DNA of 64,000 nucleotides from contig CM026394.1 of NCBI GenBank assembly GCA_014843695.1, positions 37,464,738-37,528,737 on the forward strand. The letters are read 5' to 3'. Both the position numbers and the translations under genes were made by a program. Source of the stretch: Archivesica marissinica (taxonomy: Eukaryota > Mollusca > Bivalvia > Venerida > Vesicomyidae). This document shows, piece by piece, positions 1 to 64,000 of the stretch (position 1 is the stretch's first letter; every line of letters starts with the position of its first letter). The notes under the pieces were generated by a model, which was not told where the DNA came from, did not search any database, and saw nothing but the letters and a program-made list of their open reading frames with translations.

Positions 1-1
1 A

Positions 2-245
2 TTAATCCTTTCAACACCACAGACCTCTAAATTGGCTTACAAAAAAGTGTAGATCCAGATGAGCCGGCTCGTGACGAGCCGTCTCATCAGGATCTGCACT
101 TTTTTCAAGTAATATAACTATTTTTAGACAAAAAATTACCCATTTTGATAAATGAACTGATCCAAATGTAATTTTGTTGTTAATTTATTGGTCTAAAAAT
201 ATCATGGACCAGTCCATGTCAGTTACTTGGTGTTGAATGTGTTAA
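2..245 (+). mobile_element. piggyBac-like MITE, copy 1
   Basis: About 244 bp flanked by TTAA, with terminal inverted repeats of about 18 bp (TTAAYCCTTTCAACACCA, matching the reverse complement of the right end). Close to the left end is a strong hairpin centred on GGCTCGTGACGAGCC, bounded by AAAAAAGTG and CACTTTTTT. Inverted and direct copies lie at 1094-1337 and 40235-40476. TTAA ends followed by CCC are typical of piggyBac-type transposons; assignment to that superfamily is inferred, and there is no coding capacity. Confidence 0.75.
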
Positions 246-289
246 TATTGTTTTCGTAAGTATTTTAAAATTGAAAACTGTGGTAATAT

Positions 290-345
290 ACATCATGGAA
301 TTGAATTTCGTTACAACACAATTCTAATGAAATTCCATGACATAT
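290..345. repeat. palindromic repeat
   Basis: Near-palindrome of about 55 bp; its arms read CATGGAATTTCATTAGAATT-like toward a centre of GTTACAACAC. The same arms flank a short tandem array at 4207-4342, so this is a dispersed hairpin-forming repeat. Confidence 0.55.
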
Positions 346-444
346 TTTAACGTTATTTTCATCGCTAGCATTCATAGAATTCATCCCAATCTATAGTATT
401 CGGAATGAGAAATGACAGCCATAACAAATAGTAGCATAGTTAAT

Positions 445-697
445 AGCTGTCCGATTAGCGCAGTGGTTAGCGTGCTCACTTCTCACCAATGCAACCCGGG
501 TTCGATCCTCAGACCGGGAAGTATGTGAGATGGTACGGTGGTCGCCATATCGGACAGGTGGGTTTTCTCTAGGTACTCCGGTTTCCTCTCACACGAATGA
601 CCACATATACACTTTCATCCGCGCCAACGAGAGTAATTAATATAAGTTGTTAGAACTTGCTTAGCAATCGTTGTAAAATAAATAAAGTTTAAACTTA
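445..697 (+). mobile_element. tRNA-derived SINE (family C)
   Basis: The head has RNA polymerase III boxes: TAGCGCAGTGG (A box) and GGTTCGATCC (B box). The body contains a CCGGTTTCCTCTCACACGAA-type segment, and the tail is AT-rich (TAATATAAGTTGTTAGAAC through AAATAAAGTTTAAACTTA). Minus-strand copies lie at 37413-37662 and, in part, 61390-61531. The tail is shared with family D, suggesting a common LINE partner. Confidence 0.75.
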
Positions 698-1093
698 AGT
701 TAATGAAGAAAACAGCATCTATAGAAGCTATATTTGTTATGAAACAATGAGTGGCCATAGTACGATCATAACAGAATTAAATCAATATCAACAGAATAAG
801 TTCAATAACTGTGCTCAATCCTACTTCCAGGAAACAGATAAAAATGGCTCTAATAGAGCATGCCTTTCAGTGACATCTATGTAAACAAAACAACACTTTC
901 TGAGTCGTCTCTGTAAACAAAACAGCACCATCACTTCTTTTGATAATCGATTGCACATCTCAAAAAGTCATTAAAACCACAGGAACTTGAAAACAAAATT
1001 TTAATAGAGGGGGGTGTCCTAGGATAGAGGTACGAGACCTTTGGTGGCTTATGGATAACATTTCAAGTTCCTGTGTTAAAACGTAACATTCAG
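698..1093. other. no gene seen, between two MITE copies
   Basis: AT-rich stretch with no convincing exon, RNA gene or tandem repeat. It lies between two inverted copies of the same MITE. Confidence 0.4.
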
Positions 1094-1337
1094 TTAACCC
1101 ATTCAACACCAAGTAACTGACATGGACTGGTCCATGATATTTTTAGACCAATAAATTAATAACAAAATTACATTTGGATCAGTTCATTTATCAAAATGGG
1201 TAATTTTTTTTCTAAAAATAGTTATATTACTTGAAAAAAGTGCAGATCCTGATGAGACGGCTCGTCACGAGCCGGCTCATCTGGATCTACACTTTTTTGT
1301 AAGCCAATTTAGAGGTCTGTGGTGTTGAAAGGGTTAA
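1094..1337 (-). mobile_element. piggyBac-like MITE, copy 2 (inverted)
   Basis: Near-identical reverse complement of the copy at 2-245, bounded by TTAA on both sides, with the same internal hairpin. With copy 1 it forms a 1.3-kb inverted pair. Confidence 0.8.
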
Positions 1338-2665
1338 GTTTAATTTGTTCTATCCAATAAGTCCTATGCATAAAAGCCATACATGTAACTTGCTTTTTTG
1401 TTGAATGGTTAAAATTATTGTTGAGGGTAGCAGATACGGCTCCAGAATATTCTGTTATGGCGGTAGTGTAAACAGACAATCTCGGATGGGGGGGGGGGGC
1501 TAACTGACAGTCTCTATGGAGGGTCAATAATTATATATTTTTGGACATTGTACTTATTCATATGTGTATTCTGGTTTGTTTTGTGTGGGGGTGAGGAGAG
1601 GGATTGAGGGGTGTGAGTGGGGGGGGGAGTGCGTGATTGCATATTTTCTGGAGAGCATTGCAAATGTTTGGCTCCAACAAGAATCAACAGGTGATCAGAA
1701 TTTAAATCATTTGATCAGAATAATTCAGTATTAATTACTGAGTGGATACTGTTTAAACGTTCACATAAGATAATGCATGAAATGTTAACGTGCCTAAACA
1801 AAGAATGTTTTGTCAATGTGTGAATGTGTTTAAACAAAGGAATTTTTGTTGATATGCTTAAACGAGGTTTATTTACATATACAAATTTTAATTACAGTCG
1901 ATATACCATATGTAAATATAACATCAACAACATAAGCTATGTATAGCTTTTGACCGACCTATAGCTTTTTTGGTAAATTGATTTTCAAAATGGCCGCCAT
2001 GTCGACCATTATGGATCAGAATGTTTTTAGCTGTTTTTGATCAACTAGTTGCTCCAAGATTCCATACCAGATTTTATCAATAGGAACCGAGCCGTTTTAG
2101 AGAAGAAAATTCTTTTTCAAGATGGCCCCCATGGATGGTGGCCATTTTGAACTTCAGTTCGGTACCATTTATCCCTTTTCATCTGCTGGTTTCTTGGATG
2201 CTGCATACCACGTTTCATCAACATTCACTAAGTGGTTACTTTGATACAAATTTAGTAACAGGTTTATTTTATTTTCCATGATCATGTACATATGATTATT
2301 ATTATACAAGTTAAAATAGGAATTGGACAGAAAGCTATACAGCTTACAGTTGTGCCTCTCCTTATACAAATTGATTCCGAAACCTAAATCTAACAACATT
2401 ATCTCACTCCTGTGAAGAGACAATCGGTGCATTGGGGATCAAAGAAAGCAAGAAAACTAATAGGCTATATATGAGCGGTTCTTTACTTTACTTAGGTTTA
2501 CTTGGGTTGTTTCATAGTAGTCTAGCTAATAGTGAACTCTTCCTTTCTTGTCCTAGGAGCAGTCTAAAATGTGACATGTGTTTGCGTTAATTCATTTTAA
2601 TTGAATATGTATTTGAAACAAAGAATGTATATTAAACTATTATAATAAATGATTCAACAACTTAC
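1338..2665. other. probable intron of the midnolin-like gene; no exon seen
   Basis: Lies downstream (minus strand) of the midnolin-like splice donor, so it is probably intron. It holds poly-G tracts (about 1485-1499 and 1590-1630). The block at 1950-2215 has a motif of the type ATGGCCGCCATG and repeat-like character, but I cannot assign it to a family. No second midnolin exon was found. Confidence 0.4.
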
Positions 2666-2892
2666 CTGTCCTTATGCAAAAGACTCATGCGCTCCGCTTG
2701 CAGTCGGAGTTTTCGTGCCAGCGTGCACTTAATCCCTGCAACCGACTCCAAAGGCGAAACTGAAAGTTGATAGTGACCACCCGTTGTCGGACAAATTGTC
2801 AAGCGCAGTGGTTGTTGCACTGGTCTATTTGCAAAGTTAATCCTACGATTGTCACTGTTCATGGTCACATTAAATGTTCCTATGTATATCAA
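2666..2892 (-). CDS. MIDN: midnolin-like, first coding exon (ubiquitin-like domain)
   Basis: Exon of about 75 codons ending at a clean donor (CAG|GTAAGTTG on the minus strand; exon end at 2666, two bases of the next codon left over). The frame encodes the start of a ubiquitin-like fold: LRLTICPTTGGHYQLSV, then ESVAGIKCTLARKL, ending ERMSLLHKD. The pattern TTG-x-x-Y-x-L-x-V ... ER-x-x-LLHKD is characteristic of midnolin. In vertebrates midnolin is a nuclear protein that carries substrates to the proteasome without ubiquitin, and it is induced as an immediate-early gene. Two ATGs are possible, at 2892 and 2862; the second (MNSDNRR) is equally plausible and nothing decides between them. The next exons would lie left of the window or undetected within 1-2600. 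Identification rests on remembered family motifs, not a search. Confidence 0.7.
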
Positions 2893-3291
2893 TAATGGTG
2901 TTGAGTGTTCCCAGCACAGATTGCAAACTTCGCTAAATTCTGACAGGTCAAAACTACGCTAACAAACTGCGCGTGAGTACGCTATATTGCGATGAACTGT
3001 GCGTTATACTACATCATTCACAGACGAACCAATCAAATTATCCGGTGTATTGGACTCGCCCAGAAGGGGTGGTAGGTATACTTTGGTTTTCTATATTGCG
3101 GTATTTTAAATGGCATAATGCCTTTACGGGCAGTAAGATGAGCAGAACGTGGTGCTTTTAAATGTGTTTAAATAATCACGTACTCCGCGGATATTAATGC
3201 ACCCTTCAAATCAATATTTGATACACAGTTGATGACATGAAGCTACCCTACGTAAAAGTGGATTTTGTTATTGTCGATCAAAGGCCACGAT

Positions 3292-3314
3292 TGACGTCAA
3301 TGGGAGATCACGTG
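3292..3314. promoter_or_regulatory. CRE plus E-box upstream of the midnolin-like exon
   Basis: A full palindromic CRE, TGACGTCA (3292-3299), is followed 9 bases later by an E-box, CACGTG (3309-3314), about 400 bp upstream of the minus-strand ATG. CREs are known in immediate-early promoters. Functional linkage is inference; a few other TGACGTCA sites occur in the window (about 6212, 14785 and 39729). Confidence 0.35.
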
Positions 3315-3673
3315 ACTTTGTCTTTCTTCAATGAAAACGGTAGTAAAGGCGAAAACCTGGTATGTTATCACTTATTGGAGATTTCAAAAGTTTGTAAGTG
3401 TAGAATTGCAAAATATTACCCTGATTATATCAAATATTAAGAAGACATGTTGTGATTAATAGATGGTTGTGGTAATATATTATTTTAGGTGCTAACATTA
3501 TTCATAGACTGTATTTTAATTGCTTTTCATGTTTAAACCGACTTTTAATTCCTTAGAGCTAAGTTTTATTTAAGTTTTGATTCTATCATAGAACAATAGC
3601 TGTATGTTGAACAATAGCTGTAAACGGGAATGACTACATAAGCAATTCACTGAAAACCCTTAGATGGATCAGG

Positions 3674-3775
3674 CCGTGTGTATATGAAACAGTTGGCAGT
3701 TTATTATGGAAGTTGGTGCAATCAAGTACTGGTTAACCGCTGGAGACTGCCCAGGAAGGTGTTGTTAAGTATTTA
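3674..3775 (+). mobile_element. SINE family B fragment
   Basis: Matches the body of the SINEs at 14097 and 62703 (ATGAAACAGTTGGCAGTTT, GGTTAACCGCTGGA, CCAGGAAGGTGTTGTTAAG). Head and tail are missing. Confidence 0.6.
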
Positions 3776-3803
3776 AACTTCCGGCGATGTAGCCCAAAAT
3801 GGT

Positions 3804-4102
3804 ACAGACGGATCTGTAGTCCAGTGGTAACACGCTGGACTGGTAATCCAGGGATCGCAGGTTCGATCCCCCGTCTGACCTTAATAAAATTAACAGTCTT
3901 TCAGATGGGACGTTAAACCGAGGTCTCGTGTCGGTGCTTCACACCGTGCACTTAAAAGAACCAGAGGATACTCTGGAATGGGTCTCTGTCTGTATCATTG
4001 CACTATCCTCCAACATCTAAAATGACTAATCTCTTCAGGAGGCGTCGCTCGACGCTCATATGGGCAACCGGTAGCGACGATAAATAAACGTAAAACAAAC
4101 AC
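3804..4102 (+). mobile_element. tRNA-Thr-derived SINE (family A)
   Basis: Full-length copy of about 295 bp. The head folds like tRNA: GATCTGTAGTCCAGTGG, then the anticodon arm CTGGA-CTGGTAA-TCCAG (anticodon GGT, threonine), then the B box GGTTCGATCCC. The body includes CAGATGGGACGTTAAACCGA and TGCACTATCCTCC; the tail is GGGCAACCGGTAGCGACGAT followed by AAATAAACGTAAAACA. It is the commonest dispersed repeat here, with at least eleven copies or fragments. Confidence 0.85.
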
Positions 4103-4206
4103 AGTGCTTACACATGCATAGACATCACAATATAATTAATTATATAACCCTAATTCATTAAATATATATTCATGTGTTTTTTTTCTTATTTGTAACTGAA
4201 AAAACT

Positions 4207-4342
4207 ATGTCATGGAATTTCATTAGAATTGTGTCGTTACGACATAATTGTTACCAGCACAATCGTTACGACACAATCGTTACCAACACAATCGTTACGA
4301 CACAATCGTGCCGACACAATTCTAATGAAATTGCATGACATA
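4207..4342. repeat. palindromic arms enclosing a short tandem array
   Basis: Inverted arms (ATGTCATGGAATTTCATTAG and its complement) enclose about five imperfect copies of a unit of the type ACACAATCGTTACGAC. The arms match the palindrome at 290-345, so the array appears to have grown from the centre of that hairpin. Confidence 0.6.
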
Positions 4343-4382
4343 TGTGACTGTTAATTTCACTGTTAGTGTGTAATGAGTCAAG

Positions 4383-4508
4383 TACTCTGGAATGGGTCTC
4401 TGTCTGTCTCATGCACTATCCTCCAAAATCTAAAATAACTAATCTCTTCAGGGGGCGTCGCTCATATGGGCAACCGGTAGCGACGATAAATAAACGTAAA
4501 ACACACAA
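4383..4508 (+). mobile_element. SINE family A, 5'-truncated
   Basis: The 3' half only, from ACTCTGGAATGGGTCTC through the GGGCAACCGGTAGCGACG tail, ending in ACACACA. Confidence 0.75.
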
Positions 4509-4519
4509 AGCATCATTTC

Positions 4520-4774
4520 ACAGACGGATCTGTAGTCCAGTGGTAACACGCTGGACTGGTAATCGATAGGATCGCATGTTCGATCCCCCGTCTGACCCTA
4601 ATATCTGATCCCTCAGATGGGACGTTAAACCGAGGTCTCGTGTCGGTGCTTTACACCCTGCACGTAAAAGAACCAGATTAAGAGACTCTGGAATGGTTCT
4701 CTGTCTGTATCATTGCGCTATCCTCCAAAATCTAAAATGACAAATCTCGTCAGGAGGCGTCGCTCATATGGGCA
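4520..4774 (+). mobile_element. SINE family A, 3'-truncated
   Basis: Thr-tRNA-like head and body are present; the copy stops at CATATGGGCA, before the terminal tail. Confidence 0.75.
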
Positions 4775-5155
4775 CATACGACATACTTCGCCATTAAAAT
4801 AAATGCTCTCTGGAAATCATCTGAGATAAATGTATCATAACCCGCGAATGGGACTTGTTTACTGATAGTTTCAGTAATTTGTTGCCGTCGTGGATGAAGT
4901 AAACAAACAATGCGATCCAGTATGGTCACGTGCGATAATTGGGGCGGGAATTAGCTGATAGCTAAGATTATATCTAATTGATAGTGTATTGCCCTACAAA
5001 TAAACCAATCTACCGAGAGATAATTGGAGCATAGCATCATTACTGGGAGTGTGGCATTGCTGTAATTAATAGGATAATAACAGACTGTGTGAAAGCAACT
5101 GTTATTCACGTTCACTAAAACTATCAAATTTTAGTAAGTCCAAGGTGATCAACGA

Positions 5156-5445
5156 ACAGACGGATCTGTAATCCAGTGGTAACACGCTGTACTGGTAATC
5201 CATGGATCGCAGGTTCGATCCCCCGTCTGACCCTAATAAAATTAACAGTCTTTCAGATGGGACGTTAAACCGAGGTCTCGTGTCGGTGCTTTACACCGTG
5301 CACGTAAAAGAACCAGAGGAGATTCTGGAATGGGTCTCTGTCTGTATCATGCACTATCCTCCAAAATCTAAAATAACTAATCTCTTCAGGAGGCGTCGCT
5401 CATATGGGTAACCGGTAGCGACGATAAATAAACGCAAAAAAAAAA
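5156..5445 (+). mobile_element. SINE family A with perfect target-site duplication
   Basis: Full-length copy with an A-rich end, flanked by the 11-bp direct repeat GTGATCAACGA at 5145-5155 and 5446-5456. This fixes both ends of the family and shows LINE-type retrotransposition. Confidence 0.9.
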
Positions 5446-5456
5446 GTGATCAACGA

Positions 5457-5889
5457 TAGATACTATTCTATTAGACCAGCAATGTCCAAGTTTGGAGCCG
5501 CATTTCTCTAAATACACGTTAATAAGAGAACTAGGATTGTTCACAAGTCTAATCCAAACGTTTCAGTAATGATCCTTCGCAACAAGAGAATGGGGGAGTC
5601 TACCAAACTCAAAAATATACTAGAGGACATAAATGTGTTTTACATGAAAAACAATAACTACATGTAACATATAAATATATAGTTTTAAACATTTTGGAAT
5701 ATTTTTAGTTGTTCAGTTTGTGTTTTGTAATAAAGATGTGATATATCTTTGATGGAATCCTTCGTATTTCGTTTTCATGTAATAATAATCATATAATGTA
5801 GGTGTGCGTGTTCTATGTCCTCTAGTATAGCATTGATAGGTGTCTGTTTTCGGAGTCCAAGAATCCGCTTACAGACATTAGGCCTAATG
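5457..5889. other. no gene seen
   Basis: AT-rich sequence with no recognisable exon, tRNA head or inverted repeat. Confidence 0.4.
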
Positions 5890-6103
5890 TGAAGTGATCA
5901 ATTTCATGAAAATTCAGCACCATGATGTGTGGGGGATAATCATAGAACTTTGTTTTGCTGTCAAAACTTATTTTATCGGAAAGAGAAAATAAACTATTGT
6001 ATGCCCTCAGAGCATGCTCAGAAACCAATTTGACATCATTTGACGTAATGCCCGTATGTGACAAATTTACACCCAACATAATTGAACTTGTCAACAAATT
6101 CAA
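5890..6103 (-). pseudogene. LINE reverse transcriptase relic (weak)
   Basis: A short open stretch reads LGVNLSHTG, then SEHALRAYNSLFSLSDKISF and KTKF. This resembles the region just after the palm domain in non-LTR reverse transcriptases (LG-x-x-L-S-x-x-G ... A-x-x-A-x-x-SL ... K-x-K-x-F). The resemblance ends abruptly after KTKF. It could be chance. Confidence 0.35.
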
Positions 6104-6880
6104 CAGTTACATTATTAATACGTGTAAGCTATCCATATTTCGAATGTCTTTCCTTTTTCAAAAACACAGACATCGGTTTTAGAATACCTTTTTTAATGAA
6201 TAGCCGTCAGTGACGTCATGTCTCTTGTGGTGTCATTTGTGGTAATTTAAACACAACGTTCTAGCTCCAATTAGCTCACGATTGAATCGTTTTCTATCAT
6301 AAAAGCACGTTTCCGCTTAAAATAAACAGAACATTTGTTTGTTTAAGTGAATGATCGAATAATATTTCACCCATGAACATAGACACCTATTAATGTAAAA
6401 CACAATTCGATCATAACAGAAACATATAACATTTTATATCCTCTTAGTATTGCTGGAGATCAACTCGTGTGTGCGTGCGTGGCGTACGTACCATGCGCGC
6501 GTACATACGCTCGCGTGCGCGTGTGTTTATTCTTAAATGATTTGTTTTGGGTCACCATATATATAGGTGGTAGCTAGACTGTTTATCTCGATCTGACATT
6601 GAGAAACCCTACATATCACACTTTGACAGGAAATTGTATTGTGTAGGAGGTCATAATTCCGTATTTGCATACTTACTTCAGATTTGAAGACTCTTCAGAC
6701 AGTGTATCCTCATGTATGCCAGCACGATATTAGCTTTTTCTGTATTTCTATTGTTTCGAAACAGGTCCGTCTGTAACCAAGTGATAGTATGGTATTGGCT
6801 ATACAATACTAACTTTTAGTTAGCGCTTTATTACGAATAATAGTGTCTATAAATAGTGCATAGGCGTACGACAATAATGT
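6104..6880. other. no gene seen; alternating purine-pyrimidine tract
   Basis: No coding signal. Positions about 6465-6526 are almost strictly alternating purine-pyrimidine (GTGTGCGTGCGTGG, GCGCGCGTAC, CGTGCGCGTGTG), a Z-DNA-prone tract. Confidence 0.45.
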
Positions 6881-6894
6881 ACACCGTTGACCGC

Positions 6895-7189
6895 ACATAC
6901 AGATCTGTAGTCCAGTGGTAACACGCTGGACTGCTAATCCAGGGATCGCAGGTTCGATCCCCCGTCTGATACTAATAAAATTAACAGTCTTTCAGATGGG
7001 ACGTTAAACCGAGGTCTCGTGTCGGTGCTTTACACCGTGCACGTAAAAGAACTAGAGAAGACTGGAATGGGTATCTGTCTGTATCATTGCACTATCCTCC
7101 AAAATCTAAAATGACTAGGCCCTAATATCTTCCGGAGGCGTCGCTCATATGGGCAACCGGTAGCGACGATAAATAAACGTAAAACACAC
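6895..7189 (+). mobile_element. SINE family A with target-site duplication
   Basis: Full-length copy flanked by the 14-bp direct repeat ACACCGTTGACCGC at 6881-6894 and 7190-7203; it ends in AAACACAC. Confidence 0.88.
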
Positions 7190-7263
7190 ACACCGTTGAC
7201 CGCCATTTGCACGGTGCCCCGCAGGTAAATAACTACGAGCTTAAGTTGTAAGTTGACCATATG

Positions 7264-7490
7264 AGGCCCCCGTGGCGGAGTGGTTCCATTGGTTTTATAT
7301 ATCTTACTCCTTGTAGTTGTATGTTCCCACTGGTGGTGTCCAATTCCATCATATGAGGAAACTATGCAGCTGGTTTGTGGACGGTCGGTGGTTCTACCAG
7401 GATCCCCCCAACCCACCGTGCCTGAAATACTGTTGGAAGTGGCACCCATGCCCTTCTTCCATCACTAGATGTAGAGAAACATAAGATGAA
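7264..7490 (+). mobile_element. tRNA-derived SINE (family E)
   Basis: tRNA-like head CCCCGTGGCGGAGTGGTTC, then the body AGCTGGTTTGTGGACGGTCG and GTGGTTCTACCAGG, then TGCCTGAAATACTG. A minus-strand copy is at 63690-63900. The body is the source of the 48-bp satellite at 48578-49995. Confidence 0.65.
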
Positions 7491-7599
7491 AGGCTGCACA
7501 ATATATCTACTTTCATAAACCTATAATGCCACCATTATAAGTTGAAATGAACTTAAAAATGAAATGCACAGCTGCTTGCACCAAAGTCTAAGCCTAGTG

Positions 7600-7790
7600 T
7601 GACGTCCGTGGTCCACTGATATAGCGTCAGATTTGGAATCGAACGGTCTCGGGTTCGATACTCGGTCAGGCCACATATGTATTGTCATTGAGCAAGGCAC
7701 CTCACACACACACATTACTTGGTACTGGTTAACCGCTTAGGTCGGCTATGCCTGCCCAGGAAAACATGTCTACGTCGCCACAAGAGGTTT
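7600..7790 (+). mobile_element. tRNA-like SINE, unclassified
   Basis: Possible A box (GTGGTCCACTGATATAGCG) and a B box (GGGTTCGATAC), followed by ACTGGTTAACCGCT and GCCTGCCCAGGA, which resemble the family B body. Boundaries are uncertain. Confidence 0.45.
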
Positions 7791-8010
7791 GACATTAATG
7801 GAACATACATACACACATACAACCCATTCGAACGTTCTTTACCACATGCAAAGCATACGTCGGGGTTAAGCATTTACTCCAATGTTCGTTCTTCTTGGTA
7901 AAATACAATGAAATACATACAAAACAATTGGTTGGAAATTATTATCAGCAACCTGACGTCCCACTTGTAACATGTAACATATGGTCTTCTGTTTATGTGT
8001 ACTTATCCGC

Positions 8011-8661
8011 ATATACACTTAGGGCCACTTGTAACCCGACACTTATATAATTCGGTATTATTGCATTATTTGTGAAAGGATTTTGTTCACATTTTCACGT
8101 TTGGACCAAGAATAAATCAACATGTCATACGTACATACTAGAAATTTCTTTTTAATTCATCAACAATAAGGTATAAAACTTAACAAATAACAAACATCAC
8201 TGTATTATCAAAATTCACAAAATAATGACACAACGCAAAATCCGAACAATGTGAAAAGTCACCCAATACAATCTGTATGCCGAGAAACTAATATCTAGTG
8301 TGTCCTTCCATGTCTCTTACGTCGTGCACACACCTGTATCACAGGTGAACGATATGATCATTTTTGTTCAGATAATGTAGCAGAATAACATAATCTATAA
8401 TTTCAAATTAATATATTGAACCATGATTTGAAAAGTGTCTGGTCTTGCGCTGTGTTATTTTGTGAATTTTGATTTTACAGTGTTGTTTGTTATTTGTTAA
8501 GTTTTGTACCTTTTTGTTCATCAATTGAAAAGAAATTTCTTGTATACACTTATGATGTGTTGATTTATACATAGTCCAAATTAGAACGAAATTCTTTCAC
8601 AAATAATCCAATTATAGCGATTTATTTAAGTGTCGGGTTACAAGTGGCCCTAAGTGTATAT
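8011..8661. mobile_element. long-TIR fold-back MITE
   Basis: Two inverted arms of about 230 bp (8011-8256 and 8437-8661) around a 180-bp spacer. Ends read ATATACACTTAGGGCCACTT and the complement. TA at the ends suggests a Tc1/mariner-type target site, which is inference. No coding capacity. Confidence 0.75.
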
Positions 8662-9151
8662 TATGTTGATGCTATGTAATTACGAGGAATAAAAACAATG
8701 CAAAAAATGCATTTTCAAGACAGGCACCTGCTGAATAGTTGTGGTTTTTTGGATAAATTAAGATGTGATATGAAATAGCGAGACAATTACAACGTGAATG
8801 TATGATAAACTGTGATAACTATCGATGAACCACGGAACCATGTGAGCGTGTATGATTTCAGGTAACCAGTGTTTCTGTATTATATTCAACGATTGCTTGC
8901 TACTTTTCAGTTACATTTGGATACCTAGCTATGGGTAGATTTTAGTTCCATTAACATATTTAATTAAGACTGAAGCGCTGCTCATGTTAAGTCGTTAGCA
9001 CCTTAATCTTTACAGTCAGGCAACAGTCATATTGGTGTCATTCAGTCATTGGATAGTATTTAGAGATGACTGTTTGCACCCTTATAGTTTCGTGCACGAG
9101 ATTTCGCGCCACTTGAATGAATTTTGTTGTCACCTGTCGAATATTTTGAAT
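8662..9151. other. no gene seen
   Basis: Unremarkable AT-rich sequence between two fold-back elements. Confidence 0.4.
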
Positions 9152-9397
9152 CTTGAATCGAAAATTTGTAGTAGTGTTCTGTGGAAAATTTGAGCTTTTA
9201 TAATTATTTCGGTTTGCAACTAGATATGATATGGTCAAAGTAAATTTTTCAAATGAAAAGCCACTAAAGCGGACCCGTAAAGGGCCGAACTAACGTTTTA
9301 ACTAACGTATTCCTTTTTGATTATTCCATATTAATATGTTGCAAACCGAAATAATTATAAAAGCTCAAATTTCCTACTACAAATTTTCGATTCCAGA
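9152..9397. repeat. inverted repeat
   Basis: Arms of about 60-70 bp (9152-9220 and 9341-9397; for example TTATAATTATTTCGGTTTGC and its complement) around a 120-bp spacer. The right arm lacks about 13 bases. Probably a small fold-back MITE. Confidence 0.6.
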
Positions 9398-11132
9398 CCT
9401 ACATACGTAGTTGTTATGTTCTCACATATCTGTTGGATTTAGAAAAGAAAATACTTCATGTTGGTAATGTATTTGCTCCAAAATGTGTAATTAGCCTAAG
9501 TTTATATTTACGTCACCAGTGAAGCTGTCTACTTGCATGTCACATGGCATAGAGCGCGCAAGCACAACTGCATATGTGTAGTGATAAAACCCGTCAATGT
9601 AACGCCAATAGAATATACTGTCTGGGATCATGCTGCTCCCAATTCAGTAGTGGGGCGACCATCCCCTACCCAGCGGGTCCTCAGGTGGCGGATAGGGGAA
9701 CGGCCCTCAGATATGGGGGTTTGCTGTGAATTAAATAAGCAGACCCGGACCATATGGCGGTGTACCTACCAGGACGGGGCAGGATAGCACATGGCAAAGC
9801 TACTCCTATTAAATACTCCACGTGTCCTACAACGGGTGCATCAGGCGAATGTATGGGCCGCCTTAAAAGTCCTAGCCTAAGGGTGAGGTAACCCCAACAG
9901 AAACCTCGAATGCTGAAGCCGGAAGTACTGGGCCGCACGGCGCATTCTAATAAACCACGGTACTACGCATAAACTCAAAATGGCGAACGACAAGAAGAAG
10001 ATATACTGTGTCCTGTTCAGACATCGTTGCATGGCGATACATGTGTTTTGAACATGACCAATGTCCACGTAGCAGAACATTGGTGTCCGAAGACCTTGTC
10101 ATTCAAGACAAATGGATTATAAAACTGAGTAGACTGGCTAATACATTTATTTAAAGTCGCCACCGCATAAGTGCATTTAGGCGACTGAGTTTTCTAAGAT
10201 GATTAAAAAAACTGAGTTCCAACTGGGTTCTGGCTTTTGTTCATGGACGCAGCGAGAACTTCATTGGCGTAGCTGTTGTGTGACTGAAGCCCGGGACGGA
10301 TCGCGGGGTATTAAAACTATTAGCTACGCCGTGTGCTCCCTATATTAGACTGCACTGTGAGTGTTAACAAAACATGTATAGTGCCATTTTCACCAAGCAT
10401 ATTGACTGGCTTCTTGAATGCCACTCGATACACGTTTCACTGTGTGTTTTGGAGGGGCTGTGGTTTTGGTCGTTCTTTGTTTAGGTTAATACAAATGTAC
10501 ATGTAAATGTGAAATACTAGAAATATGTGAAGTGCATGAATCCTTTTTATATGGATTGTGAAGCTGGTGTAAATATAACCATACCTAGTAAATGCACGTA
10601 AACCGAACTTGCGGCATACAGCGCTCCCATTAATAGCATGAGTACACAAGCTGACTGTACTTTATTACTTATTTTGACACGCATAACGGCCTAATTTACA
10701 GGTGTGCCACATTACCTGTTGTTAAATATAATATTCTACGTTTTGTTTTATTACACGAACTCACCGGCTTCAACGTTAATGAACGCGGTGCACAATGAAG
10801 CTACATTTGGAAACCGTGCAATTCCTACCGCGTTTGTGGTTGGTTTTAGACAGCGCATACCACATCGTGATTAGAACGGAGAACTTCATCGTCTAATTTG
10901 AAAAACAAATAGCTCTGCCTGTCGGATATTCTGATAACCTGCATTTTTGCTGAACAGTTTATGGAGATAATCTCAATAAGCTTTAAGCTTTCGATTAAAT
11001 CCATTCTCATTCTGTATTTTATTTAATCATATTTTATTGCAAATCAATAGTACATATGTCATACACATAAAGATACAATACATAGCATGAACATACAAAT
11101 GGTTTGGGCCACAAGTTTTAGCAACATTAGAG
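9398..11132. other. no gene identified; GC-rich block and repeat fragment
   Basis: Positions 9620-9990 are more GC-rich than the surroundings and read like part of a mobile element, but I cannot name it. Positions 10151-10205 carry a fragment (TTAAAGTCGCCACCGCA ... GGCGACTGAG) of the dispersed repeat at 37711 and 47519. The rest shows nothing. Confidence 0.4.
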
Positions 11133-11466
11133 ACAACGGTCCGTATCAGAAGACAACGGCCCGTATCAGAAGACAATGGCCCATATCAGAAGACAACGGC
11201 CCGTATCAGAAGACAACGGCCCCGTCTCAGTCTGTATACAATATATATGTACTGAGACAACGGTCCGTATCAGAAGACAACGGCCCGTATCAGAAGACAA
11301 CGGCCCGTATCAGGAGACAACAGCCCGTATCAGAAGACAACGGCCCATATCAGAAGACAACGGCCTGTATCAGAAGACAACGGCCCATATCAGAAGACAA
11401 CGGCCCGTATCAGAAGACAACGGCCCATATCAGAAGACAACGGCCCGTATCAGAAGACAACGGCCC
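11133..11466 (+). repeat. 20-bp minisatellite
   Basis: Unit of the type CGGCCCGTATCAGAAGACAA in two blocks (about 4.5 and 10.5 copies), separated by a 35-bp spacer (CCGTCTCAGTCTGTATACAA). A near copy of the spacer follows the second block, so the whole cassette was duplicated. Because 20 is not a multiple of 3, the open frames through it are incidental. Confidence 0.9.
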
Positions 11467-11617
11467 CGTCTCATTCTGTATACAATAGATATGTACTGTT
11501 CATTATGAATGAATAAATATGTTTAAACCAAACCTGTGTTAGTGGTCACCTTCATTAAACAGCCAACCTGTATTAAGTGTTCTTGAACATTTAACACCAT
11601 ATGTTGGATGAACGGGA

Positions 11618-12690
<1,073 letters not shown>

Positions 12691-12726
12691 GTGGCGCGGT
12701 GCGGTGCGGTGCGGTGCGTGCGTGCG

Positions 12727-12924
12727 TTTATTTATTTATCGTCGCTACTGGTTGCCCATATGAGCGACGCATCCTGAAGATATTAGTCATTTTAGATTTT
12801 TGGAGGATAGTGCAATGATACAGACATTCCAGAGTCTCTTCTGGGTTTTTTACATGCACGGTGTACAGTATCGACACGAGATCTCGGTTTAAAGTCCCAT
12901 CTGAAAGACTGTTAATTTTATTCA
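12727..12924 (-). mobile_element. SINE family A, 5'-truncated, feeding the TG tract
   Basis: Minus-strand copy from the tail (TTTATTTATCGTCGCTAC) to the AAAATTAACAGTC segment; the tRNA head is absent. It joins directly to a plus-strand stub of the same SINE at 12925-12971. Confidence 0.8.
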
Positions 12925-12971
12925 GGAGGCGTCGCTCATATGGGCAACCGGTAGCGACGTAAAACACACAC
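12925..12971 (+). mobile_element. SINE family A 3' stub (opposite strand)
   Basis: CAGGAGGCGTCGCTCATATG through AGCGACGTAAAACACACAC in plus orientation, fused head to tail with the inverted copy at 12727-12924. Confidence 0.75.
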
Positions 12972-13176
12972 TCCCTACTCGGAACTGGGCGAATACATTG
13001 ACGAAGAATTTAGGTACATACAGGGGGAAGTCGGGTGTAAATATCGAGAGACATATGTGTTAGATACTGCCTTGAATACCACTGGAAAGTAGATCCTCTT
13101 AATTAGCTTTCTTTGTTTTATCGTTGGTATCTTGCACCGCATGCTATCAGTTTCCATCCGTTTTTTCATCATTTGA

Positions 13177-13397
13177 GCTATTCTACAGTATATACCATGG
13201 GTACTTTACTATAAAAAATGCTACCAATTAATTACCACGATTTTGATTAAATCACATAGTAATTTATCAAACCGCAACATCTGGCCAGGGAACAACAGTA
13301 AAACAAAGGAGTCTTAACTAAAAGGACCAGTATACATATCGGGATAAATCAGACTTTATCTGGCAAGGGAGGTAACAGAAAAACCAGCGATGCCGCT
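13177..13397 (+). mobile_element. half copy of a fold-back MITE
   Basis: Matches the left arm of the element at 55880-56290 (CAGTATATACC, GGGAACAACAGTAAAA, GGGATAAATCAGACTTTATC, GGAGGTAACAGAAAAACCAG). The right arm is missing. Confidence 0.6.
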
Positions 13398-13422
13398 CGT
13401 CGTGCTTGTCATTGGTAGACCA

Positions 13423-13677
13423 ATGTGTGTGTTTTACGTTTATTTATCGTCGCTACCGGTTGCCCATATGAGTGACGCCTCCTGAAGAGATTAGTAATTT
13501 TAGATTTTGGAGGATAGTGCAATGATACAGACAGAGACCCATTACAGAGTCTCCTCTGGTTCTTTTACGTGCACGGTGTAAAGCACCGACACAAGACCTC
13601 GGTTTAACGTCCCATCTGAAAGACTGTTAATTGTATTAGGGTCAGACGGGGGATCGAACCTGCGATCCCTGGATTAC
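13423..13677 (-). mobile_element. SINE family A with target-site duplication, 5'-truncated
   Basis: Flanked by TTGGTAGACCA at 13412-13422 and 13678-13688. Truncated inside the anticodon arm, showing incomplete reverse transcription. Confidence 0.85.
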
Positions 13678-13688
13678 TTGGTAGACCA

Positions 13689-14096
13689 CGTATACAATGT
13701 ACGTATATATTCAAACATTCATCTATCTATCACGTTATTCAAATAATACCAGCGATATTGAATTGTACCTATGCTACATTCAATACAAATACAATACATG
13801 TACATATTTTAATTGTTATCGGTTCACGTGCTAGTTAGGTATGCGACACGTCGGCATATGCTGAATATTAGAACACTTGTTGTTTTTCTGCACTTTTTCT
13901 GGTAACATTTCGTCAGCGAGTCGATGAAATCTCATAACATCTCTCGACGGCCGAGAATTAACGATATTACCCCCACCGTGACAGGATCCTGTCAATCAAA
14001 TAGATCCTGGTATCACATAATGGGAGTCAGCTATTTATTTAAGCTGTTTAATTATATAAATTATCAATGACCAACAGTTTGTAATAGTCCGCCTGC
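13689..14096. other. no gene seen
   Basis: No exon, repeat or inverted structure was recognised between the two SINEs. Confidence 0.4.
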
Positions 14097-14325
14097 GTGG
14101 TCGAGTGGTTAAGGTCGCTGACTTGTATACCACTGTAACCTATCACCAGTTATGGGTTAGAGCCCCACTCGGGAAGTGTCTCAGTATATGAACACGTTAG
14201 CAGTTTCTTAAGGAGTTTGGTGCACCAAGTACTGGTTAACAGCTGGAGCGAGGGAACTGTGTTGTTAGGTAAACTACCCGTCTCTCAAATGGGCAACCGG
14301 TAGAGACGTTAAATATACTTACATA
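14097..14325 (+). mobile_element. tRNA-derived SINE (family B)
   Basis: The head GCGTGGTCGAGTGGTTAAGG is a serine-type tRNA A box with a variable-arm-like insert, followed by the B-box-like GGGTTAGAGCCCC. The 3' end CAAATGGGCAACCGGTAGAG is shared with family A. Confidence 0.7.
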
Positions 14326-14906
14326 ACAAAAAAATCAAATTGTAATACATGTAATTAATCGCCAACAATGTGTATGAATCAATCTGTGTGTAGGCGTACA
14401 TAGGCACGACAGTTCTTAAAATGATTGCTATTATTAGTTTTATTTGATAGTTGTGTTTAAATGTATACACTGGCCTCCCCCAAACGCATCGAATTCCTGT
14501 GATATGTGTAGGCAAATAAGTCGTGATCATGACGTCTGAGAGACTGTAGTATTATTGTATAAATCGGTAATTACGAAATGTTTACGCCACGACAGTCATG
14601 TATATATATTATATATCATTGTGCTATATAATATATTGTTAAGGCGGCATTATTAATTAGACTGCTGACAAGTGAATCCGTCAAGGTTTACACTCCATTT
14701 CTTTGGCTACACAAAATATAGTAACGTTCCTACGTCATAGTGTTTATACCTGTGATTGTTGGATTTATTGCTGTTGTTCTCTGTGACGTCAGACAGGTAT
14801 ATGTTCTTATTAACCACTGACGTAGGTGATACTGATCTATAAATAATATCTCATGTATCATGTTATCTAACGTTATATATAGTTATTGTAAAGTACATGT
14901 AGTTTT

Positions 14907-15185
14907 ACAGACGGTCCAGTGGTTAACACGTCGGACTGGTAATCCAGGGATCGCAGGTTCGATCCCCCATCTGACCATAATAAAATTAACAGTCTTTCAG
15001 ATGGGACTTTAAACCGAGGTCTCGTGTCGGTGCTTTACACCGTGCTCGTAAAAGAACCTAAGGTGACTCTGGAATGGGTCTCTGTCTGTATCATTGCACT
15101 ATCCTCCAAAATTCTAAAATGAGTAATATCTTCAGGAGGCGTCACTCATATAGGCAACCGGTAGCGACGATAAATAAACGTAAAT
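14907..15185 (+). mobile_element. SINE family A
   Basis: Near full length; ends at CGATAAATAAACGTAAATC, immediately before the integrase fragment. Confidence 0.8.
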
Positions 15186-15198
15186 CAATTCTAACAAC

Positions 15199-16554
15199 TT
15201 GTTGTCCAACCCGTTTTGTTTCGTTTTCTTTGCTTTGTCACGATTATTTACGAGTTTGTCACGAGGTTTTCCCGAGCGACTTCACAGTGACCAAGGTCGA
15301 AATTTTCTTAGTAGGACTATACAGGAACTGTGTAAGCTCACGGGCATTCGTAAAAGCCGTACAACGCCGTACCACCCTATGGGTAATGGTTCAGCAGAAC
15401 GATTCAACGGCACTCTTCTGCGCATGCTTGGTACCTTAGAGGAACACCAAAAGAGCGACTGGAAATCGTATATCGCCCCTCTTGTTCAGGCATACAATGG
15501 TACCAAGAGTGACGCAACCGGTTTTTCGCCACACTATTTAATGTTTGGGTGGCATCCTCGACTTTCTGTCGATGCCTACTTAGGTACAGATCCACAAGAC
15601 ATTGGTGAATTCACACCTACGACATATGTAGCCAAACTAAAGAACTGGCTAGAATATGCATATAGGGCAGCTGCCAATGAAGCTGGCAGGCAGGCTGCCA
15701 AGAACAAGGACAGGTACGACTGTAAAGTTCGTGAGTCCAAGATAGAAGTTGGAGACCGTGTACTTGTAAAGAAAGTCGGTATCAAGGGGACACATAAGCT
15801 AGCAGACAGATGGGATCGCGACCCTTATGTTGTGCTAGCTATGCCGAACCCCGACATACCAGTATTTCGTGTACAACTTGAGAATGGCAAAGGACCAATC
15901 CGGACGTTGCATAGGAATATGCTCCTGCCATTCAATTGTGTACCCAGAGATACACAGACGGTGGATGTAAGTGTAGAATCTGAGATAGGCCCTATCCGCA
16001 AGGAGTTGGCCAGAACCAATCTCAAGACACCACCAGTACATGTACCTCACGCAATCCAATCTGATAGTTCCGATTTAGATAGCGAAGGCGAAAGCGTCAA
16101 ACTATACAGACCTCCAGCTTTGCGAAAGCATAATCACCCTGGATTGCTGCCTCCGACGATACCTAGGATGGTTCCTGCGACTACTGGTAGTCCAACCCAT
16201 ATTCCTAGCCGTATCGTCGAGAACAATCCAGGAGTGCAACACTCAACCAGATCTAACTCTGTGACATCTCAACCCTCTGTACCCAGCTTACTTGGTACCG
16301 GTAGTACGATACCTGAATCTTCACAGATTCATGATCTATCTTATAACACCACCTCAGAACCATCAGTACAGAGATCTGTCTCACATTTAGAGTCCATAAT
16401 AGACCAACCTGTTGTCGTCCCTGCTGGCAATGCCCAAACTCCTGAACCGACCCGTCGTCCGGTGCGCCAAAGGAAGCCACCGGACCGGTATGGAGAATGG
16501 GTGGTCCCATTGACAGCAGTACCAAACACTGACAAGGTTGTGTACTATGTGTAA
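15199..16554 (+). pseudogene. Ty3/gypsy integrase, C-terminal fragment of pol
   Basis: An open frame of about 450 codons with no natural start; it opens within the integrase core. Visible are HSDQG (second catalytic Asp, about residue 31), HPMGNGSAERFNGTL with the catalytic Glu 35 residues later (DD35E spacing), and the downstream module VGDRVLVKK ... RTLHRNMLLPF typical of gypsy integrases. A long proline- and serine-rich C-terminal extension follows, ending at TAA. The first catalytic Asp, the zinc finger, RT, RNase H and protease are missing, so it is dead. Integrase is the last domain before the 3' LTR, as in conventional Ty3/gypsy and unlike the element at 27628. Confidence 0.9.
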
Positions 16555-17082
16555 GACAGTGTCAGATATTGAGTTTTTAATTGTTTCAAAATATACTGTA
16601 TTCTGGTATTTTACTGTGTAAGTGCAATGTTTGAATCATTCTATGTCATATATATACAATGCGCGTACATTAGTATTACATTTCATTATGTCATTTGAAA
16701 TGGTTGTTTTTATTTCATAGTAAATGTTCATGTTTGTACAATTTGAAGGTTAATCTTACCTTTACAGGTCTCCACATAGTTGGAACAGATTTGTAGCATA
16801 TGTCCATTATTGTGGACATCTACCTTTAATCCAGCCATATTGAACATACACATGTACGGTGTAATACTTAACTAATGATCGTTACATTAGTATCTTTAAT
16901 TACATTGTATTGGTTGTTATGTTTTTATTTCAGTTTGTAAAATTATTTCAGCTGACAATGTCGGATGTTGGATAGTGAATGATGCAGTAAATAAAATTGT
17001 TATTATATAGCTTGATTATTTGGATTGATCTACACTATTCATTTAGTTTCAGGTAATTAAAACGTCAGGAGACCTTTTCTCC

Positions 17083-17093
17083 AAGAGGGGGAA
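17083..17093 (+). other. polypurine tract of the truncated gypsy element
   Basis: AAGAGGGGGAA just upstream of the proposed 3' LTR, where plus-strand priming would occur. Confidence 0.6.
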
Positions 17094-17096
17094 CTA

Positions 17097-17771
17097 TGTA
17101 ACCCATGTCATATTTATGTTAAAGGGAACTAATTATTGATATTTAGTACATGTACATTATAATGTTTCCAAACCCTGCTGCAAGCGTACCACCCAATAGT
17201 TTCCCCTATATGGCCTAATAAAATCACTGGTCTGAATCATATCATAATTATATAGCCTGGTCCCATTCTATGTCTTTGTATAATATATACTAGTCTTCAC
17301 TACTATTGTGTATAAAGTATTATGGGTGAGTGATTGTGAGTGACAATCAGGTCAGATGTGTGAATGAGTGAACTAACTCAACTAATTAGGTGCACTTTCC
17401 AACTAACTTGTTCAAGACCCTTATCCCACACTCTTACTCTACTAGTCAAACGGATAAGTTGAAAAGCTATCCTGGTTACCTTAATTATACTATACTAGTA
17501 AATATATACATATATACATTATATGTATCAGCTGATAGCCGGACTCTGGTAATGTAATGTTTTATCTTTGATATTTTACATTGTAAAATATTTATTTGAA
17601 ATGCTTGAATTGGAATTGTGTATTTACTAGTTTGTATTGTGAAATTAAGTAGAATGATTTGTACATAATAATATTATGTATATATTGTATTTTACAGGCT
17701 CTTTATATCCATATATACGAAAATACGGAAACAACCAGAGTTTGTCATTTCTATAAACTCCCCGGTCTACA
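17097..17771 (+). repeat. 3' LTR of the truncated gypsy element
   Basis: Begins TGTAACCC right after the polypurine tract and ends GTCTACA, giving TG...CA ends. The left end is supported by the polypurine tract. The right end is a proposal, because there is no second LTR for comparison. Confidence 0.55.
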
Positions 17772-18016
17772 ATACATGTAATGTAAATGCAAACATGATA
17801 GCAAATAAAATATGATTAAACTAGAATAGGCTTACGTAACTTCGAATCCGGCGAATTATACCTATACATGCAGTGTTTATCATGGTGAAGTATTGGTGGA
17901 AACTATGAGACCATGTTCATTGGTTTGATATACGTGTCATTCTACCTCCTTCTTCTCCGTCTTCTTCTTGGGTCGAATATGTTATCACAATAAGTGCAAT
18001 AAACACAATCTATAAA

Positions 18017-18301
18017 CAATACCGTAGCCAGAGGTAAATTTCAACCGAGGAAATATATGGGGATCCGGGGACATGTTTCCCCTTAAAATTGTTTGTGTGT
18101 AGAAGAGATTCCCTGCGTTTTCTGATTCAATGCGTTTAGACGTATAATGTACCGACCTTTCAGCGCTCTAGCCGTCAACATTTTATACAGCAAATGGATA
18201 TTTTTTGGCATTTAATTTATTTCATTTTTCATTTTTTGTTGGCTTTGGAAATTTTAATCGAGGCAGCTGCCTCGGGGTGCTTCAGTGTGGCTATGGGCCT
18301 G
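18017..18301 (+). mobile_element. hAT-like nonautonomous element
   Basis: 285 bp with ends CAATACCGTAGCCAGAG and CTATGGGCCTG (imperfect inverted repeats) and a perfect 5-bp duplication ATAAA (18012-18016 and 18302-18306). Related elements lie at 39181, 40911, 55225 and 59941. Confidence 0.75.
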
Positions 18302-18306
18302 ATAAA

Positions 18307-18834
18307 TACGTATCTCAATAGCATTACATCATTACACTTAAAGTATGCACATACATGTACATGGCAATTTTAATTTACATCATTATGTATAACCATTTCA
18401 AACGTGCAAAGGGATCGGGTTACAAGATTTGACAACATTAGCAATATTCCTTACCTCACTCCTTCACATAGCTGAAATTCTTATGCCATCACCTAATTTT
18501 AAAATCATGCAGTTAACTATAGTTTTCTAACAGATAAACCGCCACTTTCAGTCAGATTAGAGATTTCTGACAGAACCTCTACACTACCTCTTCAATTGAT
18601 GAACTAACTGATTACTTGAGTACGTCTACACGTTTCATGTTGGCATAACTGGTTCGCAATTTAAGTAGGTTGTATATTTGTGAAATTTTCACCAAGAAAT
18701 TCCTTTGATGCTCATTGGATGCATACTTTGGCTGAACACGTGCACGTTCTTGTTAAGACACAAAACAGACTGACGTTATGGTAATAGATCTCCGTTCCGT
18801 AGATGCCGGATCCATCTCGTCCTCTAATACATCA
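18307..18834. other. no gene seen
   Basis: No coding or repeat signal was recognised before the satellite cluster begins. Confidence 0.35.
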
Positions 18835-20510
18835 TTAGACGATTGGATAACGTCACCCGTTACTTTAGCATTATACGTCTTGGACACTTTAACGGCTACT
18901 AGACCATTACACGCATGAAGCACATTGCTTGTCCGTTACTACAGCATTAGACGCATGGACCACTTTGACCGCTACTACACCATTAGACGCATGAACCACT
19001 TTGACCGCTACTACACCAGTAGACGCATGGACCACTTTGATCGCTACTACACCATTAGACGCATGGACCACTTTGTCCGCTAATACACCAATAGACACAT
19101 GAACCACTTTGCGTGTCCGTTACTACACCATTAGACGCATGTACCACATTGCGTGTCCATTACTACACCAATAGACGCATGAACCACTTTGCGTGTCCGT
19201 TACTACACCATTAGACGCATGAACCACATTGCGTGTCCGTTACTACACCATTAGACGCATTAACCACATTGCGTGTCCGTTACTACACCATTAGACGCAT
19301 GAACCACATTGCGTGTCCGTTACTACACCATTAGACGCATGAACCACATTGCCTGTCCGTTACTACACCATTAGACGCATGAACCACATTGCGTGTCCGT
19401 TACTACAGCATTAGACGCATGAACCACATTGCGTGTCCGTTACTACACCAATAGACGCATGAACCACTTTGCGTGTCCGTTGCTACACCATTAGACGCAT
19501 GAACCACTTTGCGTGTCCGTTACTACACCATTAGACTCATGAACCACATTGCGTGTCCGTTACTACACCATTAGACGCATGAACCACATTGCGTGTCCGT
19601 TACTACACCATTAGACGCATGAACCACATTGCGTGTCCGTTACTACACCATTAGACGCATGAACCACATTGCGTGTCCGTTACTACACCATTAGACGCAT
19701 GAACCACATTGCCTGTCCGTTACTACACCATTAGACGCATGAACCACATTGCGTGTCCGTTACTACAGCATTAGACGCATGAACCGCATTGCGTGTCCGT
19801 TACTACACCATTAGACGCATGAACCACATTGCGTGTCCGTTACTACACCATTAGACGCATGAACCACATTGCGTGTCCGTTACTACACCATTAGACGCAT
19901 GAACCACATTGTGTGTCCGGTACTACACCATTAGACGCATGAACCACCTTGCGTGTCCGTTACTACACCATTAGACACATGAACCACATTGCCTGTCCGT
20001 TACTACACCATTAGACGCATGAACCACATTGCGTGTCCGTTACTACACCATTAGACGCATGAACCACATTGCGTGTCCGTTACTACACCATTAGACACAT
20101 GAACCACATTGCGTGTCCGTTACTACACCATTAGACGCATGAACCACACTGCCCGCTACTACACCATTAGACGCATGAACCACATTGCGTGTCCGTTACT
20201 ACACCATTAGACACATGAACCACTTTGCCCGTTACTACACCATTAGACACATGAACCACTTTGCGTGTCCGCTACTACACCATTAGACACATGAACCACT
20301 TTGCGTGTCCGCTACTACACCATTAGACGCATGAACCACTTTGCGTGTCCGCTACTACGCCATTAGACGCATGAACCACTTTGCGTGTCCGCTACTACAC
20401 CATTAGACACATGAACCACACTGCCCGCTACTACACCATTAGACGCATGAACCACATTGCGTGTCCGCTACTACACCATTAGACGCATGAACACTGCCCG
20501 CTACTAACTA
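18835..20510 (+). repeat. 40-bp satellite array
   Basis: About 41 units, with a core of CACCATTAGACGCATGAACC and ACTTTGCGTGTCCGTTACTA, plus shorter units lacking the CGTGTC part near both ends. Marked variants (GCCTGTCCG and CTACAGCATT) recur 360 bp apart, so nine-unit blocks were duplicated. Confidence 0.95.
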
Positions 20511-20794
20511 ACTTAAATCTCTCTCTAAATTATAAATTACATATTGGGAATCTGGAAACTGGCTGCTTAATTAAATATAGGTTGGCTGCTTAATAGAGGT
20601 GACCACTAACACAGGTTTGACTGTACTGTATAGTAGTTTATTCTACATAATTATATATATATATATATCGTCGTTTTACAATGTAAGTCTGTACTACAGA
20701 TGATTCCATATCTATACACCACACATGTGTCCATGACGCAAATATCACGATGGCTTACTATAAAAAGGTATCCGGTTTTTTTTATTAATGCCTT

Positions 20795-21875
20795 TCCATG
20801 ACACGACTGGTACAGTACGCTGCCTTCTTTGCACTCATGCGATACAATCGTGCATCAACACGACTGGTACAATACGCCATCTTCTTTGCACTCAAACGAT
20901 ACAATCGTGCATCAACACGACTGGTACAATACGTCATCTTCTTTGCACTCAATCGATACAATCGTGCATCAACACGACTGGTACAATACGCCATCTTCTT
21001 TGCACTCAATCGTGCATCAACACGACTGGTACAGTACGCCGTCTTCTTTGCACTCAATAGTGCATCAACACGACTGGTACAGTACGCCATCTTCTTTGCA
21101 CTTGTGGGATATAATAGTGCATCAACACGATTGGTACAGTACGCCATCTTCTTTGCACGTGTGGGATATAATAGTGCATCAACACGACTGGCACAGTACG
21201 CCGTCTTCTTTGCACTCAATCGTGCATCAACACGACTGGTACAGTACACCATCTTCTTTGCACTCAATCGTGCATCAACATGACTGGTACAGTACACCAT
21301 CTTCTTTGCACTCAATCGTGCATCAACACGACTGGTACAGTACGCCGTCTTCTTTGCACTCAATCGTGCATCAACACGACTGGTACAGCACGCCGTCTTC
21401 TTTGCACTCGTGAGATACAATAGTGCATCAACACGACTGGTACAGTACACCATCTTCTTTGCACTCGTGGGATACAATAGTGCACCAACACGACTGGTAC
21501 AGTACGCCGTCTTCTTTGCACTCGTGGGATACAATAGTGCATCAACACGACTAGTACAGTACGCCGTCTTCTGTGCACTCGTGGGATACAATAGTGCACC
21601 AACACGACTGGTACAGTACGCCGTCTTCTTTGCACTCGTGGGATACAATAGTGCACCAACACGACTGGTACAGTACGCCGTCTTCTTTGCACTCGTGGGA
21701 TACAATAGTGCACCAACACGACTGGTACAGTACGCCGTCTTCTTTGCACTCGTGGGATACAATAGTGCATCAACACGACTGGTACAGTACGCCGTCTTCT
21801 TTGCACTCGTGGGATATAATAGTGCATCAACACGACTGGTACAGTACGCCGTCTTCTTTGCACACAATCGATACG
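20795..21875 (+). repeat. 57/42-bp satellite array
   Basis: About 21 units containing CACGACTGGTACAGTACGCC and GTCTTCTTTGCACT. Long units (57 bp) carry a GTGGGATACAATAG insert that short units (42 bp) lack. Both lengths are multiples of 3, so open frames run through it on both strands; I do not treat them as genes. Confidence 0.95.
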
Positions 21876-22745
21876 CACACTATTTACCCTAACTGCTATG
21901 TCAGAGGAGGACGTGTAACAGTGCTTTAATAGCCTAATTGTGCACACTATTTACCCTAACTGCTATGTCAGAGGAGGACGTGTAACAATGCTTTAATAGC
22001 CTAATTGTGCACACTATTTACACTAACTGCTATATCAGAGGAGGACGTGTAACAGTTCTTTAATAGCCTAATTGTGCACACTATTTACACTAACTGCTAT
22101 ATCAGAGGAGGACGTGTAACAGTTCTTTAATAGCTAATTGTGCACACTATTTACACTAACTGCTATGTCAGAGGAGGACGTGTAACAGTGCTTTAATAGC
22201 CTAATTGTGCACACTATTTACCCTAACTGCTATGTCAGAGGAGGACGTGTAACAGTGCTTTAATAGCCTAATTGTGCACACTATTTACACTAACTGCTAT
22301 ATCAGAGGAGGACGTGTAACAGTGCTTTAATAGCCTAATTGTGCACACTATTTACACTAACTGCTATGTCAGAGGAGGACGTGTAACAGTGCTTTAATAG
22401 CCTAATTGTGCACACTATTTACACTAACTGCTATATCAGAGGAGGACGTGTAACAGTGCTTTAATAGCCTAATTGTGCACACTATTTACACTAACTGCTA
22501 TGTCAGAGGAGGACGTGTAACAGTGCTTTAATAGCCTAATTGTGCACACTATTTACACTAACTGCTATATCAGAGGAGGACGTGTAACAGTGCTTTAATA
22601 GCCTAATTGTGCACACTATTTACACTAACTGCTATGTCAGAGGAGGACGTGTAACAGTGCTTTAATAGCCTAATTGTGCACACTATTTACACTAACTGCT
22701 ATATCAGAGGAGGACGTGTAACAGTGCTTCAATAGCCTAATTGGG
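21876..22745 (+). repeat. 67-bp satellite array
   Basis: Thirteen units containing GCACACTATTTACACTAACT and GAGGAGGACGTGTAACAG. The last seven alternate strictly between CTATATCAG and CTATGTCAG, a 134-bp dimer. Confidence 0.95.
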
Positions 22746-23780
22746 CCTTAACAATTTAAATCAATTATATACGAGATATATCAGTCGTGAATATCATATT
22801 ATTGTTTTGAAACAGACAAACACACTATCTCTAAGTAACGCAACGATTGGCATCCATAGAGAATATATTCAATTAGATATCAGAATAATAAAGAACTGGA
22901 CATCGTACAATAACAAATCGAGGAGTCGCGAACCATGTAATTTCTCCGGAAGCATAGATACACGCATGTGGAGATCACTTGGTGGAATTCCAGGCATTTT
23001 GACGCTGAATTCGAACGAGTTCGCTCTTCCCATTGGAGAAGAGTAACGGAATATGTAAATTAGTTACTATAAATTATATATTGATTGTCTTTCGGTAACA
23101 ATAGCATATTATAATTGACACCTCCAACGTAGATAATAGTTTTCCCTCAGAAACACTAGCCCATCAGCTCGGCGCCTATGCGGATTACGTCATGATTACG
23201 TCGTCCAATGAGAACGCGCTCCATATTGCATAGTGTTTGTATTCTCATCGGACAATGTTGAAAAACGCCATATACATGTACTTTTCGCATTATAATGTTC
23301 TTGTTAATGACTAGTTAATCGAGCGATTGTCATAGCACGCGTGTGTACACTTGAAAGGCAGTTTTCATGGAGAATTTAATATGATGCAAGTGATGTATGG
23401 ATTTAAAGGTACAAAAGTCCAAATCGCACACCAAAATAATGATATATGTATGCTGCATTGTATTGATATTCATTGCGCGTGCGTGCGTGCGTCATGCGTG
23501 CGTGTGGTACAAATGTCAGTGATATATCATTTAAGACTTTATCGTAAACATGAGAACCAACCCATTTTGTAGTTGTTAATATAGTAAGTGCATAATAGCC
23601 CACATGGAAAGACTCCCACATGCATGTCATATTTCTATTTTAATTTCTTTGCAGTATCGATTAGGTCCGAAACTCTAAGGGGGTATTAGTTCTAATTGAA
23701 ATACCCACGCAACTTCGCAATCCATGTCGTCCGCGTGCAGTTCCGAAGATTGGCTTGAATATACACCTAATGTATTCAAA
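22746..23780. other. no gene identified
   Basis: A plus-strand open stretch to 23046 has no recognisable motif. Positions 23470-23510 hold CGTGCGTGCGTGCG-type alternating sequence. Nothing else is supported. Confidence 0.35.
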
Positions 23781-23878
23781 GTCGCACCAGCAGCTTAGGT
23801 CACATGGTGGAGACTCTCCAACTATTATTGGTGGAGGAAGACCGCTGGTACCTCTCCGAGATGTGTTGCAGGCATTGG
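23781..23878 (-). mobile_element. SINE family E fragment
   Basis: CAGCTTAGGTCACATGG and TTGGTGGAGGAAGACCGCTG match the copy at 63690-63900. The next array starts exactly where this match ends. Confidence 0.55.
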
Positions 23879-24765
23879 TCAGAGGGTACATCATTCGTCA
23901 GAGGGCATATCTATGGTTAAAGAGCAACTCATTGGACAGATCACATATAAATCGTCAGAGCGCATCTCGTTGATCAAAGAGCAACACGTTGCTCAGAGCG
24001 CACATCATTCGTCAGAGGGCATACTGAAGGTCATAGAGCATCTCATTGTCATTGGACAGCACACACATCATTCGCCAGAGAGCAACTCCTTGGTCAGAGA
24101 GCATCTCATTGGGCAAAGCGCAACTCATTGGACAGATCACACATCATTCGCCAGAGAGCAACTCCTTGGTCAGAGAGCATCTCATTGGGCAAAGAGCAAC
24201 TCATTGGACAGAGCACACATCATTCGCCCAGAGCTCATCTCGTTGGGCAAAGAGCAACTCATTGGACATAACACACATCATTCGCCAGAGAGCAACTCCT
24301 TGGTCAGAGAGCATCTCATTGGGCAAAGAGCAACTCATTGGACAGAGCACACATCATTCGCCAGAGCTCATCTCGTTGGGCAAAGAGCAACTCATTGGAC
24401 ATAACACACATCATTCGCCAGAGAGCAACTCCTTGGTCAGAGAGCATCTCATTGGGCAAAGAGCAACTCATTGGACAGAGCACACATCATTCGCCAGAGC
24501 TCATCTCGTTGGGCAAAGAGCAACTCATTGGACATAACACACATCATTCGCCAGAGAGCAACTCGTTGGTCAGAGAGCATCTTATTGGGAAAAGAGCAAC
24601 TCATTGGACAGAGCACACATCATTCGCCAGAGCGCATCTCGTTGGGCAAAGAGCAACTCATTGGACAGAGCACACATCATTCGTCAGAGCGCTTCCAATT
24701 GGCCAGAGCGAATCTAATGGCTCGTCGTTGGATTGAGAGAATCTCACTAGTTGGATAGTAATTCA
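23879..24765 (+). repeat. ~19-bp satellite with 133-bp higher-order unit
   Basis: Base units of the type AGAGCAACTCATTGGACAG. Variants (CTCATCTCGTTGGGC, AACTCCTTGGTCAG, ACACATCATTCGCC) recur in fixed order every 133 bp about four times. Confidence 0.9.
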
Positions 24766-24839
24766 CTAATCCAAGTGAACCCCGTTGGTCAGGGAGGACA
24801 TTATTTATCAGAGGGAAACTTAATAGCAAGAGCGACTCA

Positions 24840-25195
24840 CGGTTCAAACTGCAATATATTGGTCAGAGAGCAACATAATGGTCAGATAGCAGCACATTGG
24901 TCAGAAGGGAACAGCCCGATGGTCAAAGAGCAACACATTGGTCAGATAGCAGCACACTGGTCAGAAGGGAACAGCCCGATTGTCAAAGAGCAACACATTG
25001 GTCAGATAGCAGCACATTGGTCAAAAGGGAACAGCCCGATGGTCAAAGAGCAACACATTGGTCAGATAGCAGCACATTGGTCAGAAGGGAACAGCCCGAT
25101 GGTCAAAGAGCAACACATTGGTCAGATAGCAGCACATTGGTCAGAAGGGAACAGCCCGATAGTCAAAGAGCAACACATTTGTCAGAAAACAATTT
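24840..25195 (+). repeat. 60-bp satellite
   Basis: About five and a half units containing GGTCAGATAGCAGCACATTG and AAGGGAACAGCCCGATGGTC. The TTGGTCAGA core is shared with the preceding array, so the two are related. Confidence 0.9.
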
Positions 25196-25538
25196 ATTTG
25201 TCAGACACCTTTTCAGTTGTCAAGGACAACAATTTGTTAGCGTACAACTCTGATATTAGAGCAACACATGGGGTCGTAGTTGTCATTGTGTACCCATATT
25301 GAACTCCTATGCAACTAGACTAAGTGAAAACAAATTTGTTTCGCTGTAAAATAAATCAAGTTTAAACTTTAAACTCTGTGGTAAGAATCAACGCATTAGT
25401 CGGAGCACAACTATATTATCATAGGGAAGCCCCGGGAGCAACTACATGTAGCTAACCCGATCACAACTCCAACTTGGGAAAATGCAACTTGGTCATAGTA
25501 CGGTATATTAGTCATGCGAGTACGAGCTGACAGCTTAG

Positions 25539-25732
25539 TTTATACAAATTTATTTTAGCTCGATTGCGAAACAAGTTCTTATAACTTATATTGATCACTC
25601 TCGAGACCTGAGGCAACGTGGAATTTAAATGCCTTGCCTAAGGGCACACTTGTAACGGCTCCAACGGGGCTCGAACTCCAGGCCGTTCGCACCTGAAGCG
25701 AACACGCTACCATTGCACTATCACGACTTCCA
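25539..25732 (-). mobile_element. tRNA-derived SINE (family D)
   Basis: Minus-strand copy: the head has GTGATAGTGCAATGG-like and GAGTTCGAGCCCC boxes, and the tail is AAGAACTTGTTTCGCAATCG. Related copies lie at 37185 (partial), 48302, 50497 and 56407. A loose tail piece lies at 25328-25374. Confidence 0.75.
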
Positions 25733-25926
25733 CATCAGCTTGGAGCGCATTCGCCCCGAGTGCAACGAATTAAATCAACATCATCGTTAAGTGGTAGCGG
25801 AAATTCTCTTCAGCGTGAATATAAACCCGAGCATGTGTACTCTTATAAAAAAAATACTTGGCATGACGTCATTGCTGTACTCTGTATTAGATATCGGCTT
25901 CTGGTATACCAGAGTATTGATTATAC

Positions 25927-27627
25927 ATACTCGTTCAACGGCGGTGTTCCCTTGCATAGACTCCGGGACTGTATGTAGTCACACTCCGGTAGTGTAGTCT
26001 TATCAGGGACCACATTAATGATAAACTCATTCAACAAAGCAGCGGTGTTCCCTTGCATAGACTCGGGGACTTTATGTAGTCACACTCCGGTAGTGTAGTC
26101 TTATCAGGGACCACATTAATGATAAACTAATTCAACAAAACGGCGGTGTTCCCTTGCATAGACTCGGGGACTTTATGTAGTCACACTCCGGTAGTGTAGT
26201 CTTATCAGGGACCACATTAATGATAAACTCATTCAACAAAGCAGCGGTGTTCCCTTGCATAGACTCGGGGACTTTATGTAGTCACACTCCGGTAGTGTAG
26301 TCTTATCAGGGACCACATTAATGATAAACTAATTCAACAAAACGGCGGTGTTCCCTTGCATAGACTCGGGGACTTTATGTAGTCACACTCCGGTAGTGTA
26401 GTCTTATCAGGGACCACATTAATGATAAACTCATTCAACAAAGCAGCGGTGTTCCCTTGCATAGACTCGGGGACTTTATGTAGTCACACTCCGGTAGTGT
26501 AGTCTTATCAGGGACCACATTAATGATAAACTCATTCAACAAAACGGCGGTGTTCCCTTGCATAGACTCGGGGACTTTATGTAGTCACACTCCGGTAGTG
26601 TAGTCTTATCAGGGGCCACATTAATGATAAACTCATTCAACAAAGCGGCGGTGTTCCCTTGCATAGACTCGGGGACTTTATGTAGTCACACTCCGGTAGT
26701 GTAGTCTTATCAGGGACCACATTAATGATAAACTCATTCAACAAAACGGCGGTGTTCCCTTGCATAGACTCGGGGACTTTATGTAGTCACACTCCGGTAG
26801 TGTAGTCTTATCAGGGACCACATTAATGATAAACTCATTCAACAAAACGGCGGTGTTCCCTTGCATAGACTCGGCGGGGACTTTATGTAGTCACACTCCG
26901 GTAGTGTAGTCTTATCAGGGACCACATTAATGATAAACTCATTCAACAAAGCAGCGGTGTTCCCTTGCATAGACTCGGGGACTTTATGTAGTCACCACTC
27001 CGGTAGTGTAGTCTTATCAGGGACCACATTAATGATAAACTCATTCAACAAAACGGCGGTGTTCCCTTGCATAGACTCGGGGACTTTATGTAGTCACACT
27101 CCGGTAGTGTAGTCTTATCAGGGACCACATTAATGATAAACTCATTCAACAAAATGGCGGTGTTCTCTTGCATAGACTCGGGGACTTTATGTAGTCACAC
27201 TCCGGTAGTGTAGTCTTATCAGGGACCACATTAATGATAAACTCATTCAACAAAACGGCGGTGTTCCCTTGCATAGACTCGGGGACTTTATGTAGTCACA
27301 CTCCGGTAGTGTAGTCTTATCAGGGACCACATTAATGATAAACTCATTCAACAAAACGGCGGTGTTCCCTTGCATAGACTCGGGGACTTTATGTAGTCAC
27401 ACTCCGGTAGTGTAGTCTTATCAGGGGCCACATTAATGATAAACTCATTCAACAAAGCGGCGGTGTTCCCTTGCATAGACTCGGGGACTTTATGTAGTCA
27501 CACTCCGGTAGTGTAGTCTTATCAGGGACCACATTAATGATAAACTCATTCAACAAAACGGCGGTGTTCCCTTGCATAGACTCGGGGACTTTATGTAGTC
27601 ACACTCCGGTAGTGTAGTCTTATCAGG
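25927..27627 (+). repeat. 101-bp satellite, left array
   Basis: About 17 very uniform units containing GGCGGTGTTCCCTTGCATAG, GGGACTTTATGTAGTCACAC and AGGGACCACATTAATGATAA. It stops at TCTTATCAGG, where the LTR element begins, and resumes at 34694. Confidence 0.97.
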
Positions 27628-28600
27628 TGTGCAAAACCACCATTATTTGCACGAAATGTTTATTATTGTTATATATAAATAGTAATGTATTATATAAATA
27701 CATTAAACTGTTTCTATATATGGCCAAGTGTTTACCATGTAATATATATATATTTGTTTTATGCATAATCGTCTGCTATTATTTTCGCGCCAAAAAATTA
27801 TCAGTCTCGCTTCGCGCGGGAAATGACTTAAGATTTTAGGCCTAATCTCAGTTTATCAAGGCCGTGGTTGCAGGTGTCCAGTTATGTAATATAAAGGCGA
27901 CGAACTGGTTTGATGGTGTAATATTAGATAACATAACAGATGTTTTAGGAATAACAGATGTTTTAGGAATTGTTATATCATATAGACATTGATTCAATCG
28001 TGTATATAAGAAATGGATTTTATTAACTAAAATCAGAACACTTAGGCCTACCTCCAGGAGAGAGTGTGGCGTGATCTCATTCTATAGAACATAGAAACTG
28101 TTTCTATGATACTTAGATATTATGGACATTATAAGAATTATAACTTATAAAGATTTGTCGAATAATTAAATAAAATCGTTCAGCCATAGAAGAAACAGAG
28201 AGTTTCGGCGAACCATATCGAAGGTGATTAAAAGTTAATAAATCAGAAACATTGATTAGATTATAGTGATATTGAGTAATGACGGATTAGAGAAACTGGA
28301 GTTAATTATATTGTGTAGCGCATAGTCGGCTCACACAAATTGGATTGTTAAATAAGCGTTTAATGATACGATGTATATATATATAAATCACTGATTATAT
28401 ATATCAGAATATCTCTGATGCCAATTTAAACAAGATATTATATAGAAGAAATGTAAGACTGTGTTGAGTTATTATTAATACATATATTGAAGAAGAAACC
28501 CCCTAGACAACTCCAGCGAGTCTACAATAGGATAGACCCTGGTAAGAGCCGTAGCAACTGAGATATATAAATACGAGAAGAAAAAGGAGAGTTTGCGACA
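27628..28600 (+). repeat. 5' LTR
   Basis: 973 bp from TGTGCAAAACC to GTTTGCGACA (TG...CA). Its right end is fixed by the adjoining primer binding site and by the LTR of the second copy (41823-42851), which ends identically. Confidence 0.93.
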
Positions 28601-28602
28601 AT

Positions 28603-28620
28603 TGGGGGCTCGTCCGGGAT
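28603..28620 (+). other. primer binding site, tRNA-Pro type
   Basis: TGGGGGCTCGTCCGGGAT, two bases after the LTR. This is the 18-nt sequence complementary to the 3' end of tRNA-Pro, the same primer site known from murine leukaemia-type retroviruses. Confidence 0.92.
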
Positions 28621-29190
28621 TGGACATACAATACAATACAAAACATTTTATTGCATGAGATAATAAAATACAATAAAGAAGAAATGACATATCGTGACAT
28701 ATTGTGAAGGACACTAGAATTTATATATGGAATATTGTGAAGGACACTAGGATTTATACATGAAGAATACAAGGGACTATTAATTAACGTGTGAAAATAG
28801 AAGTGCATGCGAAACAGTGTTAGAATTTGTAAATAAGTGAAAGACGTCAACGAATTATTAAATTAGTGAAATGGATTAAATTATTGGAAATGTGCAAACT
28901 TTGAATATGTGATAAATTATATATTGGATTAACGGACGAGACAGACTTCGGTAAGTACCAGTTTTATTTTCATAGAGGCTTAATATTATCATTAAAATTA
29001 TATTAGTGATTTACTTCCTTTTATTGAACTCAATTCTATAATACATTTGGAGATACATTCTGGGGATTAAAAATTTTGGGAAATAAAAAAATAAAATGGC
29101 TACAACTAGGAGTGCTAATAAGGAAACTGAGGGGCCGGGCCGGTTCACCCCGACTTGCAGACAACAGGTGATGAGATATGGGACAAATTA

Positions 29191-32100
29191 ATGAGACTTC
29201 CCTTCTTTAATCAGGCAAATCTGGAACGTCAGGGTGAGATTTATGAGAAAGAAAGAGAGAGGGAAAGAGAAGAAAGAGAGAGAGAAAGAGAAGAGAAAGA
29301 AAGGGACAGGGAGGAAAGAATGCAAAGGGAGAAAATGCAGATGGAGATTCGCCTGAGAGAAATCCAGAGAGATCAGAAATCTCAGCAAAATAACGCCCTC
29401 CATACAGATAATAGGCCCTCTAAGACAAACATTTCTGTTCCTATTTGGACCCAGACTATGAGGCCAGATAAATTCTTCGCAACATGTGAGAGACTGTTCG
29501 AAGCTAGCCAGGTCGCCAAACAAACATGGGTGGGCCATATTATAGACAAGTTGTCCGACACGGCCAGAAATATATATGCCACTCTTCCTGTCCAAGACGC
29601 TAATAATTACGATACCCTCAAGGCCGCCATCTTGGATGAATATAGACTCTCACCCACTGTATATAGAAAGAATTTCTTCTCTTGGGTAAAGAAACCTCAG
29701 CAGACATATTCCGAATTCATTAAGGAATTAAGGGAGCAAATGACTCTATGGACGGAGAACAATGATCCGAGCGAGGTCAACTGGATCGAGCTGCTCTTGA
29801 GATATAGGTTCGATTCCCAGCTAAGTGATGAGCTTAATTTGTTCATTCTGTATAAGAAAGCATCTACTCTCCAGGAATGTATTTCCCTGGCTGATGAATA
29901 TAACCTCCATCGCAGATTAGCGCCCAGGACACGGATTAATTCAAATCCGAATGTGAAACCCAGAGATACAGAACACCGACCTCCAGCCCCAAGGCCATAT
30001 ATCCCATCACCCATGTATCGACCCAGTATGAGGATAGATAATTCCCAAGCTACCCATAGAACTCCCCGGATAGAAAAATATTGTAGTTATTGTAGGCGTA
30101 ATGGCCACGGACGAATAGAGTGTTGGGCAGATCCCAATTCACCTAGGTACAGGGGTACTAGAAACCTAGCAAACGGACACCACGTGTCAAACACTACTCA
30201 TAGTTCAGCCTTTGTAACCAATGAGCCAGTGAACTCATGTGAAAATACCGAGATGGTAAATCCATTACTTGCCAAATATACAGGTCAAGCACGCATAAAT
30301 ACTAACACCGCACAAGTGACGTATTTGAGAGATACAGGTGCGACAATCAGTTTATTGTCGGCTACTGATCAAACCGCTGATCATTTAGAATACACAGGTG
30401 AACGGGTAACAATCCGCGGTGTCAATTATATCCCTGGTAATTACCCGATAGCAAAGATTAGCGTTGATTGTCCAATCTACCAAGGAACATTGAAGGTGGC
30501 TGTATTAAAGCACAGATGCACCGCGGGGGTGGATCTTATAATAGGTAACGACTGTGAAACTGCCCCTGTCGCTGATTTGATTACCTGTGGCGTGGTTACA
30601 CGCTCCAATAAGAAAATTATCCCGTTTGATGAAACTGTCACGTCCAACCCAGACTCAGAAAACACGACCGATACAAATCACAATGTCTTACCTTTTCGGA
30701 ATACAATTGAGATCAATTCCCCCTCTGAGAAAGCCAGTGCAGTTAAACCCCAAAATATTCCCTCTATTGACGATTTGAGTCCTGATAAATTATTGCAAGA
30801 ACAGAATAATGACCCGACCTTAGCACCCCTCTGGGAAATGGCTCAAGAAGGAACACCTATTCGGCAAGGATATTACATCCAGCTCGAACCCCGACTACTT
30901 ATGAGGAGAGAACAACCTCAAGACACGTCCAAAGTTCGACCCTGGAAAATATATGATCAGGTGGTAGTTCCACGGGGATTCCGGGATCATATAACGGGAC
31001 TCGCCCATGACAGTTTAAGTACGGGACACCAGGGACCTAGTAAGACCCTGAAGCGCATTAAGCGCCGCTTCTTTTGGCCGGGAATCCGCGCAGATGTTAA
31101 ACGATTCTGCCATAGCTGTGGGCCGTGCCAGAGAGCGGGTAAGGGACAGAAAGCCACTGTAGCCCCATTGAAACCCCTGCCCATTATATCCCAACCATTC
31201 AGATTTATATCCGCTGATTTCGTTGGACCCATGAAGAAAACTATTAATGGGAACCAGTATATCTTGAATTGTATTGATCATGCCACTAAATATACGGAAT
31301 CTTTCCCATGCGCCGCAGCGACTGCTGTTAATGCACTAAAAGCCCTGATCGAGATAATATCTCGACATGGAAAACCCCAGACCCTGTTGACTGACCGAGG
31401 AAGCGCTTTCATAGCTGAAACATTCACACGCTTCCTAGCCGAGCACGATATACGTCACTTAACTAGCACGAGTTACACGCCTCAAACCAACGGATCAATA
31501 GAGAAATATAATGGTACATTGAAAACCATGCTTAGAATCCTTGGGGAGAACTCTTTATCACCTTGGGATGAGATGCTACCCTGGCTATTATTTGCATATA
31601 GAAGTGCAGAGCACTCTAGCACAGGAGATTCTCCCTTCTACCTTCTATATGGGCGCGAACCTAGAGATAATCTAGATTCCACTTATGATCTCTGGGCTAG
31701 AAATGAGCGGGATGAAGGGATCCCCATAAATAACTATGTACAAGAATTATGTCATAGATTAGCTGAAGCGTTACGTGACGCCAGCGAGAATGCACAACAG
31801 GCCGCAGATGGTCGTAAAACAAAGTATGACAGAAGTACGAAAGCGAAAATGCGTGTATTCCAGCGTGGTGAATTAGTGTTAGTACGATTACCGTTAAAAG
31901 GTAATAAGCTGAAAAATGCCCTCCAGGGACCGTATCCGGTACACGAAAAGGTAGCGTCGCATACCTATATTATATACATGCCTGATAAGAGAGTAAAATA
32001 CCGTGTTATGCATGTAAACCAGTTGAAGCCCTGGACAGGTAGGGAGGAGGGTGCAGCTCTAGCTGATAGTAGTCCGGTGTATGAGTCCCAAGACCCTACC

Positions 32101-33597
32101 CTATTAGATTACCAAGCCCCTACGGACATTGAGAAAGAATTCGATCATTGCAGTCCTCTTGAATCTGTACCTAAGAAAACCTGGCCGGATATCAGTCATT
32201 TAAACCCAGACCACAGGGACGATATTAGTCAGTTATTTGACCGTTACCCCCGTCTATTCTCTGGACAACTGGGACGTTTCCACGGTGTTACCCATGATAT
32301 TGATGTGCAAGGTGCTTCACCCGTAGTCCAGCCTTACTACCGCATGTCTCCAGAAAAGAAACAAATATTAAAAACTGAGCTAGATCAAATGTTGGAGTTA
32401 GGAATTATCCGCCCTAGCAGAAGCCAGTGGGCCTCTCCCATAATATTGGTACGCAAATCAGACTCGGAATGGCGACCATGTATTGATTATCGGAAAATTA
32501 ATGATCTGACTCGAGGAGAAGCCTTCCCCATCCCGAGATTAGACGATCTCATTGATCAGGTCGCAGGTTCGAGTCTGATATCAATTTTAGATCTTAATAA
32601 AGGATATTGGCAGATTCCGCTAACCCCTCGAGCTAGTGAAATTGTAGCGTTCATAAACCCCTGGGGCTTGTTTGAACCATTAACTCTCCCATTTGGTTTA
32701 AAAAACGGTGGAGTTACCTTCCAGAGGGCCATAAACGAGATAATCGCTCAATCCCAGACAGAACCCATCCGCGATAGATTTGCCGACGCATATCTGGATG
32801 ATATTGCTGTTCGATCCAATTTATGGTCACAGCACATAAATCACTTGGATTGGACATTTCATAGACTAGAGGATAGTGGTGTTACTTTGAATCCGAAGAA
32901 GTGTAAAATTGGGTCTGGAACAGTCAAGTACTTGGGACATGAATTAGGTTCGGGAAAAATCAAACCAATTTCCAGCAAGGTTGAGTGTATTAGTAATATC
33001 TCTCCCCCACAGACCAAGAAACAATTACGAGGATATCTGGGATCAGTAGGATTTTACAGGAAATTCATTCCCAAGTTCGCTGAGATCGCCGCTCCCCTGA
33101 CTGACTTATTAAAGGGCAAGCGATCAGGGAACATCATAACTCAGTGGAGCGATAAACATCAACTTGCTTTCGAATCCTTAAAGAAAGCTTTAACCAATAA
33201 AACCATACTGAAGGCCCCTGACTTTAACCAAGAGTTCGAACTCTATACTGATGCTTCCGATTTGGGAATTTCGGCTGTACTGACTCAGACCGTTGACCAA
33301 GTACCAAACCCAGTAGCATTTTATTCCCGAAAACTTATTCCACGAGAGAAAAACTACTCTACAATAGAGAAGGAATTATTAGCTATAGTGGCCGGTATCG
33401 AACATTTTCGCATATATGTAAGCACAAGCAAAACACTCATCAATTCAGATCATAATCCCCTTGTATGGTTAAGTAGGTCGAAAACGTCCAATCAACGCCT
33501 CTTAAGATGGGCACTGTGTCTCTCAGAATTTAATTTGACCATTAAACATATCAAAGGGACTCAAAATGTTCTAGCAGACTTTCTCAGTAGAGTTTAA
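29191..33597 (+). CDS. gag-pol polyprotein, order gag-PR-IN-RT-RNaseH
   Basis: 1468 codons from the first in-frame ATG, uninterrupted. Gag: charged coiled coil (about residues 19-62), a gag region with WVGHIIDKLSD, and zinc knuckle C298-x2-C-x4-H-x4-C311. Protease: DTGAT (D381). Integrase: H606, H613, C643, C646 finger; core D676, D735, E771 (DD35E). A linker carries RVMHVNQLKPW. RT: LDLNKGYW (D1134) and YLDD (1201-1204). RNase H: YTDAS (D1354), a Glu near 1393-1395, and D1420. All catalytic residues are present. Integrase before RT is reversed from ordinary Ty3/gypsy. Start: an ATG at 29096 lies in another frame and stops after 32 codons, and the main frame has a stop at 29128, so this copy may carry a small N-terminal frame break; nothing proves the ATG at 29191 is used. 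Confidence 0.93.
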   Translation: MRLPFFNQANLERQGEIYEKEREREREEREREREEKERDREERMQREKMQMEIRLREIQRDQKSQQNNALHTDNRPSKTNISVPIWTQTMRPDKFFATCERLFEASQVAKQTWVGHIIDKLSDTARNIYATLPVQDANNYDTLKAAILDEYRLSPTVYRKNFFSWVKKPQQTYSEFIKELREQMTLWTENNDPSEVNWIELLLRYRFDSQLSDELNLFILYKKASTLQECISLADEYNLHRRLAPRTRINSNPNVKPRDTEHRPPAPRPYIPSPMYRPSMRIDNSQATHRTPRIEKYCSYCRRNGHGRIECWADPNSPRYRGTRNLANGHHVSNTTHSSAFVTNEPVNSCENTEMVNPLLAKYTGQARINTNTAQVTYLRDTGATISLLSATDQTADHLEYTGERVTIRGVNYIPGNYPIAKISVDCPIYQGTLKVAVLKHRCTAGVDLIIGNDCETAPVADLITCGVVTRSNKKIIPFDETVTSNPDSENTTDTNHNVLPFRNTIEINSPSEKASAVKPQNIPSIDDLSPDKLLQEQNNDPTLAPLWEMAQEGTPIRQGYYIQLEPRLLMRREQPQDTSKVRPWKIYDQVVVPRGFRDHITGLAHDSLSTGHQGPSKTLKRIKRRFFWPGIRADVKRFCHSCGPCQRAGKGQKATVAPLKPLPIISQPFRFISADFVGPMKKTINGNQYILNCIDHATKYTESFPCAAATAVNALKALIEIISRHGKPQTLLTDRGSAFIAETFTRFLAEHDIRHLTSTSYTPQTNGSIEKYNGTLKTMLRILGENSLSPWDEMLPWLLFAYRSAEHSSTGDSPFYLLYGREPRDNLDSTYDLWARNERDEGIPINNYVQELCHRLAEALRDASENAQQAADGRKTKYDRSTKAKMRVFQRGELVLVRLPLKGNKLKNALQGPYPVHEKVASHTYIIYMPDKRVKYRVMHVNQLKPWTGREEGAALADSSPVYESQDPTLLDYQAPTDIEKEFDHCSPLESVPKKTWPDISHLNPDHRDDISQLFDRYPRLFSGQLGRFHGVTHDIDVQGASPVVQPYYRMSPEKKQILKTELDQMLELGIIRPSRSQWASPIILVRKSDSEWRPCIDYRKINDLTRGEAFPIPRLDDLIDQVAGSSLISILDLNKGYWQIPLTPRASEIVAFINPWGLFEPLTLPFGLKNGGVTFQRAINEIIAQSQTEPIRDRFADAYLDDIAVRSNLWSQHINHLDWTFHRLEDSGVTLNPKKCKIGSGTVKYLGHELGSGKIKPISSKVECISNISPPQTKKQLRGYLGSVGFYRKFIPKFAEIAAPLTDLLKGKRSGNIITQWSDKHQLAFESLKKALTNKTILKAPDFNQEFELYTDASDLGISAVLTQTVDQVPNPVAFYSRKLIPREKNYSTIEKELLAIVAGIEHFRIYVSTSKTLINSDHNPLVWLSRSKTSNQRLLRWALCLSEFNLTIKHIKGTQNVLADFLSRV

Positions 33598-33811
33598 TGA
33601 TTGTGATGTTTGACTTAGTAAATGTACTTGGTATTATTTCAGTTGTTCAGTAAATAGTTATTGCCTCTATGATTAGAATGTTGGTACCTAGCGAAAGAAA
33701 TGCTATTTTAGGACATATGATGTATTGATATTATGATTGTTTTCTACTGTATATTCAAAGGAATGAAGATTTGTAAATCGGCCGATAGCGGGCGATGTCA
33801 AACTTCTCCCC

Positions 33812-33824
33812 GGGTAGGGAGGAT
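33812..33824 (+). other. polypurine tract
   Basis: GGGTAGGGAGGAT directly before the 3' LTR; it is conserved in the second copy at about 42852-42864. Confidence 0.7.
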
Positions 33825-34693
33825 TGTGCAAAACCACAATTATTTGCACGAAATGTTTATTATTGTTATATATAAATAGTAATGTATTATATAAATACAT
33901 TAAACTGTTTCTATATTTGGCCAAGTGTTTACCATGTAATATATATATATTTGTTTTATGCATACTCGTCTGCTATTATTTTCGCGCCTAAAATTATCAG
34001 TCTCGCTTCGCGCGGGAAATGATTTAAGATTTTAGGCCTAATCTCAGTTTATCGAGGCCGTGGTTGCAGGTGTCCAGTTATGTAATATAAAGGCGACGAA
34101 CTGGTTTGATGGTGTAATATTAGATAACATAACAGATGTTTTAGGAATAACAGATGTTTTAGGAATTGTTATATCATATAGACACTGATTCAATCGTGTA
34201 TATAAGAAATGGATTTTAGTAACTAAAATCAGAACACTAAAGCCTACCTCCAGGAGAGAGTGTGGAGTGATCTCATTATATAGAACATAGAAACTGTTCT
34301 ATGATACTTAGATATTATGGACATTTAAGAATTATAACTTATAAAGATTTGTCGAATAATTAAATAAAATCGTTCAGCCATAGAAGAAACAGAGAGTTTC
34401 GGCGAACCATATCGAAGGTGATTAAAAGTTAATAAATCAGAAACCTTGATTATATTATAGTGATATTGAGTAATGACGGATTAGAGATACTGGAGTTTAA
34501 TTATATTGTGTAGCGCATAGTCGGCTCACACAAATTGGATTGTTAAATAAGCGTTTAATGATACGATGTATATATATATAAATCACTGATTATATATATC
34601 AGAATATCTCTGATGCCAATTTAAACAAGATATTATATAGAAGAAATGTAAGACTGTGTTGAGTTATTATTAATACATATATTGAAGAAGAAA
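33825..34693 (+). repeat. 3' LTR, truncated
   Basis: Aligns with the 5' LTR from TGTGCAAAACC to GAAGAAGAAA, then breaks into satellite; the last 102 bp of the LTR are missing. An element with this end could not regenerate normal ends without recombination. Confidence 0.92.
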
Positions 34694-35612
34694 GGGACCA
34701 CATTAATGATAAACTCATTCAACAAAACGGCGGTGTTCCCTTGCATAGACTCGGCGGGGACTTTATGTAGTCACACTCCGGCAGTGTAGTCTTATCAGGG
34801 ACCACATTAATGATAAACTCATTCAACAAAATGGCGGTGTTCCCTTGCATAGACTCGGGGACTTTATGTAGTCACACTCCGGTAGTGTAGTCTTATCAGG
34901 GACCACATTAATGATAAACTCATTCAACAAAACGGCGGTGTTCCCTTGCATAGACTCGGGGACTTTATGTAGTCACACTCCGGTAGTGTAGTCTTATCAG
35001 GGACCACATTAATGATAAATCATTCAACAAAACGGCGGTGTTCCCTGCATAGACTCGGGGACTTTATGTAGTCACACTCGGTAGTGTAGTCTTATCAGGG
35101 ACCACATTAATGATAAAATCATTCACAAAGCGGCGGTGCCCATGCATAGACTCGGGACTTTATGTAGTCACACTCCGGTAGTGTAGTCTTATCAGGGACC
35201 ACATAATGATAAACTCATCAACACAACGGCGGTGTTCCCTTGCATAGACTCGGGGACTTTATGTAGTCACACTCCGGTAGTGTAGTCTTATCAGGGACCA
35301 CATTAATGATAAACTCATTCAACAAAACGGTGGTGTTCCCTTGCATAGACTCGGGGACTTTATGTAGTCACACTCCGGTAGTGTAGTCTTATCAGGGACC
35401 ACATTAATGATAAACTCTTTCAACAAAACAGCGGTGTTCCCTTGCATAGACTCGGGGACTTTATGTAGTCACACTCCGGTAGTGTAGTCTTATCAGGGAC
35501 CACATTAATGATAAACTCATTCAACAAAGCAGCGGTGTTCCCTTCCATAGACTCGGGGACTTTATGTAGTCGCACTCCGGTAGTGTAGTCTTATCAGGGA
35601 CCACATTAATGT
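34694..35612 (+). repeat. 101-bp satellite, right array
   Basis: About nine units, same monomer and phase as 25927-27627. Units at about 35010-35230 carry many single-base losses, unlike the rest. Confidence 0.95.
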
Positions 35613-35839
35613 AATGGTGCGTTGTATATACCACGCAACTCATTGATAAGGGAGAATCGTGCTGGTACCTAGTTCAGTTATAAATATTTTACCGGTCTAA
35701 CACTAGTTTGAATGTACTAGAGATAACACCAATCGTAATTCCCAGTTTCAATTTACCATGTTATTTTATGTTATTTATAAAGGGACTTTTTACTTTTCCA
35801 AGATCTTCCTTTTGAAATGGCAATGGGGTGTCCTCTCCA

Positions 35840-36915
35840 CTCACCTATACAATGTATGCATAATCAAAGTATTACATGTACCTTGATTGCTGGACCTGGA
35901 ATCCTTATTCTTGGAATGTACATTGGTTCCACATACGTTGGATGTCCTATATATGTGCCGATGACGTCCTACTAATGACAGACTCATCCAGAGCTTCAGA
36001 CAATGTTCTCCCTTGCTTACTCTTATTCGACGTAACGGTGGTATAAAATCCACCCCCACTAAAAGATTACAGCTATGGCGAAACTACAAATTTAAAGCGA
36101 AAGACAACTAGACACTATTTCTACCGAGGAGACCAAGACATCAATATATTAAGTAAAACGCGCCGCATTTGCGGCTTGCAAGAGTGAATATAGTGACAAT
36201 CAAGTTAATTTCCGGGTACGGATTAGTCTGGCTGAAAGAACTCTATATAAGCTCGTGAATACTGGTGTTCACGGAAGGAACGACATAAACCAGTATACGT
36301 ACTACCGGAATGCTTCACAGCCTGGAGGTATTGTCTTTGAATAATGCGCAAATGAAAATGTTCAGTGACTTTCTTGTTGGTACTTTGAGATAAAAACTAC
36401 TCCCACAAAGAACCTCCATTACTACAGTATACATTGTATCTAGTACTCGGAGCTCTACCGCCATAACCAGAGTTGGGAAAATGCACCGTAGTCGATTGTA
36501 TTCTTGAGATGAATTCTGAAAATACCAAACTGAATGATCTATGTGCAAGGCAATCAGGAATATCAGATAATGCTTCGCAAAGCTTCGTCGTCAGATGTAA
36601 TAAGATTATTGAAAGATACCAGCTGCCTTCATATCGTGAAATGTCAAAGGATGTGTGGACGTTTACTGGTCATTTACACTCCACTAAATTCACAATGGCT
36701 CGCTGTTGTATCAACCAACTGCAGATCGGTAATACGCATCCGGTGTGTGGGACAAAGTAGATTCCAACCTCACAGACATACACTGAGATGTAACAAAAAC
36801 AAGACTACATACCGTGATGTACATGCATGTACTACAGACACACAAAAACAAGTTCATCGAGGTCCACATATAATCTACATTCCCTGTGTGTCAGCTCGAT
36901 GACGTGTCACAAATG
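35840..36915 (+). pseudogene. decayed LINE (non-LTR) RT and C-terminal region
   Basis: Fragments in shifting frames line up with the order of a non-LTR ORF2. IGSTYVGCP is followed, after a frame change, by CADDVLLMTDS (the RT catalytic box, normally Y/F/C-ADD) near 35960. AERTLYKLVNTGVHGRN follows near 36235, then SFVVRCNKIIERYQLPS (36570-36620), IGNTHPVCG (about 36730-36755) and finally LQTHKNKF near 36840. Stops and frameshifts break it throughout. CR1/Jockey-like placement is from remembered motifs only. Confidence 0.6.
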
Positions 36916-37184
36916 TTAACAAGATCAACGGCACTAACAGTAGTCCGGAAATAAACCACCTGAAAGACACGATGTGTCATCAGCACAGTATGGATTGGCG
37001 ATTGGAATTATAGCTTCTGTACCCGAGACAGTATTGTGTCATTACTCGTGGACGTCACAGAAACCTATCGGCTATTAACATTCTCCCAAATGTCACTAGT
37101 ATGCTGTTGTGCGAGATAGAATCAATCATCAGATATCTCATCTACAAATTCAATAATCAGAAAATAAAATTACCACATATATTA
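36916..37184. other. no gene seen
   Basis: Nothing was recognised between the LINE relic and the SINE fragments. Confidence 0.3.
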
Positions 37185-37312
37185 GTTTATACACATTTGG
37201 TTTAGCTCGATTGCGAAACAAGTTCTTACAACTTATATTAATCACTCTCGAGACCTCATTCCTGATGGAATCCATCGTCACGAGGGAGAGAGAAGAGGCA
37301 ACATAAATTAGG
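37185..37312 (-). mobile_element. SINE family D tail fragment
   Basis: GCGAAACAAGTTCTTACAAC and CTCGAGACCTCATTCCTGAT match the 3' half of family D; the head is missing. Confidence 0.7.
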
Positions 37313-37412
37313 TAATTATGAAATTGAAAGATGGCGACATAACTGTATGCAAAGGCAAGACATATTGAGCATTCCAGCTAGCTAGATACTAAATTAAGTG
37401 AAATGTATAGTT

Positions 37413-37662
37413 AGTTTAAACTTTATTTATTTACAACGATTGCGAAACAAGCTTTAATAGCTTATATTAATCACTCTCGTTGGCGCGGATGAAAGCGTAA
37501 ATGTGGTCATTCGTGTGCAGAGGAAACCGGAGTACCCGGATAAAACCCACCTGTCCGATCGGGCGACAATCGTACCATCTCAATACTTCCCGTCCGAGGA
37601 TCGAACCTGGGTTGAATTGGTGAGAAGCGAACGCGCTAACCACTGCGCTAATCTGACAGCCT
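37413..37662 (-). mobile_element. SINE family C
   Basis: Full-length minus-strand copy: tail at the left (AAACTTTATTTATTTACAAC), head at the right with the A-box complement (CCACTGCGCTAATC). Confidence 0.78.
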
Positions 37663-37710
37663 TATATAAACACATGTTGTTGAATGCTGCATCCAAATAA
37701 GTTTTTTTAA

Positions 37711-38040
37711 AGTCGCCTCCGCCGAGGCATTTGGGCGACTGGTTTCTCTAAGAAGTTTACGTTGTCATCTAAGTTGTTTATGTAGACAACTGGAAAGGCA
37801 TCTTCGTTCTTCTCAGAGTGACAAGTCCTGTACCATCTTTCGAAGGGGTCGCTTGTACACAGCTCACAGCAGTAATAATGTTTCCGGTTTCTTCGCTGGG
37901 GTCCTCACGCCACCAAGAAGTCTGCGTCCCACCGTCTTCCTTGAAGGAGACCCGTCCCCTTGAAGGAGCCGGCTAAAAGAAAACCAGCTATCCGCCGCCG
38001 CCGCCAGCACTAAGTGTTGCTGTCTCGCCAGGTAGGGAAG
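37711..38040 (+). repeat. dispersed repeat, GTCGCCTCCGCCGAGG type
   Basis: Shares GTCGCCTCCGCCGAGGCA and GTGACAAGTCCTG with 47519-47700, and the first part with 10151-10205. CCGCCGCCGCCGCC lies near 38000. Class unknown; possibly a SINE or LINE end. Confidence 0.55.
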
Positions 38041-38597
38041 TTAGTCATAAAGTACTCTATATGTAAATGTATAGTCACGCGATTCCGATGGCGTGGCTTC
38101 CGTCAGCGAAGTCCTTAAACCATATTCCTGCTGTGAGCTGTGCCTAGGTCACGACGTGCACGTTGTGGTGGAGAGACCTGGAATGCTGCTGGACAACGTT
38201 ATATACATATATATATATATATATAGTCATCAACCGTGCTGATATATGAATGGTATTTACAATTCTACCGGCAATCTACAGTGATCGAGTAGGTCTATGG
38301 AAGACAGGATCTATCATCGACAGAAAGAAAGAAGATGCGAAATAGCTAATCATCTAACTGGCTCGTACATTGAATACTTACATACAATGTGATAACACAC
38401 TCTGCTTTGTATAATGTTGAATAGCTTCTGAGACTGAGAGGTAATATTCTTCTACAGTTAATAAGGTGTGCCTCCTATTACAGGAGTGTTTAATAACTCT
38501 AATGAGCAGAATACTATCTCAGTGAAAAGCCTGAATTGTTGCACATTTTCAATATTTTGAAAACTGCAGATCACAACAAAACAATTGTGTACATGTC

Positions 38598-38839
38598 TTA
38601 ACCCTTTCCCCCTTAGAAGCGCCTCTTGACGACAATGCCTATTGACATAGATCGACACATTAGTAGTCAAACAAGCTATAATAAAGATCGGACAACATAG
38701 TGTATACAACACTGAATAATTCCTAGTAACTTCTATGAAGGTGGAGTAGGCAACTTCACAGCTTATCCATTGTGTATGATTGGTGAATTACAGCCAAATG
38801 TATGAAATAAAACTACATCTCTATGGGGGAAAGGGTTAA
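38598..38839. mobile_element. second piggyBac-like MITE family
   Basis: 242 bp bounded by TTAA with ends TTAACCCTTTCCCCC and GGGGGAAAGGGTTAA. The interior differs from the 2-245 family. Confidence 0.7.
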
Positions 38840-39180
38840 TACATTGATCTAAATTATTAATATGTGTTGGCTATCGGTGGACAATTGGTCATATTGGTAA
38901 GTATTATATCAAATAAACACAGTCTTCATATATTTGTGGCATGTACTGACAATACATAGCATGCATTGTAAACCAATCTCAGTGTTAAGCAAAACAGTGA
39001 ATTTGTCAGAAACGGGTCTTATTAGTGTAGTTCTATTGTCATTTATATGCAGTCTTTTTTTACTGAATTTCACATGTATTTATTATATACTTTTATGTTT
39101 ACATGTATAGGATATAATACTGACCATTGAAATAAAGAATTAACAATCCGTTCTGAGTAAAGCTGATTTTAAATACAGGG

Positions 39181-39379
39181 CAGTGCCGTAGCCAGAATCT
39201 GAAAATAACCGAGATGACCCCTCCCCCTCCCCCCTCCCCCCTCCCCGTATTATGTTTGTGTGTATGCTTATCTGTGTATTCTGAAGGCAGTTTTATCAGT
39301 TTTCCTATATACCTGTCGTTACTTGCCATATTCTAACCGAGGCGAGTGCTTCATTTTACTCAGTGTGGCTACGGGCCTG
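39181..39379 (+). mobile_element. hAT-like nonautonomous element
   Basis: 199 bp with ends CAGTGCCGTAGCCAGA and TGTGGCTACGGGCCTG, and a perfect 5-bp duplication CAGGG (39176-39180 and 39380-39384). It holds a C-rich tract (CCCCTCCCCCTCCCCCCTCC). Confidence 0.8.
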
Positions 39380-39442
39380 CAGGGCTGTCTTAGCAAATAT
39401 ATGGTGGTCTTTATGAGGGATTTTACTGTAAATGTTAACCGG

Positions 39443-39496
39443 CGTCGCTCATATGGGCAACCGGTAGCGACGATAAATAAAACGTAAAACACACAC
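39443..39496 (+). mobile_element. 54-bp SINE family A stub with target-site duplication
   Basis: Only the last 54 bp of the SINE (CGTCGCTCATATGGGCAACC ... AAAACACACAC), flanked by TGTTAACCGG at 39433-39442 and 39497-39506. An extreme 5' truncation. Confidence 0.88.
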
Positions 39497-39506
39497 TGTT
39501 AACCGG

Positions 39507-40234
39507 ATTACATTATATTTTAAGATATTACGACATTGTTATTATTAATTATTCGAATGTTCTAATTATTAATTTTAATTCAACTTCAATATGCCATACG
39601 CGCGTTAATTGATATATGTGCGCAAAGGAAAGTTCCCTGATACAGAGTTTCGGAAATGCATAACAATTCTGATCACACCAATCAATAGAGCGCAACCAAT
39701 AATCTTGGAAACTCTCGACGACTGTCTATGACGTCAATGCGAGTCACGCCAATAAATGACAATGTTTTCCAAACGACAACAACTATGTCGCATCGATCCA
39801 AGGGTCGTCTGGTGCAAGATTCCAATCCAGAAAATAAAACAAGTTCCTGGAGGAAGGAAAAATATATATCAAATTCATGGTTTTCTTTCTTGGAAATGTA
39901 TTGTTGTTTCACAGAACGTATGACCGGTAAATAACATATGGTAGTGGTTTGAAGCTAATAATATCGGCAAACTTAGAGATACATTTGGTTTATGGCTTCC
40001 TACGGGAATAGGTAATGTCACAGGCATAATGTATTTCACTTGCACAATAAGCTTGCAAGCTTATAAACCTAAATGCATAAATGTTTCAGTATCATGACAG
40101 AGATAATGCAAATATGTCTGCGTAAATTGTATATTCAACGTGAATAGCTCAATTACACATGGCGTTTTTATACAAGCATGAAGGGAAGTGTTTTAGTATG
40201 ACATCCCGGAGAACTTTCATAACATATGTTCCCC
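39507..40234. other. no gene seen
   Basis: AT-rich; one TGACGTCA site near 39729. No exon was recognised. Confidence 0.35.
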
Positions 40235-40476
40235 TTAACCCTTTCAACACCACAGACCTCTAAATTGGCTTACAAAAAAGTGTAGATCCAAATGAGCCGG
40301 CTCGTGACGAGCCGTCTCATCAGGATCTACACTTTTTTCAAGTAATATAACTATTTTTAGAAAAAATTTACCCATTTTGATAAATGAACTGATCCAAATG
40401 TAATTTTGTTATTAATGTATTGGTCTAAAAATATCATGGACCAGTCCATGTCAGTTACTTGGTGTTAATGGGTTAA
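40235..40476 (+). mobile_element. piggyBac-like MITE, copy 3
   Basis: Same family and orientation as 2-245; TTAACCCTTTCAACACCA to TGGTGTTAATGGGTTAA. Confidence 0.8.
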
Positions 40477-40910
40477 ATAAGTTGGCAATGTGCTTAGCAA
40501 CGCACACTTGTTTTATTTCGCAAAACATAGTACATGTATTTATTTCAAAGAATAGTACGCACTTTTTCGTTGAATTTATCTGCAGACGCAAACCGGGGTA
40601 CTGTGGTCAACTTTAGTATGTCCGTCGTCCATCCATCCATCCATCCATCAACAGTTTCCTTGTAGCAGTCAACTGCGGTAAATATTTCGTTCCTAGTCAC
40701 AGGGGCAAATGGGTCTTCGTGTTATATTAGTCTTTACCAGAGAACCTAGATAAACAGTCAAAAAGACCATAGAGTTATTTTTAATTTACAAAAAAGAAGT
40801 GATGAAACGATTAAATGTTCTTTGTACATTTACAATAATTAAAATATTCAATCATTAGTATTTACATAACCAGCACAATCAATGAAAGCCGTCATATTTG
40901 CACATCAGTA

Positions 40911-41050
40911 CCGTAGCCAGAGGCAAATTTCAACCGAGACATTCTAGGGGGTCCGGAGGCATGCCCCCCTTAAAATTGTTGGGGTATAGAAGCGATTTCC
41001 TGCGTTTTCTGAGTTAATGAGATTAGACGTATAATTATGTACTCCATAGT
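40911..41050 (+). mobile_element. left half of a hAT-like element
   Basis: CAGTACCGTAGCCAGAGGCA through GATTAGACGTATAATTATGT matches the left half of 18017-18301. No right end was found. Confidence 0.65.
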
Positions 41051-41822
41051 ACAACATCCTGTGATTTGGCCAATAGTTAATTTAACGTAAAAGAAAAATG
41101 AGAGCGGCGACAGTTGTTTATTGCCAACGTATTTACGTTGGGTCTATATCTACCAGGGGTGTTTCTATGGGTATTTTGAGTGTATGCACTTCCGGTCGGC
41201 GAACTGGTAGCGAGGTGGGTAGGTTTGGGAAGAAAAGGGGTTTGGGAGAATCAAGACAATTTGGTTATTTTGTATGGGCGATGTTGCGCTCTGACATTTC
41301 ATACTCATGTATCATTGCATGAAAATAAGCTACGTAAACAACAAACTGTATGCAAGATGTATGGAGAATGTAAGAATCAAGATTTGTCTGCTTAAACATC
41401 TACTATTGAAACTAATTACCTAGGTTTTATCTTTTCGATGTAACGTTCTATGTTTATAAGATTGAATTTTCCCCAGACATACTTTTTTACAAGAATTGAT
41501 CAAAATCGAAAGCTGCACAAATTACATATTAGTCGGGTATCCATGGATATAATGATCGCTTGAAGCTTTTAAATAAAGTGTCATTCGGGGCTTGCGACAC
41601 GTGTTGATATGCGACAAAAATAAATATAAAAAATATTAAAAAATAAAGCTTATTTATGTATGGATCCATGAGCGAGACACTTTTATCCATTATTGCCAGG
41701 AACGGACTCGAGTGTGTTCATAATTATATATAAGCTTTCAACGTTCGTCTCCATATGGTTATTAAATACTAGAGCTTAAATAAATTAATATAGACTACTG
41801 AATATACTGCATATATAGCTAG
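41051..41822. other. no gene seen
   Basis: An open stretch of about 74 codons at 41098 has no recognisable motif. The rest is AT-rich. Confidence 0.3.
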
Positions 41823-42851
41823 TGTCGCAAACTCTCCTTTTTCTTCTCTTAATAATATGTCTCGGTTGCTACGGCTCTTACCAGGGTCTATCCTAGTGTA
41901 GACTCGCTGGAGTTGTCTATGGGGTTTCTTCGTTATTATATGTATTACTGATAACTCAACACAGTATTACATTTCTTCTATATAATATCTTGTTTAAATT
42001 GGCATCAGAAATATCCATATATATATAATCAGTGATCTATATATATATACATCGTATCATTAAAAGCTTATTTAACAATCCATTTGTGTGAGCCGACTAT
42101 GCGCTTACACAGTATATTTAACATCCAATCTTTCTAATCCGTCATTACTCAATATCACTATAATCTAATCACTGTTTCTGATTAGATTAACTTTTAATCA
42201 CCTTCGATATGGTTCGCCGAAACTCTATGTTTCTTCTATGGCTGAACAATTTAATTATTCGACAAATCTTTATAAGTTATATTTCTTATAATGTCCATAA
42301 TATCTAAGTATCATAAATACAGTTTATATGTTCTATATACTAGATTGAGATCACGACCTTTCTCGCTCCTGGAGTTAGGCTCTAGTGTGTCTGATTTATG
42401 TTAATAAAATCCATTTCTTATATACATAATTGAATCAGTGTATATATGATATAACAATTCCTAAACATCTGTTATGTTATCTAATATTACACCATCAAAC
42501 CAGTTCGGTGCCTTTGTATTACATAACTGGACACCTGCAACCACGGCCTTGTTATCTAATATTACACCATCAAACCAGTTCGGTGCCTTTGTATTACATA
42601 ACTGGACACCTGCAACCACGGCCTTGATAAACTGAGATTAGGCCTAACATCTTAAGTCATTTCCCGCGCGAAGCGAGATTGATAATTTTAGGCGCGAAAA
42701 TAATAGCAGACGATTATGCATAATACAAATATATATATATTACATGGTAAACATTTGGCCATATATAGAAACAGTTTAATGTATTTATATAATACATTAC
42801 TATTTATATATAACAATAATAAACATTTCGTGCAAATTGGGGTTTTGCACA
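41823..42851 (-). repeat. 3' LTR of the second Gmr1-like copy
   Basis: Reads on the minus strand from TGTGCAAAACC to GTTTGCGACA, complete at both ends. It contains a tandem duplication of about 73 bp (about 42478-42625, TAATATTACACCATCAAACC twice), which explains most of its extra length over the 973-bp LTR. Confidence 0.9.
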
Positions 42852-43075
42852 ATCCTCCCTACCCGGGGAGAAGTTTGACATCGCCCGCTATCGGCCGATT
42901 TACAAATCTTCATTCCTTTGAATATACAGTAGAAAACAATCATAATATCAATACATCATATGTCCTAAAATAGCATTTCTTTCGCTAGGTACCAACATTC
43001 TAATCATAGAGGCAATAACTATTTACTGAACAACTGAAATAATACCAAGTACATTTACTAAGTCAAACATCACAG

Positions 43076-46000
43076 TCATTGAACTCTACTGAGAAAGTCT
43101 GCTAGAACATTTTGAGTCCCTTTGATATGTTTAATGGTCAGATTAAATTCTGAGAGACACAGTGCCCATCTTAAGAGGCGTTGATTGGACGTTTTCGACC
43201 TACTTAACCATACAAGGGGATTATGATCTGAATTAATTATTGTTTTGCTTGTGCTTACATATATGCGAAAATGTTCGATACCGGCCACTATAGCTAATAA
43301 TTCCTTCTCTATTGTAGAGTAGTTTTTCTCTCGTGGAATAAGTTTTCGGGAATAAAATGCTACTGGGTGTGGTACTTGGTCAACGGTCTGAGTCAGTACA
43401 GCCGAAATTCCCAAATCGGAAGCATCAGTATAGAGTTCGAACTCTTGGTTAAAGTCAGGGGCCTTCAGTATGGGTTTATTGGTTAAAGCTTTCTTTAAGG
43501 ATTCGAAAGCAAGTTGATGTTTATCGCTCCACTGAGTTATGATGTTCCCTGATCGCTTGCCCTTTAATAAGTCAGTCAGGGGAGCGGCGATCTCAGCGAA
43601 CTGGGGAATGAATTTCCTGTAAAATCCTACTGATCCCAGATATCCTCGTAATTGTTTCTTGGTCTGTGGGGGAGAGATATTACTAATACACTCAACCTTG
43701 CTGGAAATTGGTTTGATTTTTCCCGACCCTAATTCATGTCCCAAGTACTTGACTGTTCCAGACCCAATTTTACACTTCTTCGGATTCAAAGTAACACCAC
43801 TATCCTCTAGTCTATGAAATGTCCAATCCAAGTGATTTATGTGCTGTGACCATAAATTGGATCGAACAGCAATATCATCCAGATATGCGTCGGCAAATCT
43901 ATCACGGATGGGTTCTGTCGGGGATTGAGCGATTATCTCGTTTATGGCCCTCTGGAAGGTAACTCCACCGTTTTTTAAACCAAATGGGAGAGTTAATGGT
44001 TCAAACAAGCCCCAGGGGGTTATGAACGCTGCAATTTCACTAGCTCGAGGGGTTAGCGGAATCTGCCAGTAACCTTTATTAAGATCTAAAATTGATATCA
44101 GACTCGAACCTGCGACCTGATCAATGAGATCGTCTAATCTCGGGATGGGGAAGGCTTCTCCTCGAGTCAGGTCATTAATTTTCCGATAATCAATACATGG
44201 TCGCCATTCTGAGTCTGATTTGCGTACCAATATTATGGGAGAGGCCCACTGGCTTCTGCTAGGGCGGATAATTCCTAACTCCAACATTTGATCTAGCTCA
44301 GTTTTTAATATTTGTTTCTTTTCTGGAGACATGCGGTAGTAAGGCTGGACTACGGGTGAAGCACCTTGCACATCAATATCATGGGTAACATCGTGGAAAC
44401 GTCCCAGTTGTCCAGAGAATAAACGGGGGTAACGGTCAAATAACTGACTAATATCGTCCCTGTGGTCTGGGTTTAAATGACTGATATCCGGCCAGGTTTT
44501 CTTAGGTACAGATTCAAGAGGACTGCAAGGATCGAATTCTTTCTCAATGTCCGTAGGGGCTTGGTAATCTAATAGGGTAGGGTCTTGGGACTCATACACC
44601 GGACTACTATCAGCTAGAGCTGCACCCTCCTCCCTACCTGTCCAGGGCTTCAACTGGTTTACATGCATAACACGGTATTTTACTCTCTTATCAGGCATGT
44701 ATATAATATAGGTATGCGACGCTACCTTTTCGTGTACCGGATACGGTCCCTGGAGGGCATTTTTCAGCTTATTACCTTTTAACGGTAATCGTACTAACAC
44801 TAATTCACCACGCTGGAATACACGCATTTTCGCTTTCTTACTTCTGTCATACTTTGTTTTACGACCATCTGCGGCCTGTTGTGCATTCTCGCTGGCGTCA
44901 CGTAACGCTTCAGCTAATCTATGACATAATTCTTGTACATAGTTATTTATGGGGATCCCTTCATCCCGCTCATTTCTAGCCCAGAGATCATAAGTGGAAT
45001 CTAGATTATCTCTAGGTTCGCGCCCATATAGAAGGTAGAAGGGAGAATATCCTGTGCTAGAGTGCTCTGCACTTCTATATGCAAATAATAGCCAGGGTAG
45101 CATCTCATCCCAAGACGATAAAGAGTTCTCCCCAAGGATTCTAAGCATGGTTTTCAATGTACCATTATATTTCTCTATTGATCCGTTGGTTTGAGGCCTG
45201 TAACTCGTGCTAGTTAAGTGACGTATATCGTGCTCGGCTAGGAAGCGTGTGAATGTTTCAGCTATGAAAGCGCTTCCTCGGTCAGTCAACAGGGTCTGGG
45301 GTTTTCCATGTCGAGATATTATCTCGATCAGGGCTTTTTGTGCATTAACAGCTGTCGCTGCGGCGCATGGGAAAGATTCCGTATATTTAGTGGCATGATC
45401 AATAAAATTCAAGATATACTGGTTCCCATTTATAGTTTTCTTCATGGGTCCAACGAAATCAGCGGATATAAATTTGAATGGTTGGGATATAATGGGCAGG
45501 GGTTTCAATGGGGCTACAGTGGCTTTCTGTCCCTTACCCGCTCTCTGGCACGGCCCACAGCTATGGCAGAATCGTTTAACATCTGCGCGGATTCCCGGCC
45601 AAAAGAAGCGGCGCTTAATGCGCTTCAGGGTCTTACTAGGTCCCTGGTGTCCCGTACTTAAACTGTCATGGGCGAGTCCCGTTATATGATCACGGAATCC
45701 CCGTGGAACTACCACCTGATCATATATTTTCCAGGGTCGAACTTTGGACGTGTCTTGAGGTTGTTCTCTCCTCATAAGTAGTCGGGGTTCGAGCTGGATG
45801 TAATATCCTTGCCGAATAGGTGTTCCTTCTTGAGCCATTTCCCAGAGGGGTGCTAAGGTCGGGTCATTATTCTGTTCTTGCAATAATTTATCAGGACTCA
45901 AATCGTCAATAGAGGGAATATTTTGGGGTTTAACTGTACTGGCTTTCTCAGAGGGGGAATTGATCTCAATTGTATTCCGAAAAGGTAAGACATTGTGATT

Positions 46001-46383
46001 TGTATCGGTCGTGTTTTCTGAGTCTGGGTTGGACGTGACAATTTCATCAAACGGGATAATTTTCTTATTTGAGCGTGTAACCACGCCACAGGTAATCAAA
46101 TCAGTGACAGGGGCAGTTTCACAGTCGTTACCTATTATAAGATCCACCCCCGCGGTGCATCTGTGTTTTAATACAGCCACCTTCAATGTTCCTTGGTATA
46201 TTGGACAATCGACGCTAATCTTTGCTATCGGATAATTACCAGGGATATAATTGACACCGCGGATTGTTACCCGTTCACCTGTGTATTCTAAATGATCAGC
46301 GGTCTGATCAGTAGCCGACAATAAACTAATTGTCGCACCTGAATCTCTCAAATACGTCACTTGTGCGGTGTTATTATTTATGC
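43076..46383 (-). CDS. gag-pol of the second Gmr1-like copy, 3' part
   Basis: About 1102 codons continuous from the assembly gap to TGA at 43076, nearly identical in protein to residues about 368 onward of the first copy. Protease reads DSGAT instead of DTGAT, both acceptable active-site forms. The integrase finger and DD35E core, RT YLDD and RNase H box are all intact, in the same PR-IN-RT-RH order. Gag, the 5' leader and the 5' LTR fall in or beyond the gap. That two copies carry the same order and remain open argues against an assembly join of two elements. Confidence 0.93.
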
Positions 46384-47383
46384 NNNNNNNNNNNNNNNNN
46401 NNNNNNNNNNNNNNNNNNNNNNNNNNNNNNNNNNNNNNNNNNNNNNNNNNNNNNNNNNNNNNNNNNNNNNNNNNNNNNNNNNNNNNNNNNNNNNNNNNNN
46501 NNNNNNNNNNNNNNNNNNNNNNNNNNNNNNNNNNNNNNNNNNNNNNNNNNNNNNNNNNNNNNNNNNNNNNNNNNNNNNNNNNNNNNNNNNNNNNNNNNNN
46601 NNNNNNNNNNNNNNNNNNNNNNNNNNNNNNNNNNNNNNNNNNNNNNNNNNNNNNNNNNNNNNNNNNNNNNNNNNNNNNNNNNNNNNNNNNNNNNNNNNNN
46701 NNNNNNNNNNNNNNNNNNNNNNNNNNNNNNNNNNNNNNNNNNNNNNNNNNNNNNNNNNNNNNNNNNNNNNNNNNNNNNNNNNNNNNNNNNNNNNNNNNNN
46801 NNNNNNNNNNNNNNNNNNNNNNNNNNNNNNNNNNNNNNNNNNNNNNNNNNNNNNNNNNNNNNNNNNNNNNNNNNNNNNNNNNNNNNNNNNNNNNNNNNNN
46901 NNNNNNNNNNNNNNNNNNNNNNNNNNNNNNNNNNNNNNNNNNNNNNNNNNNNNNNNNNNNNNNNNNNNNNNNNNNNNNNNNNNNNNNNNNNNNNNNNNNN
47001 NNNNNNNNNNNNNNNNNNNNNNNNNNNNNNNNNNNNNNNNNNNNNNNNNNNNNNNNNNNNNNNNNNNNNNNNNNNNNNNNNNNNNNNNNNNNNNNNNNNN
47101 NNNNNNNNNNNNNNNNNNNNNNNNNNNNNNNNNNNNNNNNNNNNNNNNNNNNNNNNNNNNNNNNNNNNNNNNNNNNNNNNNNNNNNNNNNNNNNNNNNNN
47201 NNNNNNNNNNNNNNNNNNNNNNNNNNNNNNNNNNNNNNNNNNNNNNNNNNNNNNNNNNNNNNNNNNNNNNNNNNNNNNNNNNNNNNNNNNNNNNNNNNNN
47301 NNNNNNNNNNNNNNNNNNNNNNNNNNNNNNNNNNNNNNNNNNNNNNNNNNNNNNNNNNNNNNNNNNNNNNNNNNNNNNNNNNN
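46384..47383. other. assembly gap, 1000 N
   Basis: Exactly 1000 N. The part of the element missing here should be about 2.66 kb if complete, so the size is a placeholder or the element is truncated. Confidence 0.99.
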
Positions 47384-47518
47384 CACATTTTGATACCAAA
47401 TAAGCCTATACATTTTTCTAAAAGGATATAAATTTTAACTCATACAGTTTCATTATATTTATTTTAGCAGGCTTAACATGAGCACGATATCATCATCAAT
47501 GCAGAATACTTTAATGTT

Positions 47519-47700
47519 GCCTCCGCCGAGACACGTGGGCGACTGCGTGTGTCAAAGAAGATCATACGTTCTACGTTGCTTCTGGGGACATCAGGAGTAA
47601 GGCATCTTCTTCCTCTGTCCAGGGTGACAAGTCCTGCGTTTGTGCTCTCTTTCGAAAACGGGTCCTTTGTAGGGCCACGCTCATCAGTGTGAATCTTCTT
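47519..47700 (+). repeat. dispersed repeat, GTCGCCTCCGCCGAGG type
   Basis: TTGCCTCCGCCGAGACACGT, AGGCATCTTCTTCC and GGGTGACAAGTCCTG match 37711-38040. Confidence 0.55.
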
Positions 47701-47834
47701 GCAGCAGCATATAAACGAATCTGACAGTTAGACATCTGGTCGTCTCGGTCGCTAAGAGCGTGTCCCGTGTTTCAAGGTCGACGACCAGAAGATCCCAGTA
47801 TCCTACGCTGTTGCAGCGAGATGTGCTCCGACCG

Positions 47835-48055
47835 CGCCGAGAGGAGGTCAGCCGCGACGTGCATGCCGCGAGGACGTCAGCTGAGACGTGCATGCCGCGA
47901 GGACGTCAGCCGCGACGTGCATTGCGAGAGGTCAGCCGCAACGTGCATGGCGAGAGGAGGTCAGCCGCGACGTGCTCGCCGTGAGGTCAGCCGCGACGTG
48001 CATGCCGCGAGGACGTCAGCCGCGACGTGCTCGTCGTGAGGAGGTCAGCTGGGAG
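47835..48055 (+). repeat. ~29-bp CpG-rich minisatellite
   Basis: About eight imperfect units containing GTCAGCCGCGACGTGCATGC and CGCGAGGAC. Much richer in CpG than the neighbouring sequence. Confidence 0.85.
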
Positions 48056-48301
48056 CACGGCATACAAATGTATGTTTTTGTATGGTTTTATTTCTGTGTT
48101 TATTATTGTGATTTGGTTTAAACATATGTATTCAATCATTCATTCATACGGGGGAGGTGTTGTATCTGGTCACTGCAAGTCAAGCTTTTCTTAATCTGTC
48201 AAAAGGTTGATCGGTTTTTATGTATTTCATTTATTCATACTTCCAAAAGAATATGTTCTCATATATAGTACCACATAAACCAATCTCAGTTCAATCAATG
48301 T

Positions 48302-48533
48302 GGAAGTCGTGATAGCGCAGTGGATGTGCGTTCGCTTCAAGTGCGAAAGGTTCGGAGTTCGAGCCCCACTGGAGCTGTTACGAATGTGCCCTTAGGCAAG
48401 GCATTTCAATTCCACGTTGCCTCTTCTCTCTCCCTCGTGGCAATGGATTCCATCAGGAATGAGGTCTCGAGAGAGATTAATATAAGTTGAAAGAACTTGT
48501 TTCGCAATCGAGTTAAAATAAATTTGTATAAAC
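48302..48533 (+). mobile_element. SINE family D, full length
   Basis: Head GTGATAGCGCAGTGGATGTG and GGAGTTCGAGCCCC; tail AAGAACTTGTTTCGCAATCG and TAAAATAAATTTGTATAAAC. Confidence 0.8.
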
Positions 48534-48577
48534 CAATCTCAGATTATTTCAAGGTTTCCGTATACTACATCACGATG

Positions 48578-49995
48578 GGTTTCGAATTCATTCAAGTGAG
48601 GAAGCTTTCCAGCTGGCTTGTGGAAGGTCGGGGACCAGCTCTAGCGAGGAAGCATTCCAGCTGGCTTGTGGAAGGTCGGGGACCAGCTCTAGTGAGGAAG
48701 CATTCCAGCTGGTTTGTGGAAGGCTGGGGACCAGCTCTAGTGAGGAAGCATTCCAGCTGGCTTGTGGAAGGTCGGGGACCAGCTCTAGTGAGGAAGCATT
48801 CCAGCTGGCCTGTGGAAGGTCGGGGACCAGCTCTAGTGAGGAAGCATTCCAGCTGGCTTGTGGAAGGTCGGGGACCAGCTCTAGTGAGGAAGCATTCCAG
48901 CTGGCTTGTGGAAGGTCGGGACCAGCTCTAGTGAGGAGCTTTCCAGCGGCTTGTGGAGGTCGGGGACCAGCTCTAGTGAGGAAGCATTCCAGCTGGCTTG
49001 TGGAAGGTCGGGGACCAGCTCTAGTGAGGAAGCATTCCAGCTGGCTTGTGGAAGGTCGGGGACCAGCTCTAGTGAGGAAGCATTCCAGCTGGTTTGTGGA
49101 AGGTCGGGGACCAGCTCTAGTGAGGAAGCATTCCAGCTGGCTTGTGGAAGGTCGGGGACCAGCTCTAGTGAGGAAGGTGGGGGGGTGTGGGGTTGTGGTG
49201 TGGGGTGGGGTTGGGGGGTGGGGTGTGGGGTTGGTGGTGTGGGGGGGGGTTGTGGGGTGTGGTGGTGTGGGGGGGGGTGGGGGTTGGTGGTTGTGGGGGG
49301 GGGGTTGTGGGGGTGGTGGTTGTGGGGTTGGGGGTTTGGGTGCATTCAGCTGGCTTGTGGAAGGTCGGGGACATCTCTAGTTGAGGAAGGTTTGTGGGGG
49401 GGACCAGCTCTAGTGAGGAAGCTTTCCAGCTGGCTTGTGGAAGGCCGGGGACCAGCTCTAGTGAGGAAGCATTCCAGCTGGCTTGTGAAAGGCCGGGGAC
49501 CAGCTCTAGTGAGGAAGCATTCCAGCTGGCTTGTGGAAGGTCGGGGACCAGCTCTAGTGAGGAAGCTTTCCAGCTGGCCTGTGGAAGGTCGGGGACCAGC
49601 TCTAGTGAGGAAGCATTCCAGCTGGCCTGTGGAAGGTCGGGGAACAGCTCTAGTGAGGAAGGATTCCAGCTGGCCTGTGGAAGGTCGGGGACCAGCTCTA
49701 GTGAGGAAGCATTCCAGCTAGCTTGTGGAAGGTCGGGGACCAGCTCTAGTGAGGAAGCATTCCAGCTGGTTTGTGGAAGGTCGGGGACCAGCTCTAGTGA
49801 GGAAGCATTCCGACTGGCTTGTGGAAGGTCGGGGACCAGCTCTAGTGAGGAAGCATTCCAGCTGGCTTGTGGAAGGTCGGGGACCAGCTCTAGTGAGGAA
49901 GCTTTCCAGCTGGCTTGTGGAAGGTCGGGGACCAGCTCTAGTGAGGAAGCATTCCAGCTGGCCTGTGGAAGGTCAGGGACCAGCTCTAGCCGTTG
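48578..49995 (+). repeat. 48-bp satellite derived from a SINE body
   Basis: About 24 units in two blocks, containing GAGGAAGCATTCCAGCTGGC, TTGTGGAAGGTCGGGGACC and AGCTCTAGT. The entry sequence TTTCGAATTCATTCAAGTGA and the unit itself match the family E SINE at 63690-63900 (minus strand). Open frames arise because 48 is a multiple of 3; not treated as genes. Confidence 0.93.
49173..49345 (+). repeat. G-rich tract inside the 48-bp satellite
   Basis: Almost only G and T (GGGGTGGGGTTGGGGGGTGG and similar) for about 170 bp, splitting the satellite. Many G runs could form G-quadruplexes, and it may also be poorly assembled. Confidence 0.85.
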
Positions 49996-50496
49996 ACTTT
50001 GTAGCAGATGTTTAACAACGGTATATTGGTTGTTAGGAACAAACTAGCAAGTAATGATAGAATATATATTTACAATTTTAGTACCTTTACTAATCCTGGT
50101 AACGAGGTCCAAAGCTCAACATTTGGAATCATTTCTTTACCTCGAGCCTTTCTACCGAACGCAAGATACACGGTACCACAAACCAAATAAGTAAAGACAC
50201 ATGCACAAAATCTGAAGAGCAAAATGCATTTATATTAATACAAAGCTTGTTTTCAGATCCTTTTTGTATTACAATTATTTTATGACATTTGTATATGTAT
50301 ACATAAATATGTAATAGAACAAATAAATACTGTTTAAACTAATACAAGTAACAATGCATTAGATGTACTCAAACTATGCAGAGCTGATAACCTGCAAGAG
50401 AGAAGAAGCGTCAGAAATGTTAATAATACATTAACAAAGGAGTGTAAGGTCGTTGAAGTTAAAATATTCATAAGAAGATAGCAAAAGATTACATTA
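49996..50496. other. no gene seen
   Basis: AT-rich, no recognisable exon. The last exon of the MRH gene was looked for here and not found. Confidence 0.35.
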
Positions 50497-50715
50497 GTTT
50501 ATACACATTTATTTTAGGTCGCTTTCCAAACAAGTTCTTACAACTTAATTAATCACTCTCTAGACATCATTTCTGATGGAAAACATCGCCACGAGGTAGA
50601 GAGGAATTTAAATGCCTTGCCTAAGGGCACACTCGTACCGGCTACAGCTGGGCGCGCGAACTCGGCTCATTTCGCATCTGAAGCGAACGCTCTACCACTG
50701 TGCTATCACCACGAT
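50497..50715 (-). mobile_element. SINE family D
   Basis: Minus-strand copy with a diverged tail (GCTTTCCAAACAAGTTCTTA) and head (CTACCACTGTGCTATCAC). Confidence 0.72.
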
Positions 50716-50800
50716 ACACCGCGCTATCACGACTATAACAGTTTATATTAAAGTCACATTCTAGTTCAAGATGATTGCAACAAGTTGTTTTATTTTTTGT

Positions 50801-51090
50801 TTTCCGTTGAATGATAGAGTTTGCGTCGTGAAAGAAAACTCCAATTTCCACTGTTTTGAAACAGTGAAAGAGGGCATTTCCCCTATCACTGCTTGAGTTT
50901 CGTATTCCTCTGCGAGTTGGTGTATTTTTGTATTTTAGCTATTTTCTGACAATCATGAACAGTTACTTATAAAGTAATATATTATTCTAGTGTAATTGCT
51001 TTGTCTGTATTTTTTAATTTTTTAAATTTTGACAGCAAACAGAAACTAACTTAAAAATTATACCGGAACTATTTTTTATTACGGACATCC
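50801..51090 (+). repeat. direct repeat, left copy
   Basis: Shares GTGAAAGAAAA, CCACTGTTTT, ATTTTCTGAC, TTATAAAGTAATATATT and ATTATACCGGAACTATTT, in the same order, with 54521-54750. The two copies lie either side of the 25-bp satellite. Confidence 0.65.
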
Positions 51091-51145
51091 AATCCAAGAC
51101 ATTTTTGAAGTAGATCTTCATGTACTTGAATACTATTTAGAGGAT

Positions 51146-51239
51146 ATTACGTGGTTAGTTCCATATCAGCATAGGTATCGACATCAAGGGTGATCGAGTG
51201 GGTTGATACCTAGGCTGATATGAAACTAGCCACGTAATA
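51146..51239. repeat. hairpin repeat
   Basis: Inverted arms of about 33 bp (TTACGTGGTTAGTTCCATAT and complement) around a 28-bp loop. A smaller hairpin with stem CTGGTTTGATAC follows at about 51461-51500. Confidence 0.65.
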
Positions 51240-51694
51240 ACGCCTGTATTACTCTGATATGAATTTGAACATTTAATAATTGAAATAATGAGCTCCGTTA
51301 CCCATCAGGAATAAATCAGAATTACTGAATTAGATACATGAACACGATTGAAATATCACCACGAAACTACAAACATCTGTGATCTGTCGGGAAGTAAACA
51401 CACTAGCACCGAGTGCGCATGCGTTATTTTCTCATGAACTAATTATGTTACGGATGTTTCTGGTTTGATACTGGTACGTGACCGTATCAAACCAGCAAAC
51501 ATAATAGAAGACTGGAAACACAGAGTATCAACATGGGTGGTAGACAGTATTGTGGTAGGCAAATCTTACGGCAAAATAGACTAAAATTCATATCTAAGTA
51601 ATAGTAGTGCATGTCTTTGTTCATTTATGTAATAAATAAACTCTGTGCCACTAGCACAGACAGTGTTTCTCGTGTGTCATGCTCCGTAGCTCCG

Positions 51695-53905
51695 TTTAGA
51701 ACTTGCTAATTGTTGGACTACAAGAACATGCTAATTGTTGTACTACATGAACATGCTAATTGTTGTACTACAAGAACATACTAATTGTTGGACTACATGA
51801 ACATGCTAATTGTTGTACTACAAGAACATGCTAATTGTTGTACTACAAGAACATGCTAATTGTTGTACTACAAGAACATGCTAATTGTTGTACTACATGA
51901 ACGTGCTAAGTGTTGTACTACAAGAACATACTAATTGTTGGACTACATGAACATGCTAATTGTTGTACTACAAGAACATGCTAATTGTTGTACTACAAGA
52001 ACATACTAATTGTTGTACTACATGAACATGCTAATTGTTGTACTACAAGAACATACTAATTGTTGGACTACATGAACATGCTAATTGTTGTACTACAAGA
52101 ACATGCTAATTGTTGTACTACAAGAACATGCTAATTGTTGTACTACAAGAACATGCTAATTGTTGTACTACAAGAACATGCTAATTGTTGTACTACAAGA
52201 ACATGCTAATTGTTGGACTACAAGAACATGCTAATTGTTGTACTACAAGAACATGCTAATTGTTGTACTACAAGAACATGCTAATTGTTGTACTACAAGA
52301 ACATGCTAATTGTTGTACTACAAGAACATGCTAATTGTTGGACTACATGAACATGCTAATTGTTGTACTACAAGAACATGCTAATTGTTGTACTACAAGA
52401 ACATGCTAATTGTTGGACTACAAGAACATGCTATTGTTGGACTACAAGAACATGCTAATTGTTGGACTACAAGAACATGCTAATTGTTGTCTACAAGAAC
52501 ATGCTAATTGTGGTATACAAGAACATGCTAATTGTTGGACTACAAGAACATGCTATTGTTGTACTACAAGAATTAGCTAATTGTTGGACTACAAGAACTT
52601 GCTAATTGTTGGACTACAAGAACATGCTAATTGTTGTACTACAAGAACTTGCTAATTGTTGGACTACAAGAACATGCTAATTGTTGTACTACAAGAACTT
52701 GCTAATTGTTGGACTACAAGAACTTGCTAATTGTTGGACTACAAGAACATGCTAATTGTTGTACTACAAGAACTTGCTAATTGTTGGACTACATGAACAT
52801 GCTAATTGTTGTACTACAAGAACATGCTAATTGTTGGACTACAAGAACATGCTAATTGTTGTACTACAAGAACATGCTAATTGTTGTACTACAAGAACAT
52901 GCTAATTGTTGTACTACAAGAACATGCTAATTGTTGTACTACAAGACCATGCTAATTGTTGGACTACATGAACGTGCTAATTGTTGGACTACAAGAACTT
53001 GCTAATTGTTGGACTACAAGAACTTGCTAATTGTTGGACTACATGAACATGCTAATTGTTGTACTACAAGAACATGCTAATTGTTGGACTACAAGAACTT
53101 GCTAATTGTTGGACTACATGAACATGCTAATTGTTGGACTACAAGAACTTGCTAATTGTTGTACTACATGAACATGCTAATTGTTGTACTACAAGAACAT
53201 GCTAATTGTTGGACTACAAGAACATGCTAATTGTTGTACTACATGAACATGCTAATTGTTGTGCTACAAGACCATGCTAATTGTTGTACTACAAGAACAT
53301 GCTAATTGTTGTACTACAAGAACATGCTAATTGTTGTACTACAAGAACATGCTAATTGTTGTACTACAAGAACATGCTAATTGTTGGACTACAAGAACAT
53401 GCTATTTGTTGTACTACAAGAACTTGCTAATTGTTGGACTACAAGAACATGCTAATTGTTGGACTACAAGAACTTGCTAATTGTTGGACTACAAGAACAT
53501 GCTAATTGTTGTACTACAAGAACTTGCTAATTGTTGGACTACAAGAACATGCTAATTGTTGTACTACAAGAACTTGCTAATTGTTGGACTACAAGAACTT
53601 GCTAATTGTTGGACTACAAGAACATGCTAATTGTTGTACTACAAGAACTTGCTAATTGTTGGACTACATGAACATGCTAATTGTTGTACTACAAGAACTT
53701 GCTAATTGTTGGACTACAAGAACATGCTAATTGTTGGACTACAAGAACATGCTAATTGTTGGACTACAAGAACTTGCTAATTGTTGTACTACAAGAACAT
53801 GCTAATTGTTGTACTACATGAACATGCTAATTGTTGGACTACAAGAACTTGCTAATTGTTGTACTACAAGAACATGCTAATTGTTGTACTACAAGAACAT
53901 GCTAA
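51695..53905 (+). repeat. 25-bp satellite, about 88 copies
   Basis: Unit AACATGCTAATTGTTGTACT plus ACAAG, with G/T and A/T variants (GGACTAC, CATGAAC, AACTTGC). The part TTGTTGTACTACAA is nearly palindromic. It ends 21 bp from the splice donor of the MRH exon at 53927, so it lies in that gene's intron. Confidence 0.95.
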
Positions 53906-53926
53906 TACAATTAGATATAGACTTAC

Positions 53927-54048
53927 ATTATTAGAAGTACACCCCCTCCACCCCCTCCACTCCCTCCAGAAGTGTGTGGTGTGCAATCTACCGGACCATC
54001 CTCCGTACAACCGTTCGGACACGCACACACAGTTGTTAAAGTAAGTTG
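53927..54048 (-). CDS. MRH-domain membrane protein, exon with domain end and TM start
   Basis: Minus-strand exon between acceptor TATTTCAG and donor GTAAGTCTA; 40 codons plus two bases. It encodes QLTLTTVCACPNGCTEDG, then a glycine linker (SGGSGGGGGG), then VLLI, the likely start of a transmembrane segment. The Y-x-L-x-L ... CACP pattern closes an MRH domain, the luminal fold of mannose-6-phosphate receptors and Atg27-type proteins. Its phase 0 start fits the exon at 55639. The exon with the rest of the membrane helix and the cytoplasmic tail was not found; it may lie in the gap or left of the repeats. Confidence 0.8.
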
Positions 54049-54211
54049 CTGAAATATATACACACATATAATAACAAGTCATACTTCTGTATATATCTAA
54101 TATCGTATAACCAATGAACATACTAGAAAGGGTATTTAACAACGTTGGCTTGTGTGTGGCAACCTACTATCAATTAGTAGCTAGTGCGAGCTCTGTCCGA
54201 ACCATTTGGTG

Positions 54212-54324
54212 ATCATCATCATCATCTTCTTCATCGTCATCATCGTCATCATCATCATCTTCTTCTTCTTCTTCTTCAGTGAGTGTGGCTATCATCATCA
54301 TCATCGTCATCGTCGTCGTCGTCG

Positions 54325-54404
<80 letters not shown>

Positions 54405-54439
54405 TTCTTCTTCTTCTTCTTCTTCAGTGAGTCTCTCTC

Positions 54440-54504
<65 letters not shown>

Positions 54505-54515
54505 TCTCTATTTCT
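54212..54515 (+). repeat. compound microsatellite (ATC, CTT, GTC, CT)
   Basis: Runs of CATCAT, CTTCTT and GTCGTC, followed by a CT tract. Polyserine, polyhistidine and polymethionine frames here are artefacts. Confidence 0.95.
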
Positions 54516-54520
54516 TTTAT

Positions 54521-54750
54521 GCTTTCCAATGAATTTTCAAAGTGAAAGAAAATTCCATCTTCCACTGTTTTCAAATAGAGAAAGATGGCGTTTTCTCTGC
54601 CACTAGGTGCGCTTCGTATTCCTGAGCGGTTAGATGTACTTTTTTATATTTGTTATTTTCTGACTATCACAGCGAATTATAAAGTAATATATTCTAATGA
54701 ATTTTGTTTTGTCTTGAAAATTATACCGGAACTATTTCTTATTACAGACG
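54521..54750 (+). repeat. direct repeat, right copy
   Basis: Partner of 50801-51090; see that entry. Confidence 0.65.
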
Positions 54751-54926
54751 TTCATATGTGGTTGTGCAGCTGTGTAATGTAGTGAACTGAGGCTTCCGAC
54801 CACAATAACAACCATAATGATTATATTAGCCAAATTTCTTGGAAATCATTAAAGAAAAAGAACAGTTATGTTTATTAGTGTAAGATAGGATTTTATTTCA
54901 TCAAGTGATCAACGAAATATGTCAAA

Positions 54927-55100
54927 ATGGTCTTAATATATAAATACCAACATCAATGTGAACACATAAATTATATAGAAATACACATATTTATGATAAT
55001 ACCCCATGTACTATAGTTATCATAGTAAATGGGGTATTATCATAAATATGTGTATTTCTATATACATGTATTATGAATATTGATATTGGTATAAGACCAT
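54927..55100. mobile_element. fold-back MITE
   Basis: About 174 bp, almost entirely palindromic: ATGGTCTTAATAT ... TATAAGACCAT, with inner arms TATTTATGATAATACCCCAT. No coding capacity. Confidence 0.75.
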
Positions 55101-55224
55101 GCTGATTCTGTAGATATATGGGGGAAGATCTGTTCCGGGGAGGGTGTCAGGGGGTGAGGGTTATGTTCGCCTCTATTGTGTCCTAACTCCACGCCGAGTG
55201 TATGTGGAATATAGTACATACCAC

Positions 55225-55609
55225 CAGGCCTCGACAAATGTTTAATTTCTTACTCGTCCTACTGGGCGAGTGATGCCACTGTCCCACTCGTCCAGATTGG
55301 ACTATCACTCGTCCCATGTATTTTAGGAAAATTAAAAATCGTCAGAATTGCACTTTAATTTATTAATAAATGCAATTATGTGGCAGCATAAACACATTAA
55401 AATATCCTCAGTGATTTCCCATTATCACGCCTGGTAATCATTCCGAAGAAAGTAAAACGGATATTATTTTATTTTGTTCCTTCGATTTATATTGGATATT
55501 TAGCTGAAATTTTCACTCGTCCGACTGGGCAAGCGACTTGGAATTTCTACTCGTCCAGATCGAAAATCACTCGTAAATACGAGCGGACGAGTGTATTTGT
55601 CGAGCCCTG
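55225..55609 (+). mobile_element. hAT-like nonautonomous element
   Basis: 385 bp with inverted ends CAGGCCTCGACAAATG and CATTTGTCGAGCCCTG-like, extended inverted homology (ACTCGTCC ... ACTGGGC) and a perfect 5-bp duplication ACCAC (55220-55224 and 55610-55614). It sits about 30 bp from an MRH exon. Confidence 0.82.
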
Positions 55610-55638
55610 ACCACTTGACCTTTATACATCATACTTAC

Positions 55639-55723
55639 ATAATTGTTCCCGCCCTGGCCCCCGTCAGCAACGAGTGTGGGCTCACATGCATGTTTGTCAC
55701 ATTTTAAAATCACTTGCGTCGTC
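55639..55723 (-). CDS. MRH-domain protein, middle exon
   Basis: Minus-strand exon between acceptor TTTTATAG (preceded by a T-rich tract) and donor GTAAGTATG. One base plus 28 codons: TTQVILKCDKHACEPTLVAD, then GGQGGNNY. The V-x-L-x-C ... Y pattern is the second half of an MRH domain. The leading base completes a codon with the two bases left by 56703-56821, and the end is phase 0, as the next exon requires. Confidence 0.85.
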
Positions 55724-55879
55724 CTATAAAACAAATAAACTGAAATGTGAGACATTCAGGTCAGTTACCGGAGGAGAGGATATGTCTGTTTAATTGGTTT
55801 CCTCTGTTTTTAGCGTTGTTTCCTTTGCAAGTTATCCTATCAATATCCATCCAATGTCTCATCTTATAATGATTAAATC

Positions 55880-56290
55880 CCGGACGAATACAGTATATAC
55901 AACGGCTATTTCACTGTAAATATGAACTCTGTTTTATAACAGGATTTAGATAACATCACATTAATAACACAACAGCGTTTAGTAAAGGAACAACAGTAAA
56001 AACAGAGGGTTCCAACTAGATGACCCAATATGCATTTCGGGATAAATCGGACTTTATCTGACAAGGGAGGTAATAGAAAAACCAGCACCGTCGCTCATTA
56101 ATTTACTGATGCAGTTAGACATTGCTGGTTTTTCTATTGCCTCCTGTGACAGATAAAGTCTAATTTATCCCTAAATGATTATTGGTCCTTTTAATTGGAA
56201 TCCTTTGTTTTTATTGTTGTTCCCTAACAGGATGTTGTGGTAGAATAACTGTAATTGTATATCAAAATCATTTGTTTTCAGATTGTTAGA
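55880..56290. mobile_element. fold-back MITE
   Basis: Inverted arms, for example GGAACAACAGTAAAAACAGA and GGGATAAATCGGACTTTATC with their complements, meeting near AAAAACCAGCA / TGCTGGTTTTT. A half copy lies at 13177-13397. Confidence 0.7.
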
Positions 56291-56406
56291 CTTTCTATAA
56301 ATTTATGGACAGCCACGACAATTATTTCATTATGTTTAGATGGCAAGGGAATATTTCCGAAAAGGATTGAATTTAAAACTTATTTGACAAGGTCATTCTT
56401 CCATAA

Positions 56407-56630
56407 GTTTATACAAATTTATTTTTAGCTCGATTGGGAAACAAGTTCTTGCCACCTATATTAATCACTCTCGATACCTCATTCCTGATGGAATCCATCG
56501 CCCGAGGGAGAGAGAAGATGCAACGTGGAATTTAAATGCCTTTCCCAAGGCTCGAAACGGCTCCAGCGGGGCTCGAACTCCGGGCCTTTCGCGCCTCACG
56601 CAAATGCGCTACTACGCTATCACGACTTCC
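56407..56630 (-). mobile_element. SINE family D
   Basis: Minus-strand copy; tail GGGAAACAAGTTCTTGCC at the left, head complement GCTATCACGACTTCC at the right. Confidence 0.78.
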
Positions 56631-56702
56631 TAAGCATAGTACTACATACATTGTGTCTGCTTATACATGTACATGTAAGATATTGGAACATATGTTACGC
56701 AC

Positions 56703-56821
56703 GTTTGTAATCCACCCCCAGTTGTATAACCCACGTCAACGTGTTCACCGTCATATTTAAACTTTGCCGACTGTGCGTCCCCAATAGTGGCAGAGTCACT
56801 CAACTTCGTCTTTGCACAAGC
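56703..56821 (-). CDS. MRH-domain protein, second visible exon
   Basis: Minus-strand exon between acceptor CATCTTGCAG and donor GTGCGTAAC; 39 codons plus two bases. Reads ACAKTKLSDSATIGDAQSAK, then FKYDGEHVDVGYTTGGGLQ. The C-x-x-x ... IG ... Y-x-GG pattern is typical of MRH domains. At the position where lectin-type MRH domains have glutamine after the cysteine (A-x-CQ), this has CAK. Phase 0 at the start fits the exon at 61581. Confidence 0.82.
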
Positions 56822-56959
56822 CTGCAAGATGCAAGTACAGAAATGCAATACATTGTCTGGAAGATGTGTGAACCTCGGGTCGACATTAGATTTTTGGAGG
56901 TGACGAGGATCTGGATCCGGAACCAGGATTTAAAAAAAGGATTCTTCATAATTTGAGTT

Positions 56960-57585
56960 ATGGCAACAGTGGACATTTAGCAGTGTTGCGGAGGTTTGCC
57001 AACTCTAATTTACATTTAGCAGTGTGGCGGAGGTTTGCTATCTCTAATTTACATTTAGCAGTGTGGCGGAAGTTTGCTATCTCTAATTTACATTTAGCAG
57101 TGTGGCGGAAGTTTGCTACCTCTAATTTACAGTTAGCAGTGTGGCGGAGGTTTGCTATCTCTAATTGACATTGAGCAATGTGGCGGAGGTTTGCTATCTC
57201 TAATTTACATTTAGCAGTGTGGCGGAGGTTTGCTATCTCTAATTTTCATTGAGCAGTGTGGCGGAGGTTTGCTATCTATAATTTACATTTAGCAGTGTGG
57301 CGGAGGTTTGCTATCTTGTATTGACACATAGCAATGTGGCGGAGGTTTGCTATCTCTAATTTACATTTAGCAGTGTGGCGGAGGTTTGCTATCTTGTATT
57401 GACACATAGCAATGTGGCGGAGGTTTGCTATCTCTAATTGACATTGAGCAATGTGGCGGAGGTTTGCTATCTAGGATTGACACATAGCAGTGTGGCGGAT
57501 GTTTGCTATCTTGTATTGACACATAGCAGTGTGGCGGAGGTTTGCTATCTCGGATTTACACTTAGCAGTGTGGCGGAGGTTTCTT
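56960..57585 (+). repeat. 39-bp minisatellite
   Basis: About 16 units containing AGTGTGGCGGAGGTTTGCTA and TCTCTAATTTACATTTAGC. Lies in the intron between the two upstream MRH exons. Confidence 0.93.
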
Positions 57586-58067
57586 ATTTAGATTTGTTTT
57601 CACTTTGCTAAACACATAAAAACAAACTTTTAAATACTATATATGAATTTAATTCCATTAATATTATATTAATTGCCACCAAACGATTACATCATAGACG
57701 GAAGTGTTCTATTCCGACATGCTTAAGCTTTGGTTGATTTATTTCATAGTCGGGCGATACTTGCCGCGATTTCCACAAAGCTAAGCGTGTCAACTATGGT
57801 TGTGTCATCTCTTAGGCGTCGGAGCAGGGGCAGGTGGCCCCAATATTTTGGCCAGGTAGGCCTGATTTTTTAAATTATATACTTGTGGAAGTTATGTCCG
57901 CGGCCCCAATATTTTGGCAAGCCGGGTGTATTTTTATTTTATACTTGTGGAATTTATACGCCACATAGCAAGTGACGCCTATGTAGATTTTCTCTGGGTT
58001 CCTACGCACTGTACGCAGGGTGGTTAACATGTACCGGGTACCAGTTAATAGAACGTACATTTATGTA
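57586..58067. other. no gene seen; short direct repeat
   Basis: GGCCCCAATATTTTGGC occurs at about 57835 and 57901, a partial duplication. Nothing else was recognised. Confidence 0.4.
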
Positions 58068-59531
58068 TACTGAAATACTTTAGAAACGCACCACTGATAT
58101 ATACACCCTAATAGTATGCACGGTAGTGTGAGATTTGATCATTGTGATACATCAGAATAAATTGCAAGTATCTCTTAACATTTTATTTGTATTCACAACA
58201 AAATCGACCCTTCGTGGACTTAATAAGAGCCAGTCAAAGAAAGGCAGTGTTCGGAATTAGCGCTTTCTAATCTCAGTAGCGGTTATGGCCCCCATTATTT
58301 GCGATTACAGCCTGTAGACGTCGTCGCATCTACCTCACTAAGCGTTGTATGGTTGGCATAGGGACGTTCTGCCATTCCTGTTGCAGTGCTAACCAAAGTT
58401 CGGGGACGTTTTGCGGTTGCTGTGGACGTCGTCGAAGTCTCCGTCCGAGCTTATCCCACATGTGCTCGATGCAGTTCATGTCGGGAGACATAACAGACCA
58501 CTCGAGAACGTCGATTCCCTGGTTCATTAAGTAAGTTTGGGTGAGACGGGCACTGTGAGCGCGTGCACTGTCCTGTTGGAACGTCAACTGACGGTTGTTG
58601 CCGTTACGTTGAAGCAATGGAACGAGCACAGGGGCAAGCACTTCATTAACGTAACGCTGTGCAGTCAAATTACCTTGAATCAGAACAAGGTCCGAACGAA
58701 AGTTATGATTAATGGCGCCCCAAACCATTATACTGCCTCCCCCGAACCTATCACGCTCTACAACACAAACATCACGGTAACGTCGGTACATGCGAATTCT
58801 ACCATCTGCAAAACTTAGGGAAAATCGTGATTCATCGGAAAAAACAACTTGATTCCAGTTCTGGCGTCGATTATTGATCATATCACGGGCCCAGCGCACT
58901 CGATTCTGTCGGTGACGTTGAGTTAAGATCTGTCCCCTGTACGGTCGTCTGCAATGGATTCCATAATATCTCAATCGTCGTATCACTGTCCTTACATGGA
59001 TATTCCTACGGCGACGTCCTTGTATCAAATTTGCCGTGGAAACTGCTGTTGTGAAACGATCTCGGAGATGACGCTGACGTATGTAATTGTATTGACGTCT
59101 GGTAGTAACACGAGGTTGACCGGTTCTCGGACGATCAGCGACACTACTCGTAGCCACGAAACGCTGATGAAGGCGAGAAATTGTCGACTGGTGGACACGA
59201 AAACGCCTATCATACTCCCTTTGGTTACGCAAATCGTGTCTATGTCTTGGCATTCTTTACTTAATAAAAGGGGAACAAACAATTCATATGGTAAAAGTGT
59301 GTGTATATATGGCTGTCTAAAATAACAATTTAAGCACACCCAGAGACATTGACTGCCGTTATGTAACATCAACACCGTGTCGGATACCAGAAAAACCGAT
59401 TGCACGAAATTGTGTTGGCAATGACTAATAATTGTTTAAAATGTTACCTAACAGGGGGCATTTCTTAATACTGACTCTTTGAAGGAAAATATTTGAAGAA
59501 ATAAGTGATGCGTTTCTAAAATCTTTCAGTA
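58068..59531 (-). mobile_element. Tc1-type DNA transposon
   Basis: About 1464 bp flanked by TA, with imperfect inverted ends TACTGAAATACTTTAGAAAC and TACTGAAAGATTTTAGAAAC, and one transposase frame on the minus strand. Confidence 0.88.
58330..59253 (-). CDS. Tc1-family transposase (DD34E)
   Basis: 307 codons. The C-terminal two thirds is the catalytic DDE domain: VVFSDESRFSL (first Asp), QQDSARAH (second Asp) and SPDMNCIEHMWDKL (Glu 34 residues after the second Asp). The motif GGGSIMVWGAI lies between. The N-terminal DNA-binding part has the second helix-turn-helix region (VHQSTISRL, then RPRTGQPR), but the first helix looks deleted: only about 15 residues precede it, against the usual 30 or more, and a stop sits just upstream of the ATG. 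Length is short of the usual ~340. Probably inactive or weak in DNA binding, although the catalytic residues are intact. Confidence 0.9.
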   Translation of the reverse strand: MPRHRHDLRNQREYDRRFRVHQSTISRLHQRFVATSSVADRPRTGQPRVTTRRQYNYIRQRHLRDRFTTAVSTANLIQGRRRRNIHVRTVIRRLRYYGIHCRRPYRGQILTQRHRQNRVRWARDMINNRRQNWNQVVFSDESRFSLSFADGRIRMYRRYRDVCVVERDRFGGGSIMVWGAINHNFRSDLVLIQGNLTAQRYVNEVLAPVLVPLLQRNGNNRQLTFQQDSARAHSARLTQTYLMNQGIDVLEWSVMSPDMNCIEHMWDKLGRRLRRRPQQPQNVPELWLALQQEWQNVPMPTIQRLVR

Positions 59532-59533
59532 TA

Positions 59534-59935
59534 TAATACGGTCGATTTGATCGATTATAAAGCGCGCGGATGTCAAGACAGAGCAAGCACAGTTCAACTA
59601 GTACATACTATTATACATGTTTGTTGTGACATTCAGCCAATGGAACCTGCTTCCATTTGCTGTGACGTGTAGCCTACATCGGCGAGACGTTACCGCCAAT
59701 TGGCGTTGACGGAACTGGAACATAATTATATTTTTGTAAAATAATATTATAAAATAGCAACACGTATTATAAAAAATAAGTTTACTTTTTATGTCCAGAA
59801 GCCATTAAAATTCGTTTTTACAGTTACTGTATCTATATCTCACAATTTGGAGTCCCCGAGCAGACTCGGGCCACACAATCTGCGGCCGCAATGTCAGCTG
59901 GCTTCCGACGCGCCTGCATCTGCATACATACGAGT
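59534..59935. other. no gene seen
   Basis: Intron sequence between the Tc1 element and the next DNA transposon; includes GCGGCCGC near 59884. Confidence 0.35.
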
Positions 59936-59940
59936 ACTGT

Positions 59941-61351
59941 CAGGGCCGTCGCTGGGGCTATTTTGATGATACGCACGGCCAAATATGCTTGCTTGTCGAG
60001 TGAGCATAGCGAGCGAGTACACTAGGGGGGGGTCCGGGGGGAGATTTTTTGAAATGAGGAAGCAATTTCAATGCATTTTGTAACATACAATTGTAGGACT
60101 AAAGTTCTTACGACAATCGGTATAAAGTAAGGCTAGATGTATACTATACATGATCTATCGCTCTTATAAATTAAACAAGTACGTAAAATCACAGGGATTC
60201 GGCACGTTTGGGGGTACTAGTATATATATTTAAGTACAGGGATTCTACTCTGTGGGATGTCAGAGTTCGCATCGATCAGTAAAATGGCCCTATCTGAAAC
60301 AATTTTGTACAAAGCTGTCCAAATATAACGCCTATCCCGAGTCTTTATATTGTTCTTCAAATAAAACACAACTTTAAGCTGCATGCATGTATACTTTGCA
60401 AACAATTGCCACATACATTGGCCATAGCAGGTCACATTTCCATACTAGGACACGGGTTCTGTCAGCAACAAAAAAAAAACTTCGACGGGAGAGTTTTAAC
60501 TGGTAAAATGTGTTTCCACTAGCGTGTGGTTTATTCGGCAAATTGTACGTCAAAAAGAGATTTCGTAGCATTTTCAATTTGTTTTGAAAAATTCTAAAGC
60601 GGCGCAATTCGCGTTGAAACGAGCGTTGAAACGAGCGTTCTGATTGGATTATGATTGTTCTTCATATATAAAAAAACATCTTGTTACATTCTAATAATCC
60701 AATCAGAACGCTCGTTTCAACGCGAATTGCGCCGCTTTAGAAATTTTCAAAACAAATTGAAAATGCTACGAAATCTCTTTTTGACGTACATTTTTGCCGA
60801 ATAAACATACAGGTTAGTGGAAACACATTTTATTGATAATGTTATTCACAGTTAAAACTCTCCCGTCGAAGATTTTTTTTGTTGCTGACAGAACCCGTGT
60901 CCTAGTATGGAAATGTGACCTGCTATGGCCAATGTATGTGGCAATTGTTTGCAAAGTATACATGCATGCAGCTTAAAGTTGTGTTTTATTTGAAGAACAA
61001 TATAAAGACTCGGGATAGGCGTTATATTTGGACAGCTTTGTACAAAATTGTTTCAGATATGGCCATTTTACTGATCGATGCGAACTCTGACATCCCACAG
61101 AGTAGAATCCCTGTACTTAAATATATATACTAGTACCCCCAAACGTGCCGAATCCCTGTGCGTAAAATAGCACAAACTAAATTTCGAAATACACCATATT
61201 TGCAATGGGCTCAATTATTCCACCACTCCCACACATTACGGCGTCTATGTACCCCCGCCCCCCCCCCGGTTTTAATGCATTTTTGGAGTTTTCATTTTCT
61301 GAGACCAATGATACGCACGTGCGTACTTGCGTATGCCCAGCGACGGGCCTG
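59941..61351. mobile_element. hAT-like fold-back element with 480-bp arms
   Basis: 1411 bp with ends CAGGGCCGTCGCTGGGGC and GCCCAGCGACGGGCCTG, and a perfect 5-bp duplication ACTGT (59936-59940 and 61352-61356). Internal arms at about 60190-60665 and 60690-61165 are near-perfect inverted repeats (for example GGGATTCGGCACGTTTGGGG). Mirror-image short frames in the arms are not genes. Confidence 0.8.
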
Positions 61352-61389
61352 ACTGTTAGAAATACACGTCACGTGGACACCGCACTGCA

Positions 61390-61531
61390 CTTTATTAAAC
61401 TTGATTTATTTTACAACTTATATTAATCACTTTCGTTGGCGCGGCTGAAAGCGTATATGTGGTCATTCGTGTGGGAGGAAACCGGAGTACCCGGAGAAAA
61501 CCCACCTGTCCGATCTGGCGACCACCGCACT
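61390..61531 (-). mobile_element. SINE family C, partial
   Basis: Tail and body only (ACAACTTATATTAATCAC, GAGGAAACCGGAGTACCCGG, ACCCACCTGTCCGATC). Confidence 0.7.
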
Positions 61532-61580
61532 GCACTGTAATCTGTTCATAATACTAGATGTACTGTAGATATATACTTAC

Positions 61581-61663
61581 TGCTGCATGTGAACAGCTAT
61601 CTCCTTCACCGAACGGATAACAGGGATTGTAGGAATATGTACTACCATCACCGGAAGTGACGT
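61581..61663 (-). CDS. MRH-domain protein, first visible exon
   Basis: Minus-strand exon between acceptor GATTTCTAG and donor GTAAGTATA; two bases plus 27 codons: VTSGDGSTYSYNPCYPFGEG, then DSCSHAA. The Y-x-YNPC-x-PF ... C-x-x-AA pattern is the first half of an MRH domain. The earlier exon (signal peptide and domain start) must end with one spare base and was not found, so it probably lies right of the window. Together the four exons give about 135 residues with nine cysteines. The family includes the cation-dependent mannose-6-phosphate receptor, which shuttles between Golgi and endosomes; function here is unproven. Confidence 0.82.
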
Positions 61664-62208
61664 CTAGAAATCTAAACGTTATAAACAAGTGTCAATATTC
61701 AACATCAACAACATGAATTCATGTTGGTTTAAACAGTATTTATTCCAATAAATTTACATGTATAACACAAAAATGTTACAAATTACATAAATTGTGAATG
61801 GTTTGGATTGGAAAACAAGTTATCAGAAAACTTATATTAATTCCTCTCCAAAATGAATTCATGTTATTAAAGACATTGGGCCGACATAGATTACGGACAA
61901 GTCTGGCAGGTGAGCGTACAGCTAAATGTATGTGTTTTACTTTTACAATACCTGTCAATACTAGTAACAATTTGAGGCCCAGACAGAGTTATTGATAATC
62001 CATTAATTGTTAAGATCAATATGGTATATATACCCTCCCCCATAAAGTTATAAAATTAATCTGTCGGGGCATCATCATATACACTGCAAATAGTAGCCAG
62101 TTAGAACAGTTACAAGTGAGTTTATCATGTAGCATGAGGATAGCAATCATAGTACAATGTATATATATATATAGGCCTATATATATATATATACTGTTCC
62201 TTTCATCC
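61664..62208. other. no gene seen
   Basis: Upstream intron or flank of the MRH gene. A TATATA palindrome lies at about 62160-62192. A plus-strand CTGGCAG-GTGAGC near 61905 resembles a donor but has no supporting exon. Confidence 0.35.
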
Positions 62209-62219
62209 GTATACATCAC

Positions 62220-62531
62220 ATACACGGTTCTGCAGTCTAGTGGTAACACGCTGGGCTGGTAATCCAGGGATCGCAGGTGCGACTCCCGTCTGACCCTAAT
62301 AAAATTAACAGTCTTTCAGATGGGATGTTAAACCGAGGTCTCGTGTCGGTGCTTTACACCGTGCACGTAAAAGAACCAGATGAGACTCTGGAATGGGTCG
62401 CTCTCTGTGTGTGTGTATCATTGCACTATCCTCCAAATATCTAAAATGACAAATCTCTTCAGGAGGTGTCGCTCATATGGGCAACCGGTAGCGACGATAA
62501 GTAAACGTAAAACACACACACACACGCGCGC
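62220..62531 (+). mobile_element. SINE family A with target-site duplication
   Basis: Flanked by GTATACATCAC (62209-62219) and GTATGCATCAC (62532-62542), one mismatch. The tail has grown to about ten AC steps plus CGCGCG. Confidence 0.85.
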
Positions 62532-62702
62532 GTATGCATCACTTTTAAACTATATTTATGAATAGATGCCACATGAACACAATCAATAATAGGTGTAGTT
62601 TGCACATATCTGTAACGGTAACCTCATGTGTGCAATATATTACCGACCACGTCGCGTCTCGATATTATATGTTAAAATAGATAAACTACACTCTAAATTA
62701 CA

Positions 62703-62950
62703 GTTTCTTCGTTGTCGAGTGGTTAAGGTCACTGACTGGTATACAATTGTAACATATCATCACTAAAGGTCACAGGTTCGAGCCCCGCTCGCACCGTGTC
62801 TCTTTATATGAAACAGTTGGCAGTTTCTTACGGAGGTTCGTGCACCAATTACTGTTTAACCGCTGGAACCTGCCCAGGAAATGTGTTGTTAAGCAAATTG
62901 CCCGTCGCTCAAATGGGCAACCGGTAGCGACGCTAAATAAACTTAAATTA
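62703..62950 (+). mobile_element. SINE family B
   Basis: Head CGTTGTCGAGTGGTTAAGG and CACAGGTTCGAGCCCCGC; 3' end CAAATGGGCAACCGGTAGCG with a TAAATAAACTTA tail. Confidence 0.78.
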
Positions 62951-63106
62951 AAAAAATCTTATAAAAAAGTTATGTTACAATAGTAACAATAGTGTTTTCA
63001 TGTTTGAACATTTTTCTGCTAAACATAGAACGATGTTTTGTAGATTTCTTTCAATCAACATTTTTATAAATTGTGTACATATAAATACAGCAGGATATTG
63101 GTATAT

Positions 63107-63365
63107 ATTGACGGATCTGTAGTCCAGTGGTAACACGCTGGACTGGTAATCCATACCCCGTCTGACCCTAATAAAATTAACAATCTTTCAGATGGGACTT
63201 TCAACCGAGTCTCGTGTCGATGCTGTACCAGAGGAGACTCTGGAATGGATCTCTGTCTGTATCCATGCACTATCCTCCAACTATATAAAATGACTAATCT
63301 CTTCAGGCGTCGCTCATATGGGCAACCAGTAGTGACGATAAATAAACGTAAAACACACACGCACC
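63107..63365 (+). mobile_element. SINE family A
   Basis: Near full length with internal deletions. Flanked by ATTGGTATAT (63097-63106) and ATTGGTATCT (from 63366). Confidence 0.8.
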
Positions 63366-63422
63366 ATTGGTATCTAACTAGATCAGATATGAATAAATTA
63401 TCTACAAATGTGTTATGACACG

Positions 63423-63640
63423 TGTCTGACCACAGACGCTTGGTGTCTCGACAAGTTGTTGTGGGTGCATAATTACTGTGATAGTGACGGGATGTCATTG
63501 TTAATGCTTGGATATGGTCTACATTTTTGTATGTATAGTGTCAAGCATACGATTTATTAAAATGTTCTTTAAAAAAAATAAAAAATTGTACCCGCAACCA
63601 CTTGTCCAGACCCCAAGCGTCTGTGTGTCTGACAGTACGC
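63423..63640. repeat. inverted repeat
   Basis: Arms of about 50 bp (ACAGACGCTTGGTGTCTCGA and the complement of CCAGACCCCAAGCGTCTGTG) around a 110-bp spacer. Probably a small MITE. Confidence 0.6.
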
Positions 63641-63689
63641 ACCACATATTAATATATGTATTTGAGTTCTGTATCAATGAAGTTTGTTT

Positions 63690-63900
63690 GTTTTGCGGGT
63701 TTAATGTCGCGCCCACAGCTTAGGTGATATGGCGACTAGCTATTACTGGTGGAGGAAGACCGGGTGCGCTTCCGAGTAGTATTTCAGACACTGGTACCAG
63801 GGTAGAACCACCGACCTTCCGCAAACCAGCTGGATAGCTTCCTCACTTGAGAGAATTCGATACCGCCAGTGGGATTCGAACATACAGCAGTGGTGGACAA
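63690..63900 (-). mobile_element. SINE family E
   Basis: Read on the minus strand: B-box-like GTTCGAATCCC, then TCAAGTGAGGAAGCTATCC, AGCTGGTTTGCGGAAGGTCG and TGGTTCTACCC, then GGTCTTCCTCCACC. It is the nearest relative of the 48-bp satellite unit. Confidence 0.7.
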
Positions 63901-64000
63901 ATTCTATAAGATGTGAACGCAATCATGATATTACTTTTCTGTGCTCTATGGATTACAATAAACCCAAGCCAGAGTTGGTGTCGGTGTGAGCCTCACCAGA

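What the first reader, a model, noticed from the sequence alone, without database searches (positions are those of the whole stretch)
29191..33597. Gypsy-type retrotransposon with integrase placed before reverse transcriptase
Seen: one open frame has zinc knuckle, DTGAT protease, HHCC finger and DD35E integrase, then gypsy-style RT (YLDD) and RNase H. Known: ordinary Ty3/gypsy has integrase last, Ty1/copia has it before RT, and Gmr1-type elements, first described in Atlantic cod, combine gypsy RT with copia order. Inference: this is a Gmr1-clade element in what looks like a mollusc, and young, since the frame is open and the LTRs are similar.
Basis: partly seen in the sequence, partly recalled or inferred. 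Interest (0 to 1): 0.75.

Follow-up and report, generated by a model that had tools for sequence, protein, structure and literature searches.

The report
Gmr1-type gypsy retrotransposon, integrase first
The window holds a self-copying genomic element (an LTR retrotransposon) whose enzymes sit in the rare order integrase before reverse transcriptase; that order is the known hallmark of the animal Gmr1 group, so this is a new member of a described kind, not a new kind.

Summary
A 7.07-kb LTR retrotransposon (27628-34693) sits in a 101-bp satellite array. One open frame encodes Gag, CCHC knuckle, DTGA protease, HHCC/DD35E integrase with GPY, gypsy-type RT (YLDD) and RNase H, in that order. An opposite-strand copy (42852-46383) is 98.75% identical and gap-free over 3532 bp, so the order is no assembly join.

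Of the 120 best homologues listed, 116 share the order. RT+RNase H, integrase and joint trees each put integrase-first elements on one side of a branch (99, 96, 100/100) and place both halves of this element together. It lies within the Gmr1-like radiation, in a well-supported sublineage of unnamed database proteins with its own Gag N-terminus.

'Mollusc' could not be tested. The order is in print for cod, tunicate, frog, pufferfish, crustacean and annelid; the mollusc survey I read lists no Gmr1 clade. New member of a known kind.

The parts
27628..28498 (+). 5' LTR (starts TG)
   Evidence: 97.8% identical to the 3' LTR, 872 aligned columns
28499..29095 (+). 5' leader; primer-binding site not identified (no TGG next to the LTR)
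   Evidence: sequence read; stops in all three frames
29096..29098 (+). likely Gag start codon, in a different frame from the main one
   Evidence: leader length like that of P0001; no in-frame ATG between 29131 and 29191 although homology reaches there
29131..33597 (+). stop-to-stop Gag-Pol frame (first in-frame ATG 29191; stop 33595-33597)
29659..29913 (+). SCAN-like capsid region (weak)
   Evidence: PF02023 18.2 bits, cut-off 27, residues 157-241; family profile's best PDB match is a SCAN domain, 3lhr, E 0.088
30082..30123 (+). CCHC zinc knuckle
   Evidence: motif; conserved in alignment A1
30331..30342 (+). aspartic protease motif DTGA
   Evidence: motif; conserved in alignment A1; no Pfam hit
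30967..31137 (+). integrase HHCC finger
   Evidence: PF17921 68.1 bits, residues 593-649
31192..31482 (+). integrase core (Pfam span); catalytic D, D, E codons begin at 31216, 31393 and 31501
   Evidence: PF00665 50.3 bits, residues 668-764; DD35E spacing
31927..31941 (+). GPY module of the integrase C-terminus
   Evidence: motif; Ty3 integrase aligns through it
32449..32946 (+). reverse transcriptase, YLDD at 32791
   Evidence: PF00078 95.4 bits, residues 1087-1252; motif
33145..33531 (+). RNase H
   Evidence: PF17919 and PF17917, residues 1319-1447
33812..33824 (+). polypurine tract next to the 3' LTR
   Evidence: sequence read
33825..34693 (+). 3' LTR
25937..27627 (.). 101-bp satellite array, left of the insertion
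   Evidence: Tandem Repeats Finder, 16.7 copies
34693..35611 (.). 101-bp satellite array, right of the insertion, in phase with the left part apart from 2-3 duplicated bases
42852..46383 (-). copy 2, internal region, cut by a 1000-base N gap (46384-47383)
   Evidence: 98.75% identity over 3532 bp, 44 mismatches, no gap; gap seen
41823..42851 (-). composite LTR after copy 2 (96% part, then 88% part), followed by 121 bp of leader

Best explanation
This is an LTR retrotransposon of the Ty3/gypsy family, inside the Gmr1-like group, whose defining trait is integrase upstream of reverse transcriptase. Inferred from the family, not shown here: the LTR drives one RNA; a single Gag-Pol polyprotein is made and cut by its own aspartic protease; RT and RNase H copy the RNA into DNA inside a particle; the DD35E integrase joins the DNA to the host genome. 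With all domains in one frame, the changed order should alter the cutting of the precursor and not the ratio of the enzymes (inference). Shown here: the anatomy, the order, two copies, homologues with the same order and the tree placement. This copy inserted into a 101-bp satellite and is probably frameshifted near the Gag start, so it may no longer act on its own.
For: Domain order by Pfam and motifs. LTRs, polypurine tract and short duplicated flank in the satellite. Copy 2 collinear over 3532 bp, with dN/dS 0.31 between the copies. The same order in 116 of the 120 listed homologues, among them sea urchin, sea star, frog, fish, shrimp, acorn worm and sponge records. All integrase-first rows on one side of a branch: RT+RH 99, integrase 96, joint 100/100. 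Holding the other 30 integrase-first rows together is rejected, AU p 0.008, p 0.016 with four more rows.
Against: No sequence of cod Gmr1 was in hand; the clade is represented by fish, frog and other integrase-first elements. Outgroups are 11 representatives from one pseudoscorpion plus yeast Ty3, so an ordinary-order clade nearer to Gmr1 could be missing. In the integrase tree alone the other 30 rows do group together, with support 47. The SCAN match is below its cut-off in the query. The LTR has no CA end, no TGG primer site lies next to it, and the target duplication is only 2-3 bp.
Confidence: 0.92

Rival explanations
1. A recent chimera: a gypsy RT joined to the integrase of another retroelement.
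For: The order is that of Ty1/copia elements (PMC2582038, passage).
Against: The integrase is gypsy-type with GPY, and Ty3 integrase aligns to it along 366 residues. RT and integrase place the query with the same 13 proteins at 100.
Confidence: 0.03
2. The order is an assembly join.
For: The window has an N gap and repeats, and copy 2 lies next to the gap.
Against: Both copies span the integrase-RT junction without a gap, and 116 of 120 listed homologues share the order.
Confidence: 0.01
3. A separate lineage that gained the integrase-first order independently of Gmr1.
For: The sublineage has a different Gag N-terminus, and the outgroup sample is narrow.
Against: Integrase-first rows are one side of a branch at 100/100, with the sublineage nested among them.
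Confidence: 0.05
4. About the start only: translation begins at ATG 29191, and the copy is intact.
For: It is the first ATG in the open frame.
Against: Residues encoded just upstream in the same frame align with relatives, that stretch has no ATG, and an ATG in another frame at 29096 gives a leader of about the length seen in P0001.
Confidence: 0.2

Closest known systems
Gmr1 of Atlantic cod (PMC2582038 and PMC6238403, passages; Goodwin and Poulter 2002 as cited there, not read)
   Same: Gypsy-type element with the order PR-IN-RT-RH.
   Different: Sequence of Gmr1 itself not compared; the query is 37-41% identical to most listed Gmr1-like proteins outside its own sublineage.
Gmr elements of pufferfishes (PMC11117352, passages)
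   Same: Gag and Pol in one frame, 1506-1634 aa there, 1468 aa or more here; no env.
   Different: LTRs 337-518 bp and 6.1-6.5 kb in all there; about 870 bp and 7.07 kb here.
Crustacean GyRex4, Gychoro2, GyMaja1 and GyLiva4 (PMC3587641, passages) and annelid LGF3 (PMC8220671, passages)
   Same: Gmr1-clade elements in protostomes.
   Different: Their sequences were not compared; Penaeus vannamei P0082 falls among the other Gmr1-like rows, not in the query's sublineage.
Ty3 of yeast (PDB 7q5b)
   Same: RT/RNase H and integrase align end to end.
   Different: In Ty3 RT/RNase H (584-1008) precedes integrase (1086-1449); here the order is reversed.
Ty1/copia elements
   Same: Integrase before RT.
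   Different: RT, RNase H and integrase here are gypsy-type by Pfam, by the PDB matches and by the trees.

Membership tests
Gmr1 clade of Ty3/gypsy | Integrase upstream of RT in pol | tested here: met
   both copies
Gmr1 clade of Ty3/gypsy | RT/RNase H and integrase both of gypsy type | tested here: met
   Pfam, Ty3 best PDB match, trees
Gmr1 clade of Ty3/gypsy | Groups with Gmr1-like elements in RT and in integrase trees | tested here: met
   cod Gmr1 itself not available, outgroups narrow
Gmr1 clade of Ty3/gypsy | SCAN-like Gag capsid (reported for many but not all Gmr elements, PMC4131045 and PMC4592553, passages) | tested here: inconclusive
   query 18.2 bits against cut-off 27; 4 of 11 members at E 0.05; P0007 29.3 bits; best PDB match SCAN, E 0.088
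Complete LTR retrotransposon | Paired LTRs, polypurine tract, target-site duplication | tested here: met
   the duplication is only 2-3 bp
Complete LTR retrotransposon | tRNA primer-binding site next to the 5' LTR | tested here: inconclusive
   no TGG in the first 40 bases after the LTR; read by eye
Ty1/copia | Copia-type RT and integrase | tested here: not met
Element of a mollusc genome | Host identity | not testable with these tools
   no named close relatives; genome tool unanswered

The most novel reading that the evidence does not exclude
The query and the 13 unnamed proteins are an undescribed sublineage of Gmr1 elements, perhaps of molluscs or other lophotrochozoans, that replaced the usual Gag N-terminus while keeping the integrase-first pol. 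If the host is a mollusc, Gmr1 is present in a phylum whose survey of 989 gypsy elements lists no Gmr1 clade.
Probability: 0.4. Interest if true: 0.4.

Novelty: new member of a known kind. Interest (0 to 1): 0.25.

Why it matters
The element fits a single rearrangement of the gypsy pol gene that then spread widely in animals, and it marks a distinct sublineage of that group with its own Gag N-terminus. If the host proves to be a mollusc, it fills a gap in the reported range of Gmr1. It does not change what is known of how such elements work.

Tried and rejected
Chimera of two retroelements: rejected, RT and integrase trees agree. Assembly join: rejected, the second copy and database proteins share the order. 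Sublineage as sister to all the other integrase-first rows: the tree that holds those together is rejected (AU p 0.008; 0.016 with four more rows). A scan of viral contigs with six peptide patterns found nothing. Naming the host through the window's Tc1-like transposase failed (120 of 358 hits listed, the close ones unnamed). A paper search for the source of P0087 found nothing. The LTR differences (4 transitions, 11 transversions, counted from the list) looked odd but do not differ significantly from the body (22 and 22; Fisher p 0.14).

Rows dropped or limited; 436 proteins passed the threshold, the best 120 are listed; 115 integrase-first proteins were kept; P0018 (split RT) and four Cordylochernes proteins were set aside, the latter as ordinary order; the 13 sublineage proteins and 30 of the other 102 were used; a list limit in my script cut two representatives, P0113 and P0118, which were added back with P0095 and P0087 with the same outcome. 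Of 105 ordinary-order pieces 11 representatives were used, all from Cordylochernes, plus Ty3; the query and 10 of the 13 sublineage proteins (P0004, P0006 and P0011 left out); 9 of 13 sublineage and 73 of 102 other proteins count as full length; the motifs were chosen after reading the sequences; a simple pattern for the others' N-terminus fits only 29 of 73, and the profile, built from those 29, matches 56 of 73; a first guess at a shared N-terminal motif fitted only 5 of 115 and was dropped; one codon with two differences was counted as two non-synonymous changes.
Full report
What is there. An LTR retrotransposon spans 27628-34693. Its LTRs (27628-28498 and 33825-34693) agree in 853 of 872 aligned columns, with 15 mismatches and 4 gaps. 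It sits inside a 101-bp satellite array (25937-27627 and 34693-35611). The array continues in phase across the insertion with only 2-3 duplicated bases, GG or AGG. A polypurine tract (33812-33824) abuts the 3' LTR.

The coding frame. From ATG 29191 to 33597 there is one frame of 1468 aa without a stop. It encodes, in order, a Gag with a CCHC knuckle, a DTGA protease, an HHCC finger, a DD35E integrase with a GPY end, a YLDD reverse transcriptase and RNase H. Ty3 aligns with both halves, but in the opposite order: RT/RNase H at Ty3 residues 584-1008 and integrase at 1086-1449.

A correction to the start. The frame is open back to 29131, and residues encoded upstream of ATG 29191 align with relatives. 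No ATG lies in that stretch. A plausible start, ATG 29096, is in a different frame. The likely reading is a frameshift near the Gag N-terminus of this copy, or a sequence error there. Copy 2 cannot tell, because its 5' part is a 1000-base N gap.

A second copy. On the minus strand, 46383-42852 matches the internal region at 98.75% over 3532 bp, 44 mismatches and no gap. There are 20 synonymous and 22 non-synonymous changes in 1100 codons, dN/dS 0.31, binomial p 0.0003, and no stop in copy 2. The excess of synonymous change suggests that the lineages between the copies were working elements (inference). The LTR after copy 2 is composite: a 306-bp part at 96%, then a part at 88% that repeats about 77 bp of it, then 121 bp of leader at 91.7%. 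That may be recombination, a nested insertion or an assembly effect; I did not resolve it.

Relatives. The search listed the best 120 of 436 proteins. Of these 120, 116 have the order IN-RT-RH, and the other four are Cordylochernes gene models with two ordinary-order elements in tandem. Named integrase-first members come from sea urchins, a sea star, frogs, fish, a shrimp, an acorn worm and a sponge (names; what kind of animal each is, recalled). P0095 is filed under the bacterium Candidatus Thiodiazotropha endolucinida and P0087 under a Campylobacter. Both are integrase-first and are most likely animal DNA in those assemblies (inference). Papers that name that bacterium treat symbionts of lucinid clams (search listing), an indirect hint of Gmr1-like elements in a bivalve. 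Neither protein falls in the query's sublineage.

Trees. With 57 rows, integrase-first elements are one side of a branch in the RT+RNase H tree (99) and in the integrase tree (96) (SH-aLRT, short searches), and at 100/100 in the joint tree. The query, copy 2 and P0001-P0013 form a sublineage at 100 in each. Holding the other 30 integrase-first rows together is rejected (AU p 0.008); with four more rows p is 0.016. So the query lies within the Gmr1-like radiation. Against this, in the integrase tree alone the other 30 rows do form one group, with support of only 47. The ordinary-order rows come from one pseudoscorpion and yeast Ty3, and the integrase-first rows were found with an integrase-first query, so the claim of one origin is limited to this sample.

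What sets the sublineage apart. An LPFF-type motif near the Gag start is in 9 of 9 full-length sublineage proteins and in 0 of 73 other full-length integrase-first proteins. A profile of the others' N-termini matches 56 of the 73 and none of the 9 or the query (motifs chosen after inspection, profile built from 29 of the 73). A SCAN-like capsid, reported for Gmr1-like elements (PMC4592553 and PMC4131045, passages), is weak: 18.2 bits in the query against a cut-off of 27, 4 of 11 members at E 0.05, P0007 above the cut-off, and the best PDB match of the family profile a SCAN domain at E 0.088.

What is known. The order of Gmr1 is described in PMC2582038 and PMC6238403 (passages). Gmr1-like elements are reported from crustaceans as the first in protostomes (PMC3587641, passages), from an annelid, whose paper also names cod and a tunicate (PMC8220671, passages), from frogs (PMC4131045, passages) and from pufferfishes (PMC11117352, passages). 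A second annelid study did not find that Gmr1 clade itself (PMC8556966, passages). The mollusc survey (PMC6238403, passages and section 6) used 989 mollusc gypsy sequences and lists C-clade, AB-clade, CsRN1, Cigr-1, Tor2 and 16 MolGy clades, and no Gmr1 clade. Whether Gmr1 was among its reference rows I did not see. Searches that paired Gmr1 with mollusc words brought up no title or passage that reports Gmr1 in a mollusc; I read passages of the retrotransposon papers only, and most subscription papers are not held. A MolGy clade could be this sublineage under another name; that was not testable here.

Verdict. A new member of a known kind, in a distinct sublineage. The host is not established, and the youth of this copy is only partly supported.

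Noticed in passing
28480-28560 and 34680-34700: The LTR begins TG but ends ...GAAGAAGAA(A) without CA, and no TGG primer site follows it; the first TGG lies about 40 bases on. The primer is unexplained.
   Followed up: partly
27628-28498 against 33825-34693: The LTRs differ by 4 gaps and 15 substitutions (11 transversions) while the internal regions of the two copies differ by no gap in 3532 bp; the LTR divergence may overstate the age or include sequence errors.
   Followed up: partly
41823-42851: Composite LTR after copy 2 (96% part joined to an 88% part with about 77 bp repeated), followed by leader sequence of a more divergent copy.
   Followed up: partly
15184-16554: Stop-to-stop frame that reads by eye like the integrase end of a second, ordinary gypsy element; not run through Pfam.
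   Followed up: no
58330-59256 (minus): Tc1-like transposase frame; best database match 83% identical, unnamed.
   Followed up: partly
25535-25624, 37182-37271, 37411-37500 and about 48300-48540: Dispersed repeat with a conserved tail, at 48310 preceded by a tRNA-like stretch (read by eye): looks like a tRNA-derived SINE. Rfam tRNA matches at 3810, 6901 and 62226 may be of the same kind.
   Followed up: no
P0095 and P0087: Integrase-first gypsy proteins filed under bacterial names, one a lucinid clam symbiont; probably animal DNA in bacterial assemblies.
   Followed up: partly
P0014, P0015, P0019, P0029 and P0121-P0237: Cordylochernes scorpioides gene models made of several tandem retrotransposon polyproteins.
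   Followed up: no
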